Shown here: piece after piece, positions 1 to 64,000 of the stretch
How positions within the stretch are numbered: position 1 is the first letter of the stretch
Layout: every line of letters begins with the position of its first letter
From: Roseivirga thermotolerans
Lineage (GTDB): Bacteria; Bacteroidota; Bacteroidia; Cytophagales; Cyclobacteriaceae
Direction of reading: 5' to 3'
Length of the DNA: 64,000 bases
Assembly: GCF_014653175.1 (NCBI RefSeq)
Contig: NZ_BNAG01000001.1
Location: forward strand, 62,001-126,000
Program-made: the position numbers and the translations under genes
The notes under the pieces: model-generated
Database searches by the model: none
What the model saw: the letters and a program-made list of their open reading frames with translations, nothing else
Told to the model about the DNA's origin: nothing

Positions 1-430
1 TACGCTCATAGCGCTCGTTCTGAATGGGTTTGTAGAGAAACTCCATGGGTACGTTCAGCTGACTGACAATGGCATGTGCAGGCCACTCCCAGTTGCAGGT
101 ATGGCCGGAAAGAAGAATAATTGGCTGGCCGGCATCGAGCAAACTTTTTAACTCATGAGGGTTTGTAATGTGAAAGTGCTTTTCCCAGTCGGCCTTTGAA
201 AAGCGGTAGGCAATGATTGATTCTGCAAACACCTCCATAAACTGATAGTAAAAGGCTTTGGCCGTAGCTTCTACCTGCTCTCTGCTGTATTCCGGAAAAG
301 AGTTGCTGATGTTGGTGCGGATAACCTCGCCTCGGTACCTGGAAATATAATAGGCAAAATGAGCGGCTAGTCTAAACCAAAAGTAAATCCAACGGGCGGG
401 AAACAGAGATACTATCCGTATGAGTGTCAT
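1..430 (-). CDS. Lipid A biosynthesis acyltransferase, LpxL/HtrB family (3' end missing)
   Basis: About 143 N-terminal residues are visible; the gene runs off the left edge of the window. The protein starts MTLIRIVSLFPARWIYFWFR, a hydrophobic N-terminus typical of inner-membrane LpxL/HtrB acyltransferases. Near residue 115 the segment GHTCNWEW fits the family's catalytic H-x4-E/D motif. By family knowledge these enzymes add secondary acyl chains to lipid A at the cytoplasmic face of the inner membrane. The ATG was chosen because it opens the membrane segment and lies about 80 bases downstream of a TATCTTTG promoter core. Which acyl position is modified cannot be told from this fragment. Confidence 0.85.
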   Translation of the reverse strand, partial: MTLIRIVSLFPARWIYFWFRLAAHFAYYISRYRGEVIRTNISNSFPEYSREQVEATAKAFYYQFMEVFAESIIAYRFSKADWEKHFHITNPHELKSLLDAGQPIILLSGHTCNWEWPAHAIVSQLNVPMEFLYKPIQNERYER

Positions 431-507
431 TGATGATTAAAAATTGAAATAAGTGAACGGCTTTGCCGGGCATTTAGTTCGTAATGCTTTTATAGCCTAA
501 GTGGCCG

Positions 508-515
508 CAAAGATA
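508..515 (-). promoter_or_regulatory. -7 promoter element (TATCTTTG) for the lipid A acyltransferase
   Basis: The minus strand reads TATCTTTG followed by C, an exact match to the Bacteroidota -7 consensus TAnnTTTG. It implies a leader of roughly 70-75 bases before the ATG at 430. No clear -33 TTTG was identified. Confidence 0.5.
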
Positions 516-527
516 GGCCAATAGCCT

Positions 528-1355
528 TTACAAAGGGCCACCAAAAAGCCAAAGAACAACCTCTTTGAACTCCCTTCTCCAGAACTGCTCGTTGTGCTCC
601 CCTTCAGGCACCAGTTTACTCTTAAGCTGGCGCGAATAGCCTTTTTCATCAAGAAGCCTCAGCATTCGCTGAAAGCTATCGACCATTTGAGGCCCTTCTT
701 TACCTCCCATGAGCAAATACAGTCTGGCTCCGCCCTGCAGTTCACCGGAATCCACCTGAATAAAGGGGCCTTCGCCCCACCAATAACTTGGCGACAAGAT
801 ACCGGCTTTACCAAACACCTGAGGGTACTCAAAAATGGCATAGTGAGAAATGAGCCCTCCAAGCGAACTGCCAATAATGGCCGTGTTTTGCGGATTGTTT
901 ATGGTTCGATAGGTCTGGTCTATGTAGGGCTTCACTGTATGCACTATAAAATCCATGTAAGGTTTCCCTTCGGCCTTGCCATATTTGGGGTGATCCCAGG
1001 CGGTTAATTCATGAATTCTGTTGGCCTGACCATTGTCTATACCCACCACAATAAAGCTCATCCTTTTTTCGGCATAGAGCTCATTTAAAATTTCGTCTAC
1101 TCCCCACTCTCCTACAAATGAGGTGGTGTCATCGAAAAGATTCTGACCATCGTGCATGTAAAGCACTGGATAGCGGTCGTTGGTAGTTTCATAATCGGGT
1201 GGAAGGTAAATGCGCACCTGCCGTTCTCTCTCAAGACCTTCTATAGTAAATACCGAATCGACTACATGTACATTGGCGGCTGCCGTAGAGGTGCTCTGCT
1301 GAGCATTGACCGAGATGGCCAGTGTTGTCATTAGTAGTGCTGTAAGTATTTTCAT
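528..1355 (-). CDS. Secreted alpha/beta-hydrolase, putative esterase family
   Basis: A 275-residue protein with a signal peptide (first ~19 residues, ending NAQQ). The family signature of putative esterases (Pfam Esterase, as in feruloyl and acetyl-xylan esterases and enterochelin esterase) is clear: RIYLPPDY near 48-55, PVLYMHDGQN near 63-72, and nucleophile elbow GSSLGG with Ser164. A histidine near 252 (EGEHNE) is the likely catalytic base. It is probably exported to the periplasm. The substrate is unknown: carbohydrate esters or siderophore esters are possible. It lies downstream of the copper operon but is separated from it by a strong stem-loop and about 160 bases, so it is probably a separate unit. 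Confidence 0.8.
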   Translation of the reverse strand: MKILTALLMTTLAISVNAQQSTSTAAANVHVVDSVFTIEGLERERQVRIYLPPDYETTNDRYPVLYMHDGQNLFDDTTSFVGEWGVDEILNELYAEKRMSFIVVGIDNGQANRIHELTAWDHPKYGKAEGKPYMDFIVHTVKPYIDQTYRTINNPQNTAIIGSSLGGLISHYAIFEYPQVFGKAGILSPSYWWGEGPFIQVDSGELQGGARLYLLMGGKEGPQMVDSFQRMLRLLDEKGYSRQLKSKLVPEGEHNEQFWRREFKEVVLWLFGGPL

Positions 1356-1483
1356 GATCTGAGTTTAACCTAAAAATTGATCACGAAAGTAAGGATAATC
1401 TAAAGAATGCACTCAAAAATCGTTATGGCTCTTACTTGTATATTCTACCCTTCTTCTGGTCTGAGAAAGTGAGGCTTTATATT

Positions 1484-1512
1484 CATCAGGCAGAGTTGCG
1501 CTCTGCCTGATG
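1484..1512 (-). terminator. Stem-loop at the end of the copper operon
   Basis: A perfect 12-bp inverted repeat (CATCAGGCAGAG and CTCTGCCTGATG, loop of 5) starts only a few bases after the stop of the multicopper oxidase gene. The minus-strand side is followed by AATATAAAG rather than a long T run, so it may act as a weak terminator or as an mRNA 3' stabiliser. Confidence 0.6.
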
Positions 1513-1517
1513 CTAAA

Positions 1518-3644
1518 CTAGTAGTTGATCTTTATGCCGGCTCCAAACTTCATGTCGCTATCATAGTGGGTTGAAAGAGACAAGTATTTTGACAGTATGT
1601 AAGAGGCTCCAACAGCATACTCCAAATCGGTATTCCACATACCCCACAACCTTACTCTGGGGGTTAGGGGCAAATCATCTCTTAAAAACTGTACTCTTAA
1701 CTTCCCTGTATGGTCTATCCTTACGTCTGACTCTATGAACCAGGGAAGGGTATATAGAACTCCTACACAAAGCACATTTCTCTCATTCTTTGTATTCTCC
1801 TGACCAAATAAGTTTTGGTCAGTTTCATGAGCATCTCTACTCCTTCCGTCCCACCCTATGTATGGCATTACAAACTGAGCACTGCCTACATATCGGCCAA
1901 AGTGCACTTCTGACTCGTAGCCTTTTTCATTGTTGATCCCAAGCCTCCACTCGCCAGAGAAACTCCAGCGTGTATTTGAAAAGGACACTTCACCATCGCT
2001 ACCGTTGGTTTCCAAGCCAACTTCTCCACCCATATAAAACCTGCGATCGTCTTTATACACTTTCCTTAAGGCTTTACGTGGGTTGGTAAATTGAGGGTTG
2101 GGATTTGGAGTATCATAGGTAAAGATTCTGCCCATACCGGACATCATATGATAGAGGATATGACAATGAAAATACCAGTCACCATATTCTTCTGAGGCAT
2201 GAAACTCAATGGTATCGGTTTCCATTGGCATCACGTCTAAAACCGTTTTGAGAGGAGCGTATTCACCCTGGCCGTTCAGTAGCCTGAAAAAGTGTCCGTG
2301 AAGGTGCATGGGATGTCTCATCATGGAGTTATTGTAAATCACAATTCTTAGGTTCTCCCCCTTTCGAATCAAGATTTTATCAGCTTCCGAAACTGTCTTA
2401 TTATCGATGGTCCATACATACCTGTTCATATTGCCCGTAAGCTCAAACCTTAGCTCTCTGGTGGTTCCTTTTGGAAGCGTTGTTTCCACTGGCGACTTTA
2501 ACATGGCGTAATTCAGGGTTACCAATGGCTCGGTGGCATCCATTACCTCCGGATACATGACACTATTCATGTCCATTTGCTGAAGGCTCATGTCCATTCC
2601 CATATCGTTCATTTTACCCCCCATAGTCATCATGGAATTCATCATAGACATCCCCTCAAAGTAGCGAAGCCTTGGTAACTCGTCTCCTTTTATTCTTTCG
2701 CCCTTGCCCAGCCAAAGTGAAGTGCTATTTGTTCGATCTTCAGAAGTGGCTTTTACTTCAAACTTCCCCTCGGCAGGAACAACTACTTTCACATCATAGG
2801 TTTCTGAAACCGCCACTATCAGCCTATCGACCAGAACCGGTTCAACATCTGCTCCATCGCTGGCAACCACTATCAATTGGCCTCCCGAATAGTCTATCCA
2901 AAAATATGTCGATGAACTGCCATTGATTATCCTAAGCCTGACGGTATCTCCCGGGTTAAACTCCGCTTCGTCCCATGGTCTTCCGTTTACCAAAAGCTTG
3001 TCGTAGTAGACATCGCTCACATCCATTGCCAGCATTCTCTTGGTTTCATTCATCAGCTTAGTGCCCGCTTTGCCAGCTACAATGGCCTCTGAATAGCTTT
3101 GAACTGCCCCTTTTTTTATTCCATACCAATCAGTCGCCTGATGCAATGATCGCTCTACCTGAATGGGATTTTCATCCGTCCAGTCAGATAGCAACATGGT
3201 GTATTCCGAGGCTACAGCTTCACCTCTTTTATGAATGATAAATGCCCCGTACATTCCTACCTGCTCCTGGAGCATAGTATGGGAATGATACCAATAGGTA
3301 CCTGATTGTACGATTGGAAAACGGAAGACGTGCTTACCCATTGGTTTGATGGGCGTGGTGGTAAGATAAGGCACTCCATCTTGTTCGTTGGGAAGAATAA
3401 GCCCATGCCAATGAATTGATGTTTCGTGGTGCATTTTGTTGTAAACATGGATTTCAGCCGTATCTCCTTCCGTAAAATACAGTGTTGGTGCCGGCAGCTG
3501 ACCGTTTATTGCAATGGCCTTGCGCGCCTTGCCTGTATAATTAACCAGTGTATCGCTTACCACAAGGTCATACTTTACCACTCTTTGGGCCAGCGCACAA
3601 TAGGCCGTTATAGTGCCTAGAATAATGAGAAAGAATCGTTTCAT
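1518..3644 (-). CDS. Multicopper oxidase (CopA/PcoA-like) with a C-terminal barrel-like domain
   Basis: A 708-residue exported protein (signal peptide ~1-19). Three cupredoxin domains carry the four copper-binding blocks: HWHG at 78-81, WYHSH at 118-122, HPMHLHGH near 439-446 and HCHILYH near 493-500. Between domains 2 and 3 (about 333-365) is a methionine-rich stretch such as MNDMGMDM, typical of periplasmic copper oxidases that oxidise or bind Cu(I). From about residue 545 to the end the sequence changes to alternating polar and hydrophobic strands (GGEVGLETN, SGEWRLGI, ESDVRIDH, YAVGASYIL) and ends KFGAGIKINY, resembling CopB-type outer-membrane barrels. I infer a CopA-CopB fusion. It is the last gene of the copper cluster, 7 bases after the DUF3347 gene. 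Oxidase assignment is firm; the tail assignment is tentative. Confidence 0.9.
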   Translation of the reverse strand: MKRFFLIILGTITAYCALAQRVVKYDLVVSDTLVNYTGKARKAIAINGQLPAPTLYFTEGDTAEIHVYNKMHHETSIHWHGLILPNEQDGVPYLTTTPIKPMGKHVFRFPIVQSGTYWYHSHTMLQEQVGMYGAFIIHKRGEAVASEYTMLLSDWTDENPIQVERSLHQATDWYGIKKGAVQSYSEAIVAGKAGTKLMNETKRMLAMDVSDVYYDKLLVNGRPWDEAEFNPGDTVRLRIINGSSSTYFWIDYSGGQLIVVASDGADVEPVLVDRLIVAVSETYDVKVVVPAEGKFEVKATSEDRTNSTSLWLGKGERIKGDELPRLRYFEGMSMMNSMMTMGGKMNDMGMDMSLQQMDMNSVMYPEVMDATEPLVTLNYAMLKSPVETTLPKGTTRELRFELTGNMNRYVWTIDNKTVSEADKILIRKGENLRIVIYNNSMMRHPMHLHGHFFRLLNGQGEYAPLKTVLDVMPMETDTIEFHASEEYGDWYFHCHILYHMMSGMGRIFTYDTPNPNPQFTNPRKALRKVYKDDRRFYMGGEVGLETNGSDGEVSFSNTRWSFSGEWRLGINNEKGYESEVHFGRYVGSAQFVMPYIGWDGRSRDAHETDQNLFGQENTKNERNVLCVGVLYTLPWFIESDVRIDHTGKLRVQFLRDDLPLTPRVRLWGMWNTDLEYAVGASYILSKYLSLSTHYDSDMKFGAGIKINY

Positions 3645-3651
3645 CTTCTTT

Positions 3652-4110
3652 TCAATTATTTCCGGTTAATTCCACTTTTCCGCAAGACAGCATTTGTTTG
3701 CCGTAAAATGGATTTCTTATCGTGTTAGACTCACTGACCCAGTACCACTTCTTCATAGGACAATAGATGTAGTAATGAGCTTCCTTAAAGGACTGGTCTC
3801 CCTGCAGATACTGCCAAAAGCTTTCAGAGAGCTTTGCAAACTCTGCTCTTTGTGCTTCCAGTTTTTTTTCTTCCTTAATCTTACCCAACGACACCATGAT
3901 GGTGGAAACCCTGCTTTTTTGGTCGTCCACTACGGTCATTGTCTCAAAAGACTTCAAAAGCGCGGAAGCTGAAACAGACGACTTTTTTGCATCACCATCT
4001 ACCAAAGAGTTCTTTAAGCCCACATACTGCCCAAAGACCTCACTTGTGGTTTGTGCTAAAAGGCTGCCCCAACTCAGGGCAGCCAATAGCATTATTGCCA
4101 AGGTTTTCAT
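3652..4110 (-). CDS. DUF3347 family exported protein
   Basis: A 152-residue protein with a signal peptide (first ~19 residues, ending SLLAQ). The C-terminal motifs YYIYCPM, WYWVSE, IRNPFYGK and MLSCG match DUF3347, a family common in Bacteroidota copper and other metal efflux loci and also found fused to CusB-type adaptors. The paired CPM and SCG cysteines suggest metal binding in the periplasm. Its start codon overlaps the stop of the upstream CopZ-like gene by four bases (ATGA), so the two are translationally coupled. The exact role is unknown; copper capture is inferred from the neighbours. Confidence 0.8.
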   Translation of the reverse strand: MKTLAIMLLAALSWGSLLAQTTSEVFGQYVGLKNSLVDGDAKKSSVSASALLKSFETMTVVDDQKSRVSTIMVSLGKIKEEKKLEAQRAEFAKLSESFWQYLQGDQSFKEAHYYIYCPMKKWYWVSESNTIRNPFYGKQMLSCGKVELTGNN

Positions 4111-4328
4111 GCATTAGTTTTTAATTGCTCTGCGGCATAACCAGCATCTTTAACAGCCTTGGTAATTTGATCTGCAGTTAAACCATTGGCCTTAACTGTT
4201 AGTACTTTATTGGGGTTTTTTAGATCAACCTCCCAATTGTCTGCTCCGGCTACCTCATCTAAAAATGGGGTTACTTTGGCCAAGCATCCTGTACATTTGA
4301 TTGTTGAATTGAATTTTAGAGTTTCCAT
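4107..4328 (-). CDS. Heavy-metal-associated domain protein, CopZ-like copper chaperone
   Basis: A 73-residue single HMA domain with metal-binding motif IKCTGCLAKV (CxxC at about residues 12-15) and a conserved C-terminal KDAGY segment. Family members carry Cu(I) in the cytosol to P-type ATPases or regulators. The usual GMTCxxC is replaced by IKCTGC, a common variant. It lies 82 bases after the ferredoxin-reductase-like gene and overlaps the DUF3347 gene by ATGA, consistent with one copper operon. Confidence 0.88.
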   Translation of the reverse strand: METLKFNSTIKCTGCLAKVTPFLDEVAGADNWEVDLKNPNKVLTVKANGLTADQITKAVKDAGYAAEQLKTNA

Positions 4329-4410
4329 TATTTGAGTTTTTAACTTTTGTGTAAAATTATTTTAAAGTGAGCGCCAGCAGCTTACATGATTGCCGACTAG
4401 TATTTCAGAA

Positions 4411-5439
4411 TTAGAGATAGGAAATGGTGAGTTCGTCTGTCACGGCAAGACCTGAGCATGGAAGCACAAATCCACTGTTTAACATTTCATCGGTTAAGGC
4501 ATAGTTCTCGTTCATCACTAGCTTGCCAGAAACCAATTTGACCCTGCAGGTTCCGCACATGGCCTCCTTGCATGAGTATGGAAGCTCAATTCCTGCATTG
4601 AGTATCGCATTGAGCACCAATTGATTTTTGGGTATGGTGATTTGCTCACTGCCGTTTTCTTTGATTATGGTAACCCTGGCGACTCCCTCATTGATAGGTG
4701 CCGTGGTGGTGTTAAAAGCACTGAAAGACTCTTGATAAATCTGGGACGGATCAACTCCCAAGTCGTTCAGGCTTAAACAAGCACTCTCCATCATTCCCTG
4801 CGGACCGCATAGGTATACTGCCGAAAAAGATGGGACATCACCTAGCGCCTCTACTAAAACCTCTGCATTAACTCGCCCTTTCTTTGCTCCCAAAAGGTTT
4901 TCTGAAGCAAGTGTTTCGAGTAAATGAATAACCTCAAACTGACCGGATGACTCTTTGGCCAGCCGTTGAAGCTGATCCAGAAATATGATTGACTGCTCGT
5001 TCTTATTGGCATAAATCAGCTTGATTGACTTCTCTGGTTTAGTTTTCAAGACCGACTTAATCATGGAGAAAAGAGGGGTAATACCGCTTCCCCCGGCAAT
5101 AAAAAGCAAGCCACCAGAGTGCTCCGCATCTTCTTTTAAAGCAAAGCGCCCCATAGGTTGACTCGTCTCCAGAAGCATTTCAGGCTTGAGGTTTTCTACC
5201 AATTGGGTAGAAAGGCGACCATTAGCCACTCTCTTTATGGTAATGGCCGGAAAGTCATCGACTCCCGGAGTTGAGGAGAAGGAATAAGACCTGCTTATTA
5301 CTTCGCCAAGTACCTGAGCAGACACATTAATGAACTGCCCGGGTTTATAGTGGTCTATCCAGGGGTCTGGCTCAAGCACCACAGTTATGGCATCGGGTGT
5401 CTCTCTGATCACCCTCCGCACTTTAATTTGCTTGTTCAT
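4411..5439 (-). CDS. Ferredoxin-NADP reductase-type flavoprotein with C-terminal 2Fe-2S domain (PaaE/Hmp-like)
   Basis: A 342-residue protein with three parts: an FAD-binding barrel (~1-100, motif RSYSFSS), an NAD(P)-binding fold (~105-235, GGSGITPLFSMI, then YLCGPQGMM) and a plant-type 2Fe-2S ferredoxin domain (~255-342, CKEAMCGTC with a fourth cysteine in LPCSG). This is the layout of PaaE and related oxygenase reductases. No oxygenase partner gene is nearby; instead it sits 15 bases after the copper ATPase gene and before the copper chaperone. I infer a reductase working on copper or on a repair function in the copper response, but the substrate is not visible in the sequence. Confidence 0.85.
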   Translation of the reverse strand: MNKQIKVRRVIRETPDAITVVLEPDPWIDHYKPGQFINVSAQVLGEVISRSYSFSSTPGVDDFPAITIKRVANGRLSTQLVENLKPEMLLETSQPMGRFALKEDAEHSGGLLFIAGGSGITPLFSMIKSVLKTKPEKSIKLIYANKNEQSIIFLDQLQRLAKESSGQFEVIHLLETLASENLLGAKKGRVNAEVLVEALGDVPSFSAVYLCGPQGMMESACLSLNDLGVDPSQIYQESFSAFNTTTAPINEGVARVTIIKENGSEQITIPKNQLVLNAILNAGIELPYSCKEAMCGTCRVKLVSGKLVMNENYALTDEMLNSGFVLPCSGLAVTDELTISYL

Positions 5440-5454
5440 GAAAATTAACTCCGG

Positions 5455-7716
5455 CTATATTCTGGCACGCTTAAGACGCAGGCTGTTGGCTACAACCGAG
5501 ACAGAACTAAAGGCCATTGCGGCTCCGGCAATCATAGGGTCCAGTAAAAATCCGTTGACCGGAAAAAGCACCCCAGCGGCCAAAGGAATACCAATCAGGT
5601 TATAGATAAAGGCCCAAAAGAGGTTTTGACGGATTCCTGAAACAGTACTTCGCGATAACCTTATGGCCTTAGGTATAGAGTTGAGGTCGGAAGTTATTAA
5701 GGTCATCTTTGCAACGTCCATCGCTATGTCAGATCCTTTTCCCATGGCTATGCTCACATCGGCCTGAGCCAGTGCGTGAGAGTCATTAATGCCATCGCCC
5801 ACCATCGCCACAATTTTACCTTCCTCTTGCAGTTTTTGGGTAAATGCGGCTTTGTCGGATGGCAGCACTTCTGCTTTGAACTGCGACAGCCCCACTTCTT
5901 TAGCCACTGCGGTTGCCGTTTGCAGGTTGTCTCCTGTGAGCATATACACCTCAATGCCCATTTTTTGAAGCGTAGAAATAGCCTCTTTGGAGGTGGCTTT
6001 AATTTTATCGGCTATAGAAATGATTGCCAATACTCTATCCGTATTGGCAAAATACACTACCGTGTTGGCGGTCTTCTGCCATTCTTCGGCCTGACGGGAA
6101 AGCTCCGAAGCCAATTCAATTCTATTTTCCTCTAAGAGTCTCTTATTGCCTATAAAGTAGCTCTTGCCTTCATGAACACCTTTTACTCCACGGCCGGTAA
6201 GACTTTCAAAATAATCGATGGAAGTACTCTTAACTCCTTGTCCTTTCAACTTGCCCACTACGGCTTCGGCCAAGGGGTGCTCGCTTTGCATTTCCAAACT
6301 CAACAGAATCTCCTGATATGCCAGGGCGAAGTTTTCCTGTTGCCATTTTAAGCCATTAACCTCGGGTCTGCCTTCCGTAATGGTACCTGTCTTATCTAAG
6401 ATCACGGCATTTACTTTGTGCCCCAGTTCAAGGCTTTCGGCATCCTTAATTAAAATATTGTTTTCAGCGCCTTTGCCCACACCAACCATTATGGCCGTTG
6501 GAGTTGCTAGCCCAAGGGCACAAGGGCAGGCAATAACCAACACCGACACAGACGACAGCAAAGCATAGGTAAAGGCATTGTCGCCTCCTAAAACCATCCA
6601 CACCACAAAAGTGATTATCGAAATGGCAATCACAATAGGCACAAAAATGCCCGCAATTTTATCCACCAGCTTTTGAACGGGCGCTTTGCTCCCCTGGGCT
6701 TCCTGAACCATTCTGATGATTCCTGCCAGCACGGTGTCTCCGCCCACCTTTTTGGCCACCATCTGAAAGCTACCTTTCTGGTTTACGGTGCCGGCAAACA
6801 CTTCAGCATCAACCGATTTGCTCACAGGAACAGACTCCCCCGTAATCATGCTCTCATCAACATAGGATTGACCGGAAGAGACTACACCATCTACCGGAAT
6901 TTTCTCACCGGGTTTAACCATCAATATAAATCCCTCTTTAACAGCCGATATGGGTATTTCTACCTCCTCTCCTTCAACAATGGCTTTGACGGTTTTAGGC
7001 TGTAGCCCCATTAATTTCTTTATGGCTGAAGATGTATTTGATTTGGCCTTTTCTTCCAGCAGTTTGCCTAAAGAAATAAAGGTGATGATAACCACTGCTG
7101 CTTCATAGTATACATGGGCGTGTATGCCCCGTTGATGCCAGAAATCGGGGAAAAAAGTATTGAATACACTAAATATAAAGGCTATTGATGTGCTAAGAGC
7201 CACAAGCGTATCCATATTGGCCATGCCGTGCTTGGCCTGTTTCCATGCCGTGCTAAAGAAACTTCGGCCAATATAAAACAGCACAATGGCCGATAGAGGC
7301 ATAGAAATCCATTTACCCGGCTCCCATTCCATGAAAAACATTCCGATAACAAAAACAGGAGCCGTTAGCAATGCAGACCAGATGAACCGACTCTTTATTT
7401 TTTTGTAATGCCTCATTTGCTCATCGGCCTGTGCCTGAGAAGCATCTTCTGTATCTACAATAAGGTCGTAGCCAATTTCCTGGACAGAACTCCTTAAATT
7501 TTCTACAGTTGCCTGCTCAGGGTTGAATTCGGCCCAGGCAGTTTGGGTAGCAAAGTTTACCCCAGCCTTCATAACTCCCGGTGTGTTTGCCAGCATAGAC
7601 TCCACACTCACCGCACAGGCGGCACAGGTCATACCGGTTACGGGAAAAGTCTGTTTTACAATGTTTGCATTTACAGATAACCTTGCCTCTGTGTTCTGCT
7701 TAATTGATTGTTCCAT
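5455..7716 (-). CDS. copA: Cu(+)-exporting P1B-type ATPase
   Basis: A 753-residue heavy-metal P-type ATPase. Features in order: one N-terminal HMA domain with CAAC at ~31-34; paired membrane helices; actuator motif TGES; the intramembrane metal site CPC (ACPCALG, ~397); the phosphorylation site DKTGT (~440); the SEHPLAEA motif (~479); hinge GDGIND (~639); and two last membrane helices. CPC plus SEHP and the CAAC domain indicate P1B-1, Cu(I) export from the cytosol. The ATG at 7716 was preferred over an in-frame TTG at 7734. It is followed after 15 bases by the flavoprotein gene and preceded by two AraC regulators on the same strand, which probably control it. Confidence 0.93.
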
Positions 7717-7738
7717 TTTGAGTTTTTGTTTCAAAATT

Positions 7739-7771
7739 AGGAAGTGATACCCTCCTCTTCTTTACAAGATT
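7739..7771 (-). promoter_or_regulatory. Candidate operator/promoter region of copA
   Basis: This short gap holds the plus-strand blocks AGGAAGTG (7739-7746) and TTACAAGATT (7762-7771). The same two blocks occur next to each other upstream of the first AraC gene at 8412-8429. On the minus strand the second block gives TAATCTTG, a near match to the -7 consensus. I infer a shared control site for the two AraC regulators; binding is unproven. Confidence 0.35.
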
Positions 7772-7782
7772 ACAGGCTAACA

Positions 7783-8346
7783 TTATAGGTTTTCCGGTAT
7801 GCGCCTTCTGTTCAACCTAAATTGAGAAGGACTGATACCGGTTACACTCTTGAATTGGTTAGAAAGATGCTGGGGACTGCTGAACCCTGTTCGGAAAGCT
7901 ATCACTTCCAAGGTCTCCTCTGAATAAACCAGTAGTTCCCTAACTTTATCTACCCGACTAACGATGTAGTACCTCTCTAAAGTAATTCCTTCGTAGCGAC
8001 TAAATACTTCAGCCAGCGAATCATAGTTTTTATGAAACCTCAATGACAAGAACTCCGAAAGTTTTATGGAAGACAAAGCCCCTGAATTTTGCTCTATCAG
8101 GCTTTTAATAGCTTCCTTGAGCTGCCTGAGGAGGCTCGTAGTTCGATCTTCCAAAAGCTCAAAACCAAGAGGTTTAAGAAGCTCCTTTATGGTCACCAGG
8201 CCTTCGGCAGGCAGTGGTTTTTCCAGCTCAACCTGACCAAGGCTCACCTTATTCACCCTAAAACCCCGGATCTCCAGCAGGTCGCGAATGGTGGTAATGC
8301 ACCTGTTGCACACCATGCCTTTTATGTATATGCATTCCTGATCCAT
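7783..8346 (-). CDS. AraC-family regulator with N-terminal HMA-like CxxC domain (copy 1)
   Basis: A 187-residue protein starting MDQECIYIKGMVCNRC. The first ~65 residues resemble a heavy-metal-associated domain with metal motif MVCNRC; the C-terminal ~100 residues are an AraC/XylS double helix-turn-helix (IAFRTGFSSPQHLSNQFK, TGISPSQFRLNR). I chose the ATG at 8346 because an upstream in-frame start at 8391 adds 15 residues of non-domain sequence. It lies directly upstream of copA on the same strand. The architecture suggests a regulator that senses Cu(I) or another thiophilic metal. That is inference; its neighbour at 8429-9007 is a paralogue of the same layout. Confidence 0.82.
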   Translation of the reverse strand: MDQECIYIKGMVCNRCITTIRDLLEIRGFRVNKVSLGQVELEKPLPAEGLVTIKELLKPLGFELLEDRTTSLLRQLKEAIKSLIEQNSGALSSIKLSEFLSLRFHKNYDSLAEVFSRYEGITLERYYIVSRVDKVRELLVYSEETLEVIAFRTGFSSPQHLSNQFKSVTGISPSQFRLNRRRIPENL

Positions 8347-8411
8347 GATGTTAAAAAATAACTTTAGGCAAATATCCCTTTCTCGGCACATTCACCTGTT
8401 ACATTATAATC

Positions 8412-8429
8412 AGGAAGTGTTACAAGATT
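8412..8429 (-). promoter_or_regulatory. Candidate operator upstream of AraC copy 1
   Basis: Plus-strand AGGAAGTG (8412-8419) immediately followed by TTACAAGATT (8420-8429) repeats the two blocks seen upstream of copA. An ACATTATA block (8401-8408) also recurs at 7780-7787. It lies between the two regulator genes and could be bound by either. Confidence 0.35.
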
Positions 8430-9007
8430 TAGATCTGATCTAAAGGGTTCCTTTTTTGAATATCGTGAGTAGCCTTAAAAGCCGTTGGGGTTAGCCCGGT
8501 CACTTTTTTGAATTGACTCGACAGGTGTGCAACACTGCTATAACCAAGTTTATAGGCTATTTCCTTCACCGATAACTCATCGTAAAACAAGTGCTCCTTT
8601 ACCTTCTCCACTTTCTGGCGGATTATATATTGCTCTAGCGTAATACCCACAACAGTAGAGAAAAGGTGGCTCAGGTACGCGTAGTCAACGCCAAGCTTCT
8701 CTGAGAGAAAATCGGACCAATTGGTTTTGAGATCGAACTCATCTTTGTGATGAATTACTTCAATGATAAGGGTTTTGGCTTTTTCGAGAAGTACACTCTT
8801 CTCATCACCTATTAACTCAAACCCCTTCTTTTTCAGCTTATCGTTAAGCTCCAAAAGCTCGGCTTCAGATATCGGTGCAGGCAACTTCACTTCTCCCAAC
8901 GATACTGACATGGGCGTTATAGACATTGACTCAAAAACAGCCTCTACTGCAAGAATGCAGCGCCTGCAGACCATGTTTTTAATAAAAACCGATGTTTGTG
9001 TTCTCAT
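8429..9007 (-). CDS. AraC-family regulator with N-terminal HMA-like CxxC domain (copy 2)
   Basis: A 192-residue paralogue of the protein at 7783-8346, with the same plan: metal-site-like motif IKNMVCRRC near residues 9-17, a divergent HMA-like region to ~65, and a C-terminal AraC domain (KEIAYKLGYSSVAHLSSQFK, TGLTPTAF). Both copies share the SLGEV/SLGQV segment after the CxxC helix, supporting tandem duplication. It is the first regulator of the copper cluster in transcription order. The two copies may sense different metals or form heterodimers; nothing in the sequence decides. Confidence 0.82.
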   Translation of the reverse strand: MRTQTSVFIKNMVCRRCILAVEAVFESMSITPMSVSLGEVKLPAPISEAELLELNDKLKKKGFELIGDEKSVLLEKAKTLIIEVIHHKDEFDLKTNWSDFLSEKLGVDYAYLSHLFSTVVGITLEQYIIRQKVEKVKEHLFYDELSVKEIAYKLGYSSVAHLSSQFKKVTGLTPTAFKATHDIQKRNPLDQI

Positions 9008-9057
9008 GCCTATAAACCTGAAAAAGTTAACTAATTATTCTGTGAAAACACCACCTC

Positions 9058-9306
9058 TCAAAAACCCCGCTCCCATTTGCTAGCCTCCTGCTTACGCTTC
9101 ATTTCTCCGGACGCTATCATCTCGGCAAGCCGGGGATTCTGTTCAGTGGCTTTTGAGGTAAGGTGCCAGTAACCGCAGACCTGACATTCGTAAACGTTCT
9201 GTGGCCCTTCATGCGGAAGAAATCCTTTGTAAATGTGTTGATCGATCAAGGCTGTTTCGGCCAAATCTTGAGACATATACTGATATTTACCGCTGCTGCA
9301 AGACAT
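9058..9306 (-). CDS. Small hypothetical protein with CxxC knuckle
   Basis: An 82-residue protein without signal peptide or membrane segment. It contains YECQVCGYWHLTSK near 39-52, a CxxC followed by WH, which looks like half of a zinc ribbon, and a basic C-terminus. An MSCSS start adds one more cysteine. It lies 50 bases upstream of AraC copy 2 on the same strand and diverges from the helicase gene. I do not recognise a functional family; small proteins with a CxxCGYWH motif are a plausible conserved Bacteroidota group, but this is from memory. Confidence 0.65.
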   Translation of the reverse strand: MSCSSGKYQYMSQDLAETALIDQHIYKGFLPHEGPQNVYECQVCGYWHLTSKATEQNPRLAEMIASGEMKRKQEASKWERGF

Positions 9307-9392
9307 TGTGTAAAGTAAAGCATAGAATAGCGGAATTGGTTTGAAGCTTTGAACAAAAATTCATTCTTTTAACCAGCACCACAACCCATCTC

Positions 9393-11582
9393 ATGAATTA
9401 CCAACTGAACGAAATAGCCAAACTCACAGCCGATTTCATCAATACCACCGATAGGCACGTATTCCTAACAGGCAAAGCGGGAACAGGAAAAACCACCTTC
9501 CTCAAACATATCGTTCAGCATACACACAAGAAAACCATTGTGGCAGCTCCCACGGGAATTGCCGCCATCAATGCGCAGGGAGTTACCCTACATTCTCTTT
9601 TGCAACTTCCGTTTGGTGCATTTATTCCCGAAAGGGTGGTTCCACCTGATGTGAACACCCAATTCACCACACTGTACAATCTGTTTTCTAATCTGAGGTT
9701 CAATAGCTCCAAAAGGCAGCTCATTCGAGAAATGGAACTACTCATCATTGATGAAGTAAGTATGCTCCGTGCCGATTTGCTCGACTGCATAGACCACATG
9801 CTTCGCTACCTGAGAAAACGAAAGGATGTGCCCTTTGGAGGAGCTCAAATTCTTTTCATTGGCGACCTGCTTCAACTGCCTCCTGTGGTAAAAGACGATG
9901 AGTGGAACATCTTGAAGAGCTACTACAACTCCAGCTACTTTTTTGAAGCCAAGGCCCTTTCTGCGGCATCTCTAATTCATGTCGAATTGGAGAAAATCTA
10001 TCGTCAAAGCGATGATCAGTTCATTGCTATTCTCAACCGATTTAGGGAGAACAAACAAACCAGAGAAGATATTGAATTCCTGAATCAGTATTACAAGCCG
10101 GAGATGAACGAAGCGGAAGCTGATGGCTACATTCACCTCACCACACACAACCGCAAAGCTGATAATATCAACTCCGAACGACTGCGGGCCTTAGACTCCA
10201 AAAGCTATTCCTTTCACGCAGAAATTGTCAACGACTTTCCGGAAAATTCTTACCCCATTCCGGAAGAGTTGGTCTTGAAAGAAGGAGCTCAGGTCATGTT
10301 CATTAAGAATGACCCAAGCGGTGAAGGCCAGTTTTTCAATGGAAAAATCGGTCATGTTTCTCACCTGTCTTCAGGAACTATAAAAGTGAAATTCAGCAAT
10401 GGAGAGGAAGTAGATGTTCCGCAATATACCTGGGAGAACAAGCGATATTCCCTGAACAAAGACACCAACGAGATTGATGAGAAAGTTCTGGGAAGTTTCA
10501 CTCACTTTCCACTCAAACTGGCCTGGGCTGTTACTGTGCACAAAAGTCAGGGACTTACCTTCGAAAAAGCCATTTTGGATCTTTCGGGGGCTTTTACCCA
10601 AGGTCAGGTCTATGTGGCCCTTTCCAGGCTAACTTCTTTAGACGGGCTGGTACTTTCATCCAAAATACCGACCGATGGTTTCGATATTTCCAGTTCCATG
10701 CGAGAGTTTTCGGCTGCCAAGCCTTCTCTCGATGAACTTTCAAGCAGACTTTCGCAAGACCGAAATAAGTACCTGTTCCAGCTCATCTCCCAGCATTTCG
10801 ATTTTCAGGAGGTGGTCAGGAGTTTCCGAAGCCATATTTCCAGCTTCGATAAGCAGGAAAACCGTTCGCTCAAGCAGCAATTTCTGGAGTGGACCAATCA
10901 GTTGACAGACCCCATCTTCCCGCTCGAAAAAGTAGGCAAGAGTTTTCAGAGTCAAGCCTACTCGATCATCCATCAGGAACAAGACATTCAACAGCTTTCC
11001 GAACGTGTTAAAAAGGCCAAGGACTATTTCACTCCTATTCTAATGACGACCTATGATGCCATAAAGGAGCACGACAAAAACCTGAAGGATAAGACCAGGC
11101 TCAAAACCTACAGAAAGGAATTGAAGGAACTCTCCGAATTGCTCTTCAACAAGCAAATGGCCTTGTTAAGGGCCGGCCTGTATATTCAGTTTTTGGCCGA
11201 AGGCAAAACCCTCACTAAGCAAGATGTTCAGGATGTGCTGAAGGAACTGATTATACCCAAAACGGAAAAGAAGAAAGACAAAACACCCACCGCTGAAATC
11301 AGCTTTGCCTTATATAAAGAGGGTAAAACTGTGGAAGAAATCGCTAAGGAAAGAGGCTTTGTAACCTCCACTATTGAAGGCCATCTCTGCAAATACATAG
11401 AAACAGGAGATGTAAAAGCCACTGACCTGATTGAGGAAGAAAAGCTCAAAAACATCCTCAGCCTCATCACCCCAGAAACCACCAGCCTCACCGAAATCAA
11501 AAGCCAACTAGGCGATGAATACACTTATGGAGATGTGAGAGTGGCCATGACGGAGTGGAAGAGAATCAGGGTTAAGGATTAA
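9393..11582 (+). CDS. Pif1-like superfamily 1 DNA helicase
   Basis: A 729-residue ATPase. Walker A is GKAGTGKTT (~27-35); motif Ia TGIAAINAQG; Walker B LIIDEVSM (~116); motif III GDLLQLPPV; a C-terminal UvrD_C_2-type motif AVTVHKSQGLTFEK and YVALSRL (~365-405). These are the hallmarks of Pif1/RecD2 helicases. After the motor domain come ~320 extra residues: a coiled, charged region (~420-590) and a helix-turn-helix segment around 620-690 (YKEGKTVEEIAKERGF) seen in bacterial RecQ/Pif1 C-termini. Likely role: unwinding DNA or G-quadruplexes in replication and repair. It is divergent from the small CxxC gene. Confidence 0.88.
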   Translation: MNYQLNEIAKLTADFINTTDRHVFLTGKAGTGKTTFLKHIVQHTHKKTIVAAPTGIAAINAQGVTLHSLLQLPFGAFIPERVVPPDVNTQFTTLYNLFSNLRFNSSKRQLIREMELLIIDEVSMLRADLLDCIDHMLRYLRKRKDVPFGGAQILFIGDLLQLPPVVKDDEWNILKSYYNSSYFFEAKALSAASLIHVELEKIYRQSDDQFIAILNRFRENKQTREDIEFLNQYYKPEMNEAEADGYIHLTTHNRKADNINSERLRALDSKSYSFHAEIVNDFPENSYPIPEELVLKEGAQVMFIKNDPSGEGQFFNGKIGHVSHLSSGTIKVKFSNGEEVDVPQYTWENKRYSLNKDTNEIDEKVLGSFTHFPLKLAWAVTVHKSQGLTFEKAILDLSGAFTQGQVYVALSRLTSLDGLVLSSKIPTDGFDISSSMREFSAAKPSLDELSSRLSQDRNKYLFQLISQHFDFQEVVRSFRSHISSFDKQENRSLKQQFLEWTNQLTDPIFPLEKVGKSFQSQAYSIIHQEQDIQQLSERVKKAKDYFTPILMTTYDAIKEHDKNLKDKTRLKTYRKELKELSELLFNKQMALLRAGLYIQFLAEGKTLTKQDVQDVLKELIIPKTEKKKDKTPTAEISFALYKEGKTVEEIAKERGFVTSTIEGHLCKYIETGDVKATDLIEEEKLKNILSLITPETTSLTEIKSQLGDEYTYGDVRVAMTEWKRIRVKD

Positions 11583-11692
11583 ACGTCATTCTGGGATTTT
11601 CCTTCCAACTTCAAAAAAGAAAAGAAAAATATCCGGAATCTTATTTAGTATCATAAAGCCAATCAGCCATTAGTACGGAACAAAAAAGCCCT

Positions 11693-11700
11693 TACATTTG
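11693..11700 (+). promoter_or_regulatory. -7 element (TACATTTG) for tmRNA
   Basis: Exact TAnnTTTG match 34 bases before the mature tmRNA 5' end, giving a short processed leader as expected for ssrA precursors. No convincing -33 box was seen. Confidence 0.5.
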
Positions 11701-11734
11701 TAATCCTTTTGCAAACGGCAAAATTGAAACTTAT

Positions 11735-12103
11735 GGGGCCGACTGGAATTGACAGTAGGTGTAATGCAAGTGTAAGCATGCAGGGAGTTGTTAGTATTTC
11801 CCTTAAATAAAACTTTCATCATTTTAATTGGCGAAAGACAATACGCCCTTGCTGCCTAATCAGATTTAGATAGCAATGTGTCTCTCTCACCCCTCGTTCT
11901 GCCGGGTGGGAATATGAGACATCATCATGCAGAACTAGCGTAAGTGGATGTCGCGACACTTGCGTGAAATTAATCGCGGATAAGGTTTGGATTAGGGTGG
12001 TTGCTGTCCTTAACAAACTCGAAAACTAATCAGCAAATAAGCATGTAGAAGGCACTTAGTGTTCCTTATCTGGACGAGGGTTCGAATCCCTCCGGCTCCA
12101 CCA
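11735..12103 (+). ncRNA. ssrA: tmRNA (transfer-messenger RNA)
   Basis: The ends form a tRNA-like acceptor: 5' GGGGCCG pairs with CGGCTCC before A-CCA (one G-U), and the T arm reads GAGGG-TTCGAAT-CCCTC. The 5' part GGGGCCGACTGG and the encoded CCA at 12101-12103 are typical. The resume codon is probably GGC at 11830, giving the tag GERQYALAA followed by TAA at 11857-11859; Bacteroidota tags of the form GExxYALAA are known. With SmpB it rescues stalled ribosomes and tags proteins for proteolysis. Length 369 bases is normal. It is one-piece, not permuted. Confidence 0.95.
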
Positions 12104-12135
12104 TAAAAAGAGGCCACACTTGTGGTCTTTTTTAT
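12104..12135 (+). terminator. Rho-independent terminator of ssrA
   Basis: Starting directly after the CCA end, an A-rich 5' arm leads into AGGCCACA, a short loop and TGTGGTCT followed by six T residues. The stem is about 10 bp with two G-U pairs. Confidence 0.8.
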
Positions 12136-12469
12136 TGTCCGATTTAGGGTTTTGAGAACCCGGGCAGAGGGCTTGAAACCTTATGGTTCGTTAGAGGATA
12201 TACGGCATGCTTGTGCGTATGAGCCATCCACCGGTTCACATTTCCCCTCCGAAGCTTCGACATAGGCGGTCTTTTAAGTTTCCCATCTTGAGCGCAGCCG
12301 AAAGATCGGCCAAGCCTTCTTATTGGGCAGATCCCTCTGCTTCGGTCGGGATGGAAAACAAAGAACCCGCCTTTGTAAACTCCGGGCTCTTGGCAGTTCC
12401 TTGTTACTTTTTCCTCAAACTTTAAACTTTGAACTCTGAACATGTAACTCAAATTTATATCTTGCGGCA
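12136..12469 (+). other. Intergenic region before dnaX with a possible dispersed repeat
   Basis: No coding signal is convincing here. Around 12330-12352 there is a small imperfect palindrome: GATCCC, a TCTGCTTCGGTC centre, then GGGATG. Together with the preceding GAGCGCAGCCGAAAGATCGGCC it looks like a short repetitive intergenic element of the kind scattered in Cytophagales genomes (from memory). The right end holds TATCTTGC at 12458-12465, a promoter-like core for dnaX, only four bases before its ATG. Confidence 0.4.
12458..12465 (+). promoter_or_regulatory. Promoter core (TATCTTGC) for dnaX, implying a near-leaderless mRNA
   Basis: A TAnnTTGC core ends four bases before the dnaX ATG at 12470. 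If used, transcription would start at or very near the start codon. Confidence 0.35.
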
Positions 12470-13585
12470 ATGGAAAAATTCGTTGTCTCGGCAAGGAAGT
12501 ACAGACCGGTTGGTTTTGAGGAAGTTGTGGGTCAGGAGCACATCACTACTACCCTAAAAAACGCAATTGATAATGAGCAACTGGCTCAAGCACTACTCTT
12601 TTGTGGTCCCAGAGGGGTTGGAAAAACCACCTGCGCCAGAATTGTAGCCAGACTCATCAACGAACAGTCTATAGATAATCCCCTATTAGGCAACGATTCC
12701 TTTAATATCTATGAACTCGATGCGGCCTCCAACAACTCGGTAGACGATATCCGAAACCTGATCGATCAGGTGCGTTATCCTCCGCAGCAGGGCAAATTCA
12801 AGGTCTACATCATAGATGAGGTTCACATGCTTTCGAACCAGGCCTTCAATGCATTTTTGAAGACCCTGGAAGAGCCGCCTTCTTACGCCATTTTTATTCT
12901 GGCGACAACAGAGAAACATAAAGTAATTCCTACTATACTTTCCCGTTGTCAGATTTTCGACTTCAACAGAATTGAGGTAAGTGATATCTCAGGTCAGCTG
13001 AAAATGATTGCTGAGAAAGAAGGCATTGAGGCAGAAGATGAAGCGCTGAACCTGATTGCTCAAAAGGCAGATGGAGCTATGCGTGACGCCCTCTCCCTCT
13101 TCGATCTGATTGTTACCTTCTCTCATGGCAAAAAGGTTACCTATCAGGCCACAATAGACAACCTTCACATTCTGGACTACGACTACTACTTTAGAATGAC
13201 GGAAGCGTTGTTTAACGAAGACACCCCGGCTACTCTCTTGCTGTTTGATGAAATTTTGAAAAAAGGTTTTGACGGTCATAATTTCATTGTGGGACTAAGT
13301 GGTCATTTCAGAGACCTTATGGTGTGTAAAGACAATGCCACCATTCAATTATTGGAGGTTTCGGATACTGTAAAGGCTAAATATCAGGCCCAGGCCAACG
13401 AAGTGCCCATGTCGTTTTTACTCACCGCGCTGAACGTGGCCAACCAATGCGACATTCATTACAAAGCCAGTAAAAACCAGCGTTTACACGTGGAGCTTGC
13501 TCTCTTGAAAATGGCTCACCTAAAAAGAGCCATTCAGTTGGCCGAGGTGAGTGTTGCAGACGATTCATCAAAAAAAAAAGCCTAA
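12470..13585 (+). CDS. dnaX: DNA polymerase III gamma subunit (zero-frame product of dnaX)
   Basis: A 371-residue clamp-loader ATPase. N-terminal ARKYRPVGFEEVVGQEH, Walker A GPRGVGKTT (~44-52), the DnaX signature ELDAASNNSVDDIR, Walker B IIDEVHML, sensor 1 LATTEKHK and SRCQIFDF. It covers DnaX domains I-III (motor plus collar). The cysteine zinc module seen in E. coli DnaX between Walker A and ELDAASN is absent. The frame ends just after a run of ten A residues (13570-13579) with codons TCA AAA AAA AAA GCC TAA. The -1 frame is open from that run through 14265 and encodes the tau-specific region. I read this as gamma made in frame and tau made by -1 slippage. Confidence 0.9.
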   Translation: MEKFVVSARKYRPVGFEEVVGQEHITTTLKNAIDNEQLAQALLFCGPRGVGKTTCARIVARLINEQSIDNPLLGNDSFNIYELDAASNNSVDDIRNLIDQVRYPPQQGKFKVYIIDEVHMLSNQAFNAFLKTLEEPPSYAIFILATTEKHKVIPTILSRCQIFDFNRIEVSDISGQLKMIAEKEGIEAEDEALNLIAQKADGAMRDALSLFDLIVTFSHGKKVTYQATIDNLHILDYDYYFRMTEALFNEDTPATLLLFDEILKKGFDGHNFIVGLSGHFRDLMVCKDNATIQLLEVSDTVKAKYQAQANEVPMSFLLTALNVANQCDIHYKASKNQRLHVELALLKMAHLKRAIQLAEVSVADDSSKKKA

Positions 13586-13599
13586 CGCAGCCTGAGGCT
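13570..13599 (+). promoter_or_regulatory. Putative dnaX recoding site (A10 run plus small stem-loop)
   Basis: Ten A residues at 13570-13579 followed by G; the zero-frame stop TAA lies at 13583-13585; a compact hairpin AGCC-TGA-GGCT follows at 13589-13599. The A run fits both -1 ribosomal slippage (A-AAA-AAA) and RNA polymerase slippage as described for Thermus dnaX. Confidence 0.6.
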
Positions 13600-14265
13600 A
13601 CCGAACCTCAAGACGAAACGCCCGATCGTTCCTCTTCACCATTAGTGCCGGAGACCAATGCCACTCAGGCACCCACCAGCGAAGCGATAACAGTTGCCGA
13701 AAAGGCCCCTTCTACCTCTAAAGCGGAGGTTGCTCAAGCCGCCAAACCCGAGCCTACTACTAGTCGCCCAAAGCTTAGAAAGCCTCTCAGCACCAAAACC
13801 ATGGATATTCCAACGGACCTGAGTGCACTCAAGAAGGTGATTAGCAAGCCGAAAGAAGATATACAGGAAAAGGAAAAGGAGCCTACAGGACCTACTCGCC
13901 AGAAAAGCTTTGATGCGGCAACTCTGCAAAGGGAATGGATGGCTTTTGTAGAGCAACGACAGAAAATGGGGCTCACTCAGGAAGTACTCATTCTTAAAGA
14001 GCCTTATACTCTAAACGGAGAGCAAATTACCGTAACCATAGCCAATGAAGCCCTTGAACCAACCTTTGAGAAATTCAGAGGAGATCTTCTGCAATTTTTA
14101 AGAGACAGACTGGAAAACGACCTAATTACTGTTCGGTCTGAGGTAAGAGAAATGGAGCGGGAGAAAATGCTTTATACCGATAGAGAAAAGTTTGAACACC
14201 TCAAACGAAAATACCCTGCCTTGCGCGATCTTCAGGATAAACTGGGGTTAGACCCTGAATTTTAA
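13579..14265 (+). CDS. dnaX: tau-specific C-terminal region of DnaX, reached by -1 frameshift
   Basis: From the A run the -1 frame is open for about 228 codons. It begins with a proline/threonine-rich linker and then an acidic-basic region (LRKPLSTKTM, ISKPKEDIQ), ending in a folded domain (REWMAFVEQRQKMG, QREWM, EKFRGDLLQFLRD, LGLDPEF) like the C-terminus of Bacteroidota DnaX. There is no good independent start: the only in-frame start before the domain is GTG at 13645, without an RBS. Joined to the upstream frame it gives a ~598-residue tau, the normal size. The alternative is a sequencing error or natural disruption in the A run. Confidence 0.75.
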   Translation, partial: SLTQPEATEPQDETPDRSSSPLVPETNATQAPTSEAITVAEKAPSTSKAEVAQAAKPEPTTSRPKLRKPLSTKTMDIPTDLSALKKVISKPKEDIQEKEKEPTGPTRQKSFDAATLQREWMAFVEQRQKMGLTQEVLILKEPYTLNGEQITVTIANEALEPTFEKFRGDLLQFLRDRLENDLITVRSEVREMEREKMLYTDREKFEHLKRKYPALRDLQDKLGLDPEF

Positions 14266-14289
14266 GCAGCGGTTCCCCCGGGATTCCGG

Positions 14290-15201
14290 CTAAAACTTTA
14301 AGGTAAAGCCAACCGTTATCACGTTTTTCAACTGCACATCGCGCCCCCGGGTACCATCCGACCGTGTGACCTTTACATCATCATCATAGATGAGCTGCGT
14401 ATTTACTTTTGACTGTATAAAATCGTTGACTTTCAGGTTTAAACCAGCTTCTATATTCACCACCGTGTTGGGGAATTTTTCATAGTTGGAGAAGAAGTTG
14501 TAATTGGTTTTGAGCTCTACATTCTTCATTAAAGTTCTCTCAAAAGTACCAATGAGAGATATTCCGGCCTCCGAACGTATTTTTTCTCCGGCAATAACTC
14601 CAAACGACCCGGCCCTTGATAACGAGTCGTTGAGCACAAAGGTAAATCGGCCGGTAAATGGGGCCAGTGTAGCCGATAAGCCGGCTTGCGGTCTGTAGGT
14701 CAAACCAAGAGAAGCCTGCAAATATCCAGGAGCCATGAAGTCCGATATGAGTACTCTGCGTTTCTCCGATTGGCCTGCCACATTTTCCAGCTTAACCCCT
14801 TCGTCCATCTGGGTTCTAAAATTAATGGCGGCAGACATCAGAATCATTTGGCTAAACTTCTGACTGTACTTACTGGAGAGAATAATGGCATCGTCTGTCT
14901 TTTCAAAGCGATTGGTATTATCTCCTTTTCGAATTACTCCGTAACCAAACTTGGCTCTGTTTTCCCATACCACCTCTTCGCGTTCGTAGTTGGCAAACCC
15001 CTCCAAGGTACCTCCAATGGCCAAAGAAGACTCACCACCGGCTGCCCAGTTGGTCAATCCCACTTGTTGAATGTTCAATGCGAAAGAGCCTCCGTTTTTC
15101 CAATACACCACCGAGTCGGCCGCTGCCTCGGAGGAAGCGTTCTGTGCCCAAACCTGTTGAATTGAAAAGAGGAATAAGAATAGAATAGTCTTTTGAGTCA
15201 T
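14290..15201 (-). CDS. DUF3078 family exported protein
   Basis: A 303-residue protein with a signal peptide (~1-19, ending QVWAQ). The N-terminal WKNGGSFALNIQQVGLTNWA and GGESSLAIGG match DUF3078, and the rest is a series of amphipathic strands ending KNVITVGFTLKF, with the terminal phenylalanine typical of outer-membrane beta-barrels. It is probably an outer-membrane protein of unknown function, widespread in Bacteroidota. It is convergent with dnaX (24 bases apart). Confidence 0.82.
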   Translation of the reverse strand: MTQKTILFLFLFSIQQVWAQNASSEAAADSVVYWKNGGSFALNIQQVGLTNWAAGGESSLAIGGTLEGFANYEREEVVWENRAKFGYGVIRKGDNTNRFEKTDDAIILSSKYSQKFSQMILMSAAINFRTQMDEGVKLENVAGQSEKRRVLISDFMAPGYLQASLGLTYRPQAGLSATLAPFTGRFTFVLNDSLSRAGSFGVIAGEKIRSEAGISLIGTFERTLMKNVELKTNYNFFSNYEKFPNTVVNIEAGLNLKVNDFIQSKVNTQLIYDDDVKVTRSDGTRGRDVQLKNVITVGFTLKF

Positions 15202-15217
15202 TCCTATGATTCTGCTG

Positions 15218-15225
15218 CAAATGTA
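15218..15225 (-). promoter_or_regulatory. -7 element (TACATTTG) for the DUF3078 gene
   Basis: Minus strand TACATTTGC ends 16 bases before the ATG at 15201; exact TAnnTTTG match. Confidence 0.5.
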
Positions 15226-15285
15226 CGGGAGTAATCCAACCCCTAAAAATTCAAGGAAGCTTTTTGTCCAAAATGGTATTGTGCG

Positions 15286-17163
15286 TTAATTGGGCTTTCT
15301 GATGATCAGTTTTTCTCCAAGAGACAACGTATGGTCTGCCTTGTTATTCCACCGTTTTATATCTTCTATTTCAACTTCATATTTTTTGGATATCGACCAC
15401 ATAGTTTCTCCTTTGGCCACTTGATGAGTAATGATTTGAGGCTCTTTTACTTTGGGAGCATACCTTTCTCTGGGAACGAGCAACTTTAACTCTTGCCCAA
15501 TTTGCAGGCCATCGCTTAGTTTCAGATTATTCCATTCCAGAATTTCATCAATTTCTACTGCATATTCCTTGGCTATAGCAAAGAAGGTTTCCTGGTACCT
15601 GACCCGGTGAACAACCACCGTGTCCCGGGCCGTATTTGTGAGCGGTCTGATGGGTGTAGGTTCAATAAACACCTCATTATCATCGCGCAAAGGCAATTCA
15701 ACGGTTTTTGGCCTCACGTTTTCCTGGATGGTCCTTTCAGGCTGAACAGGTTTTTCAGGCTCCGGCTCGGGGGTGCTCTCAGGTAACGAAACCCGACTGT
15801 ACTCTACGGGAATATCTTTAGGCCTGATAAATCGGAGCCACAGCACACGCCCCACTTTCAATTGCTCCGCCTCTTTTATCCTGTTCTTTTGCATTAGCTT
15901 TTTCAGCTTTATGCCATAGTCTTGCGATATGCCCCACAGGGTTTCTCCGGGCTGTACAATATGGTAATGAACCTTACCCTTGTTGCGCTTTTTCTTTAGG
16001 TAGTAGTACCTGTCGGCTCTCACATTGCCTCTTTCACCAATGTCATTGAACTTCATCAGCCTTTCCGTTTTTACCCCCGTGCGGGCCGAAAGGCTTTGCA
16101 GATTGTCATTGCTTTTAGCTCGAACTGCAGGTATTCCGTTCAGCTCAATATTTCCGGGCTCATAGGCCTTGGCGGTGTTTCCCGTAATCTGCGGAAAAGC
16201 TCCTACGTTGCCAGCAATTGGCCTGAAGCGCATGCGTCTGGTTTCGGCCTTTGTGGTACTTTCCGAACGGTTATTCGAAGAGGCAGAACGCGACTTGTCT
16301 GCTTCATTAGTTTTCTGCGGTTCATCGCGCCTTACCACTACAGGTCCGCCTTTTTTAGCATCGGGATAGAATACCAGATAAGACTTATCGTCCGGAATCT
16401 GAGATTGGTTGAGCCATTTATTATAAGCCCTCAACTCATTGAAATCGGTACCTGTTGCCTGGCTCACCTGCCGCAAGGTTTTCCCTCGGCCTTCATAGCT
16501 GTGTAAACTCATATCGCTACGATACTTACCGTTGCCCACATAATCTTTAAAGGCCAGGTAATGAGCTATGAATTTCTTTATGTACCAGTGCGTTTTGCCA
16601 TCAATTACCATCGACTTTGCTCCGTACAACTTATCGTCAACAGAGCGCTGGGTACCGGTGAGCCCCTGTAAATACGACTGAAGCGAAAGCACCCAGTTAT
16701 CGAACACAAAGTTGCTTCGCTTAAAATATTTGGTAGCTCCAACGGTTGCTGCCACAATGTGCTTCCGTTCGTCTACCACGTTGTCTACCCGTAAGCCTAA
16801 TTCCTGAGCCGATGCTTTTTTGAACTGCCAGAAACCCACGGCATTGGAAGATGATACTGTATCGGATACAAACTGACTCTCTTGAATGGGCAGGTATTTA
16901 AAATCTTCCGGAATTCCTTCCTGGCGAAGCACCTCTTCTACATAAGGCATATACAGGCGAGACCTGTCTACAAGGCGCTGAAAATGGTACTGACTGCGGG
17001 TAAGCAGGTCTAAGGTTTGCTCAATTTCCTTCTTGGCATCGGACTGTATTTTGAGCCTGACCCCGGCAAATTCCATTTCATTGGGGACAGTGATTGGAGC
17101 TTGCGCTAATGAACGTAGCGAAGCCAGCAGGAGAATGAGTAGTGCGGTGAAAGTCTTTCTCAC
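15286..17163 (-). CDS. Lytic transglycosylase with LysM repeats (MltD-like)
   Basis: A 625-residue exported protein. After a signal peptide (~1-20) comes a transglycosylase SLT domain (~70-200): PEDFKYLPIQESQF contains the catalytic glutamate, followed by AVGFWQFKKASAQ and YLQGLTG. A linker rich in charged residues is followed by LysM domains (VQPGETLWGISQDYG, VRYQETFFAIAKEY, VAKGETMWSISKKY). It cleaves peptidoglycan glycan strands in the periplasm. It starts with GTG, and GTGA overlaps the stop of the O-methyltransferase gene, so the two are co-transcribed. Confidence 0.88.
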   Translation of the reverse strand: MRKTFTALLILLLASLRSLAQAPITVPNEMEFAGVRLKIQSDAKKEIEQTLDLLTRSQYHFQRLVDRSRLYMPYVEEVLRQEGIPEDFKYLPIQESQFVSDTVSSSNAVGFWQFKKASAQELGLRVDNVVDERKHIVAATVGATKYFKRSNFVFDNWVLSLQSYLQGLTGTQRSVDDKLYGAKSMVIDGKTHWYIKKFIAHYLAFKDYVGNGKYRSDMSLHSYEGRGKTLRQVSQATGTDFNELRAYNKWLNQSQIPDDKSYLVFYPDAKKGGPVVVRRDEPQKTNEADKSRSASSNNRSESTTKAETRRMRFRPIAGNVGAFPQITGNTAKAYEPGNIELNGIPAVRAKSNDNLQSLSARTGVKTERLMKFNDIGERGNVRADRYYYLKKKRNKGKVHYHIVQPGETLWGISQDYGIKLKKLMQKNRIKEAEQLKVGRVLWLRFIRPKDIPVEYSRVSLPESTPEPEPEKPVQPERTIQENVRPKTVELPLRDDNEVFIEPTPIRPLTNTARDTVVVHRVRYQETFFAIAKEYAVEIDEILEWNNLKLSDGLQIGQELKLLVPRERYAPKVKEPQIITHQVAKGETMWSISKKYEVEIEDIKRWNNKADHTLSLGEKLIIRKPN

Positions 17164-17804
17164 TGTATTCTTCTTACCACCATCAGGCCATCTCTAATGG
17201 GGAACAAAACGTTTTCAACTCGATCATCTTCGTGAACAGAACGATTAAAATCGAGTATGGCTTGCGTATCGGCATCAATTTTCTTGTCAGTTTTTACCAC
17301 TTTGCCACTCCACAAAACGTTGTCGGCTATGATAAAACCACCAATACGCACTTTTTGCAACACTAAGTTAAAGTAATTCAGGTAATTTTTCTTGTCGGCA
17401 TCTATGAAAACTAAATCGAAAGGTCCCTCAATTTCAGGGATTAGCTGCATGGCATCGCCAATTCTAAAGTCAATACTATCGGTGAGGCCGGCTTCAGAAA
17501 AATAAGCTCTTACAGAAGCCTCCAGTTCCTCATTCTTATCTATGGTGATCAATTTTCCACCGGCCACCAGCCCTTCTGCCATGCAAATGGCCGAATACCC
17601 CGTATAAGTGCCAATTTCCAGAATTCTTTGCGGTTGGATCATATGACTAAGCATAGAAAGTACCCGGCCTTGCAAATGCCCTGAAAGCATGCGTGGCATG
17701 AGCACTTTTTGATGGGTTTCTCTATTCACCCTGCTCAGTAGTTCACTTTCCTTATCAGTATGCTCTTCTACATACCTTTGTATGTCTTCGGGAATAAAAT
17801 CCAT
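17160..17804 (-). CDS. SAM-dependent O-methyltransferase (class I, caffeoyl-CoA/catechol type)
   Basis: A 214-residue protein with the family motifs ILEIGTYTGYSAICMAEGL (SAM motif I), FDLVFIDADKKNYLNYF (metal-binding aspartates) and GGFIIADNVLWSGKV. Members methylate catechol-like hydroxyls with a divalent metal. The substrate in this organism is unknown. It is the middle gene of a tight minus-strand operon: its ATG overlaps the M16 peptidase stop by one base (TAATG), and its stop overlaps the transglycosylase start. Confidence 0.9.
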   Translation of the reverse strand: MDFIPEDIQRYVEEHTDKESELLSRVNRETHQKVLMPRMLSGHLQGRVLSMLSHMIQPQRILEIGTYTGYSAICMAEGLVAGGKLITIDKNEELEASVRAYFSEAGLTDSIDFRIGDAMQLIPEIEGPFDLVFIDADKKNYLNYFNLVLQKVRIGGFIIADNVLWSGKVVKTDKKIDADTQAILDFNRSVHEDDRVENVLFPIRDGLMVVRRIQ

Positions 17805-19039
17805 TAGTTTTCGGGTAATAGGGTTAAATAACTCAATCGGTTTTCGTCAAACATCTCATTGGCAATATCCATGAGCTCAGCACCGGAGATTTGGCGAATA
17901 CGCTGAAAGACATCTTCCAGAGAATCTACCTTTTCCATATCAAGAATGCTTTTTCCCAACATCAACATAAGGCTGGTGTTGTTTTCTTCGGCCATGGCCA
18001 GTTGTCCAATAAGTTGCTCCTTAGCTTTGTGCAATTGAAGCACCCCCAACGGTTTTTCGCGCAGCTGTCTGAGCTCTTTGGCTATAATGCGGTGGCTGCG
18101 TTCTACCTGGCTTTTTTCGGTTCCAAAGTATATGCCGAATAAACCGGTATCGGCAAATGGATGATATGCGGCCTCCACACTGTATACAAATCCATACTTT
18201 TCTCTCAATGCCAGGTTGAGCCGGGAATTCATTCCCGGTCCGCCCAATATGTTCACCAACATAAAAAACGGTAGTCGTTTCTCATCAGCCAGGGCATAGC
18301 CTGTAGCCCCAATAGCACAGTGTGCCTGGGTAATGTTTCGTCTGATAATCTCTCGATCGGGCCGGTAAAATTCAAACGGTTTGCGCTGCCGGGAGGCCTG
18401 TAAAAGGGGAATTTGGCCAAAGTACTTTTCGGCCAGCCTCTTCACTTTCTTAAACGGCACATTGCCCACACATGAAAACACCACCCGCTCTGTACTAAGA
18501 TTTGTTTTTAGAAATTCCTGAAAATCTTCTCGGTGAAAAGACCGCACACTTTTGGGGGTTCCCAGAATGTTTTGACCCAGAGGATGTTCTTTAAAAACTA
18601 CACGATCGAACTCGTCCTGAAGAGCATCTTCAGGGTTGTCATGATATAGCGCCATCTCTTCTAAAATGACCCCTCTTTCATTTTCAATTTGCTTTTCAGG
18701 AAAAACCGAATCGAAAGTAATATCCTGCAAAAGCTCAAAGGCACTCTCCATGTGCTTATCGAGCGCTGAGGCGTAGAAGCAGATTTTCTCTTTGGTTGTG
18801 TAGGCATTCAGCTCTCCCCCTACCGAATCGAGTTTATTGAGAATATGGAAAGCTTTGCGTTTTTTGGTTCCTTTAAAAGCCATGTGCTCCCAAAAGTGGG
18901 CAATACCCAATTGTTCCTCGGTTTCATCGCGACTCCCAATATCCAATATGAAGCCGCAGTGCACAATTTTAGTACTGGGAACTTCTTTGTGGATTACTCT
19001 GATGCCGTTGGGTAAAGAAATAAGATTGTAGTCGACCAT
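17804..19039 (-). CDS. M16 family zinc metallopeptidase
   Basis: A 411-residue cytosolic protein with the inverted zinc motif HFWEH (H48, E51, H52) and a downstream glutamate in ENERGVILEEM that completes the zinc site. It is a single-copy ~45-kDa M16 unit like processing-peptidase PqqL/YmxG-type enzymes. The second half keeps the usual RR-type region (GGPGMNSRLNLALREKYGF-like), so it is intact. It is first in the operon with the O-methyltransferase and transglycosylase. Confidence 0.9.
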   Translation of the reverse strand: MVDYNLISLPNGIRVIHKEVPSTKIVHCGFILDIGSRDETEEQLGIAHFWEHMAFKGTKKRKAFHILNKLDSVGGELNAYTTKEKICFYASALDKHMESAFELLQDITFDSVFPEKQIENERGVILEEMALYHDNPEDALQDEFDRVVFKEHPLGQNILGTPKSVRSFHREDFQEFLKTNLSTERVVFSCVGNVPFKKVKRLAEKYFGQIPLLQASRQRKPFEFYRPDREIIRRNITQAHCAIGATGYALADEKRLPFFMLVNILGGPGMNSRLNLALREKYGFVYSVEAAYHPFADTGLFGIYFGTEKSQVERSHRIIAKELRQLREKPLGVLQLHKAKEQLIGQLAMAEENNTSLMLMLGKSILDMEKVDSLEDVFQRIRQISGAELMDIANEMFDENRLSYLTLLPEN

Positions 19040-19058
19040 GCTTTTTTTGGAACGGCTG

Positions 19059-19066
19059 CAAAGTTA
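19059..19066 (-). promoter_or_regulatory. -7 element (TAACTTTG) for the M16 operon
   Basis: Minus strand TAACTTTGC, exact TAnnTTTG match, about 20 bases before the ATG at 19039. Confidence 0.5.
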
Positions 19067-19133
19067 AGGCTTTATTGAGCAGAATAAGAACACTTTACAT
19101 GTAAGATAATCACTCCGCCCCCTCCCTACCGTC

Positions 19134-19153
19134 ATTCCCGCGCAGGCGGGAAT
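19134..19153 (+). repeat. Small palindrome, dRS3-like repeat
   Basis: ATTCCCGC, a four-base loop and GCGGGAAT form a perfect 8-bp inverted repeat in the divergent gap between the M16 operon and the GT9 gene; a second partial half (CACGGGAATGGC) follows 40 bases on. ATTCCC-n8-GGGAAT repeats are dispersed in many bacterial genomes. It might also act as a bidirectional insulator. Confidence 0.5.
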
Positions 19154-19212
19154 CCCCATATCAAACAGACGGATTCTCGTTTTCACGGGAATGGCGAAAT
19201 GAACTGTTTTTC

Positions 19213-19220
19213 TATCTTTG
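19213..19220 (+). promoter_or_regulatory. -7 element (TATCTTTG) for the GT9 gene
   Basis: Exact TAnnTTTG eight bases before the chosen ATG at 19229. It lies downstream of the alternative ATG at 19199, which therefore is unlikely to be used. Confidence 0.5.
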
Positions 19221-19228
19221 AACTGCCT

Positions 19229-20236
19229 ATGACAAAGCCATTTCAGAAAATACTGGTAATACAAACTGCCTTTATTGGCGATGTAATTTTGGCCACTGGT
19301 GTTTTAGAAAAGCTTCACCAGCACTACCCTAAGGCTCGGCTCGATTTTTTGGTTCGCAAAGGCAATGAGGGATTGGTAAAAAACCACCCTTTCCTTAACC
19401 AAACCCTTATTTGGGATAAAAAGGCCGGCAAATACAGAAACCTGCTGAAAATGTTGAAGGTCATTCGTGCGGAACGCTACGATCTGGTAGTGAACATTCA
19501 ACGATTTGCCAACTCAGGTTTTCTCACTGCTTTTTCAGGAGCTAAAATCAAAGTTGGTTTTGACAAGAATCCATTCAGCTGGGCTTTCGGCAAGAAAGTG
19601 CCACATGAAATCAATAATGGCAAGCACGAAATTGAGCGGAACCATGATCTGATTGCTGAGTTTACTGATGGCACTCCATCCAAACCAAAACTTTATCCGT
19701 CAAATCAAGACTTTGAGAAGGTCGCTTCGCTTAAAGCCGCTCCATTTATTTGCTTTGCCCCGGCTTCTGTTTGGTTTACCAAGCAATTTCCGAAAGAGAA
19801 GTGGATCGAATTCCTTTCCACCACAGATTTCCAAGGAAAAATTTACGCTCTGGGTGCTCCTTCCGATCATGCCCTTTGCGATGAAATTATTCAGAAAAGT
19901 GGCCACCCGAATGCTGAGAATTTGTGTGGTAAGCTAAGCCTTTTGGAGTCGGCCGCTCTTATGCAGGCTGCTCAAATGAACTATGTGAACGACAGTGCGC
20001 CTATGCATTTGGCTGGTGCCATGAATGCACCGACCGCAGCCATCTTCTGTTCTACTATTCCAGAATTTGGTTTCGGGCCTCTTTCTGATCATTCAAGCGT
20101 AATACAAATCGAAGAGCCTCTCACCTGCAGACCCTGCGGACTGCATGGCAAAAAAGCTTGCCCGGAAGGACATTTTAAGTGTGGTTTTGAGGTTAAAACC
20201 GATAGTTTAACCGGTGCTGCGTACAATACCCCTTAA
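19229..20236 (+). CDS. Glycosyltransferase family 9 (heptosyltransferase-like)
   Basis: A 335-residue protein starting MTKPFQKILVIQTAFIGDVI, the N-terminal Rossmann motif of ADP-heptose:LPS heptosyltransferases. Further family blocks are AFGKKVPHEINNGKHEIERN, APASVWFTKQFP and NDSAPMHLAGAMNAPTAAIF near the nucleotide-sugar site, and a cysteine-containing tail CRPCGLHGKKACPEGHF. It likely adds a sugar to the lipopolysaccharide core on the cytoplasmic side. The start was moved from 19199 to 19229 because a promoter core lies between them. Confidence 0.88.
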   Translation: MTKPFQKILVIQTAFIGDVILATGVLEKLHQHYPKARLDFLVRKGNEGLVKNHPFLNQTLIWDKKAGKYRNLLKMLKVIRAERYDLVVNIQRFANSGFLTAFSGAKIKVGFDKNPFSWAFGKKVPHEINNGKHEIERNHDLIAEFTDGTPSKPKLYPSNQDFEKVASLKAAPFICFAPASVWFTKQFPKEKWIEFLSTTDFQGKIYALGAPSDHALCDEIIQKSGHPNAENLCGKLSLLESAALMQAAQMNYVNDSAPMHLAGAMNAPTAAIFCSTIPEFGFGPLSDHSSVIQIEEPLTCRPCGLHGKKACPEGHFKCGFEVKTDSLTGAAYNTP

Positions 20237-20701
20237 AGGCTGGTTTCGCTAAAACCACTTATAGGGTTACTCATTTAGATCCCACTTGTTAGATCCAGCA
20301 TACTAGCCACAAGCTGTGCCCTTACCGTGTCTTTTAATAATTTGTGAAGACACAAATGGAGGCAAGGTTCATAAATACACTTCTTGCGACTTAAGTGAGT
20401 AACCCTAACCTCTTATTAAATTGATGCTACAGATATTCAGTCAGAAAAACTCGATTTAATTGGGTGGCTCGCGGGGCTTGATGATTTAAAAGTGATCAAA
20501 CCGGTCAGTTCAGTTAAATAGGGTTAAGGGCCTCCGTCCAAAGATTTAAAGCAGACCAGTCATTTCTGCAATAACCAATCTTCTAAGGTTCCGAAACATT
20601 GGCCAAAATGCTGAATCTATCTCGTTCTGACTTAACTCCTCTCACTTCTCTTTATTTTCTCCCTGTTTCCTGCTTACTTCGCTACAAACGAAAATGAGCT
20701 T
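20237..20701 (+). other. Non-coding gap between GT9 and Xaa-Pro aminopeptidase genes
   Basis: No coding region is supported. The left part is filled by the inverted-repeat element at 20262-20407. The rest (20408-20701) holds another TAGGGTTA at 20519-20526 that resembles the element's end, but no second full copy. No clear promoter core precedes the gene at 20702. Confidence 0.6.
20262..20407. repeat. 146-bp inverted-repeat element (copy 1)
   Basis: The ends are a perfect 12-bp inverted repeat, TAGGGTTACTCA (20262-20273) and TGAGTAACCCTA (20396-20407), which extends imperfectly to ~22 bp. The middle has a second palindrome, GTGTCTT ... AAGACAC. No ORF inside. Reverse-complemented, the right half aligns with 60896-60995 (shared blocks TAGGGTTACT, TTGCCTCCATTTGTGT, TTCACA, CTTGTGGCT/TTTGTGGCT). 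It looks like a MITE or a folded recombination site. Confidence 0.65.
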
Positions 20702-21991
20702 ATGAGATACGAACACATCGGTAAAGAACTTTTCATAAAAAACAGAGAAAAGCTAAAGGCCAGACTCAAGCCGAATTCGGCAGTCATAGTCTGCTCAAAT
20801 GATATTATGCCCACCAATGCCGATGGCACCATGCCCTTTAGGCAAAACAGTAATATGCTTTATCTATCAGGAATAGATCAGGAAGAGTCTACCCTCATTA
20901 TAGCCCCTGACTTTCCTGATGAACGCATGAAAGAGGTACTGTTTCTTCGCGAAACCAACGAACACATTGCCGTATGGGAAGGCCACAAATACACCCAGGA
21001 GGAAGCCGAAAACACTTCTGGCATAAAAACCATAATGTGGAACGATAAATTTGAGCAAACTCTTAAAACCATATTAGCCGAAACCGAGCATATATACCTA
21101 TACCATAACGAACACATTAGAAACTCAACCGAGGTAGAAACCCGAAGCGACCGCTTTAGTCAGTGGATACGCAAAACATACCCTACCTATGAATACGAGC
21201 GTCTGGCTCCTGTAATTTACGACCTGCGCACTGTAAAGGAGCCTCGCGAAATAGAGCTAATGCAAAAGGCCTGTGACATTACCGAAAAAGGTTTTAGAAG
21301 GGCAATGGCTTTTACCAAACCGGGGGCTTGGGAGTTTGAGGTTGAAGCAGAAATACTTCACGAGTTTGTAAGAAACCGATCAAAAGGTTTTGCCTATACG
21401 CCCATCATAGCCGGAGGGGCCAATGCCTGTGTATTGCACTACATTGAGAACAAAGATCAACTAAAAGACGGTGACCTGCTGCTTATGGACATTGGAGCAG
21501 AATATGCCAACTATGCTTCAGATCTTACCCGAACCATTCCCGTAAACGGAAAATTCAGCAAAAGACAAAGGGAGGTATATAATGCTGTACTTCGGGTAAA
21601 AAAAGCAGCCACAGAAATGTTGGTTCCCGGCAATAGAATTCCCCAATATCACAAAGAGGTTGGCAAAATAATGACCAGCGAACTCATTGGCCTGGGCCTT
21701 CTCGACCAAACAGATGTAAAGAATGAAGACCCCAACTGGCCGGCCTACAAGAAATACTTTATGCATGGAACCTCTCACCACATTGGCTTAGACGTACACG
21801 ATGTCGCCAGTATTTACACCGAATTCAAACCCGGTATGGTGTTCACTGTAGAACCCGGCATTTACATTCCGCAAGAAGGAATTGGCATTCGCCTGGAAGA
21901 TGACATTCAGATTACAGAGAATGGTCAGTTCAACCTTATGCGAAACATACCTATTGAAGCTGAGGAGATTGAAGATATAATGAATCAGTAA
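20702..21991 (+). CDS. pepP: Xaa-Pro aminopeptidase (M24B), cytoplasmic
   Basis: A 429-residue aminopeptidase P. N-terminal creatinase-like domain (~1-170), then the pita-bread domain with the five metal ligands: MDIGAEY and SDLTRTIP aspartates, GTSHHIGLDVHD histidine, VEPGIYIP glutamate and GIRLEDDI glutamate. There is no signal peptide, so it is cytosolic and removes N-terminal residues before proline. A secreted paralogue lies at 59418-60887. It is directly followed (no gap) by the GNAT and RidA genes, which suggests one operon. Confidence 0.92.
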   Translation: MRYEHIGKELFIKNREKLKARLKPNSAVIVCSNDIMPTNADGTMPFRQNSNMLYLSGIDQEESTLIIAPDFPDERMKEVLFLRETNEHIAVWEGHKYTQEEAENTSGIKTIMWNDKFEQTLKTILAETEHIYLYHNEHIRNSTEVETRSDRFSQWIRKTYPTYEYERLAPVIYDLRTVKEPREIELMQKACDITEKGFRRAMAFTKPGAWEFEVEAEILHEFVRNRSKGFAYTPIIAGGANACVLHYIENKDQLKDGDLLLMDIGAEYANYASDLTRTIPVNGKFSKRQREVYNAVLRVKKAATEMLVPGNRIPQYHKEVGKIMTSELIGLGLLDQTDVKNEDPNWPAYKKYFMHGTSHHIGLDVHDVASIYTEFKPGMVFTVEPGIYIPQEGIGIRLEDDIQITENGQFNLMRNIPIEAEEIEDIMNQ

Positions 21992-22429
21992 ATGATTGAG
22001 ATTATAGAAGGTAGTTTGCCCGATGCCCTGCAAGTGCTGGGCAAATTACCTGAATTTGACCCTTTGCTCTCTACAGAACATTACCTTGAGCGGGTAAAAA
22101 ACAAGCAGCAACTCACTCTACTAGCCAAAGTAAATGGCGAGTTGGCCGGATGTAAAGTGGCCTATAACAGAGACAACGATGGCATGCTGTACAGCTGGCT
22201 GGGAGGTGTAGCACCGCAGCATAGAAAAAAGGGCCTGGCCAGGCGCATGGCCGACTATCAGGAAAGCTGGGCGTTGAAAAATGGCTACAGGGGCATTAGG
22301 TTTAAAACCCTCAATCGCCACAAAGCCATGCTAACTTTTGCCATAAACAATGGCTTTCAAATAAGCCAGGTAAAGCCTAAAGACGAACTGGAAAATTATC
22401 GGATAATACTTATTAAACACCTGCTATGA
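21992..22429 (+). CDS. GNAT-family N-acetyltransferase
   Basis: A 145-residue protein with the acetyl-CoA binding signature VAPQHRKKGLARRMADYQ and the later KTLNRHKAMLTFAINNGF helix. The start codon follows the aminopeptidase stop without a gap and its stop overlaps the RidA start by four bases, indicating translational coupling. Substrate unknown; amino-group acetylation of a small molecule or peptide is typical. Confidence 0.85.
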   Translation: MIEIIEGSLPDALQVLGKLPEFDPLLSTEHYLERVKNKQQLTLLAKVNGELAGCKVAYNRDNDGMLYSWLGGVAPQHRKKGLARRMADYQESWALKNGYRGIRFKTLNRHKAMLTFAINNGFQISQVKPKDELENYRIILIKHLL

Positions 22430-22839
22430 GCCAACATTTTAATAGTGAACAAGCCCCTGAGCCTGTAGGACTTTACCCTCATGCCCGAAAAGTAGGCAAC
22501 CTGCTCTTTCTTTCCGGAGTAGGCCCCAGAGAACGCGGATCTTCCAAAATTCCTGGAGTTCAGTTGTCAGAAGATGGAGAAATTCTGTCTTACGATATTG
22601 AAGAACAATGCCACTCGGTGTTTAAAAATGTTCGACTTATACTAGAGGCATCGGGAAGCAGCTGGGATCAATTGGTTGATGTGACCGTTTTTCTCACCAA
22701 TATGAAGGCCGACTTCCCCATTTACAACAAAATTTACGCGGAGTATTTCAAAGACAATCAACCGTGCCGTACGACCGTAGAAATAAGCTCTCTCCCTACC
22801 CCAATTGCCATTGAGTTAAAGTGTATTGCTACTATTTAG
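22426..22839 (+). CDS. RidA/YjgF family protein (2-aminomuconate-deaminase-like)
   Basis: A 137-residue protein. The segment GVGPRERGSSKIPGV and the conserved arginine at 115 (CRTTVE, substrate carboxylate binding in RidA) are visible, as is DVTVFLTNMKADFP. The GPRERGSSKIPG block is more like 2-aminomuconate deaminase of the kynurenine pathway than like classical RidA. No other kynurenine genes are in view. Function: hydrolysis of reactive enamines or imines. Confidence 0.85.
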   Translation: MSQHFNSEQAPEPVGLYPHARKVGNLLFLSGVGPRERGSSKIPGVQLSEDGEILSYDIEEQCHSVFKNVRLILEASGSSWDQLVDVTVFLTNMKADFPIYNKIYAEYFKDNQPCRTTVEISSLPTPIAIELKCIATI

Positions 22840-22883
22840 CCGTGCATTGACTATATTCAGGAAACACTTTTTAGCTGATTTCC

Positions 22884-23222
22884 ATGAATTTAGGAAAAAA
22901 CCATCTCGCCTTAGCCGTCAAAGACATTGCGGCTTCCTATGCCTTTTATCAAAAACTCGGCTTTGAAGCACTCCCTAATTGCGGAAGCATAGAAGATAAA
23001 TGGCTCATTGTTCGAAACGGAAACATTCAACTGGGCCTTTATCAGGACATGTTTAGTAAAAACGTGATCACCTTCAATCCTCCCGATGTTCGGGCGGTGC
23101 AACAAGCCCTTCAGAGCCGAGGCATTACCCTTAGCCGCACCTGCGATGAAAATAGCAGCGGGCCGGCCTATATTATGCTCAAAGACCCGGATGGCAATGA
23201 AATATTGATGGACCAGCACTAA
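22884..23222 (+). CDS. VOC family protein (glyoxalase/bleomycin-resistance fold)
   Basis: A 112-residue single-domain protein with the two beta-alpha-beta-beta-beta modules: NHLALAVKDIAASYAFYQKLGF at the start and PAYIMLKDPDGNEILMDQH at the end. Histidine and glutamate at the usual metal positions are present. The reaction is unknown. It follows the RidA gene by 44 bases and may belong to that operon. Confidence 0.82.
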   Translation: MNLGKNHLALAVKDIAASYAFYQKLGFEALPNCGSIEDKWLIVRNGNIQLGLYQDMFSKNVITFNPPDVRAVQQALQSRGITLSRTCDENSSGPAYIMLKDPDGNEILMDQH

Positions 23223-23250
23223 CACCCACAACACTCAACCACCTTCTACC

Positions 23251-25614
23251 ATGAAACGACTTTTTAAAAACCTCTGGAATCGTATCATCCGATTCTTTCA
23301 AACTATAAAACCGGGCCCAATAGCCCAAGATGGTGCATTTAAGGCCATTGCCACAACAGCCATTGTTATTTGGCTCATTACATCGCTTTTGGTGTTTGTA
23401 TTGGACGGCAATACCTACTTTGGCCTTGCACCCGTGGTTCTGGGGCTTATTCTTGCTTTTTTGGTAAGTGCAAGCACTGTTTTAGTAGTAAACTTGCTAA
23501 AGCTTCTTCCAAAGAAATTTTTCTGGTATGTGCCGGGAGCTTTTTTTCTTGGCACATTTATTTTCAATGGTGGTAGCCTCAGCATTCAATTTCCTCTGTT
23601 CATCATACTTTTTGCAGGCCTCTCCGGGGCCGGGCTATACACTTTGCTTAAAAAAACGAGGAAGCACAACACAAAAGCCCAAACCATAGTGGCTGCACTA
23701 GGCCTATTGGCCGGACTGGCCGGACTGGTTTGGGGCATAATATGGGTAGCCGACACGGGCTTTAAACCAGAAGTTGAACATATTAATGCCGCACTAAAAT
23801 CAGACTATCGCCCAAAGCCTATCGAACTAAACAACCCTGCAGAAGCTGGTCCATACCCGGTAGAATTTCTTACCTATGGCAGCGGCAAAGACAAACACCG
23901 CCCGGAATTTGGAGAAAATGTAAATATAGTGACTGACTCGGTTGATGGTTCAAGACTAATAGACGACTGGAATAAGCTCTCCGGGAAAATAAGAAGCTGG
24001 TATTGGGGCCACGATGACAAAGCCCTGCCCATAAATGGCCGAGTATGGTATCCTCAAGGCGATGGCCCTTTTCCAATTGCACTAATTGTACATGGCAATC
24101 ATTCCATGTTCGACTACTCCGATCCCGGCTATGAATACCTTGGCCAACTATTGGCAAGCCAGGGAATAATTTTAGCCAGTGTAGACGAAAACTTTATAAA
24201 CAGTGGCTGGCCCGATATTTTTGGAAATGGACTGGATGAGGAAAATGATGCTCGGGGCTGGTTATTGCTAGAGCACCTCAGAAACTGGAGAAAATGGAAT
24301 GAAGACCCCGAAAATCCTTTTTTTGGCAAAGTAGATATGAACAATGTGGCTGTAATGGGTCACTCCCGTGGGGGTGAAGCAGCCGCCATTGCCGGATTTT
24401 TCAACACCCTGGATTACTATCCGGACAATGCCAATCAGAAATTCGACTTTGGTTTTAACATCAAAGCAGTGGTGGCCATTGCTCCCGTAGATGGCCAATA
24501 CAAGCCGGGAGAAACAAGTACCCCACTAAAAGATGTGAACTATCTGGTAATTCACGGAGCTAATGACGGAGACGTTCAGTCATTTGCGGGCTTGAGGCAG
24601 TATGAGCGGGTTGAGTTTTCCGATAGTTCCGACTTCTTTAAATCGGCCATTTATGTATATGGAGCCAACCATGGGCAGTTTAATACGTCTTGGGGCAATA
24701 GGGATGCTGGTTACCCTTATGGTTCGCTGCTTAATGTAGATGCCCTGATGCCCATGGAAGAGCAACTCACCGTGGGCAAAGTCTATATCAGTGCTTTTCT
24801 GCAAGCCACATTACTCGGTAAGAATGAATACCGCTCCCTGTTTAAAGACTTTCGCAGTGGCTTGGAATGGTTACCTCAAACCATTTACCTCAATCAATAT
24901 GAAGACAGCAACTGGCAACCCATTGCCGATTTTGAAGAAGACCTAGACCTTACTACTACTTCAGAAGGCGGTAAAATAACTACCCAAAACCTAACCGTTT
25001 GGAGAGAACAACTGGTAAGCATGAAGTGGGGAAACCGGGGAACCCGGGCCGTCTATATTGGATGGGATAGCCTGGCTCACCCTGTAGATACAGCCCGATA
25101 CACAATAGCACTGGCCAAACCTCTATCGACTCAGAGTGCCTCATACCTCACTTTTGAGCTTTCTGAGTCTAAAGAAAACACCTACCCCGAGAAAGATCGC
25201 GACAAAGAAAAAGAAGACGAATCGGCAAAAGACGAGCAGAATAATAATGAAACGAATAACGCAGAGGAACCCGAAGCGGAAGAACAGGCCGATGACAAAG
25301 AAGAAGAACCCAAAGCCAAGGAACCCATTGACTTTAGCATTGAATTCCAGGACTCCAACGGACAAATGGTGAGAATTAAGTTGAGCGATTACAGCTACCT
25401 TCAGAGACAGCTCACGGTAGATGTATTCAAAAATCCTGAACTTCAGGACAACAAAACATCGGAAGCTGTTTATAACACCTTCTTTATTTCGCTAAGCGAC
25501 CTTCAGAAAGTGAATAGCCAATTCAACACAGAGTCTATACAATCATTAAGCTTCATCTTCGATCAGTCGCCTCAAGGGGTAATCATAATGGATAAAATAA
25601 GCTATCATAAGTAA
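23251..25614 (+). CDS. Membrane-anchored alpha/beta-hydrolase with charged linker
   Basis: A 787-residue protein. The first ~170 residues hold about five hydrophobic helices. A large hydrolase domain follows: HGNHSM (oxyanion region, ~281), nucleophile elbow GHSRGG with Ser372, Asp near 439 (HGANDGD) and His near 474 (GANHGQF), a plausible catalytic triad. The fold looks like chlorophyllase/PET-hydrolase-type lipases. After a beta-rich region comes a strongly charged Lys/Glu/Asp tract (~645-695), then a final domain that repeats the style of the previous beta-rich one. Substrate unknown. It is the last gene of the 20.7-25.6-kb plus-strand cluster. Confidence 0.7.
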   Translation: MKRLFKNLWNRIIRFFQTIKPGPIAQDGAFKAIATTAIVIWLITSLLVFVLDGNTYFGLAPVVLGLILAFLVSASTVLVVNLLKLLPKKFFWYVPGAFFLGTFIFNGGSLSIQFPLFIILFAGLSGAGLYTLLKKTRKHNTKAQTIVAALGLLAGLAGLVWGIIWVADTGFKPEVEHINAALKSDYRPKPIELNNPAEAGPYPVEFLTYGSGKDKHRPEFGENVNIVTDSVDGSRLIDDWNKLSGKIRSWYWGHDDKALPINGRVWYPQGDGPFPIALIVHGNHSMFDYSDPGYEYLGQLLASQGIILASVDENFINSGWPDIFGNGLDEENDARGWLLLEHLRNWRKWNEDPENPFFGKVDMNNVAVMGHSRGGEAAAIAGFFNTLDYYPDNANQKFDFGFNIKAVVAIAPVDGQYKPGETSTPLKDVNYLVIHGANDGDVQSFAGLRQYERVEFSDSSDFFKSAIYVYGANHGQFNTSWGNRDAGYPYGSLLNVDALMPMEEQLTVGKVYISAFLQATLLGKNEYRSLFKDFRSGLEWLPQTIYLNQYEDSNWQPIADFEEDLDLTTTSEGGKITTQNLTVWREQLVSMKWGNRGTRAVYIGWDSLAHPVDTARYTIALAKPLSTQSASYLTFELSESKENTYPEKDRDKEKEDESAKDEQNNNETNNAEEPEAEEQADDKEEEPKAKEPIDFSIEFQDSNGQMVRIKLSDYSYLQRQLTVDVFKNPELQDNKTSEAVYNTFFISLSDLQKVNSQFNTESIQSLSFIFDQSPQGVIIMDKISYHK

Positions 25615-25764
25615 AGAAATTCCTCCAACAATTAGACCGTCTTCCCATAATGGGACAACACAACTGTTGTTCACATCTTTTTTTTTGCCGTTGGTAGGGT
25701 ATTATAGGCGAAATACGTAGTTGGTATGTGGATTGAACTAAATCCACCAAACAACCTAACTACT

Positions 25765-26307
25765 ATGGGGCAAATAGAATCGAAAATCAGAAAAGCACTA
25801 CAGCCAATGCTCGAAGTGTTTAGCGGGTTGCTCATTAGAGCTACGAGCCCGTTTAGAAAAGGCGATTTTATCGAAATTGATGGTCGTCTCGGTTCCGTTG
25901 AACACAAGGGAATTAGGTTCACTATCCTGAGAAGCATCGATGGCGAACCCGTTCACGTTCCCAACACCCTCTTCTTCACCAAGCATCTACACAATTTAAG
26001 CCATCAGAATATTGTGAATGTAGACCTCGAAACTAAAGTCTGCTATTCAGAAAACATGGCTAAAATCAAAAAGCTCATCAACGATTATCTGAGCAACAAT
26101 AAGCTTGTGCTCAGAAATCCTTCGCCAAAAGTAGTGGTAAAGAAAATGAAGAATAGCCACGTAGAGCTGGGAGTGAAAGTATGGTGCTCATTAGAAAAAT
26201 ACTTAGAAGTAGATGCAGAAACTGAGCTCCTTCTTAATCAATTTCTAATAAGCCAGGGAGTGAAAGTTGCGAGCGAAAACACTGCTGCTGCCAAGTTAAT
26301 GGCATAG
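25765..26307 (+). CDS. MscS-like soluble domain protein without membrane helices
   Basis: A 180-residue protein that matches the beta and C-terminal cytosolic domains of MscS mechanosensitive channels: RKGDFIEIDGRLGSVEHKGI, LRSIDGEPVHVPNTLFF. The three transmembrane helices of MscS, including the pore helix, are missing; upstream bases encode none in any frame. ATG 25765 was chosen over 25726 because the first 13 residues of the longer form have no family match. It is either a remnant or a stand-alone cytosolic partner of a larger channel. Confidence 0.7.
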   Translation: MGQIESKIRKALQPMLEVFSGLLIRATSPFRKGDFIEIDGRLGSVEHKGIRFTILRSIDGEPVHVPNTLFFTKHLHNLSHQNIVNVDLETKVCYSENMAKIKKLINDYLSNNKLVLRNPSPKVVVKKMKNSHVELGVKVWCSLEKYLEVDAETELLLNQFLISQGVKVASENTAAAKLMA

Positions 26308-26320
26308 AGAAAGCATGGTT

Positions 26321-26328
26321 TATATTTG
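26321..26328 (+). promoter_or_regulatory. -7 element (TATATTTG) for rmuC
   Basis: Exact TAnnTTTG match 21 bases before the ATG at 26350. Confidence 0.55.
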
Positions 26329-26349
26329 TTGCAAAACAACAGGTAAACC

Positions 26350-27660
26350 ATGGAAATACTCTGGTTAATTACGGGCACAGTATTAGGAATAATAATAGGC
26401 TGGTTGCTGACTAAACAGACTGCATCTAAGCCAAACCAAAACATTGACCAACTAAAGAATCAGCTTCAATTAGCTGAGGAACGAAATAAAATGCTGATAA
26501 CTGAATTGCAAGAGTTAAAACCTACGCTATCTCAAGAAAGAGAGAAGAGGGTTGACTTGAGCAAGCAGTTGGCCACCTCACAGGCAGAGTTTAAGAACCT
26601 GCAACAACGACTGGCTGAACAAAAACTTGAAATGGAGCAAATGAATGAGCGTTTCTCTATTCAGTTTAAAAATTTGGCCAATGAAATTCTGGAAGAAAAA
26701 AGCAGAAAGTTTACTGAACAAAACAAGCTGAATCTGTCAGAAATTCTGATCCCACTAAAAGAACGCATTTCTGACTTTCAGAAGAAGGTAGAAGACTCCA
26801 ATAAAGAAGGGGCCGAACGCAACGCTACCCTTCTTCAGCAAATACAGCACCTTAGTGAACTGAACAAACAAATAACCAAAGAAGCAGAAAATCTCACCAG
26901 AGCACTGAAAGGCGACACCAAAACCCAGGGCAACTGGGGGGAAGTAATTCTGGAAAGAATTCTGGAAAAATCAGGTTTGGAAAAGGGCCGGGAGTACGAA
27001 ACTCAGGTGTCTGAAATAGGAAATGACGGACGCAGATATCAGCCCGATGTGGTGGTCAGGCTCCCTGAAAACAAACACATTATAATAGACTCCAAAGTTA
27101 GCCTTACGGCCTATGAACGCTACACTACTGCAAGTTCAGAAACCGAAAGAGCTGGTGAGCTCAAAGCCCACATCAATTCAGTGAGAGCCCATGTAAAGGG
27201 TCTGGGAGAAAAAAACTATCAAAACCTCTATGGCTTTGACGGTTTAGACTTTGTGCTTCTGTTCATACCCATTGAACCAGCCTTTACACTGGCTGTTCAA
27301 CACGACCAGGAGTTGTTCAATGATGCCTACAGCAAAAACATTGTGGTAGTTAGTCCTACCACACTCATTGCAACACTGAGAACAATCTCAAGCATCTGGA
27401 AGCAAGAATATCAGAATAAAAATGCAATAGAAATAGCGCAACAAAGCGGAGCGCTATACGACAAGTTTCAGGCGTTTACCGAAGATTTGATGAATGTTGG
27501 TAAACATCTGGCAGGTACTCAAAAGGCTTATCAGGAATCGATGAAAAAGCTGGCTGAGGGGAGCGGCAACCTCATTAGGAGGGCCGAAAAGCTTAAAAAA
27601 TTAGGGGCGAAGGCCAGTAAACAAATAGACAACCGTCTGCTCGACCGATCTGAGGATTAG
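26350..27660 (+). CDS. rmuC: DNA recombination protein RmuC
   Basis: A 436-residue protein: an N-terminal membrane anchor (~1-22), a long coiled coil (~30-140), then the RmuC domain (~165-410) with TQGNWGEVILERILEKSGL, YQPDVVVRLPENKHIIIDSK (a PD-(D/E)xK-like nuclease core) and FIPIEPAFTLAVQ. RmuC limits DNA inversions and is linked to repair and phage defence in some bacteria. A promoter core at 26321 suggests its own transcript. Confidence 0.92.
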   Translation: MEILWLITGTVLGIIIGWLLTKQTASKPNQNIDQLKNQLQLAEERNKMLITELQELKPTLSQEREKRVDLSKQLATSQAEFKNLQQRLAEQKLEMEQMNERFSIQFKNLANEILEEKSRKFTEQNKLNLSEILIPLKERISDFQKKVEDSNKEGAERNATLLQQIQHLSELNKQITKEAENLTRALKGDTKTQGNWGEVILERILEKSGLEKGREYETQVSEIGNDGRRYQPDVVVRLPENKHIIIDSKVSLTAYERYTTASSETERAGELKAHINSVRAHVKGLGEKNYQNLYGFDGLDFVLLFIPIEPAFTLAVQHDQELFNDAYSKNIVVVSPTTLIATLRTISSIWKQEYQNKNAIEIAQQSGALYDKFQAFTEDLMNVGKHLAGTQKAYQESMKKLAEGSGNLIRRAEKLKKLGAKASKQIDNRLLDRSED

Positions 27661-27760
27661 TTTGAATCTCTCCTTTGGTCAAATAGACTTAACATATTTG
27701 ATTACAGCTACTTGAAAGGAAATAAAAAGCATAAAATTGACCACGAAATGCAATTTTATG

Positions 27761-27768
27761 TATATTTG
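27761..27768 (+). promoter_or_regulatory. Promoter (-33 TTG / -7 TATATTTG) of the giant surface protein gene
   Basis: Exact -7 match at 27761-27768 and a TTG at 27737-27739, 21 bases upstream, giving the Bacteroidota -33/-7 spacing. The implied leader is about 135 bases. Confidence 0.6.
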
Positions 27769-27789
27769 CAGTCCTTTCACCAAGTCCTA

Positions 27790-27869
27790 TCACCTAAACC
27801 TAATTTAGAAACCGCGTGCATTGTGGTCATAAATAAGGTGTATGCTAAACCATTTACAGGTTTAGGTGA
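27790..27869 (+). promoter_or_regulatory. Structured 5' leader of the giant surface protein gene
   Basis: TCACCTAAACCT (27790-27801) and AGGTTTAGGTGA (27858-27869) are perfect 12-bp complements enclosing a 56-base loop, within the predicted untranslated leader, 40 bases upstream of the ATG. It may form an RNA stem that controls translation or stability, or be a DNA-binding dyad. Confidence 0.55.
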
Positions 27870-27909
27870 GCATTAAGCTAACTACATCTTTGACCAAAAC
27901 ACGAGAGTG

Positions 27910-30900
27910 ATGCAACAACCTATTGGCAAGCTATTGAAGGTTGCCACACATTTTTTTTCTATTGGCCTGGTTGCCTTTGTGCTCAACTGGCCTGCCAGTG
28001 CTATTGCTCAAACACAAGAGCTTTTCTTAGATGCCAATGGTGAAGCTACCCTTGACTTCAGCAATTTAAATTTAGATTGCTTCGAAGACAACGGAGCTTG
28101 CACTCCTTCTGCCGCTACAGGCGATGGCCATGCCATGTGGTTAAGCGTCAACCCTTTTCCCGGCAGCTCCACTGATTTTATTTTTGCCGAAGGTGCAGAA
28201 TTCAATGAATTCGAAGACGGATCGGCCATGCTCTCCGGTATTCTCTACAACACTTCTAACCCAACGGATAAATGGCAGGCAATCGTATATCTTTCTTCAA
28301 AAATGGACTGGACTACCTGGAGCTCCCTAGGTAGAGATTATAAAAACGAAAAAGGTTTAGCCGGAGACCACTACAAAGACTGGAGCTACTACATCATGGA
28401 TCCGTCTCAAACAAGCCAGATTATTGGGCTTGAAGCCAATGCCGGAAAAACAGTCACCATTAGCCACATGCCTGCCAACTATAACTTTGGCTTTCAGGTA
28501 GGAAATGCCGCTAACAATAAGAACTCTAAATACGGCCTGTCCGGTTGGTTTTCCTACAGCTGGGATGGAGTGAACTACCATCAGGGCGACTTCAATCTTG
28601 ACCTTAGCAACTGTGGGCCGGCCGATATTGCCGACTGCCAGTGCGAAGGTAAAATGCAGAACTTTACCTTTACATACGCGGGTGAGTCTGGAGCAACCGT
28701 AAAGGCCTACGACCAGAACAATAACCTTTTGGAAACCAACACCAATGTCCAGAATGGTGACAAAATAACCATAGAAGGTTTTGACTTTAAGGGAAGACTA
28801 GGTCCAAAAACATACATTCAGCTCAACAATGGTGCCTTACATCAGGTACACACCTCTTGCTCAGAGCAGATTATAGGTAATGTATATGGCCCTTTTACTG
28901 TGATTAGCTATACCGATGGGGAAGGCAACTTCTGTGGTGAACAGTCTAATATACCTGTAGGAGAAGTTACTTATACAGCTTCTCAAACCAATTTTAGTTG
29001 CTCCGATCTGGGTGAAAAAACTATTACCGTAACTGCAACTGACAGCGAAGGCAACACCTGCTCAAAAGATATTACGGTCAATGTTCAGGACACTATTGCG
29101 CCTGTGGTAGTCACTAAAGACATTTATAAAGTAATCACCTCAGGAAGTACAGTTACCATTACCCCGCAGGATGTGTTGGTTATGAACTGTGCCGGAGGCG
29201 GAATTTCCGAACCTGAGCCTGTTCCAGGAAGTGGAGACAATACACTATGGATAGGTAGTGACTGTACTTATGATAACTGTTCCATTGTTACTTATGAAAT
29301 AGACAAAGAAACCTTTACCTGTGAAGACGCAGGGCAACATGTAGTAACCGTAACAGTAACCGATCAGAGTGGTAATAGCACCTCAGCTACTGCCATCGTA
29401 ACCATTATGGACAGTGCCAAACCAATTGCACTTACTCAAAACATTACTGTTTACCTTGACGAGACAGGCAACGTGAACATCACCCCTGAAATGGTTGATA
29501 ACGGCTCCTACGATGCCTGCAGCCCGGTAAGCCTGGAACTCTCCAAAACAGCATTCGACTGCTCCAACCTGGGGAGTAATTCGGTTACACTCATTGTAAA
29601 AGACGCCTCTGGCAATACCACTACAAAAACAGCCTCTGTAACGGTTAAAGACAATACTGCCCCACCGGTAGTAGCCCAAAACATTAGAGTATATCTGGAT
29701 GAAAACGGTAATGCCAAGATTCACCATAAAGACGTACTGTACATATGCGAAGACGCAGTAATTGAAGACGCTCCTGATAGCGGAGGTGGTTTGGGTGGCG
29801 GCCTGGGCGGTGGCTTAGGTGGCGGACTCGGAGGAGGCCTTGGTGGTGGACTCGGGGGAGGCTTGGGTGGCGGCCTGAGCTCATTCAGTACCACATCTAC
29901 AACTGTTAACACAGAAGAAATCCCTTATGCCGATTTCGATGTAACCTCTGACCTCAGCCAGTTTACCTCTTGTACTACAGACAACTGCAAGATTATTTCG
30001 ATAAAAACCTCTAAAACAGTTTTCAACTGTTCTGATCTTGGTGAAAACACAGTAACCGTTACCGTAAGAGATGCTTCTGGCAATACCACAACCACCACAG
30101 CCATTGTAGAAGTGGTAGATAATGCCGCTCCTGTAGTGGAAGTTCAGGATGTAGCTCTTACTCTCGATGCTTCGGGCAATGCCACGCTTTCAATGGCTCA
30201 GGCAGAGGTATCTAGCTCTGACAACTGTGGAATTGCTTCTAAGGTGCTGAGCAAAACAGCTTTCGATTGCTCCAACGTGGGCACCAACCCGGTGACTCTT
30301 ACCGTAACTGACGTGAACGGTAACGTAACCACTAAAACATTTAACGTAACCATTACGGATAACATCGCTCCTACGGTGCTGGCTAAAAACCTTACTGTGG
30401 CCCTCGATGCTAATGGTCAGGCTTCTGTTTCTATACCGCAGGTAGACAATGGTTCTTTCAACAATTGTGGCCTTACCCTGAGCCTCGACAAACTCAACTT
30501 CGATTGTTCTAACGTGGGGGTTAATACGGTTACTCTTACCGGCACAGACCCTAGCGGAAACTCTGCTTCGGCCACAGCCACTGTAACAGTGATCGATAAT
30601 ACCGCGCCTACTGCATTGGCTAAAAACTTTGAAGTGTTCCTTAATGCCAGCGGGCAGGCTGTGATTACCGCTGAGCAGGTGAACAACGGCTCTTTCGACA
30701 ACTGCGGCATTGCTTCTTACACCATCGACAGAACTTCTTTCGGTTGTGGAGATTTGGGCGCTCAAACCGTTACACTTACGGTAACTGACGTGAATGGCAA
30801 CGTAAGCACAGCAACAGCAACTATTACAGTAAAAGACATCATCCCTCCGGTAGTAGTTACCCGAAACATTACCAAGATTATCTCTACAGGTAGTACGGTG

Positions 30901-33900
30901 ACCGTAACTCCGCAAGAAGTTCTAGTACTCAACTGCTCAGGAGGAGGAATCTCCGAACCACAGCCAGTACCGGGCAGCTCATCTGTTGAAGGTGAGTATG
31001 TAGCTACTTGTACTTCAGATAACTGTGGTATTGGCTCTTACCAGATCAGCAAAACTTCATTTACCTGTAACGATCTGGGACAAAACATTGTAACGGTTAC
31101 AGTAACTGACGTGAGTGGTAATTCTACCACCGCCACAGCGGTGGTAACTATTCTGGACAACACCAAACCCATTGCCTTAACCAAGAACATTACCGTTAAC
31201 CTGGATGCTAACGGACAGGCCTCTATCACTCCTCAAATGATTGATAATGGTTCGTACGATGCATGTGGAACGGTGACTCTGGAGCTCTCCAAGTCTTCTT
31301 TCGACTGCTCTAACCAAGGTGCCAATACGGTAACGCTTATTGTAAAAGACCGTGCCGGAAACACTCAAACCAAAACGGCAACTGTTACAGTTGTAGACAA
31401 CATCGCTCCTACGGTACAAACACAAGACATTCTGGTTTATCTGGATGCTAGCGGAAACGCTCGAATCAAAGCTTCCGATTTACTCTATGCTTGTAGCGGG
31501 GTCACTCTGCCTTCGAATGGAAATGGCGGTGGCCTTGGTGGTGGCCTGGGCGGAGGCGGATCTACTACTTTCTCTGATTATACTGTACTGAGTGATGTGT
31601 CTCAGTTCACAACCTGCACCAAAGACAACTGTTCTATCACATCGGTTTCGGCTTCTAAAACAACATTCAACTGCTCAAACATTGGCGACAACACAGTAAC
31701 TATTACCGTAAGAGATGCCAAAGGAAACACGACCATCAAAACCGCGAAAGTCAGAATTCTTGACAATAGAGCTCCGGTAGTACAAACCAGAGATGCAGCT
31801 CTTACTCTCGATGCTTCGGGCAATGCTACGCTTTCAATGGCTCAGGCAGAGGTGTCTAGCTCTGACAACTGTGGAATTGCTTCTAAGGTGCTGAGCAAAA
31901 CAGCTTTCGATTGCTCCAACGTGGGCACCAACCCGGTGACTCTTACCGTAACTGACGTGAACGGTAACGTAACCACTAAAACATTTAACGTAACCATTAC
32001 GGACAACATCGCTCCTACGGTGCTGGCTAAAAACCTTACTGTGGCCCTCGATGCCAATGGTCAGGCTTCTGTTTCTATACCGCAGGTAGACAATGGTTCT
32101 TTCGACAATTGTGGCCTTACCCTGAGCCTGGACAAACTCAACTTCGATTGTTCTAACGTGGGGGTTAATACGGTTACTCTTACCGGCACAGACCCTAGCG
32201 GAAACTCTGCTTCGGCCACAGCCACTGTAACGGTGATCGATAACACTGCGCCCCAGGTAATTACTCAGAATGCTACGCTCCAGATAGATACCAACGGCCA
32301 GGCTACCCTGAGTTTGGAGGATGTAGTAGTTAGTGAGTCAGACAACTGCGGTATAGCCAATCGATCCTTATCTAAAACCTCATTCGATTGTTCTAACCTG
32401 GGAGAAAATACCGTGACTCTTACGGTAACAGATATTCATGGAAACAACTTCGAAACCGATATTATAATCACTGTTGAGGATTTGGTTGCCCCTACGGTTA
32501 TCACCAAAAACGCAACGGTTAATCTCGATGCCAACGGTCAGGCTACCATTACCGTAGCCGATATTGACAACGGGTCGTCAGATAATTGCTCACTTACACT
32601 GTCGCTCGACAAGCTTAGCTTCGACTGTTCTGACCTGGGTGAAAACACTGTAACCCTTACCGGTACAGACAACTCCGGCAATACTGCTTCGGCCACTGCC
32701 ATTGTCACAGTAGTTGATCCAATTGCTCCATCAGCAATTACTAAAAATATTACCCTGCAACTAGATGCCAATGGTCAGGCAAGCCTTACGGCAAGCATGA
32801 TAAACAATGGTAGCACTGATAATTGCGGAAATGTTTCGCTTGCCGTTGACAAAGCTTCTTTCGATTGCTCCAACCTTGGCGAAAATACCGTAACACTTAC
32901 CGTAACCGATGCCAGTGGAAACACCGCTACGGCTACAGCTATAGTGACTGTTGTCGATCAGGTTGCCCCTACGGTTATCACCAAAAACGCAACCGTTAAT
33001 CTCGATGCCAATGGCCAGGCTACCATTACCATAGCCGATGTTGACAACGGGTCATCAGATAATTGTTCACTCACACTGTCGCTCGACAAGCTTAGCTTCG
33101 ACTGTTCTGACCTGGGTGAAAACACTGTAACCCTTACCGGTACAGACAACTCCGGCAATACTGCTTCGGCCACTGCCATTGTCACAGTAGTTGATCCAAT
33201 TGCTCCATCAGCAATTACTAAAAATATTACCCTGCAACTAGATGCCAATGGTCAGGCAAGCCTTACGGCAAGCATGATAAACAATGGTAGCACTGATAAT
33301 TGCGGAAATGTTTCGCTTGCCGTTGACAAAGCTTCTTTTGATTGCTCCAACCTTGGCGAAAATACCGTAACACTTACCGTAACCGATGCCAGTGGAAACA
33401 CCGCTACGGCTACAGCTATAGTGACTGTTGTCGATCAGGTTGCCCCTACGGTTATCACCAAAAACGTAACGGTTAATCTTGATGCCAATGGCCAGGCGAC
33501 CATTACCATAGCCGATGTTGACAACGGGTCGTCAGATAATTGTTCACTCACACTGTCGCTCGACAAGCTTAGCTTCGACTGTTCTGACCTGGGTGAGAAC
33601 ACTGTAACCCTTACCGGTACAGACAACTCCGGCAATACTGCTTCGGCCACTGCCATTGTAACGGTGGTAGACAGTACCAACCCCGTTATCATTGGTTTAC
33701 CTCAAGACATTGTTTATCAAATAACTGACAATACCTGTGAAGCAGTTATTAACTGGTCAGTTCCTTCAGTTCAAGACAACTGTTCGGCCAGCGTGTCGAC
33801 TACTCATCAACCCGGTGCTTCTTTCCCTGTTGGCACTACCCAGGTTACCTATACGGCTATCGATGCCTCGGGTAACCAAACCACCGCTAGCTTCAACGTG

Positions 33901-36534
33901 GTTGTAAAGGCCAGTCCTATTGTCATTACTCTGGAACCATTGGTGTATAACCAAATTGATGAGTACAATGTATCGTGCTATGGTGCAGCCGATGGTGAAA
34001 TTACCGTAGCCGCTGAAGGTGGATGTGGCAACTACACTTACTTGTGGAGTAACGGAGCCACAACGGCCGACATTAGTGGCCTGACAGCCGGAGTATACTC
34101 GCTTACGGTAACCGATGAGCATGGGAACTCGACCACCAAGAGTGTTGAGCTGCGTCAACCAAGCCCATTAGAAGTAGAAACCTTCGTAACTCCTGAATAT
34201 CCGGCTGGTAGCGGCACCGACCAACACACCATATACCTTGGCTATGGTGAGCAAACTGTGACCCTAACTGCCAGTGCAACCGGTGGCAACGGAGACTATA
34301 CCTACACCTGGCTCCCGGAAAACGAAATTGCCTGTAGTTCGCTAAACTCTGTGGTAGTAGCACCAGAAGTAACTACTACCTATGAAGTAATAGTTACAGA
34401 TGTAGCAGGCTGCTCGGTTTCTAAAACCATTACGGTTAACGTGATTGATGTACGCTGCGAAGGTGGCAACAATGGTGGCGGTAATAATGGTGGTGGAAAC
34501 AACGGTGGCGGCAATAATGGTGGCCAATCATGTGATTGTGAAGGTAAAATGAAAAACTTCACAGTAATCTATAATGGTCTTTCAGGCACTACTGTTAAAG
34601 CCTATAAAAAGAACAAGAGCAGTATTATTGAAACCTTCTACAATGTTCAAAATGGCGACCGTCTCACAGTAAGTGGTTTCGACCATAAAGGAAGGCTCGA
34701 TGCTAAAACCTATTTGAAAGTTGGTTCAGTATACTATGAAATTCATACCTCTTGCTCTGAAGACATTATGGGTATTACAGTTGGTCCGTTTACAGTTATA
34801 GAATATACGGATGGAGAAGGCAGCACATGTACCATGGATAGCTATAACCCTGGTGATGGTGGTGGCACTGGAGACAGTGACGATGACGATAGCCATGATT
34901 CGGATGATGATGACAATGGAGGAGACTCTGATGATGACGATGATGATTCGGACGATGACGACAATGGAAAAGGAAAAGGTAAGGGTAAAGGCAAGGGCAA
35001 AGGTAATGTAAGCAGCGGCTTTACTTATGGTAGTACTGCCAGTGGTTATCGTTGGGGCTCAAACTGGTGGGGCAGCGACAATGACAATGACGATGATGAC
35101 GATGATGATGACGACAGTCATGATTCAGACGATGATGATGACGATGGTGGCTCTGGCAACGACAATGGCTCTGGAGACAACAATTGTCAGTGTGAAGGTA
35201 GAATGAGAAACTTCACAGTCGTTTACAACGGAACTTCAGGAGTCACTGTTAAAGCATATAACAAGAAGAAAACCTATCTCATTGATGAATTCTACGATGT
35301 ACAGAGTGGCGATGTGCTCTTTGTAGAAGGGTTCGATTCAAAAGGAAGACTGGAATCTAAAACCTTCCTTAAGATCAACGGGTTCTCCTATGAAATACAT
35401 ACCTCATGCTCTATTGACATACTAGGACAAACCTACGGACCATTTACTGTGGTAGGTTATACTGATGGTGAAGGTAGCAGTTGTTCCATAGTAACGGGTG
35501 AACCTCCGGTGGCCGAAGAAGAATCTTCTTGTGAGGCTACTGCGGCTCAAGATGGCGGACACGCCATGTGGCTAAGCGAATACTACAGAAATGGAAGTAA
35601 TGCCAAGTATGTTTTCGAAAACATAAATGGTGACTTTGTGCGCTACACCGATGGTTCTGCCAAGCTCACAGGCCGACTGGTGAACATCTATGATACCAAT
35701 GACATTTGGGAAATAGATTTCATACTCGAAGGAGGACACGACTGGAGCGAATGGTCTGGCTTAGGTAGAAGCTACAAGGACGAAAAGTCACTAGCCGGCA
35801 ATAACTACCAGAACTGGACTTACTTTACTCTAAGCAGCGACAGCCGACTGAAGGGCAAGGGCTCTAATCAGGGCAAAGTGGTAAAAGTGAGCCACATGCC
35901 ATCTAATTACCAATTTGGATTCCAACTGGGTAATGCAGCCAACAACAAAAACTCGAACTACGGTCTTTCCGGTTGGTTCTACTATAAGAACTACTGCAAC
36001 CAGTGGGAGCAAGGAGATATTAACATCGACCTGATCAATTGTCAGGACGAAGAGCCGGGCGAACCAGGCGGTTGCCAGGTGAACACAATTGAATGGAATG
36101 GAAAAATAACCGTTTGTTACAATGGTTCGCCAATGTGCGTAAGTAAGGCACAAGCCGAGCAGCTCTTAGCTCAAGGAGCTACCTTAGGAAGCTGTAGCAA
36201 TATTAATGGTGTGGTAAATACTAACCCGGGAGAGTCTAATCAGGAAGTAACCATCAACAATGAGCCTCCTGTAAGAATAGAGGTGAGCGCTTTCCCTAAC
36301 CCGGCCAAAGATTTTACAACCATTACCTTTAAGGTGCTTGAAGCAGGTCCGGTTAAAGTGGGCATCTACACCTCGCAAGGTATGCCTGTAGGCCAGCTGT
36401 ATGAAGACATGGCCGAGGCTGACAAAACCTACGAAATTGAGTTCAATGCTTCCGGTTTGCTCGATGGAATTTACCTCATCAGGGTGAACACAATGGATAT
36501 TGTAGAAACCAAGAAGCTGATCATTAAACGATAA
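27910..36534 (+). CDS. Giant secreted repeat protein with T9SS sorting domain
   Basis: A 2874-residue exported protein, starting at ATG 27910 (a GTG precedes it). After the signal peptide (~1-33, ending AIAQ) come: domain A1 (~66-235), domain B1 (~244-347), about 17-19 Ig-like repeats of ~80 residues (~350-1920; motif TVTVTDxxGNxxTxTAxVTVxD), an HYR domain (~1922-1998), an SprB repeat (~2005-2085), an Ig-like unit, a GGNN linker, B2 (~2208-2310), an Asp-rich tract with a (KG) run (~2315-2420), B3 (~2427-2530), A2 (~2540-2710) and a C-terminal T9SS type A sorting domain (~2795-2874; FPNPAKDF, GIYLIRV, KKLIIKR). Cys pairs in DNCG/FDCS recur. It is probably a surface adhesin or gliding-associated protein. 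Gly-rich linkers (GGGL)n lie at 29784-29879 and 31522-31560. Confidence 0.9.
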   Translation: MQQPIGKLLKVATHFFSIGLVAFVLNWPASAIAQTQELFLDANGEATLDFSNLNLDCFEDNGACTPSAATGDGHAMWLSVNPFPGSSTDFIFAEGAEFNEFEDGSAMLSGILYNTSNPTDKWQAIVYLSSKMDWTTWSSLGRDYKNEKGLAGDHYKDWSYYIMDPSQTSQIIGLEANAGKTVTISHMPANYNFGFQVGNAANNKNSKYGLSGWFSYSWDGVNYHQGDFNLDLSNCGPADIADCQCEGKMQNFTFTYAGESGATVKAYDQNNNLLETNTNVQNGDKITIEGFDFKGRLGPKTYIQLNNGALHQVHTSCSEQIIGNVYGPFTVISYTDGEGNFCGEQSNIPVGEVTYTASQTNFSCSDLGEKTITVTATDSEGNTCSKDITVNVQDTIAPVVVTKDIYKVITSGSTVTITPQDVLVMNCAGGGISEPEPVPGSGDNTLWIGSDCTYDNCSIVTYEIDKETFTCEDAGQHVVTVTVTDQSGNSTSATAIVTIMDSAKPIALTQNITVYLDETGNVNITPEMVDNGSYDACSPVSLELSKTAFDCSNLGSNSVTLIVKDASGNTTTKTASVTVKDNTAPPVVAQNIRVYLDENGNAKIHHKDVLYICEDAVIEDAPDSGGGLGGGLGGGLGGGLGGGLGGGLGGGLGGGLSSFSTTSTTVNTEEIPYADFDVTSDLSQFTSCTTDNCKIISIKTSKTVFNCSDLGENTVTVTVRDASGNTTTTTAIVEVVDNAAPVVEVQDVALTLDASGNATLSMAQAEVSSSDNCGIASKVLSKTAFDCSNVGTNPVTLTVTDVNGNVTTKTFNVTITDNIAPTVLAKNLTVALDANGQASVSIPQVDNGSFNNCGLTLSLDKLNFDCSNVGVNTVTLTGTDPSGNSASATATVTVIDNTAPTALAKNFEVFLNASGQAVITAEQVNNGSFDNCGIASYTIDRTSFGCGDLGAQTVTLTVTDVNGNVSTATATITVKDIIPPVVVTRNITKIISTGSTVTVTPQEVLVLNCSGGGISEPQPVPGSSSVEGEYVATCTSDNCGIGSYQISKTSFTCNDLGQNIVTVTVTDVSGNSTTATAVVTILDNTKPIALTKNITVNLDANGQASITPQMIDNGSYDACGTVTLELSKSSFDCSNQGANTVTLIVKDRAGNTQTKTATVTVVDNIAPTVQTQDILVYLDASGNARIKASDLLYACSGVTLPSNGNGGGLGGGLGGGGSTTFSDYTVLSDVSQFTTCTKDNCSITSVSASKTTFNCSNIGDNTVTITVRDAKGNTTIKTAKVRILDNRAPVVQTRDAALTLDASGNATLSMAQAEVSSSDNCGIASKVLSKTAFDCSNVGTNPVTLTVTDVNGNVTTKTFNVTITDNIAPTVLAKNLTVALDANGQASVSIPQVDNGSFDNCGLTLSLDKLNFDCSNVGVNTVTLTGTDPSGNSASATATVTVIDNTAPQVITQNATLQIDTNGQATLSLEDVVVSESDNCGIANRSLSKTSFDCSNLGENTVTLTVTDIHGNNFETDIIITVEDLVAPTVITKNATVNLDANGQATITVADIDNGSSDNCSLTLSLDKLSFDCSDLGENTVTLTGTDNSGNTASATAIVTVVDPIAPSAITKNITLQLDANGQASLTASMINNGSTDNCGNVSLAVDKASFDCSNLGENTVTLTVTDASGNTATATAIVTVVDQVAPTVITKNATVNLDANGQATITIADVDNGSSDNCSLTLSLDKLSFDCSDLGENTVTLTGTDNSGNTASATAIVTVVDPIAPSAITKNITLQLDANGQASLTASMINNGSTDNCGNVSLAVDKASFDCSNLGENTVTLTVTDASGNTATATAIVTVVDQVAPTVITKNVTVNLDANGQATITIADVDNGSSDNCSLTLSLDKLSFDCSDLGENTVTLTGTDNSGNTASATAIVTVVDSTNPVIIGLPQDIVYQITDNTCEAVINWSVPSVQDNCSASVSTTHQPGASFPVGTTQVTYTAIDASGNQTTASFNVVVKASPIVITLEPLVYNQIDEYNVSCYGAADGEITVAAEGGCGNYTYLWSNGATTADISGLTAGVYSLTVTDEHGNSTTKSVELRQPSPLEVETFVTPEYPAGSGTDQHTIYLGYGEQTVTLTASATGGNGDYTYTWLPENEIACSSLNSVVVAPEVTTTYEVIVTDVAGCSVSKTITVNVIDVRCEGGNNGGGNNGGGNNGGGNNGGQSCDCEGKMKNFTVIYNGLSGTTVKAYKKNKSSIIETFYNVQNGDRLTVSGFDHKGRLDAKTYLKVGSVYYEIHTSCSEDIMGITVGPFTVIEYTDGEGSTCTMDSYNPGDGGGTGDSDDDDSHDSDDDDNGGDSDDDDDDSDDDDNGKGKGKGKGKGKGNVSSGFTYGSTASGYRWGSNWWGSDNDNDDDDDDDDDSHDSDDDDDDGGSGNDNGSGDNNCQCEGRMRNFTVVYNGTSGVTVKAYNKKKTYLIDEFYDVQSGDVLFVEGFDSKGRLESKTFLKINGFSYEIHTSCSIDILGQTYGPFTVVGYTDGEGSSCSIVTGEPPVAEEESSCEATAAQDGGHAMWLSEYYRNGSNAKYVFENINGDFVRYTDGSAKLTGRLVNIYDTNDIWEIDFILEGGHDWSEWSGLGRSYKDEKSLAGNNYQNWTYFTLSSDSRLKGKGSNQGKVVKVSHMPSNYQFGFQLGNAANNKNSNYGLSGWFYYKNYCNQWEQGDINIDLINCQDEEPGEPGGCQVNTIEWNGKITVCYNGSPMCVSKAQAEQLLAQGATLGSCSNINGVVNTNPGESNQEVTINNEPPVRIEVSAFPNPAKDFTTITFKVLEAGPVKVGIYTSQGMPVGQLYEDMAEADKTYEIEFNASGLLDGIYLIRVNTMDIVETKKLIIKR
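29784..29879 (+). repeat. 12-bp tandem repeat encoding (GGGL)n linker
   Basis: About eight imperfect 12-bp units encode GGGL repeated between two Ig-like domains of the giant protein. A shorter version (GGGLGGGLGGGG) lies at about 31522-31560. Codons vary between units, so the protein pattern is kept rather than being a fresh slippage. Confidence 0.85.
32484..33670 (+). repeat. 477-bp near-identical tandem repeats (2.5 copies) in the giant gene
   Basis: Copies begin at 32484, 32961 and 33438 (each starting GGTTGCCCCTACGGTT), exactly 477 bases (159 codons, two Ig-like domains) apart, with only scattered differences. The third copy stops before the HYR domain. The near identity at synonymous sites points to recent duplication or gene conversion. 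Confidence 0.9.
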
Positions 36535-36551
36535 GAATTATCAAACCCAAT

Positions 36552-36580
36552 AAAATGGCCGGCCAACACCGGCCATTTTC
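36552..36580 (+). terminator. Terminator of the giant surface protein gene
   Basis: AAAATGGCCGG and CCGGCCATTTT form a perfect 11-bp stem with a six-base loop, 18 bases after the stop codon, with TTTT closing the stem on the plus strand. Confidence 0.75.
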
Positions 36581-36597
36581 GTTTGTTCTTTCTGTCC

Positions 36598-36605
36598 TAT
36601 ATTTG
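36598..36605 (+). promoter_or_regulatory. -7 element (TATATTTG) for the GroES-like gene
   Basis: Exact TAnnTTTG match followed by C, 16 bases before the ATG at 36622. Confidence 0.5.
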
Positions 36606-36621
36606 CATACCCTTAACAGCT

Positions 36622-36996
36622 ATGGAACTTACAGCAGACAACAAATTGAGAAAGCTTATTGTAGTGGGAGATCGACTGTTGATCAGACCCAAAAAACAGC
36701 CTGAGAAAACAGAAAGTGGACTTTATCTGCCTCCTGGCGTTCAGGAAAAAGAGAAAGTTCAATCAGGCTTTGTCATTAAAGTAGGCCCCGGCTATCCCAT
36801 TCCTATGCCTACCGATGAAGACGAACCCTGGAAAGAAAGCGAAGAAAAAATTAAATACGTACCTTTACAGGCGCAAGAAGGCGATCTTGCTATCTTTCTT
36901 CAAAAAGGAGCCGTTGAGATCGTTTATCAGGGAGAAAAACTCTTTATTGTTCCCCAGTCTTCCGTTTTAATGTTAGAACGAGAACAGGATCTTTAA
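36622..36996 (+). CDS. GroES-like co-chaperonin family protein
   Basis: A 124-residue protein with GroES-fold motifs GDRLLIRPKKQPEKTESGLYLPPG and, near the end, VEIVYQGEKLFIVPQSSVLML. It is longer than true GroES (~95 residues) because of an insert (GPGYPIPMPTDEDEPWKESE) in the middle, and no groEL is adjacent. It is likely a stand-alone GroES paralogue of Bacteroidota, cytosolic. ATG 36622 is preferred to 36583 because the promoter core lies between. Confidence 0.85.
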   Translation: MELTADNKLRKLIVVGDRLLIRPKKQPEKTESGLYLPPGVQEKEKVQSGFVIKVGPGYPIPMPTDEDEPWKESEEKIKYVPLQAQEGDLAIFLQKGAVEIVYQGEKLFIVPQSSVLMLEREQDL

Positions 36997-37092
36997 CCAA
37001 AGTCTTTCTTTTGCCGTTGAAGGAAAAATACAAGATGGCTATTTCGTCATATTTGACTAAAAAGTTATCTTGCTACTAATATTATTTATTGA

Positions 37093-38196
37093 ATGCAATA
37101 CAAAACAATTAGGTTCTCAAGAACCAACCAAGCTGAATTCATCAGCGATTTAAAATCTCAGGTCAAAGCATATTTTGAAGCAAACAATATTTCCACTTAT
37201 GGAAATTGGAAAATGGTGCTCAAGACCGTGTTTATGTTTACCCTATATTTTGCCCCATACATACTGATGCTTTGTGGAGTAATTACCAATGTATGGGTTA
37301 TTTTAGGTATGTGGGCCCTTATGGGTTTTGGAAAAAGCGGTATTGGTCTTTCTGTAATGCACGATGCCAACCATGGAGCCTATTCCAGAAATCAAACCGT
37401 AAATAAATATCTGAGTTACGTCATGAACATGATTGGCGCCAACTCTTACATTTGGAAAATTCAGCACAATGTACTCCACCATACCTTCACCAATATTGAA
37501 GGAATGGATGAAGACATTGACCCTGGAAAACTAATGCGCCTGTCCCCTCATGCCCCCCGGCTTAAAGCCCACAGGCATCAGCATATTTATGGCTGGTTTC
37601 TCTATGGCATGATGACTTTCTTGTGGCTAACCACCAAAGATTTTAAGCAACTGGTACGCTACAAAAAAATGGGCCTCATGAAAGCCCACAAACGTTCGTT
37701 TAGTGGTGTACTCACCGAAGCCATTGTTTCCAAAGTACTCTATTATGCCTATGCTTTGGCATTGCCTCTATGGCTTATTCCTGCACCTTGGTATGTAATA
37801 CTCATAGGTTTCTTCATTATGCACTTTATTACTGGCCTTATGTTGGGACTCATATTCCAGCCGGCTCACGTAATGCCTACCTCAGAGTTTCCTGTGCCGG
37901 ACAACTCAGGAAGTGTAGAAAACAACTGGGCTGTTCATCAGCTGTTTACCACCACTAACTTTGCTCCGGGAAGTAAAATTTTCTCATGGTTTGTAGGTGG
38001 CCTCAATTACCAGATAGAACACCACTTGTTTCCGAACATTTGTCATGTGCACTACAAGAAGATTTCTGAAATTGTGAGAGCAAAAGCACAAGAATACGGG
38101 CTACCTTACCATTGCCAGAAAACTTTCTTTGATGCCGTTTACGAGCATGCGCGCATGCTCAAGCAATTAGGTAGAAACGATCAGTATGCAGCCTAA
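37093..38196 (+). CDS. Membrane fatty acid desaturase (acyl-CoA/front-end type)
   Basis: A 367-residue integral membrane protein. The three histidine boxes that bind the di-iron centre are visible: HDANHGAYS (~94-98), HNVLHHTF (~130) and QIEHHLFPNICHVHY (~305). The Q-x-x-H-H third box is typical of delta-5/delta-6 and linoleoyl-CoA desaturases, but no cytochrome b5 domain is fused. It introduces double bonds in membrane lipids using O2. It is convergent with hemB, three bases apart. Confidence 0.9.
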   Translation: MQYKTIRFSRTNQAEFISDLKSQVKAYFEANNISTYGNWKMVLKTVFMFTLYFAPYILMLCGVITNVWVILGMWALMGFGKSGIGLSVMHDANHGAYSRNQTVNKYLSYVMNMIGANSYIWKIQHNVLHHTFTNIEGMDEDIDPGKLMRLSPHAPRLKAHRHQHIYGWFLYGMMTFLWLTTKDFKQLVRYKKMGLMKAHKRSFSGVLTEAIVSKVLYYAYALALPLWLIPAPWYVILIGFFIMHFITGLMLGLIFQPAHVMPTSEFPVPDNSGSVENNWAVHQLFTTTNFAPGSKIFSWFVGGLNYQIEHHLFPNICHVHYKKISEIVRAKAQEYGLPYHCQKTFFDAVYEHARMLKQLGRNDQYAA

Positions 38197-38199
38197 GCC

Positions 38200-39168
38200 C
38201 TAGCGATTGAGCAGGGCAAATTCCTTGGCATGATAAGTTAAAATAACATCGGCCCCGGCCCTCTTAATGCTCATTAGGGTTTCCTGCATTACCCGGTCAT
38301 AATCCAACCAGCCTTTAGAAGAAGCTGCCTTTAGCATAGAATACTCACCACTTACGTTATAGGCAGCTATAGGCTGAGGGTAGCTATCTTTCAGCAGTTT
38401 AATAACATCCAGATAAGCCAAAGCAGGTTTTACCATCAGAAAGTCTGCCCCCTCTTCTACATCAAGGTCTGCCTCAATGAGTGCCTCTTGCTGATTGGCA
38501 GGATTCATCTGGTACGTTTTCTTATCGCCACTTTTCGGTGCAGAATCGAGCGCATCGCGGAAGGGACCATAAAATGCACTGGCGTATTTGGCCGTATAAG
38601 ACATAATGGACACCTCCGTAAAGCCGTTTGAGTCCAGAACTTCGCGTATATAGCCTACCCTTCCGTCCATCATATCTGAAGGGCCTATAATATCAATTCC
38701 ACAGGCCGCCTGAGAGAGTGCTTGTTTTCCCAGTACCTCCAGGGTTTCATCGTTCAGAATTCTACCGTCTTTCACTAAGCCATCATGTCCGTCCGAGCTA
38801 TACGGATCAAGCGCTACGTCTGTCATAATGCATGCTTCCGGAAACTCTTTTTTTATTCGTCTTAAAGCCTGCTGGTAGAAGAAACCATCATCATAGCAGC
38901 GAGTGGCTGCGCTGTCTTTATAATGCTCCGGGACCACAGGAAAAATATCGAAGGCCTTAATTCCCAAGGAAAGGCAAGTCTCTATTTCTTTTAGCATTTT
39001 CTCCAGACCAAGTCGGTAAATACCAGGCATAGAGTCTACCGCTATACTATCATTTACCCCTTCCAGCAAAAACAACGGAAAAATAAAATCGCTGGTGGTT
39101 ACCCGGGTTTCCTGAATTAAAGACCTTATAGCTTCAGATTTTCTGTTTCTTCTCGGACGAATGTTCAT
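38200..39168 (-). CDS. hemB: Porphobilinogen synthase (delta-aminolevulinic acid dehydratase)
   Basis: A 322-residue enzyme of haem biosynthesis that condenses two 5-aminolevulinate molecules. Both Schiff-base lysines are in conserved motifs (YTAKYASAFYGPFR and FLMVKPALAYLD). The metal-binding loop reads DVALDPYSSDGHDG: the zinc cysteines are replaced by Asp/Ala, so this is the magnesium-type enzyme. Starts RPRRNRKSEAIRSL as usual. Own promoter at 39183. Confidence 0.95.
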   Translation of the reverse strand: MNIRPRRNRKSEAIRSLIQETRVTTSDFIFPLFLLEGVNDSIAVDSMPGIYRLGLEKMLKEIETCLSLGIKAFDIFPVVPEHYKDSAATRCYDDGFFYQQALRRIKKEFPEACIMTDVALDPYSSDGHDGLVKDGRILNDETLEVLGKQALSQAACGIDIIGPSDMMDGRVGYIREVLDSNGFTEVSIMSYTAKYASAFYGPFRDALDSAPKSGDKKTYQMNPANQQEALIEADLDVEEGADFLMVKPALAYLDVIKLLKDSYPQPIAAYNVSGEYSMLKAASSKGWLDYDRVMQETLMSIKRAGADVILTYHAKEFALLNR

Positions 39169-39182
39169 GGTAGAAATTTTGG

Positions 39183-39190
39183 CAAAGATA
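39183..39190 (-). promoter_or_regulatory. -7 element (TATCTTTG) for hemB
   Basis: Minus strand TATCTTTGCC, exact consensus, 14 bases before the ATG at 39168. Confidence 0.55.
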
Positions 39191-39410
39191 ACACACCCTT
39201 TTTTCTATTCCTCTATTCCGGCCGGTAGTCTAAGGAGCTTAAGCTCAAACCCCTCAACATTCTAACAAACACCATTGGTGTAGATGCACCATAAAAGCCT
39301 GAGTCTATGCTCGCCTGTAAAACAAGCCGGTTAAAAAGTAAACTTATCTGAGGGTCAGGCATATGGGAGCCGTTAAACCTTCTGAGACCTTTGTAGGTCT
39401 AACCGGCACT

Positions 39411-42326
39411 ATGAAAACAAAGGTCATCACTTTTTGGGTTGGACTGCTGCTCAGCGGCTTTTCTGCCACCGCACAATACTGGGTTGTAAAAGGTACTGTT
39501 TTAGACAGTGCCGAAAACTTACCGCTGCCATCGGCCACTGTGGTTCTCACCAAAATGGCTGATTCTACCAAGCGGGCCTTTTCTACAACAGAATTGGGTG
39601 AGTTTCGAATAACGGGAGTAACCAATGGTCAGTATGAGCTTTCCATAAGCTTTGTGGGTTTCAAATCTTTCCGAAAGAAGCTCGACATAAAAGACGCATC
39701 TGCAGATGTGGGGCAGGTAATTCTTGCTCTTGACACAAAGTCGCTAAACGATGTAACCGTAGAAGCACTGGCCGAGCGGGTAAGGCAAAATGGAGATACC
39801 ACTGAGTTTAATGCCGCAGCCTTTAAAGTAAACCCCGATGCCACTGCCGAAACACTACTGGAAAAACTCCCCGGAGTAGTTATTCAGAATGGCCAGGTTC
39901 AGGCCCAAGGTGAAACTGTTCGCAGAGTGTTGGTAGACGGTCGTGAGTTTTTCGGTGACGATCCTAATGCCGCCCTACGCAATCTTCCGGCCGAAATCAT
40001 TGAACGCATTCAGGTATATGATCAGGCCAGCGATCAGGCCCAATTCACCGGTTTCATGGATGGTGAAACCTCAAAAACCCTTAACATTATTACACGAGCC
40101 AGTATGCGAAATGGTGAATTTGGAAACGTTTATGCAGGAGCGGGCACCAACAATACATACAACGCAGGAGGAAGCATAAACCTGTTTCGTGAAAAGTCGC
40201 GCACCACAATTCTCGGACACGTTAATAACATTAACATTCAGAACTTTTCTACCAGCGACTTGCTGGGAATTACTGCCGGTGGTGGCCGAAGAGGCGCCAT
40301 GGGCGCTCGTGGTGGTGGTGGCCGAGGAGGAGCCGGTGGCGGCTTTAGTGGTGGCTTTGGAGGCGATGCCGGTGGTTTTGGAGGAGGCGGAGGCGCTTCC
40401 AATTTTCTGGTAGGCCAGCAAGGAGGAATTTCTGAAACCAAAGCCTTGGGAATAAACTATTCCTATCAGGACAAAGGCCCATTGAAGTTTAGTGGAAGCT
40501 ACTTCTTCAATCAATCAGACAACCAGTCAGACGAATCGGTATTCAGGCAATTTACCTTACCTCAAAATGAAGGGCAGGTATACACAGAAAATAGTTACTC
40601 ACCCAGCCGCAACATAAACCATCGTTTTAGTGGCGAACTGGAGTATACCATTAACCCCAAAAACTCTCTCATCATCAGACCAAGAATTACCCTGCAGGAT
40701 AACTCCGGGTCGGGCATAGTCGATGGAGCCACTTATATGGGAACCAATCTGCTCAATACAGCTTACACAGAAAACACTTCTATATTAGAGGCACTAAGCT
40801 TTAACAACAACCTCCTCTACAGGCATTCATTCGAAAAAAGAGGACGTACTTTCTCCATCAACTTAAATACCGGACTTAATGAAAGCACAGGAGACAGTTA
40901 CCTGATTTCAGAAAACATATTCTATGGCCGCAATCCTAATACGGTTGAGCTCAACCAGTTTGGAGATCAGGATACTAAAGGCTTTAACATGACCGCCAAT
41001 GCCACATATACAGAACCACTAACTGACAAAACCCAACTCTTGGTTTCTTACCGCTACGGCTATCAATTCAACGACTCCAAAAGAGAAAGCTTTGACTATG
41101 AAGAAGCCACAGGCCAATACAGCAACCTTAATATGCCTTTGAGCAACACGTTCGAAAACGACTACATTACGCATCAAAGCACGGTGGGGTATAACGTAAG
41201 GGGTCAAAAGGCAAACCTCACACTTAGGGGCACCTATCAATGGGCCTTACTGGACAACGACCAAACCTTTCCTATTCAAGACAACGTGGACCGGAAGTTT
41301 GGCAACTTCATACCTTCTGTGGTATATCGATATAGGTTCGAAAACGGGCGCAGCCTCAATATTAACTACCGGGCCAGCACCGATGCGCCCAGTGTGAGTC
41401 AATTGCAAAGTGTTATTAACAACACTGATCCACTCAACATTTCGGCCGGAAACCCTCAATTAGATCAAAGCTATCAACACTCGGCCACTATTCGGTACAA
41501 CAAAGTTGATATGAGTTCGAACCGAACCTTCTTTACTTTGCTGAGTGGTAGTTTTTCCAACAACCAAATAAGCACCAGTTCCTATGTTGCCGGAGGCGAT
41601 GGTGCCACTGTAGACGGCATACGCCTGGAGCCTGGAGCGCGCTACTCTAAGCCTGTTAATCTGGACGGTTACTGGAACCTCAGGAGTTTTCTTTCTTACG
41701 GAGTTCCGCTTGGCTTTATAAAATCTAACCTCAACTTTACGGGCACACTGGCCTATTCGCAGTCTCCTGAGCTGATCAATAACCAATTGAACTATGCCAA
41801 AACACCTACAGCCGGACTAGGATTGGTTTTAAGCAGCAATATCAGCGAAAAAGTAGATTTTACGATTTCCAGCAACAGCAGCTTTAGCTGGGTAGAAAAC
41901 TCACTCCAGAGCCAGGCCAACGTAAATTACTTCAACCAATCGACCAGACTTAGGCTCAACTGGATTTTTGGTGACGGCTTAGTTTACCGAACAACTCTGA
42001 GTCATACAGCCAACTCGGGTCTTTCCGATGGGTTCAACCAAAATTTTGTACTCTGGAATATGGAGGTAGGTAAAAAGATGCTTCAGCAAAAGGCCGAAGT
42101 AAAACTAGCGGTGTTCGACTTACTCAAGCAAAATCAGAACATCAGACGCAACGTTACCGGATCCTATATTGAAGACAACCAAACCCAAATTCTAACACAG
42201 TACTTTATGGTGTCTTTCATTTACAATATTAGAAGCTTTGGAACGGGCAATGCTATTCCAGACGATCGTATGGAACGTTTTCAGCAAATGAGGGAGCGTT
42301 TTGGAAGGGGTGGCAATGGAGGTTAA
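39411..42326 (+). CDS. Outer-membrane beta-barrel protein, TonB-receptor-like (copy 1)
   Basis: A 971-residue protein: signal peptide (~1-21), carboxypeptidase-regulatory-like domain (~24-110; VKGTVLDSAENLPLPSA), plug-like domain (AETLLEKLPGVVIQNG, VLVDGREFFGDDP, IERIQVYDQASDQAQFTGF) and a ~750-residue barrel (OMP_b-brl family). A glycine-rich loop lies at ~285-335. The C-terminus is a disordered GRGGNGG tail rather than a terminal aromatic. It resembles SusC/TonB relatives but no SusD partner is adjacent. ATG 39411 starts the signal peptide. Its neighbour is a paralogue. Confidence 0.85.
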   Translation: MKTKVITFWVGLLLSGFSATAQYWVVKGTVLDSAENLPLPSATVVLTKMADSTKRAFSTTELGEFRITGVTNGQYELSISFVGFKSFRKKLDIKDASADVGQVILALDTKSLNDVTVEALAERVRQNGDTTEFNAAAFKVNPDATAETLLEKLPGVVIQNGQVQAQGETVRRVLVDGREFFGDDPNAALRNLPAEIIERIQVYDQASDQAQFTGFMDGETSKTLNIITRASMRNGEFGNVYAGAGTNNTYNAGGSINLFREKSRTTILGHVNNINIQNFSTSDLLGITAGGGRRGAMGARGGGGRGGAGGGFSGGFGGDAGGFGGGGGASNFLVGQQGGISETKALGINYSYQDKGPLKFSGSYFFNQSDNQSDESVFRQFTLPQNEGQVYTENSYSPSRNINHRFSGELEYTINPKNSLIIRPRITLQDNSGSGIVDGATYMGTNLLNTAYTENTSILEALSFNNNLLYRHSFEKRGRTFSINLNTGLNESTGDSYLISENIFYGRNPNTVELNQFGDQDTKGFNMTANATYTEPLTDKTQLLVSYRYGYQFNDSKRESFDYEEATGQYSNLNMPLSNTFENDYITHQSTVGYNVRGQKANLTLRGTYQWALLDNDQTFPIQDNVDRKFGNFIPSVVYRYRFENGRSLNINYRASTDAPSVSQLQSVINNTDPLNISAGNPQLDQSYQHSATIRYNKVDMSSNRTFFTLLSGSFSNNQISTSSYVAGGDGATVDGIRLEPGARYSKPVNLDGYWNLRSFLSYGVPLGFIKSNLNFTGTLAYSQSPELINNQLNYAKTPTAGLGLVLSSNISEKVDFTISSNSSFSWVENSLQSQANVNYFNQSTRLRLNWIFGDGLVYRTTLSHTANSGLSDGFNQNFVLWNMEVGKKMLQQKAEVKLAVFDLLKQNQNIRRNVTGSYIEDNQTQILTQYFMVSFIYNIRSFGTGNAIPDDRMERFQQMRERFGRGGNGG

Positions 42327-42415
42327 TCCAATTTCATCACGTTTTTTGAATATTTAACAACTAATGCTTTAGGTTTCATTGCGGAATGGTTAGTTTCATG
42401 GTCAACACACCATAC

Positions 42416-45133
42416 ATGAGACTGACCATTTCTATTTTTTTCTTCTTTCTAGTCACTTTTTGGTGCCAGGCTCAGCAAACCTATTCCCTTAAAGGCACGG
42501 TCTATGACTCTGCATCGCGGGAGTCTCTGCCTTTTGCCAATGTGGTACTCAAAACCCCGAAAGACTCTGTTTTAAAAGCAACCGTTACGGACTCGCTGGG
42601 ACGATTTAAACTAGACCAACTGACTAAGGGAGATTACCTGTTGCAAGTCTCTTTTATAGGATTTACTCCCTATGAAAAAAGTATAGAATTAAATGACCAG
42701 CTTGACATGGGAGCCATCTGGCTTAGCGAAAAGCCCATGGGACTTGCTGATGTAACCATTGAAGCAGAAGCTGAACCGGTGGTAGTGAAAGAAGACACGC
42801 TTGAATTTAACGCCAGAAGTTACCCCGTGCCTGAAGGAGCCGAACTGGAAGAGCTACTAAAGAAGCTACCGGGAGCGGAGATCAAAGATGGTGCGCTCAT
42901 AATCAATGGAAAGCGAATAGAAAAAGTGTTGGTAGATGGCAAGCCCTTCTTTTCCACACAAATAAACGTGGCGATGAAAGATCTTCCGGCAGACCTGGTT
43001 AAGAAAATTCAGGTGATCGATGAAAAGTCTGAAGAAGCCCAGTTTACGGGTCATGACGATGGCAAAAGGACTCCGGTTCTGAACGTGGTGAGCAAGCCGG
43101 AAAAAAAGAAAGGCTACTTTGGCTCTCTCTCTTCGACCTATAGTCCCCCCGGCAGGGCAAGTACAGGGGGCAATGCCGGTATTTTTAAAGGAGATACACG
43201 GTTTGGGATAAATGCCCGATACAATAATTTAGGAGGAGGGAGTCCGGGGGCTGTTATGGCAATGTCAGAAATGGGCTCCGAGTCCATACCTGTCTCCATT
43301 AGCGAAGGTTCCAGTGGCATTAGTACAGATAAGTCGGCCGGTGCCTCATATTCAACCTCCATAAAGAATAAACTCGATATTAATTCCAGCTTTAGTTGGA
43401 GTAATAGTGAAACGGTCTCTTCTTCGTCCATCAGCCGTAAATACCTGCAGGCTGTAGACAAGGGACGAACCTATGAGCAACAGTCGGAGAGAGAAAACAG
43501 CCGAAGCCGTTATTCGGGCAATATTAAGTTGAGATATAAGCCCAACGACAACAATCATTTTTCTTTTTCGCAATATGTTTCACAGAGCCAAGCATTTACG
43601 AATAGTGATTTAGAAGGCATCACTTTTCAGGAAGGTAAAGTTTTAAACACTACCGAAAACCGCAACTACAGCAACAGCATTAGTACGGCCTGGAGAAACC
43701 AGGCCTCCTGGCGACATAAGTTCAGCAAAGAAGGCAGAACACTTTCAATTGCCTTGAACTTCAGCGAAAACACCAGTGAGGGGCAAGACTCTGTTCGGTC
43801 TGTAAACACATTTACTGATGGCACTATTACCGAACAACGGTTCGACCAGGTGAGCAGCCCAACAGATAGAAGTCGCAATTCTGGCATATCGGTTACAGTC
43901 ACCGAGAAAACCGGAGAAAAATCCAGTCTACGCTTCGGCTACCAATACACGCACAGCCTCAGTCAAACCGAGAGGTTATTGCTAGACTATACGCCCTCCT
44001 CGGGAGGTTATGATGAGCTAGACCCACTCCGATCTAGTGATTTTTCGCTCGTTCAGACAGTACAGGAATTCAACAGCGGGTATAGTGTAAACACTAAGAA
44101 ACTGCGCATATCTCCTAACCTGTCGTATGAAACCATTCTCATTAACAACGATCAGACCTACCCACGCGAGGTACAAACAGATAAAAGGTTCAGCGGGCTT
44201 ATACCTCGCCTCTCTATAATCTCATACCCAAAAGAGGGCAAACAAATCAGAGTAAATTTGAGCCGATCCATGAAAGCTCCCAGGGCCACGCAGCTACAGG
44301 ATGTATTGGACAATTCGAACCCTCTCTTTCTAAGACAAGGTAATCCCGATTTAAAGGCCGGTTTTTCGAATCATTTTTCGGTTAATCTGCACAATGTGAA
44401 TTCCGAAACAGGCGCTTATTCGTCTATGCGTTTTGCCTCCTCATTGTGGGAGAATGCCATAACAAATTACACCATTGTAGGAGATGGCTCCAATGCTCCG
44501 GAAGGTTTGGATCTGCCGATTGGAGCCCGGTATACCCGGCCGGTAAATATTTCAGGAGCGAAGTCACTCTCAGCCGACTATAGTAAAAACCACAAGGTAT
44601 TGAAAGGCAAAATGAGAATGGGCTATGGACTGGGGTTATCCCACTCCTATAGCCCACAATTCATTAACGAGAGCCTGCAATCGGTGCGTACCACTTCATA
44701 CAATGTTTCAATGAATTTCACGAGTAATTTCTCTAAAGAGATAACCCTTCAGATGACGGCACTTCCAAGATACTCGAGAGTACGCAACTCTAACCCAGAG
44801 CAAGACAACTCCAGCTACTTTTCCTGGTCAGGGCAATTCCGAGCACACTGGAACTCAAAAAAGGGGTATGTATTATCTACCAATGTAGCCTACACATATA
44901 ATAGCGGGGTGAATGAATTGGGCAGCTTTAGCCGATTCATATGGAATGCTTCGGTCAAGCGGCAACTCTTCAAAAAGAAGCTTTCTGTTGGGGTTACAGC
45001 CAATGATATATTGCGCCAGTTGTCTGATCAGAACAGAAACGTATCGTCTGAGTACATTCAGAATTCCAGCACCGAACTCTTGCGGCAGGTATTTCGGTTT
45101 AGCCTAAGTTACCGATTCAGCAAATTTGGCTAA
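42416..45133 (+). CDS. Outer-membrane beta-barrel protein, TonB-receptor-like (copy 2)
   Basis: A 905-residue paralogue of the preceding gene with the same plan: signal peptide (~1-21), regulatory-like domain (LKGTVYDSASRESLPFANVV), plug (ELEELLKKLPGAEIKDG, KVLVDGKPFFS, VKKIQVIDEKSEEAQFTGH) and barrel, ending FSLSYRFSKFG. The GRPFFS block replaces the EFFGDDP of copy 1. It starts 90 bases after copy 1 and is probably co-transcribed. ATG 42416 precedes the signal peptide; the upstream ATG at 42386 adds 10 unrelated residues. Ligand unknown. Confidence 0.85.
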   Translation: MRLTISIFFFFLVTFWCQAQQTYSLKGTVYDSASRESLPFANVVLKTPKDSVLKATVTDSLGRFKLDQLTKGDYLLQVSFIGFTPYEKSIELNDQLDMGAIWLSEKPMGLADVTIEAEAEPVVVKEDTLEFNARSYPVPEGAELEELLKKLPGAEIKDGALIINGKRIEKVLVDGKPFFSTQINVAMKDLPADLVKKIQVIDEKSEEAQFTGHDDGKRTPVLNVVSKPEKKKGYFGSLSSTYSPPGRASTGGNAGIFKGDTRFGINARYNNLGGGSPGAVMAMSEMGSESIPVSISEGSSGISTDKSAGASYSTSIKNKLDINSSFSWSNSETVSSSSISRKYLQAVDKGRTYEQQSERENSRSRYSGNIKLRYKPNDNNHFSFSQYVSQSQAFTNSDLEGITFQEGKVLNTTENRNYSNSISTAWRNQASWRHKFSKEGRTLSIALNFSENTSEGQDSVRSVNTFTDGTITEQRFDQVSSPTDRSRNSGISVTVTEKTGEKSSLRFGYQYTHSLSQTERLLLDYTPSSGGYDELDPLRSSDFSLVQTVQEFNSGYSVNTKKLRISPNLSYETILINNDQTYPREVQTDKRFSGLIPRLSIISYPKEGKQIRVNLSRSMKAPRATQLQDVLDNSNPLFLRQGNPDLKAGFSNHFSVNLHNVNSETGAYSSMRFASSLWENAITNYTIVGDGSNAPEGLDLPIGARYTRPVNISGAKSLSADYSKNHKVLKGKMRMGYGLGLSHSYSPQFINESLQSVRTTSYNVSMNFTSNFSKEITLQMTALPRYSRVRNSNPEQDNSSYFSWSGQFRAHWNSKKGYVLSTNVAYTYNSGVNELGSFSRFIWNASVKRQLFKKKLSVGVTANDILRQLSDQNRNVSSEYIQNSSTELLRQVFRFSLSYRFSKFG

Positions 45134-45144
45134 GCCCCTGTTGG

Positions 45145-45537
45145 TTACCGACCATATACTCTCAGGGTATTGAATCGGTTGTCGCAAGCCTCTAACTGTA
45201 CCGGTGCTTTGTTGAAAGCATTGTACGAAAGGGTTACGGCCATGGCCTCAAAGGTTAGGTCGTTAGTGCTGTCTTTGGTTACTCCCTCCATTACCACCAT
45301 TCTAAAAAGGTATACAGAATCTCTTTTTGCTAGCTGCACAGATTTTTCGCGACCATCGGCAAACCCGGTTTGCACCAAGTACTCTCCCAATCTTTGGGCC
45401 TCCTCTTCCGTAACCTCTTCGGTATAGTACACATCGGTTCCCTCGAAAGACAGTTTGCTGCCATAACCGGGTTGACTGATGTACCAAACCAGTAGCATCA
45501 GGGCCATAATGGCCATTGCGGTAAATACTTTTTTCAT
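45145..45537 (-). CDS. Hypothetical exported or membrane-anchored protein
   Basis: A 130-residue protein with a hydrophobic N-terminus (~1-20), then soluble sequence with many acidic residues (YYTEEVTEEEAQRLGEYL) and no cysteine motif other than a lone Cys near 118. I recognise no family. It is convergent with the barrel gene 11 bases away and is the downstream end of a minus-strand secreted-protein cluster. Confidence 0.65.
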   Translation of the reverse strand: MKKVFTAMAIMALMLLVWYISQPGYGSKLSFEGTDVYYTEEVTEEEAQRLGEYLVQTGFADGREKSVQLAKRDSVYLFRMVVMEGVTKDSTNDLTFEAMAVTLSYNAFNKAPVQLEACDNRFNTLRVYGR

Positions 45538-45668
45538 AGGTAATTATAGTTTAGAAACGGTAAAAAAGAGAGGCCTTCCAGAATCAGTTATTGCTTAAAG
45601 CTTACACAAAGCCCAACATTGACCGACCTGGGATACGGCCTCTCGGTAAAATTTGATTGAGGTTTTAT

Positions 45669-46712
45669 TTATTTACTTTCATAAGCTTCCAAAAAGCCAT
45701 TCAGTGAGTTTTTCACATAGCCGGAAATTACCTGCCCTACTCCACTGAGGTATTTCTGCGGATCGCATGGAATGGCTTGCGTTTTTTCGAGTTCTCTGTC
45801 GTCATAGCTAAACACAGTGTAGAAACCATTGCCAGAGCCCCATAAGTCCTGATCTGCTTTTTGCGTGGCCTTATACTTTTTGTCTTCAAAGACTCCTCCT
45901 ATTTCAACATCTTTTTTCAAAGCATGCTGAACTTGTGCCTGATCTTTTAAACTTTCCATGTAAATGTAGCTGCTGTTGGTTTGTATTGTAAGCGTATTTG
46001 TTTGGCTCACCTGAACAGACTCATAGTTAGCCAACCTAAAGTTGGGTTTTACCACCACCTTGGCAAGGCCCCCAATGGTTTTTCTTAAACTTTTACTCAC
46101 ACCCCCTTCGGCTTCTTCAACAAAAGGAATGGCCAGATTCATTTTCACTATTATGGCTCCATCGAGTTGTTTAGATAGTTTGGTTGCGTATTCGAAAACA
46201 CCATTTTTGGTTCTACCCTTCTTGGTTATTCGTCTCACAAAGAAGTCTCTGCCGGAAGGCATTGTGGCTATATAGCCCGGAAACTGAGCCTCACTGATCT
46301 GACCTCCCGGAAGTCTTTCCCAATCGGACAGGAGCTCTGTCTGAGCGGCCACATCGGGCTCAACAATTTCAAAGCCTTTTGCCTTTAGGGTACTAACAAA
46401 GTCCTCATAAGCCCGATCCGTAATCTTCTGAAGTTCATTGAGGTCGATGTCCGGAATGGCAACACTCAACGAGGCCGTGGCATCTCCCCGATACCCACCA
46501 CCAAGCTCTCGCCCTCCTCTGGCAATGGATGTTTGACTATAGGCCAACTGATAGTTGATATTGAATTCGGAAATGAAAATTTTCTTAGGAGCCTTTGACA
46601 GCTTTTTCTGTCCGAAGCCAGATTCCTTGAGTTCTATCTCTCCTATTTGCTGCGCATGCACTGGCATGCTCAAAGACAGCAACAAAACGATTAAGGTTAA
46701 ATACTTGCTCAT
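45669..46712 (-). CDS. Hypothetical exported protein
   Basis: A 347-residue protein with a signal peptide (~1-20, ending VHAQQ). No catalytic motif is recognised; the sequence has mixed alpha/beta character (IFISEFNINYQLAYSQTS, GAIIVKMNLAIPF, VVVKPNFRLANYESV). It starts 20 bases after the lipoprotein gene at 46733-47191 and is probably in its operon. It could be a lineage-specific cell-envelope protein. Confidence 0.7.
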   Translation of the reverse strand: MSKYLTLIVLLLSLSMPVHAQQIGEIELKESGFGQKKLSKAPKKIFISEFNINYQLAYSQTSIARGGRELGGGYRGDATASLSVAIPDIDLNELQKITDRAYEDFVSTLKAKGFEIVEPDVAAQTELLSDWERLPGGQISEAQFPGYIATMPSGRDFFVRRITKKGRTKNGVFEYATKLSKQLDGAIIVKMNLAIPFVEEAEGGVSKSLRKTIGGLAKVVVKPNFRLANYESVQVSQTNTLTIQTNSSYIYMESLKDQAQVQHALKKDVEIGGVFEDKKYKATQKADQDLWGSGNGFYTVFSYDDRELEKTQAIPCDPQKYLSGVGQVISGYVKNSLNGFLEAYESK

Positions 46713-46732
46713 AACGCTTGATTTTGAATGAG

Positions 46733-47191
46733 TTATTTTTGGGTAAACTGACCATAGAAGCCCGGGCCACTGGCTAGTTCCAGATTGATTTCATTAAGGC
46801 TACCATCACTGTTTTGTGACACATTGAAGGCGATGTCTTCTATGCAGGCTGCTTTAAAAGTGTAGTTTCCTGAAGTGGCTCCGAAACGCGCCACTGGATT
46901 CTCTACAGAAAAACAGTCTCTTCCTTCTATAGATACCACCAGTGTGTTGGCCGAAATTGTAAAGGTGGCTTCAGTGCCCTGCGCAATGGGAGAGTTGGGT
47001 TCTGCGTAGGTAAATTCCATTTCGAATGTGCCATGAATTGCAGCAGGAACGGAAGTAGCCGTCTCGTCTTGTCCTGCGCTTGCCTGGCAAACCTCTCCGG
47101 AACAATCGTTGGCGGTAGGCTCTGTGTCTTCGCCACAGGCTGTTATCATAAACAGCCCGAGCAATACCATCATTGTTGTAGCTTTTTTCAT
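46733..47191 (-). CDS. Hypothetical lipoprotein
   Basis: A 152-residue protein with lipobox ITACGED (Cys19), so lipid-anchored. After a short linker come two cysteine pairs (NDCSGEVCQ; later DCF and CIE) and beta-rich sequence. No family recognised. A dyad element shared with two other genes lies 64-104 bases upstream. Confidence 0.7.
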   Translation of the reverse strand: MKKATTMMVLLGLFMITACGEDTEPTANDCSGEVCQASAGQDETATSVPAAIHGTFEMEFTYAEPNSPIAQGTEATFTISANTLVVSIEGRDCFSVENPVARFGATSGNYTFKAACIEDIAFNVSQNSDGSLNEINLELASGPGFYGQFTQK

Positions 47192-47254
47192 TGTTTAAGG
47201 ATTAAAAAGTTGATTATGCAAAACCAAAGCTCCATAAACCCGGGGCTCGAACAC

Positions 47255-47295
47255 ATCCCGTCTAAAGGGTGAATTTACCTCCGTACCAGTACGTA
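47255..47295 (-). promoter_or_regulatory. Shared dyad element, copy A
   Basis: On the plus strand ATCCC (47255-47259) and, 23 bases later, CCTCCGTACCAGTACGTA (47278-47295), containing CGTAC-CA-GTACG. It is 64-104 bases upstream of the lipoprotein ATG at 47191. Copies B and C have the same layout and spacing upstream of two other genes. Confidence 0.6.
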
Positions 47296-47317
47296 GTGCC
47301 GGCATGGCGGCTATAGA

Positions 47318-50293
47318 CTAGTTACCCACCTGTTGGAGGAGCACGTTCACCTCTGCCGAAGGGATTATCTCTGCAGCAATGACATCTAAATACCCGGCAT
47401 TGCTAAAACCTTTGAAACGATAGGCACTCAGTTTGCCTCCCGGTGGAGTGAAAAAGCGAAGAATATCGCCATTGTGGTTATAAGACCGCGCTCCGTCATC
47501 TTTTATGCGATCTCCTTTTACTACCAGATCGAAGGAGTTGTCGCTTACCTTTATCAGATAAGCAGCATCGGCATTCTTTGGGAGTTTTTCTATGGGCAAA
47601 ATCTTAAAGGCGGAGTCGTTTTTATACTCGAATTTGTAAGTCTCTCCGCTAGATTGGTCGTATATAAGTTCTTTCCAAACAGGATCTTGACCATTTACCG
47701 TAATGTACTCTCTGTTGACATCGGTTTGTAGTTGTCCGGCAATGGCCAGCAGAGCTTTATTCTTCCCCCACCGTATTACCCCATTTTGCTCATTGGAAAT
47801 CAACACTTCCACTTTTCCTTTCTCTATAGTTTCAGATAACTGATAGTCTTCCAGGCGGTATAGAAAATGATCGACCGTGTCGTAGGTTATCAGATGAGCT
47901 GTGCCAAATGAGTCGAACCAACCTAATCTGCTCTGGATGTAAATTCCGTTGGCGTTGGTCATATAGAACTGTCCATCACTCTTGGAAAACCGTAGATTCC
48001 CCAGTTCAGCCTCATCCGATTTGGGTGTCAAGTCCGGGTCAATGCTCAGTTCGGTAAGCTGCTTTCTCACCTCATCGGCTCCCAAATTATAGGCATATAT
48101 AAACTGCCCCGGCTCTGCGGTATCGAAATCCGGAAAACGATAGGCTTGCACTTTGTTCTTTTCATCTTTATAAAAATGAACAACTTCTTTGTCGTCTTCT
48201 GTCAAAACGCTGAAATCATAGTCCGATACCTTGGCTCCTTTTTCAAAAATCACCCATCGGCTAGCCTCTAGCTTTAGTAAGTATACATTGCCTTGGGTAT
48301 AGGGGAGTCTGCTCATGGGGCCCATGACCTCCGGCTGTTCCAAATCGTAGTTCATGGAGTAGCTGGCATTGGTTAGGGAGTCGTACAACAGAGCACCATA
48401 CTTGCGCTTGTTGTTATCAAGTTTGTGGGAGTTGAACTGATAGCTCGTAAACCGCACTCCGGGCTTGTAGAAAACTATGCTTTTGCCCTCGTTGTGTAAG
48501 TAGTAGCCATAGGGGCTACCCTCTAGCAGCGGAGTTATTTTTCTGTTGAGGTGTTCCTTGCCATTTTCAAGTGCATAGTACCCGTCCATTCTAAGATACT
48601 GTTGAGTTAAAGGATAGTACACAATCAGCTCATTATCAGGAGTCTTCACAGGCTTACTGGAAATATTGGTCACCACATCGCCCTTCCAGGTTTTTATGCG
48701 ATAGTTACCATTGGCCAGCTTATCGAACAGAAAATTTGAAAAGTCTATACTCAAAAGGTTGTTCTCCTTAATTTCCTCAATGGGTTTGCTCAGGTAAACA
48801 GCAGGAAAAACATCTCCTTTTTGTCCATTATCGAAGTTTTTGCGGAAATCGGGCAAATAGTACCAGTAAAAGCCCGACCCCACCTGATCGAACACCAACT
48901 TGTGGCCATTGGAATCTTCCAACTGCCTTTCCACCGAGATAGACCGCCCATAACCCGTTAGCACATACGTGGAGTCTGTGGCTTTTCCCCAATAGTAATG
49001 GTTGTCCAATAGCTCTGCGACTCCTACTTTTCCGCCCAGTTTATTCGCATGTTGAACCACCAGGCTCTTGTTAATATCAGCCCGTAGATAGGCTATAGCG
49101 CTAGAGCCAACCTCATATTTGGTGTAATCTGTAAAGGTGGAAGTTCCGCTGGTAAGCTTTTTACCTTCCTGATACAACTCTATTGCTCCACTGAAGCCTT
49201 CTGAATAGAGAATGGCCTTGGGTGTATTGGTAATTATTTGAGCTTCCCCCCATGAGGTCATATTGGATGTGGCATCATAATCTTTGAGCAGGTACCAGGC
49301 CTTCTCTGAAGCAACATAGGTTAACCTGTCTTTAGAATTGGGAATGTCATGAACATACCCCTGGCTTACCACCCTGCCATTCACAACCAACTGCATTTGC
49401 GAATACTTTCTCATGAACTGTCCTCGGTCGTCCAACGGACTCTCCATTTGGGTTCTGCCCGTTTCGGAGCCATCGGCATATATGATTTTCCGAAGAATTA
49501 AAGCAGACCGGCCAAACTGATCGTCTATTACCTCGCCCTTTATCCAGTTGCCCAAGGAGTCATCTTCAAAGAGCTGACGCTTGAATCCCTGCTGTGCGGT
49601 ACTCACTTTCTTGGTTTCTTCACGAACATCTCTGTTGAGCGATTTATCGGTATACTTAGTGATTTCAAAGACACCCTGATCCGTATTTCTTTTTTCTCTG
49701 GTAATAAGCCGATCATTGTCGGTTTCGTAGGTATATGTAGAAATTACCTCAACCTCTGCCTGATTGGGCAGCTTTCTGCTCAGCTTGGTTCTTCTACCTT
49801 CCTGGTCTACCTCATAGTACTCTGTAAGTTGCTGCGTTCCATTTTGTATTACTTCCACGGCAATCAGGTGATTGTCTTTGTTGTAGGTATAATTCCTCTC
49901 CACCGTATTGGGGCCTTGGACCTGCGTGGTTTTGGTGACTAAACTTTTCTTGTATTCATAAGAAGTGGTTTGCAGGGCCAGGTTGTTGGCTGGGTTCACC
50001 ACCTTTATTTCTGTAAGCAAACCCTTTTTATCTACCGTATATACATACTTATAGGTTTGATTATTGGCTATGAGATGACTTGAGATAGTGGTCAATCGCC
50101 CGGATTCATCATAACTCTCCACATCTTTTTTCACATAGGTAAGGCCTTTGTCGTTGACAAACTGATAGGTATGCCACTCAATGGCCTTTACCTTTCCGTT
50201 TATCCCTTTGCTTTCGAGTGTGGGCACTTGCAGATCTTGTGCAATGCCCAAAGTGGCCAGCAACCACAAACAGGATGTAATGAATGCTTTCAT
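47318..50293 (-). CDS. Large exported protein of unknown function
   Basis: A 991-residue protein with a signal peptide (~1-18, ending GIAQ). The first ~300 residues have repeating strand-turn units of the type YTYNKDNHL / YEYKKS / EYYEVDQEGR that resemble YD/RHS-style repeats. The rest consists of recurring ~60-residue units with KAYRF- or YYLPDF-like endings (for example NKVQAYRFPDFDTAEPGQF and GGKLSAYRFKGFSNAGYL). No enzymatic motif is seen. It starts just 3 bases after the 50297-50875 gene, so both are one operon. Confidence 0.65.
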   Translation of the reverse strand: MKAFITSCLWLLATLGIAQDLQVPTLESKGINGKVKAIEWHTYQFVNDKGLTYVKKDVESYDESGRLTTISSHLIANNQTYKYVYTVDKKGLLTEIKVVNPANNLALQTTSYEYKKSLVTKTTQVQGPNTVERNYTYNKDNHLIAVEVIQNGTQQLTEYYEVDQEGRRTKLSRKLPNQAEVEVISTYTYETDNDRLITREKRNTDQGVFEITKYTDKSLNRDVREETKKVSTAQQGFKRQLFEDDSLGNWIKGEVIDDQFGRSALILRKIIYADGSETGRTQMESPLDDRGQFMRKYSQMQLVVNGRVVSQGYVHDIPNSKDRLTYVASEKAWYLLKDYDATSNMTSWGEAQIITNTPKAILYSEGFSGAIELYQEGKKLTSGTSTFTDYTKYEVGSSAIAYLRADINKSLVVQHANKLGGKVGVAELLDNHYYWGKATDSTYVLTGYGRSISVERQLEDSNGHKLVFDQVGSGFYWYYLPDFRKNFDNGQKGDVFPAVYLSKPIEEIKENNLLSIDFSNFLFDKLANGNYRIKTWKGDVVTNISSKPVKTPDNELIVYYPLTQQYLRMDGYYALENGKEHLNRKITPLLEGSPYGYYLHNEGKSIVFYKPGVRFTSYQFNSHKLDNNKRKYGALLYDSLTNASYSMNYDLEQPEVMGPMSRLPYTQGNVYLLKLEASRWVIFEKGAKVSDYDFSVLTEDDKEVVHFYKDEKNKVQAYRFPDFDTAEPGQFIYAYNLGADEVRKQLTELSIDPDLTPKSDEAELGNLRFSKSDGQFYMTNANGIYIQSRLGWFDSFGTAHLITYDTVDHFLYRLEDYQLSETIEKGKVEVLISNEQNGVIRWGKNKALLAIAGQLQTDVNREYITVNGQDPVWKELIYDQSSGETYKFEYKNDSAFKILPIEKLPKNADAAYLIKVSDNSFDLVVKGDRIKDDGARSYNHNGDILRFFTPPGGKLSAYRFKGFSNAGYLDVIAAEIIPSAEVNVLLQQVGN

Positions 50294-50296
50294 GGC

Positions 50297-50875
50297 TTAT
50301 TTCTTAAAGTGAGTAAATACTGCTTCAGGAATAAATGTGCTGATGATCACCTTCATACCTTCTTCAAAATCGAGCACTTTCCAGGTGGAATAGTCTTTGG
50401 CGTTTACCGCAAACATTTCGCGTTTTATGGCAATCCGATAGCTATCGGGTTGTTGAAACTTCACATTCTCCTTACCAAATTGCTTTTGGTAGTTGCTCAA
50501 TAGCAGGCTCTTTAACTGGCCTTCTTTGTCGTTCGAAAGATCAACTTTAAAGGTCATGGCGAAGGCGTAGCTCACCAAGGCATACTCATGTTCGCTGTGG
50601 TTAAATACCGGGCTAATGCTGTTTATTTTGAACTCGTCCATACTCATGCTCATGCCCGGGGTGTTAAACATTTGCCTGTACTGAGCTACAAAGGTCTCTT
50701 TGCCCAGCATGGCCAATAGTTGCGGATGAACCATGTCCAGGGCCTCTTCTATTTTCTGACTGCTCAGCAGGTTAAAATAGGTCCGCACATCGCTCTCAAT
50801 GGTTTGGCTCTGGCCTTTCAACTTTGATGTTGATAGCAGTAAACAGAGACCAATAACTAATGGAAAACTTTTCAT
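50297..50875 (-). CDS. Hypothetical exported protein
   Basis: A 192-residue protein with a signal peptide (~1-21, ending KLKGQ). The helical N-terminus (DVRTYFNLLSSQKIEEALDMV) and following sheet could be an NTF2-like fold, but this is only a guess from pattern. It precedes the 991-residue protein by 3 bases. Shared dyad element B lies 52-92 bases upstream. Confidence 0.7.
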   Translation of the reverse strand: MKSFPLVIGLCLLLSTSKLKGQSQTIESDVRTYFNLLSSQKIEEALDMVHPQLLAMLGKETFVAQYRQMFNTPGMSMSMDEFKINSISPVFNHSEHEYALVSYAFAMTFKVDLSNDKEGQLKSLLLSNYQKQFGKENVKFQQPDSYRIAIKREMFAVNAKDYSTWKVLDFEEGMKVIISTFIPEAVFTHFKK

Positions 50876-50926
50876 TTCAGTTGATTTTTGATAGCTGAAA
50901 GTTCAGTGGAATAAGCCTTGGAGGGA

Positions 50927-50967
50927 ATCCCCTAAGCCCAGTAATTAGGCCTCCGTGCCAGCACGTA
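50927..50967 (-). promoter_or_regulatory. Shared dyad element, copy B
   Basis: ATCCC (50927-50931), then 23 bases from its start CCTCCGTGCCAGCACGTA (50950-50967) with dyad CGTGC-CA-GCACG. 52-92 bases upstream of the ATG at 50875. Confidence 0.6.
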
Positions 50968-51089
50968 CTCACCCAACGTAAAAAACTGATGCACAAAAGA
51001 TTACAAAAGAGCCGAGCGGTATTGGCCTTCGCTTTTGCGAACCAGACCAATAGGCCCGGCAAAGTAGATTCAAAGCAGTAAAGTAATGC

Positions 51090-51656
51090 CTACCAGTTAA
51101 GGTGCAGGCTCCACTTTAGGGTGAATGAATCGGTGTCGTCTGCCTCGTTGATCATGGTTAGGGCGTTCAAGTCGGAGGTAAGTACTCCATCGGCAATAGA
51201 TACATCTACAGTTGTCCCGCCCACAGAAAGGTAATTTTTGTCTTCTCTAGAGTGGCCTGTGTTCACAAAAAAGGTTTGATAAAGGTTCAGCTCTCCCGTA
51301 TTAATAGTAAACCGCTCATTGGTAAAGGTAAATGTACCCGTTGCCGTAGGTCGGGCTTCAAAAGCCAGCTGAATAGCAAATGTACTGGCCGTACCGCCAT
51401 CGTTATTGCTTTGGCTCAACTGTGCTCTTGTGGCAAAGTTTATTTGGTACCGGAAGGGTCCCGACCCACCGGGAAGTGCAGTGGCAGAAGCCACAAAAAA
51501 AGAGTCGGTATCTACCAATACCCAACTTTCAGGCTCACCTGTCAGGTCTTCTTCCACATCTTCTTCGGGAGTTGTGCCCTCGTCATTATCGCAACTGGCA
51601 ATGCCTGCAAAAAGTAGCAAAGCCAACAGCATTAGTAATACGTTTTTTGTTTTCAT
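51090..51656 (-). CDS. Hypothetical lipoprotein
   Basis: A 188-residue protein with lipobox IASCDND (Cys22), an acidic linker (EEDVEEDLTGEPE) and a beta-rich domain (WVLVDTDSFF, TFTFTNERFTINTG, SFTLKWSLHLNW). The last strand pattern could be an Ig-like or jelly-roll fold. No family recognised. Element C lies 48-87 bases upstream; the gene is a single unit. Confidence 0.7.
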   Translation of the reverse strand: MKTKNVLLMLLALLLFAGIASCDNDEGTTPEEDVEEDLTGEPESWVLVDTDSFFVASATALPGGSGPFRYQINFATRAQLSQSNNDGGTASTFAIQLAFEARPTATGTFTFTNERFTINTGELNLYQTFFVNTGHSREDKNYLSVGGTTVDVSIADGVLTSDLNALTMINEADDTDSFTLKWSLHLNW

Positions 51657-51969
51657 AGCTGCTTTTTTTGAATCTAAATTGGCCTGTTAAGCAGCCTTAA
51701 AACATCCCAACCCATGGGTAAATGTGCTTCAGTGCCAGCACTGATTGACTGAAAGAATACCCACCGGCACGGATGTTTTGCCATAGAAATATTCAACAGC
51801 TTTGAGGCAAGACAAGCAATTGTCTTTACTGGTTAACTGAGTAGTGTCAGTTCCTTAGTTGATTTTTGGGGCCACCTTAGTAAGGTGGCTCTTTGTTTGA
51901 GCAGGTATAAGAACCCTCTTTGTGTTGGAGTGCAAGCCGAAACTTTGGCTATTAATGAAATCCAAAAGG
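51657..51969 (-). other. Non-coding gap containing dyad element C and a stem-loop
   Basis: No gene is supported. It contains element C (51704-51743) and, at 51871-51889, GCCACCTT-AGT-AAGGTGGC, an 8-bp stem about 80 bases beyond the stop of the response regulator gene. The plus strand after the stem is T-rich (CTCTTTGTTT), the minus strand is not, so its direction is unclear. Confidence 0.6.
51704..51743 (-). promoter_or_regulatory. Shared dyad element, copy C
   Basis: ATCCC at 51704-51708, then after the same 23-base offset CTTCAGTGCCAGCACTG (51727-51743) with dyad AGTGC-CA-GCACT. 48-87 bases upstream of the ATG at 51656. Confidence 0.55.
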
Positions 51970-52587
51970 CTAAATCAGATTGTTAGCGTAGGCAAACTTA
52001 ATGAGCCCCACAATGGAGTTGGTTTTGGTTTTTCGGAAAATATTCTTTCTGTGCGTTTCAACCGTTCGTTCGCTAATAAACAGTTCTTCGGCAATGTTTT
52101 TATTAGAATATTCTTTGGCTATAAGTTGAAGAATTTCGCGCTCTCTGGAGGTAAGGAGTTTGCCTTCATCGGGTTCATAAAGGCTCTTCACCAACATGGC
52201 ATTGATGTCGCTGGAAAGATACATTTTACCGGCCCTTACGGAGTATATGGCTTCTAGCAACTCTGCCTTTGTATCTTTTTTGAGCACATAGCCGTTTATG
52301 CCCTCTTTCAAAATCTCTTTAACCAGATGCGACTCATCGTGCATACTGAGCACAATGAAACGGGTTTCCGGCAGAATACGCTTTACTTTCTGAACGAGAG
52401 AAAGGCCATCGTCTTCCCCCAAATTGTAGTCAGTAATTACCAGTTCGGGTTTGTGCTTGTCTATAGACCGGATGGCATCGGGCAGGTTATCAACAGCATC
52501 GACCACGGTGAGCATATCATCTTCCTGAATCAGCTTCTTAAGCCCATCCAGTAAAATGGAATGATCATCGACAAGGACTATTTTCAT
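51970..52587 (-). CDS. NarL/FixJ-type response regulator
   Basis: A 205-residue protein. N-terminal receiver domain with the acidic pocket VDDHSI and phospho-acceptor Asp53 (ITDYNLG), Thr/Ser in VLSMHD and Lys in VLKKDT; C-terminal LuxR helix-turn-helix (LTSREREILQLIAKEYSNKN, ISERTVETHRKNIFRKT). ATG 52587 (MKIVLVDDHS) was chosen over 52635 because the receiver fold starts there. It is paired with the sensor kinase gene 88 bases upstream. Likely targets include the dyad-element genes beside it (inference). Confidence 0.93.
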   Translation of the reverse strand: MKIVLVDDHSILLDGLKKLIQEDDMLTVVDAVDNLPDAIRSIDKHKPELVITDYNLGEDDGLSLVQKVKRILPETRFIVLSMHDESHLVKEILKEGINGYVLKKDTKAELLEAIYSVRAGKMYLSSDINAMLVKSLYEPDEGKLLTSREREILQLIAKEYSNKNIAEELFISERTVETHRKNIFRKTKTNSIVGLIKFAYANNLI

Positions 52588-52675
52588 TTTATTTGTTAAT
52601 TCTACCTTGCCTGTAAAACCGGTTAGCCATTTCATGCCTGCAAGGTATTTACCCTAATCTATCAAAAATATCCGA

Positions 52676-54961
52676 TTAAGAGGTCAATTGCTTCTCCGTG
52701 CTGGTGGGTATGTCCGAATGCTTTTTACGGGTTTCAACAACAACCGTCATCATAGTACCCCGAACTCCCGGACGAGAATCTATATCGAATTCACCCTTAA
52801 TTTGATTAAGCCTGGTTTGAATGTTTTTCCAGCCATTACCACTTCCCCGGTAGAATATCTGAGGGTCGAAACCATTGCCATTGTCTTCTACAGTAAGCGT
52901 CACCTCACCATCTTGGTGAATGAGCTGAATAGTAATGTGGTCGGCCTGAGCATATTTCAGAATATTGTTTACCCATTCCTGGGTAATTCTAAACAGCGAT
53001 ATTTCTACCAATTCATTGAGCCGTTCGTTATTGGCAAACACAAGCACCTCGCAATTTACCTGATCGGTCTGATTGAGCCTGGAGCCAAACTCCTTTAATG
53101 CCGGCATTAAGCCTCTCTTTACCAGGGTTTGGGGCATAAGGTCGAAGCATATATTGCGTAACTCGGCATACATTTCGTTAATTACAGACTCGCCATTTTT
53201 AAAGACTTCGTAACGCTTTTCTGCCTCTTTGGCAGAGGTTTCATTTAGCTGAGACAGGTTTAGCTTGAGGACCGAAATGAGCTGACCGAAACCATCGTGT
53301 AAATCACGGGCAAAGCGGTTTCTTTCCTTCTCCTGAGACGCAATTACTGCGTTAATCTCTGCCTCTCTTAACTTTAGCTTGGTCTCTTGCTCCAACAGAG
53401 CTTTTTCTTTCTGCGATCGGTTGCGAACGAGCAGTACAATAACAACCAGCAGAACGGCCATTATTATCAAACTAACGATAACAATCTGATTGCGCTGCAA
53501 TTCTACATCTTGCTGCATAAGTCGGGCGTTTTGCAGGGCTATTTGTTGTTCTTTCTTTTCGGTTTCGTAGCCAATGTTTAGGTCTGCCACGGTGGCCAAA
53601 TGCTCCCGGTTGAGCAGCGAGTCTTTGGCTATATTCATTTTTTCCAGGTAGTTGAGGGCGGCTTTGTATTGGTTGCCAGATTTATAAAACTCATAGAGTG
53701 CTCCATAGGCTCGTTCCCTGTCGCCCAACTCGTTAATTTCTTCGGCCAACTTTAGGCCTGACAGCAGGTTTTCTTCAGCCTTAGCTCTGTTTCCCATGCT
53801 CTGGTAGGCTTCTCCCAGTCCCACATAAACAGCCGATAGGCCCGACCGCTCCCCCATGGCGGTCTTCAGCTCCCTGGCGCTCTCCAGGTATTCAATGGCT
53901 TTGTGGTAGTCTCCTTTATCGGCATAGATCGACCCTAAGTTATTGTGGCTAATGGACAGCAGGTAATTGCTCTGAGCCTGCCTGGCGTTGTCAGCTCCCA
54001 GCGAATAATAGTGCAGGGCAGAGTCGGCATCGGTATAGACTTTTTCGTGTACGACCCCAACGCCATTGTAGGCAAAGGCCAATAGCTGAGGGTTAGGATC
54101 GGTCTTCAGTAAAATATTGAGGCTTTGCCGATAGCCCGCTTCTGCATCATCCCAATTGTCCAGCTCAACCGCCACCGTTGCCATGTTAATGAGCGCGTAG
54201 GTCATCATCACATTGAGCCCGAGTTTTTCATAGGCCTTGAGAGAACTCTGAAAACTGAGATAGGCCGAATCAAGGTCGCCTTTATTGGTCAACAAGTTGC
54301 CTTTGTTGAGGTAAGAGTCGGCCATGGAGCGCTCCATACCCAGTTCTTCATAAATTTTAATACTCCTATCAATGAGTTGTGCCGCCCTGGCATAGTCGGC
54401 TGTTCGCTGATATATTATGGAGAGGTTGTTCATTGAAACAGCTTGAGAGGGCAAGTCATTGGCCTCTACCCGCTTGGCCAGGGCCAATTCATTGTAGTAA
54501 ATGGCGCTGTCGAACTGATTGCGATTATTGAAAATACTACCAAAAGTATTGTAGATATCAGAAGTGACCAGTGCATCGTCCAACCCTTCGGCATGGGTCA
54601 GAGCTTGCCGCGCATAGCTGGTGGCCGAATCGAACTCGAACCTGTTTTTTAAACCCCAGGCTACCTGATTCAGGGATAAGGCCTTGTTTTTATCGGACTG
54701 TGAAAGCTCAACGGCTTGCCGGGCCCATTGCAAGGCTTCAGACTTATCGGCCGCAGATTTCGATAGCTGCAAAAGTATTGCCACCCGATCCTCTCCTTTG
54801 GCACTTTTCAGTGCTCGTTCCAGACTATCGGTAAAGGAGGTTTGTGCCTGAAGATCCTGAAACAAAAAAATAGCTAACAACAGGTATGCAAAAGTGAGCG
54901 GAAAGGTTCTTTTTTTCAAAAGGATTGGTTTGAAGTTGTTTTGAAAATAGCAAAAAGACAC
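52676..54961 (-). CDS. TPR-containing sensor histidine kinase (NarX-like, HisKA_3)
   Basis: A 761-residue kinase. A signal peptide-like start (LLLAIFLFQDLQAQ), then about ten TPR units (~50-430; repeated A-x2-YNNLGS/ GxVYxNxG), one membrane helix (~480-502; IVIVSLIIMAVLLVVIVLLV), a coiled coil, HisKA_3 with RDLHDGFGQLISVL (phospho-His ~554) and a HATPase domain (NNILKYAQA, DNGNGFDPQ, GNGWKNIQTRL). The TPRs lie in the periplasm. The annotated start is GTG at 54961; a TTG at 54919 (LKKRTFPLTF) is also plausible. Ligand unknown. Confidence 0.9.
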   Translation of the reverse strand: MSFCYFQNNFKPILLKKRTFPLTFAYLLLAIFLFQDLQAQTSFTDSLERALKSAKGEDRVAILLQLSKSAADKSEALQWARQAVELSQSDKNKALSLNQVAWGLKNRFEFDSATSYARQALTHAEGLDDALVTSDIYNTFGSIFNNRNQFDSAIYYNELALAKRVEANDLPSQAVSMNNLSIIYQRTADYARAAQLIDRSIKIYEELGMERSMADSYLNKGNLLTNKGDLDSAYLSFQSSLKAYEKLGLNVMMTYALINMATVAVELDNWDDAEAGYRQSLNILLKTDPNPQLLAFAYNGVGVVHEKVYTDADSALHYYSLGADNARQAQSNYLLSISHNNLGSIYADKGDYHKAIEYLESARELKTAMGERSGLSAVYVGLGEAYQSMGNRAKAEENLLSGLKLAEEINELGDRERAYGALYEFYKSGNQYKAALNYLEKMNIAKDSLLNREHLATVADLNIGYETEKKEQQIALQNARLMQQDVELQRNQIVIVSLIIMAVLLVVIVLLVRNRSQKEKALLEQETKLKLREAEINAVIASQEKERNRFARDLHDGFGQLISVLKLNLSQLNETSAKEAEKRYEVFKNGESVINEMYAELRNICFDLMPQTLVKRGLMPALKEFGSRLNQTDQVNCEVLVFANNERLNELVEISLFRITQEWVNNILKYAQADHITIQLIHQDGEVTLTVEDNGNGFDPQIFYRGSGNGWKNIQTRLNQIKGEFDIDSRPGVRGTMMTVVVETRKKHSDIPTSTEKQLTS

Positions 54962-55040
54962 AAAAGATGCTCAAATAAAATTGCGGCTTCTCAACAACCA
55001 TTGGGACCGATGCCGGCAGAGGACGGTTCTCCACGGGCAT

Positions 55041-55082
55041 AAAAAAAGCAGGAATTAAGACTGATGGTCCTAACTCCTGCTT
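55041..55082 (-). terminator. Rho-independent terminator after the small membrane protein gene
   Basis: Minus strand: AAGCAGGA stem with TCCTGCTT, followed by seven T residues. The loop region contains partial extra pairing. It lies just downstream of the stop at 55102. Confidence 0.8.
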
Positions 55083-55101
55083 CATTCAAATCTATACACA
55101 A

Positions 55102-55308
55102 CTAGTCCGGTTCGGCAACCCGAAGGGTTCTATCCTTGAGGGGTGTTGAATCGTCTGTATGTTTTACCAGCTCGGAAGAGTGTCCTTTGCTTTCCAACGT
55201 TTCCGGCTTGTTCGAATATTTTAAGAACAGGCCATAACCGAAGGCTATTAGCGCAAGTGTAACACTCACGATGTGAAAAATTCTGCGACTTTTGGTTGAA
55301 GACAGCAT
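55102..55308 (-). CDS. Small single-pass membrane protein
   Basis: A 68-residue protein: basic N-terminus (SSTKSRRIFH), one hydrophobic helix (VSVTLALIAFGYGLFL) and a hydrophilic, acidic tail (EPD end). No family recognised. It stands alone between the sensor kinase and ornithine aminotransferase genes and is followed by a good terminator, which supports it as a real gene. Confidence 0.6.
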   Translation of the reverse strand: MLSSTKSRRIFHIVSVTLALIAFGYGLFLKYSNKPETLESKGHSSELVKHTDDSTPLKDRTLRVAEPD

Positions 55309-55430
55309 AAAAATTAACTCTTACTGTGTGATAACGCACAAGTTAGTTACAACCCTACCTAAAAACTCATCTTTTTCCATAAAAGCTGGAAAAAATTTGA
55401 TAAGTGACACGATAGCTGGGTTTTGGTCAA

Positions 55431-56711
55431 CTACCGACCTTGCTTTTCGAACTCACGAATGGTCTTCTCTATGATATCGCAGCACTCATGTAGCTGTTCT
55501 TCTGTCATTACCAAAGGAGGGGCAAAACGAATGATGTTTCCATGAGTTGGCTTGGCCAACAAACCATTGTCTTTGAGCTTAACACAAATATCCCAGGCGG
55601 TAGAGCTGGATGGCTTGTCGTTGATCACAATGGCATTGAGTAAGCCTCTGCCTCTTACCAAAGTAACCAACTCTGTGGTTTCGATGAATTGATTCATCCG
55701 CTCTCTGAAAATCTCGCCAAGCTTTCTGGCATTTTGGGTAAGTTTTTCATCTCGAATTACCTCTAATGCGGCCATGGCTACTGCTCCGGCAACGGGGTTT
55801 CCGCCAAAAGTAGAGCCGTGGGTTCCGGGCGTTATAACTTCCATAATGTGGTCATCGGCCAGCACTGCCGACACTGGGTAGACGCCTCCGGAAATAGCCT
55901 TTCCTAATATGAGCATATCCGGACGAGCATAGCTTGATTTGCGCTCGCAATGCCCTGCACAGTCACACTCACCACAAACGGCCAGCAGAGAGCCTGTTCT
56001 ACCTATACCGGTCTGAATCTCATCGGCCATAAAGAGCACATTACTCTCTTTGCACAGTCTGGCTACCTCTTTCATAAAGTCAGTGGCCGGCACATTTACT
56101 CCGGCTTCTCCCTGAATTGGCTCTATGAGCACCCCAACCACATTGTCTATTTTCAGAGCTTCTTCCAAAGCAGCCGTATCGTTGTAAGGTATTTTAATGA
56201 ACCCTTCAGTAAAAGGTCCAAAGTTTCTTCTGGCGTCCTGATCGCTACTAAATGAGATAATGGTAGTGGTACGGCCATGAAAGTTTTGGTCGAAGACTAT
56301 GATTTTACTCTCGTTTTCTTCTACTCCCTTCTTCTCGTACCCCCACTTTCGGGCAATTTTTATGGCTGTTTCTACAGCTTCGGCTCCGGTGTTCATTGGC
56401 AACACCTTATCGAAGCCAAAATACTCGGTCACAAAGCGTTCGTATGGTCCCAGTACATCATTGTAAAAAGCTCTGGACGTAAGGGTAAGCTGTTCGGCCT
56501 GCTCTTTGAGAGCTCCAACAATTCGGGGATGGCAATGCCCCTGATTTACCGCACTATAGGCCGACAGAAAATCGTAGTATTTCTTTCCCTCTACATCCCA
56601 CATGAAAACGCCATCGCCCTTAGACAACACCACCGGTAGCGGGTGGTAGTTATGAGCTCCGTGCTTATTTTCTAATGCGATTGCTTCTTTGCTAGATTGT
56701 ACCAATTCCAT
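55431..56711 (-). CDS. rocD: Ornithine-oxo-acid transaminase
   Basis: A 426-residue class III PLP aminotransferase. Substrate and PLP motifs: YNTGAEAVETAIK-type MNTGAEAVETAIKIARKWGY, FDQNFHGRTTT, FMADEIQTGIGRTG (Asp to pyridine N) and LGKAISGGVYPVSAV with the Schiff-base lysine; HGSTFGGNPVA follows. Ornithine plus 2-oxoglutarate to glutamate semialdehyde. An unusual insert with four cysteines (CGECDCAGHC) interrupts the region before the PLP lysine. ATG 56711 is preferred over 56801 because the family N-terminus is there and a -7 core lies upstream. Confidence 0.92.
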   Translation of the reverse strand: MELVQSSKEAIALENKHGAHNYHPLPVVLSKGDGVFMWDVEGKKYYDFLSAYSAVNQGHCHPRIVGALKEQAEQLTLTSRAFYNDVLGPYERFVTEYFGFDKVLPMNTGAEAVETAIKIARKWGYEKKGVEENESKIIVFDQNFHGRTTTIISFSSDQDARRNFGPFTEGFIKIPYNDTAALEEALKIDNVVGVLIEPIQGEAGVNVPATDFMKEVARLCKESNVLFMADEIQTGIGRTGSLLAVCGECDCAGHCERKSSYARPDMLILGKAISGGVYPVSAVLADDHIMEVITPGTHGSTFGGNPVAGAVAMAALEVIRDEKLTQNARKLGEIFRERMNQFIETTELVTLVRGRGLLNAIVINDKPSSSTAWDICVKLKDNGLLAKPTHGNIIRFAPPLVMTEEQLHECCDIIEKTIREFEKQGR

Positions 56712-56762
56712 ATTGTTTACTTTAACTTTGTTTCTGTTTTCCTCCAAACAAATTTCCTGAAC

Positions 56763-56770
56763 CAAAGGTA
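56763..56770 (-). promoter_or_regulatory. -7 element (TACCTTTG) for rocD
   Basis: Minus strand TACCTTTGG, exact consensus, about 50 bases before the rocD ATG. Confidence 0.5.
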
Positions 56771-56794
56771 TCAAAATCATTGCAGCCTTAAAAC

Positions 56795-56956
56795 ATGACA
56801 AAGCAGAGAAAGGAACAACGTACTTTTGCCAGTAAAACGGAAGATTACTACATTGACAAAAATGGGTTGTTGGTATTTACTGAGCACTACCTGAAAAAGC
56901 GCGGCTATTGCTGCCAAAACGGATGCCGACATTGCCCCTATGGCTTTAAAAAATGA
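56795..56956 (+). CDS. DUF5522 family small cysteine-rich protein
   Basis: A 53-residue protein: basic start, DYYIDKNGLLVFTEHYL, then KKRGYCCQNGCRHCPYGF, the DUF5522 signature with four cysteines (CC, C, C) that look like a metal or Fe-S site. Function unknown. It diverges from rocD and its stop overlaps the ATG of the PH-domain gene (ATGA), so it is co-translated with it. Confidence 0.85.
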   Translation: MTKQRKEQRTFASKTEDYYIDKNGLLVFTEHYLKKRGYCCQNGCRHCPYGFKK

Positions 56957-57492
56957 CAGACACTTTTCAGAACCTATCCGTCAATATCTCTGAATTACCG
57001 GAGGTAAAACATTCAACTTTTTTTGGCATTGAGCAAAAGTACCTGTCGGTGACGCTCATTGTTACGGGGGTTACTTTTTTGGTACTTATGGTTGGTGCGG
57101 GGTGCATCGTCTATTTCAGCGATGAAATAGACAATGGCCTTACCGAATTTGGCCTGGCTCTGGGTCCGCTGCTCTTACTCTGGATCGGTAGCAGTCTGTA
57201 CTCCATCAAGGCCTTTGCCAGAAAACGCTATAGCCTGCGAGAAAAAGACATCATTTATTGCAAGGGTCTGCTATGGCGCAAGCGCACCTCTGTTCCCTTC
57301 AACCGCATTCAACATGCCGAAATAAAGCAGGGACCCATTGAACGAATTTTCCACCTGCATAGCCTAAAGGTATTTACAGCCGGGGGCGATAGCAGCGATT
57401 TGGTAATTCCCGGGCTCAAAGAAGAAAATGCTCAGAAAATAAAAGAATATATAATGGGTAAAACCGCACTAGATGGAGTCGATCAGCAGTAA
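56953..57492 (+). CDS. PH domain-containing membrane protein (YdbS-like)
   Basis: A 179-residue protein with two membrane helices (~33-55, ~70-90) and a bacterial PH (bPH2) domain (~95-170; SLREKDIIYCKGLLWRKRTS, PFNRIQHAEIKQGPIERIF). These form pairs with YdbT-like proteins of unknown role, often in the membrane. Start overlaps the DUF5522 stop by four bases and the end overlaps the next gene by 20 bases. Confidence 0.85.
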   Translation: MTDTFQNLSVNISELPEVKHSTFFGIEQKYLSVTLIVTGVTFLVLMVGAGCIVYFSDEIDNGLTEFGLALGPLLLLWIGSSLYSIKAFARKRYSLREKDIIYCKGLLWRKRTSVPFNRIQHAEIKQGPIERIFHLHSLKVFTAGGDSSDLVIPGLKEENAQKIKEYIMGKTALDGVDQQ

Positions 57493-58990
57493 ATATGCTT
57501 CGCCCACCAGGCAATCGAGGGTAGCCATTGGTATTATTCTTATCAAGTTTATTCGCTTTACCTTGCGATCTTTCTGGCCATTGGTGCTCAGCCTTTTTAT
57601 TGGCCGAAAGGCCGGCAACTCCTTTGAGGAGGTAATTGGCTACGTAGCATTGGGCATTGCCGCACTCAACCTTCTTGGTTCTGTACTTACCTATTTCAGG
57701 TTCTATTTTCATATCGAAGGAGGAGCCTTTATTATCGACAAAGGGGTGCTTAAAAAAACCAAGACCAACATTCCCTTTGAGCGCATTCAAACCATCAACT
57801 TACAGCAAAACCTGTTGCATCAGATGTTTGGCGTAGTGAGCCTTGAGATTGATACGGCCGGAGCCAAAAAATCTGAACTGACCATAGATGCGCTTCGAAA
57901 AGAAGATGCCGAAGCTTTGCGCAAGTATATACTGGAAGAGCGAGAGCAACTGGTAGACAAAACAAGCCAGGAGAGTGCCCAGGTAACTACTGCCGAAAGA
58001 GAAGAGGAAGTAGAAGAAACTATTCTGAGCCTTTCGATAACAGACCTTTTTAAAGTTGGTGTGAGCCAGAACCATTTGAAGTCGATGGCCATACTCTTTG
58101 CCTTTGTTTTTTCTACCCTCAACGAATTGACCGATGATGTGGAGGACCTGGTGAGGGAACAGCTTTCGGGTTTTGAAGAATACGTGGTCACCAATAGCTG
58201 GATTGTCTTTTTGGGGTCGGTTATTATTGTGGCCATAATTGCCTTCCTTTATTCACTCATCAATACCGTGCTCAAGAACTTTGAGCTAAAGCTTTCTACC
58301 CGTAAGCGAGGTCTGAAACTAGTAAGAGGCCTTTTCAACAGGGAAGAAATAAGCATTAATCGTTCTAAGGTGCAAACCATTAGCTGGTCCGACAACCCAT
58401 TGCGCAAAGCATTTAAAATGTTCACTCTGGAGATTGAGCAAGCCAGTAGTGCTCAGGCCGACCAGTTAAAGGCTAAAATTAAAATTCCGGGTTGCTACCA
58501 CCAGCAAGTAAAACATGTGGTTCAAATGGTTTTTCCTTTCGATATAAGCAGCGAACACGAAAAACACCGGGTGAGTCACCTGCTCAGGTATAGGTTATGG
58601 CTTACGGTTAGTCTATTGCCGGCACTGGTCGTTATACTGCCAGCCTATTACTTCTGGAACCCCAATGCGCTTTGGTTGCTGCTTTGGATTCCTACCTCCC
58701 TGCTGGCCATAGAACTCTACTATCGTAAACGCTCTTTTGAACTCACAGCTGAAATGTTGAGAAATAACAAAGGTACATTTGGCAACACCCACGAGATCAT
58801 TCAGCTTTACAAAGTACAGGCGGTAATTATTAAACAAAGCTGGTATCAGCGAAGAAAGAATTTGGCCACCGTAGAGCTAAGTACTGCAGCCGGAGACATT
58901 AGTATTCCGTTTATAGCCATGGAAAAAGCGGAGGCATTGGAGAATTATGTGCTCTATAAGGTAGAGAGCAGTACAGAAAAGTGGATGTAA
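57473..58990 (+). CDS. PH domain-containing membrane protein (YdbT-like)
   Basis: A 505-residue multi-pass membrane protein with three bPH2 units (first near 85-145, KTNIPFERIQTINLQQNLLH; second near 285-350, ISINRSKVQTISWSDN; third near 425-500). Helix pairs separate them. It overlaps the 179-residue YdbS-like protein by 20 bases; the two are expected to form a complex. Function unknown in this family. Confidence 0.85.
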   Translation: MESISSKYASPTRQSRVAIGIILIKFIRFTLRSFWPLVLSLFIGRKAGNSFEEVIGYVALGIAALNLLGSVLTYFRFYFHIEGGAFIIDKGVLKKTKTNIPFERIQTINLQQNLLHQMFGVVSLEIDTAGAKKSELTIDALRKEDAEALRKYILEEREQLVDKTSQESAQVTTAEREEEVEETILSLSITDLFKVGVSQNHLKSMAILFAFVFSTLNELTDDVEDLVREQLSGFEEYVVTNSWIVFLGSVIIVAIIAFLYSLINTVLKNFELKLSTRKRGLKLVRGLFNREEISINRSKVQTISWSDNPLRKAFKMFTLEIEQASSAQADQLKAKIKIPGCYHQQVKHVVQMVFPFDISSEHEKHRVSHLLRYRLWLTVSLLPALVVILPAYYFWNPNALWLLLWIPTSLLAIELYYRKRSFELTAEMLRNNKGTFGNTHEIIQLYKVQAVIIKQSWYQRRKNLATVELSTAAGDISIPFIAMEKAEALENYVLYKVESSTEKWM

Positions 58991-59152
58991 GCCACTTGTA
59001 CTTGGGGCCAAAAATGCACTGTACAGCCTCTGGAAGGCTTCAATACCTTAGAGTTTATTTAGACCGGGAGATTTTTTAAAGATTGTTGGCAGTTTTAGGA
59101 ATAATTCAGATATTTGCAGTCCGTTTAGAAAAAGCGGATAATTCACTAAGTT

Positions 59153-59392
59153 ATGGCAAGAGTTTGTGACATCACAGGAAAGAGAGTTCAGGTAGGAAAC
59201 AACGTTTCTCACGCTAACAATAAAACCAAAAGGAAATTCTATCCTAACCTTCAAAAGAAGAGGTTCTATATTCCGGAAGAAGACAAATGGATTACTTTGA
59301 AAGTATCTACTTCGGCAATCAGAACCATCAATAAAAATGGTATTTCCGCTGTTCTAAAAAAAGCAAGACAAAACGGCAACATTTTAGTATAA
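59153..59392 (+). CDS. rpmB: 50S ribosomal protein L28
   Basis: A 79-residue protein with the L28 signature [20 protein letters not shown] and [16 protein letters not shown], no Zn cysteines. A -7-like GATATTTGC lies ~35 bases upstream. In other Bacteroidota rpmB is often followed by rpmG (L33) and a DUF4295 gene; here the next gene is an aminopeptidase. Confidence 0.97.
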
Positions 59393-59417
59393 TAGCGTCT
59401 CAGAACGTTATTATGCT

Positions 59418-60887
59418 ATGATTAGACCTAACAAAATATACGCAATCCTGATAGTATTTTTCCTGTCAGGATTTTTTGTTTCCAGGGCTCAGGAGAAGCC
59501 TACCGACTATCTTTCTACCGAGTTTCATAAAAACAGGCGCGATGAGCTACGCAAGCGCATGCCTAAAAACTCAGTGGCCGTATTTTTTGCTAATCCGGTG
59601 CGCAACCGCTCCAACGATGTAGACTATGTCTACCATCAGGACCCGAACCTTTACTACCTCACAGGCTACAAGGAACCTCATGCCGTGTTGCTCATTTTCT
59701 CAGAAAACCAGACGGATGAGGAAGGCAGCAGTTATAATGAGATATTTTTTGTTCAGCAGAAAAACCCAATGGCCGAAATGTGGACGGGCAGACGCCTGGG
59801 CGATAGCGGGGTAAAAGAACAACTAAAGATTGAGAACGCCTATAACGGCTCGGCCTTCAAAGACTACAACATAGACTTTGCAAAATTCGACAAAGTGTTG
59901 TTTTACGACTTTAAAAACGATGTGCGCGATAACCCAAACGATCAGGCAGACCTTTATAGCCTGATTGAGCAGTTCAAACAAAAGGCGGGCTACTCCAGCG
60001 GAACCAACTCTTTAGGCAGAGAGCCTCAGCGCAACAACCTGGATACCCGCAGCCTCAATAGCATTATGGCTTCATTGAGAGGCATTAAAACCCCCGAAGA
60101 AATTGAGCTCTTGAGAAAGGCCGTATTTATTTCGACCGTAGGCCAGGTAGAGGTAATGAAAGCCATGAGACCGGGCATGTCTGAAACAGAGGTACAGGGT
60201 ATACATGAATTCGTCTTTAAAAAATACGGCTCGGAATACGAAGGCTATCCATCCATTGTGGGAGCGGGAAACAACGGCTGCATTTTGCACTACATTGAGA
60301 ATCACAAGCCCCATATTGAAAGTACGGAAATGATATTGATGGACTTGGGGGCAGAATACCACGGCTATACGGCCGATGTAACCCGCACCATACCGGTTGA
60401 CGGTGAGTTTTCTCCTGAAGAAAAGGCCATATACGACCTCGTATATAAGGCACAAGAAGCGGCTATTCAGCGGTGCAAACCTGGGGTTAGCTTCGCAGAG
60501 CTTACCAAACTAACCAAAGATATTATAAACGAAGGCCTGGCCGAATTGGGCATTATAGCCAACCCCAGCAGCCCGCATCTCTACTTTCCGCATGGCCTAT
60601 CGCACCACATAGGGCTTGACGTACACGACCTTGGCCCCTACGATGTGCTGCGCGAAAACATGGCCATTACCATAGAGCCGGGCATCTACATTCCCGAAGG
60701 CAGCAAGTGCGACCCTAAGTGGTGGAACATAGCCGTGCGCATTGAAGACGATGTGCTTATAACCAAAGATGGTTTTGAACTGCTTTCGGCTTTTGCCCCA
60801 CGAACTACAGAAGAAATCGAGGCATTAATGAAGCAGTCGAGCCCGCTGGACGCCTTTAAGCTACCTGAGCTAAAAGGAGGTAAATAG
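59418..60887 (+). CDS. Secreted Xaa-Pro aminopeptidase (M24B)
   Basis: A 489-residue enzyme with a signal peptide (~1-24, ending SRAQE), then the creatinase-like N-domain and pita-bread domain. Metal ligands are visible in MDLGAEYHGYTADVTRTIP, GLSHHIGLDVHDLG, IEPGIYIPEG and VRIEDDVLI. It resembles the cytosolic enzyme at 20702-21991 but has the export signal and an extra loop with GSKCDPKWWNI before the last ligand. It cuts N-terminal residues before proline in the periplasm. It starts 25 bases after rpmB. Confidence 0.9.
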   Translation: MIRPNKIYAILIVFFLSGFFVSRAQEKPTDYLSTEFHKNRRDELRKRMPKNSVAVFFANPVRNRSNDVDYVYHQDPNLYYLTGYKEPHAVLLIFSENQTDEEGSSYNEIFFVQQKNPMAEMWTGRRLGDSGVKEQLKIENAYNGSAFKDYNIDFAKFDKVLFYDFKNDVRDNPNDQADLYSLIEQFKQKAGYSSGTNSLGREPQRNNLDTRSLNSIMASLRGIKTPEEIELLRKAVFISTVGQVEVMKAMRPGMSETEVQGIHEFVFKKYGSEYEGYPSIVGAGNNGCILHYIENHKPHIESTEMILMDLGAEYHGYTADVTRTIPVDGEFSPEEKAIYDLVYKAQEAAIQRCKPGVSFAELTKLTKDIINEGLAELGIIANPSSPHLYFPHGLSHHIGLDVHDLGPYDVLRENMAITIEPGIYIPEGSKCDPKWWNIAVRIEDDVLITKDGFELLSAFAPRTTEEIEALMKQSSPLDAFKLPELKGGK

Positions 60888-60895
60888 TTTAGCAA

Positions 60896-60995
60896 TAGGG
60901 TTACTGACTTAAACCGCATGGCATTAACATTTTGCCTCCATTTGTGTTTTCACAGTGCCCCTATAAGGCACTGTGAAAACACAGTTTGTGGCTTA
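60896..60995. repeat. Second copy of the inverted-repeat element, truncated
   Basis: Starts TAGGGTTACT(G)ACTTAA, then TTGCCTCCATTTGTGTTTTCAC and, after a hairpin, TTTGTGGCTT. The hairpin at 60943-60983 is a perfect 17-bp inverted repeat (TGTGTTTTCACAGTGCC / GGCACTGTGAAAACACA) with a 7-base loop. The far end seen in copy 1 (TAGTATGCTGG ... AGGGTTACTCA) is missing and is replaced by recombinase sequence. Confidence 0.6.
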
Positions 60996-61199
60996 AGCTT
61001 CCAAACCGAGGAAGAAATTACATTACATGCTTGGCGACATAGTTTTGCCACACATCTTTTTTTAGAGCAAGGTGTTGATATTCGTTATATTCAAGAATTG
61101 CTAGGTCATAGCTCTAGCAAGACGACAGAAATTTATACACATATAACTCATAAAGGATGGAAAAAAATCGCTTCACCTTTGGACAAACTCAATATTTGA
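60990..61199 (+). pseudogene. Tyrosine recombinase/integrase, 5'-truncated
   Basis: Only the last ~65 residues of a tyrosine recombinase are present, starting near FQTEEEITL. They contain the catalytic H-x-x-R ([10 protein letters not shown]), the [15 protein letters not shown] block with the second His and the nucleophile Tyr (EIYTH). The N-terminal core-binding domain and first catalytic Arg are missing, replaced by repeat copy 2. It is therefore inactive. Such recombinases are often found at the edge of integrated accessory genes. Confidence 0.75.
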
Positions 61200-61447
61200 G
61201 AGATTCATTAAAAACTCCTTATAGCACACCCTATTGAAAGGCTATAAGCACCTTTTCTCAATCTATATTAAATATAACCGCCACCACAGTGGCGCATAGC
61301 TAACGTTACCTGCAAGCTGGAAAAAGCCACCACACGTTCAAGCACATTTCATTTTGCTCGTTCCTCACAAAATAAAAAGAGCTTTCACTTCCCCACCACC
61401 ACCCAAAAAATAAATGACAAATTCGACTGAAATTCAAAACCAATTCT

Positions 61448-61455
61448 TATATTTG
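61448..61455 (+). promoter_or_regulatory. -7 element (TATATTTG) for the restriction-modification operon
   Basis: Exact TAnnTTTG match, 30 bases before the ATG at 61485. It overlaps the palindrome at 61453-61469. Confidence 0.5.
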
Positions 61456-61474
61456 ACAAATATTGTCAAGACAA
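61453..61474 (+). promoter_or_regulatory. Operator-like palindrome of the controller gene
   Basis: TTGACAA-ATA-TTGTCAA (61453-61469) is a 7-bp perfect dyad with a 3-base centre; a third half-site GACAA follows at 61470-61474. It overlaps the -7 element, so a bound controller protein would repress its own promoter, as C proteins of restriction systems do. Confidence 0.6.
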
Positions 61475-61484
61475 TTATAAGCGA

Positions 61485-61790
61485 ATGAAAAATATAGGAC
61501 AGACATTAAGGGAGTTACGTGAATTGAAAGGATTGCTTTTACGAGAAGTCGGAGCTGCATTATCAATCGACCCAACTCTATTGAGTAAAATTGAGCGTAA
61601 TGACAGAATGCCCACAAAAGAACAAGTTATTGCCTTATCAGAATTCTATCAAGACAAAAAAAATGAAGTCATAATTGCTTGGTTAAGCGACAAACTTGTT
61701 TACGAAATCCAAGATGAAGATTTGGCATTAGCAGCAATGAAAGTTGCAGAACAAAAAATTGAATACTTAAAAACTCATAAAGCTCAATGA
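61485..61790 (+). CDS. Xre-family transcriptional regulator (probable restriction-modification controller)
   Basis: A 101-residue protein with an N-terminal HTH (IGQTLRELRELKGLLLREVG, DPTLLSKIERNDRMPTKEQV) and a C-terminal helical region (ALAAMKVAEQKIEYLK). Size and position just before a nuclease gene fit C (controller) proteins, which delay endonuclease expression. Its ORF stop overlaps the nuclease start by ATGA. An operator-like palindrome lies upstream. Confidence 0.85.
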   Translation: MKNIGQTLRELRELKGLLLREVGAALSIDPTLLSKIERNDRMPTKEQVIALSEFYQDKKNEVIIAWLSDKLVYEIQDEDLALAAMKVAEQKIEYLKTHKAQ

Positions 61791-62701
61791 ATATAACTAA
61801 GGAAACAGCAAAGAATAAAGAAGGTCTCTTGCAATACTTTAGAGATAGGTCAAGTGAATTTTTGTCAGAAGTAAATGGCGAGTATGGTAATACTGAATAC
61901 AAAAAGAAAGCAAAGAAATTAAACACACTTCTTGTTAAAGCCAGAACTACGATTATTGAAATAATTGAGCAAAAAGGAAAAAAAGAAAATTGGACAAATA
62001 AAGAAATTCTCGAGTGCGTGTTGATGGTTACTTACTGCAATTATGTTGTAATGCTTGAAGTTCGTCATTCGGTTTGGCCTTATGAATATATGGCTTTCTC
62101 ACGTAGAATAGGAGAATTATGGGAACCATTTTGCAAATTAGCTTTTGAGTACCCCATAAACGATTTAGAGCTTTTTGTTCCACCTTTATTTGCTGATGTA
62201 AAAAAGCAATTAGCTGATGAAATTGAAGATTTCATTAACGGATTGAATCTCACGAATGAAGAAAAGGAGCAACTAATCAAATACTACAACAAAGTTTGGA
62301 GTTTGGTAATGTCTGGAGAAATTCAACTTGAACTTGATTTACATTTCATATTTGAAGGCAAAAAATATGTTGTGGATTTTAAAAGTGGATTTGGCTCAAA
62401 TGAAAAAGGAAATACGAATAGACTATTATTAGTTGCAAGTATCTACCACAACCTTGAAGATAATTACGAACCGTTAATCTTCGTGAGAGCGTCAGAAAAC
62501 AACAATTACTTTAACACATTGAAAAACTCTGGAATTTGGAGTGCCTTTTCAGGTTCAGAAACCTATGACGAACTTCATAAATATTCAGGATTTGACATTC
62601 GCTCTTGGATTAACCAAAATGTGAATTGGGCAGAAGATTTAGATGATGACTTTGTAGAGCATTTAGAGTCTAACGATTTAACACAATATTTAACTTGGTA
62701 A
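61787..62701 (+). CDS. Probable type II restriction endonuclease
   Basis: A 304-residue protein. The most informative motif is LDLHFIFEGKKYVVDFKSGF, in which D and the D-F-K group fit a PD-(D/E)xK nuclease core near residues 180-205. No signal peptide. The start overlaps the controller stop (ATGA) and the stop is one base before the methyltransferase ATG, so the three genes are one operon. Recognition sequence is not predictable here. Family identity rests mainly on context. Confidence 0.75.
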   Translation: MNITKETAKNKEGLLQYFRDRSSEFLSEVNGEYGNTEYKKKAKKLNTLLVKARTTIIEIIEQKGKKENWTNKEILECVLMVTYCNYVVMLEVRHSVWPYEYMAFSRRIGELWEPFCKLAFEYPINDLELFVPPLFADVKKQLADEIEDFINGLNLTNEEKEQLIKYYNKVWSLVMSGEIQLELDLHFIFEGKKYVVDFKSGFGSNEKGNTNRLLLVASIYHNLEDNYEPLIFVRASENNNYFNTLKNSGIWSAFSGSETYDELHKYSGFDIRSWINQNVNWAEDLDDDFVEHLESNDLTQYLTW

Positions 62702-62702
62702 T

Positions 62703-64000
62703 ATGATAAGCGAGCAAAGAATATTTCAAGCATACTACACAAAGTCAGAGCCAATAGTGTCTTATATGGTTGATTTGTTAGACCTTAATGGTACAGAAAC
62801 CATTTTTGAACCTTGTGCTGGAGACGGAGTTTTTTTAGACTCTATTTTGAGTAAATATGAAACAGTAAAAGTTGATGCTTTTGAACTTAATCTTTCTGCT
62901 TACAATAAATTAAAAAATAAATATTCTGATTTAGAAAATGTTTCAATAAAACAAACAGACACGTTAACCGATTTGGATTTGGAATTTCTATGTTCAATGG
63001 GCGGGAAATATGATGCTGTAATTGCAAATCCACCATACGGAGCTTGGAGAAACACCGAAGATAAAGCCTCTTTAAAAAGAAGATTTAATGGTTTTTATGC
63101 CAAAGAAAGCTACTCACTATTCTTATACAGAAGTATTGAAGCATTAAATGAAGGTGGTAAGCTTGTTTTCATTATTCCCGATACTTATCTAAACTTAAAT
63201 ATGCACAAGGATATTCGAAAATATATCCTTACAAACACCAAGATTAAAGAAATCTCATTGTTCCCTTCTTCATATTTCCCAGGAGTAAATTTTGGTTATG
63301 CTAACTTATCAATTATTGCTTTGGAAAAATGCAGTAATTATTCTTCAAACCTGAACAATTCATTCAATATCTACAAGGGCTTTAAATCGGTTGAAGAACT
63401 TGGAAAAAATGAATTGCAACATTTAACGAAGTTGAATTTCAAACAAGAAAATGTTTTAAATAATGATGGTCATATTTTTTTAACAAGTAAAAATCAAAAT
63501 GTTTCTGATACAATTAGAAAGGCTAAATTAACTATCGGAGATATTTGTGATTGTGCTACAGGATTTTATTCAGGTAATGACAAAGACAGATTGAAAGTTT
63601 TAAGCAAGTCAATCAGAAACTCAAAAAGATATGAAGAAGTTGATAAGACCAAAATAACTTATGACTGTAGCTCAAGACCGTTAAATGGGATTGAAACAGA
63701 AAAGGTATATGTTCCAATTGTTAAAGGCGGTAATGTAAAATATTTCAAAGCAGACAATTGGTTTATGGAATGGTCAAAGGAGATTGTCGACTTCTACAAA
63801 AAGGACAAAAAAGCACGTTATCAAAATTCGTCATATTATTTCCGAAAAGGAATAGCAGTACCAATGGTAAGTTCAAGTTCAATAACTGGAGCGATAATAG
63901 AAAACCGACTTTTTGACCAATCAATTGTTGGAATTTTCCCTAAAAATGAAGAATTGATTTATTATTTGTTAGCATTTTTCAATTCACCAACTTGTAATAA
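62703..64000 (+). CDS. DNA N6-adenine methyltransferase (M.TaqI/Eco57I-like), 3' end missing
   Basis: 432 codons are visible and open; the gene continues past the window. The start ATG is one base after the nuclease stop. Motif X-like YYTKSEPIVSYMVDLL, SAM motif I FEPCAGDGVFL (~38-48), motif IV ANPPYGAW (~106), then VFIIPDTYLN. NPPY indicates adenine-N6 methylation. The later part (FKSVEELGK, CATGFYSGNDKDRL, VPIVKGGNVKYF) looks like the target-recognition region of TaqI-type enzymes. Sequence is AT-rich compared with genes left of 60900, suggesting transfer. Confidence 0.88.
   Translation, partial: MISEQRIFQAYYTKSEPIVSYMVDLLDLNGTETIFEPCAGDGVFLDSILSKYETVKVDAFELNLSAYNKLKNKYSDLENVSIKQTDTLTDLDLEFLCSMGGKYDAVIANPPYGAWRNTEDKASLKRRFNGFYAKESYSLFLYRSIEALNEGGKLVFIIPDTYLNLNMHKDIRKYILTNTKIKEISLFPSSYFPGVNFGYANLSIIALEKCSNYSSNLNNSFNIYKGFKSVEELGKNELQHLTKLNFKQENVLNNDGHIFLTSKNQNVSDTIRKAKLTIGDICDCATGFYSGNDKDRLKVLSKSIRNSKRYEEVDKTKITYDCSSRPLNGIETEKVYVPIVKGGNVKYFKADNWFMEWSKEIVDFYKKDKKARYQNSSYYFRKGIAVPMVSSSSITGAIIENRLFDQSIVGIFPKNEELIYYLLAFFNSPTCN

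Follow-up and report, generated by a model that had tools for sequence, protein, structure and literature searches.

We investigated how the two products of dnaX, gamma and tau, could be made from a Roseivirga thermotolerans gene that is divided between two reading frames at a run of ten A residues (A10). The gene lies in the window, i.e., the whole stretch of 64,000 nucleotides that was analysed, of a genome comprising 4,208,140 bases (4.21 Mb) in 12 contigs, where it occupies positions 62001–126000 of contig C1. Its features are summarized in Table 1. The gamma part matched the Pfam families DNA_pol3_delta2 (5e-35), DNAX_ATPase_lid (1e-14), and DNA_pol3_gamma3 (2e-6), and the NCBIfam model of the DnaX N-terminal part, TIGR02397 (8e-116, over the model cut-off). 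The window dnaX was the only site in the genome over this cut-off, and 7 further sites matched weakly, all below it. The 3′ end of the gamma frame reads TCA AAA AAA AAA GCC TAA, and the −1 frame, which opens 96 nt 5′ of A10, extends to a stop at 14263–14265. Counting from the start of A10, frame 0 stays open for 4 codons and the third frame for 7 (locus L009). The tau-specific part matched NCBIfam NF011531 (gamma/tau) at model positions 394–612 of 614 with an E value of 6e-26. Gamma closes frame 0 and tau goes on in the −1 frame, which is the arrangement of a two-ORF gene, and a shift on A10 would join 370 and 228 codons into a tau of 598 residues. These results agree with the initial annotation, in which a zero-frame gamma of 371 residues ends two codons past ten A residues and the −1 frame, open from the run, encodes the DnaX C-terminal domain of a tau of approximately 598 residues.

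Table 1. Coordinates of the features of the dnaX locus (positions in the window).
Feature	Position	Strand	Basis or remark
dnaX, whole	12470–14265	+	DNA-polymerase clamp loader gene
dnaX frame 0, gamma, 371 aa (AAA+ ATPase, lid, domain III)	12470–13585	+	ORF and Pfam/NCBIfam matches
A10, putative slip site	13570–13579	+	Read from the sequence; A10 in 18/18 genus loci
TAA ending gamma (frame 0)	13583–13585	+	Second codon past A10
Tau-specific part, −1 frame, 228 codons and stop (linker, then conserved C-terminal domain)	13579–14265	+	NF011531, conservation
Conserved C-terminal domain of tau	about 13915–14262		
Weak 5-bp hairpin	13593–13610	+	Probably not functional; no excess stability

Homopolymers are error-prone, and one locus alone could not rule out a sequencing error. 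The search of 18 congeneric genomes gave a dnaX locus in 17 (one partial), and the eighteenth, an 80% complete genome, gave a weak dnaX match only. All 18 genus loci (the 17 congeners and the window) were split alike and in the same direction: each carried a run of exactly ten A residues in an unchanged phase, with the stop right behind the run. The lysines of the run were encoded exclusively by AAA in all 18 genus genes versus 4.6 expected from the AAA/AAG use of each gene. The downstream frame also stays conserved among the congeners: the motif YTDxEKF and the ending LDPEF were present in 17/17 aligned genus loci, and the dN/dS value of the last 130 codons of the shifted frame was 0.054 (5 usable pairs among 17 genus loci). 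The value for the tau linker was 0.63 (genus loci, few usable pairs). Out of 136 possible pairs, values were obtained for 26 (10 usable) in the whole C-terminal part, 21 (8 usable) in the N-terminal part, and 13 (5 usable) in the last 130 codons; usable pairs were few because dS was near saturation. These comparisons indicate that the shifted frame evolves like coding sequence. Because the A10 arrangement was found in all 18 genus loci, the dnaX split is neither an error, short of a shared one, nor a pseudogene; with the conserved downstream frame and the single place in the genome over the DnaX cut-off, an error of sequencing or assembly, or a genuine frameshift pseudogene, is scarcely credible. 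The programmed gamma/tau recoding proposed in the initial annotation is supported by this shared arrangement and by the coding character of the shifted frame.

Of the family's loci outside the genus, 12 were compared: 11 were split at A10 or A11, and L030 carried A11 with tau in frame 0. The wider set comprised 178 related loci, all distinct when 300 nt at the junction were compared. The order contributed 46, counting the window locus, and a further 52 bore the label of the same class; the remaining 80 were named records grouped at the level of the phylum Bacteroidota, the top-ranking 80 among at least 594 matches. Several of the best named relatives are members of Cytophagales, the order to which the initial annotation also pointed. 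Within residues 325–520, an A run of at least nine (A9–A13) was found in 163 of the 178 loci and exactly A10 in 135, but these counts are not prevalence estimates because the named set and the listed coordinates are biased to close relatives. The run lay at residues 345–400, after the ATPase part, in 161 of the 163, and no A run above 8 occurred within codons 1–320 of these 178 genes. It was kept even in dnaX genes of 60–63% G+C. All-AAA runs were observed in 174/174 genes with a run versus 76.5 expected from their own AAA/AAG use, a figure that expresses the improbability of the run and is no independent count, since the genes were chosen for having it. Among 40 hand-picked loci from other classes of the phylum, 12 carried A9 or A10. 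The A run, whose comparison across relatives the initial annotation had proposed, is shared well beyond the genus in the set examined. Relatives with one uninterrupted frame and no run, which it had named as contrary evidence, number at most 15 of the 178, and 87 loci with tau in one frame keep the run.

The 15 loci without an A run of at least 8 within residues 325–520 include L033 and L110, which carry a long run further on, and also L086, whose open frame is short (383 aa) and lacks an A run. Seven of the eight named records without the run were Bacteroidales, yet the run was present in 10/17 named Bacteroidales. The dnaX gene is a single frame and has no long A run at this position in L146 and L163 (f23 g55), in L151 and L161 (f20 g37), and, among Bacteroidaceae, in L092, L104, and L112. 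The f19 loci (probably Flavobacteriaceae; e.g., L147–L150 and L152–L154) showed a near-constant GATGGAG before the run and, after it, a conserved ATAATTCC-like stretch, in which a non-tau frame can meet a stop and which may therefore be dual-coding.

We scored polarity, i.e., which product is encoded in frame 0, in 162 loci and found tau in 87 and gamma in 75. L098 (A13, a MAG) was excluded from the stop and polarity tests. A single FastTree gene tree of the 162 loci gave at least 21 polarity changes, versus 46–61 in 100 shuffles, a count that tree error or single-genome sequence errors could inflate. In the first within-genus survey (38/40 genomes matched, 30 loci fetched), tau was in frame 0 in 27/30 loci (18 A10, 8 A11, and 1 A14). 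Gamma was in frame 0 in the other 3, and their indels differed: one had A9 and flanks like the rest, one had A11 and a changed flank, and in one A10 was followed by two bases fewer. In the second genus (g30; the query locus L100 is from a Flavobacterium), 30/30 best matches had A10 with gamma in frame 0, and open frames of at least 566 aa at 10 of about 147 listed places imply tau in frame 0 there. L100, with A9 beside A10 relatives, and the three gamma exceptions could be sequencing errors. The proposition that A9 occurs only in tau-in-frame genes (22/98 versus 0/73) was weakened by the gamma-in-frame A9 loci L100 and L237. The initial annotation had assigned the short product to the zero frame and the long one to the shifted frame, and the 18/18 genus loci and the 30/30 best g30 matches bear this out.

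We consider it likely, with room for a ribosomal contribution, that this dnaX is a gene of programmed RNA-polymerase slippage on A10, similar to that of Thermus but with gamma in frame 0. The polymerase would slip on A10 and produce a mixed transcript pool. Messages with A10 (also A9, A12, and A13) would meet the stop just past the run and give gamma of about 371 aa, and messages with A11 (one extra A) or two fewer would join the C-terminal domain and give tau of about 598 aa. Relatives would have switched frame 0 repeatedly with the run held at about ten A, and the DNA's choice of frame 0 would matter little because stops soon close both non-tau frames. The longer product could then be made only via a slip on the run, probably in transcription and less likely in translation. 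We infer from the sequences the level of slippage (transcription), its rate, and the accumulation of both proteins.

Since slipped transcripts fall into all three frames, polymerase slippage predicts fast closure of both non-tau frames. With a −1 ribosomal shift, one frame is never read, and that frame is expected to be closed by chance alone. We compared the stops of 174 genes (162 of the 178-locus set and 12 from other classes) with a null of shuffled tau codons for each gene, at cut-offs of 3 and 7 codons that were picked post hoc with the data already seen. The +1 frame was closed within 7 codons in 84/98 tau-in-frame genes versus 36.0 expected, and the third frame was closed within 3 codons in 55/73 gamma-in-frame genes versus 23.7 expected. 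The frame-0 stop lay within 7 codons of the run in 73/73 gamma-in-frame (+1A) genes versus 28.1 expected, where nearness alone counts because these genes were picked for closing frame 0. Among representatives below 70% identity, the figures were 20/24 for tau-in-frame genes (8.6 expected) and 7/11 for gamma-in-frame genes (3.3 expected, p 0.017). Below 65% identity, tau-in-frame genes gave 12/15 versus 5.3 expected, and the third frame of gamma-in-frame genes gave 3/6 versus 1.9 expected, which was not significant.

Programmed −1 ribosomal frameshifting on A_AAA_AAA, with faithful transcription, could also give tau, and several observations speak for it and against slippage. Tau was in the −1 frame in 73/76 gamma-in-frame genes analysed, and the slippery heptamer A_AAA_AAA was present at the window dnaX and in every gamma-in-frame run. 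Shine-Dalgarno (SD)-like cores within 20 nt 5′ of the run occurred in 79/174 genes of the whole set (20.3 expected) and in 7/12 other family loci (1.8 expected), and GAG was mildly in excess over GAA upstream of the run (33/68 versus 24.7 expected). By the rule of the GeneTack study (PMC3711429), the almost constant −1 position of tau points to ribosomal shifting; a preference of the polymerase for inserting A would also give the −1 bias. Acidic residues before the lysines may partly cause the upstream purine/SD enrichment, which did not extend to the genus (2/18 versus 2.4 expected). Seven A residues would suffice for such a shift, yet 9–11 are retained, and the third frame is closed although the shift does not need it. 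The strong E. coli site A_AAA_AAG is missing from the zero-frame register (TCA AAA AAA AAA GCC in the window), and the gamma-in-frame loci L066, L100, and L134 require the +1 frame, where errors in single genomes are possible. The compact hairpin that the initial annotation had noted after the run is not supported as a signal. The 101-nt stretch at the hairpin folded no better than shuffles (z +0.59), and the mean z of 18 loci was +0.16, i.e., a stem-loop signal was absent from the genus; for these reasons we rejected it as a stimulator there. In the whole set of 174 genes the mean fold z was −0.34 versus −0.18 in control windows, with no clear stem-loop signal, and in the 12 other family loci it was −0.71 versus +0.04. 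Ribosomal shifting as the sole source of tau is unlikely in our judgment. Because the run has 9–11 A residues, both non-tau frames are closed, the genus has no hairpin, and A_AAA_AAG is out of the zero register, Thermus-type slippage fits better than E. coli-type shifting.

The coexistence of signals of both kinds would suit a combination in which the ratio is governed mainly by polymerase slippage, with a further −1 component from ribosomes on the same run. This overlaps with slippage as the main source of tau, and we regard the combination as doubtful; no observation demands the second layer. The two adjacent ORFs could alternatively yield the C-terminal part as a separate protein by re-initiation past the gamma stop. 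An ATG within 8 codons past the run was found in 0/74 gamma-in-frame (+1A) genes and any start in 1/74, the window offers no possible start until 21 codons downstream, and both parts are in one frame in 87/162 related genes with a run. Start codons near the run being essentially missing, we rejected re-initiation as very improbable.

Polymerase slippage on A10, the reading that we prefer, has several relatives among described systems. Thermus thermophilus dnaX (Larsen 2000, via PMC1088944 and PMC5009743) likewise has an A-run slippage site with nearby stops in both other frames. Its run is A9, tau is in frame 0, and gamma comes from slipped messages, whereas the present gene has A10 and the roles are reversed. 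At the window dnaX, a run of at least nine A and the non-tau stops were found, and tau was not in frame 0. Similarly to E. coli dnaX (PMC5009743), one gene has two products and the shift lies past the shared ATPase domains; the E. coli gene, however, uses a ribosomal −1 shift at A_AAA_AAG, which is flanked by an SD on its 5′ side and a stem-loop on its 3′ side, and its tau is in frame 0. Neither a zero-frame A_AAA_AAG nor a stable downstream stem-loop was found at the window dnaX. The longer product also needs a slipped message in Shigella mxiE (PMC1088944), but on a U run, and in homopolymer-frameshifted genes of Blochmannia (PMC3017870), where the genomes are those of reduced endosymbionts and the dnaX case lies downstream of the usual shift site. 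GeneTack (2013, PMC3711429) reported 17 two-ORF dnaX genes in 12 genera, nine with 10 As, for which transcriptional realignment was proposed; gamma is in frame 0 and tau is reached by −1 at the DNA level, as here. Since two-ORF A10 dnaX genes are already contained in that source, the present gene belongs to a described kind. The present comparison goes beyond those 17 genes in taking in 178 related loci, genes of either polarity, and the third frame. No class-wide account of dnaX slippage in Bacteroidota was found in the open-access literature, most subscription papers lying outside it, and as far as the literature was searched, what is new is how widely the arrangement is conserved, how its polarity switches, and that the third frame is closed as well.

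A10 is rare: other A runs on the + strand of the window were no longer than 8 and T runs no longer than 9, and the whole genome contained four A10 sites on both strands. These sites were in dnaX, in a LiaF-like gene, and 5′ of two other genes, which we take to be sigma factor genes. The LiaF-like A10 (L229/L291; G000:C1:901954-901963) is outside the window. The gene has the domains LiaF-TM, LiaI-LiaF-like TM1, and LiaF-like C, with the run separating the membrane part from the C-terminal domain, and lies 5′ of a histidine kinase gene. Of 14 genus orthologues, 9 carried A10, 4 carried A9, and 1 carried A7; one of the 14 (L303) starts at a contig end. In 14/14, frame 0 was open past the run and the −1 frame was closed within 0–3 codons, versus shuffle medians of 3–9 codons (13 orthologues); the +1 frame stayed open early and closed at 5–41 codons. 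Within the stretch searched, 4 of 28 other family loci had A9 or longer. The LiaF-like gene is therefore a possible candidate for a second slippage gene with a truncated, TM-only form.

Taken more broadly, slippage on about ten A may have set the tau:gamma ratio since early Bacteroidia, with the DNA frame nearly neutral and the device reused in other genes, such as that of the LiaF-like envelope-stress protein with its genus-wide A9–10 run. We put this class-wide reading forward tentatively, as a real possibility somewhat short of an even one. Within it, the run would act as a near frame-randomiser, so that the DNA frame flips freely, and whole free-living genera would make tau from slipped transcripts only. 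In every congener examined, tau, a replisome subunit, appears wholly slippage-dependent. The polarity switches at near-constant run length set the signal, i.e., the run and its flanking stops, apart from the DNA frame, and this separation offers a natural test of transcriptional slippage versus ribosomal shifting. Such genes risk being annotated as frameshifted pseudogenes, or gamma alone may be taken as the full protein. The scarcity of A10 in the genome suggests a simple way to find other slippage genes.

We also compared the tau-specific part with known proteins. Pfam gave no match above any cut-off, BLASTP with E. coli tau gave a best E value of 0.19, and the best match of the tau-specific profile to PDB sequences (E 0.076) was unrelated by name. 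The predicted structure of the last 150 tau residues had a mean pLDDT of 73.8, with core blocks of 86–92. Foldseek of the predicted C-terminus against the PDB gave no match with E ≤ 0.001; the helicase loader DciA ranked first (E 0.05), amid unrelated folds, and DnaA domain I ranked seventh (E 0.48, TM-score by target 0.67). This ranking is a pointer towards a replisome-adaptor fold, a lead and not proof.

A tmRNA gene with the tag peptide GERQYALAA lies just 5′ of dnaX (window 11735–12103, +) and was the sole match in an Rfam scan of 11900–15300. A PIF1-like helicase with a C-terminal HTH_40 domain is encoded at window 9393–11582 (+).
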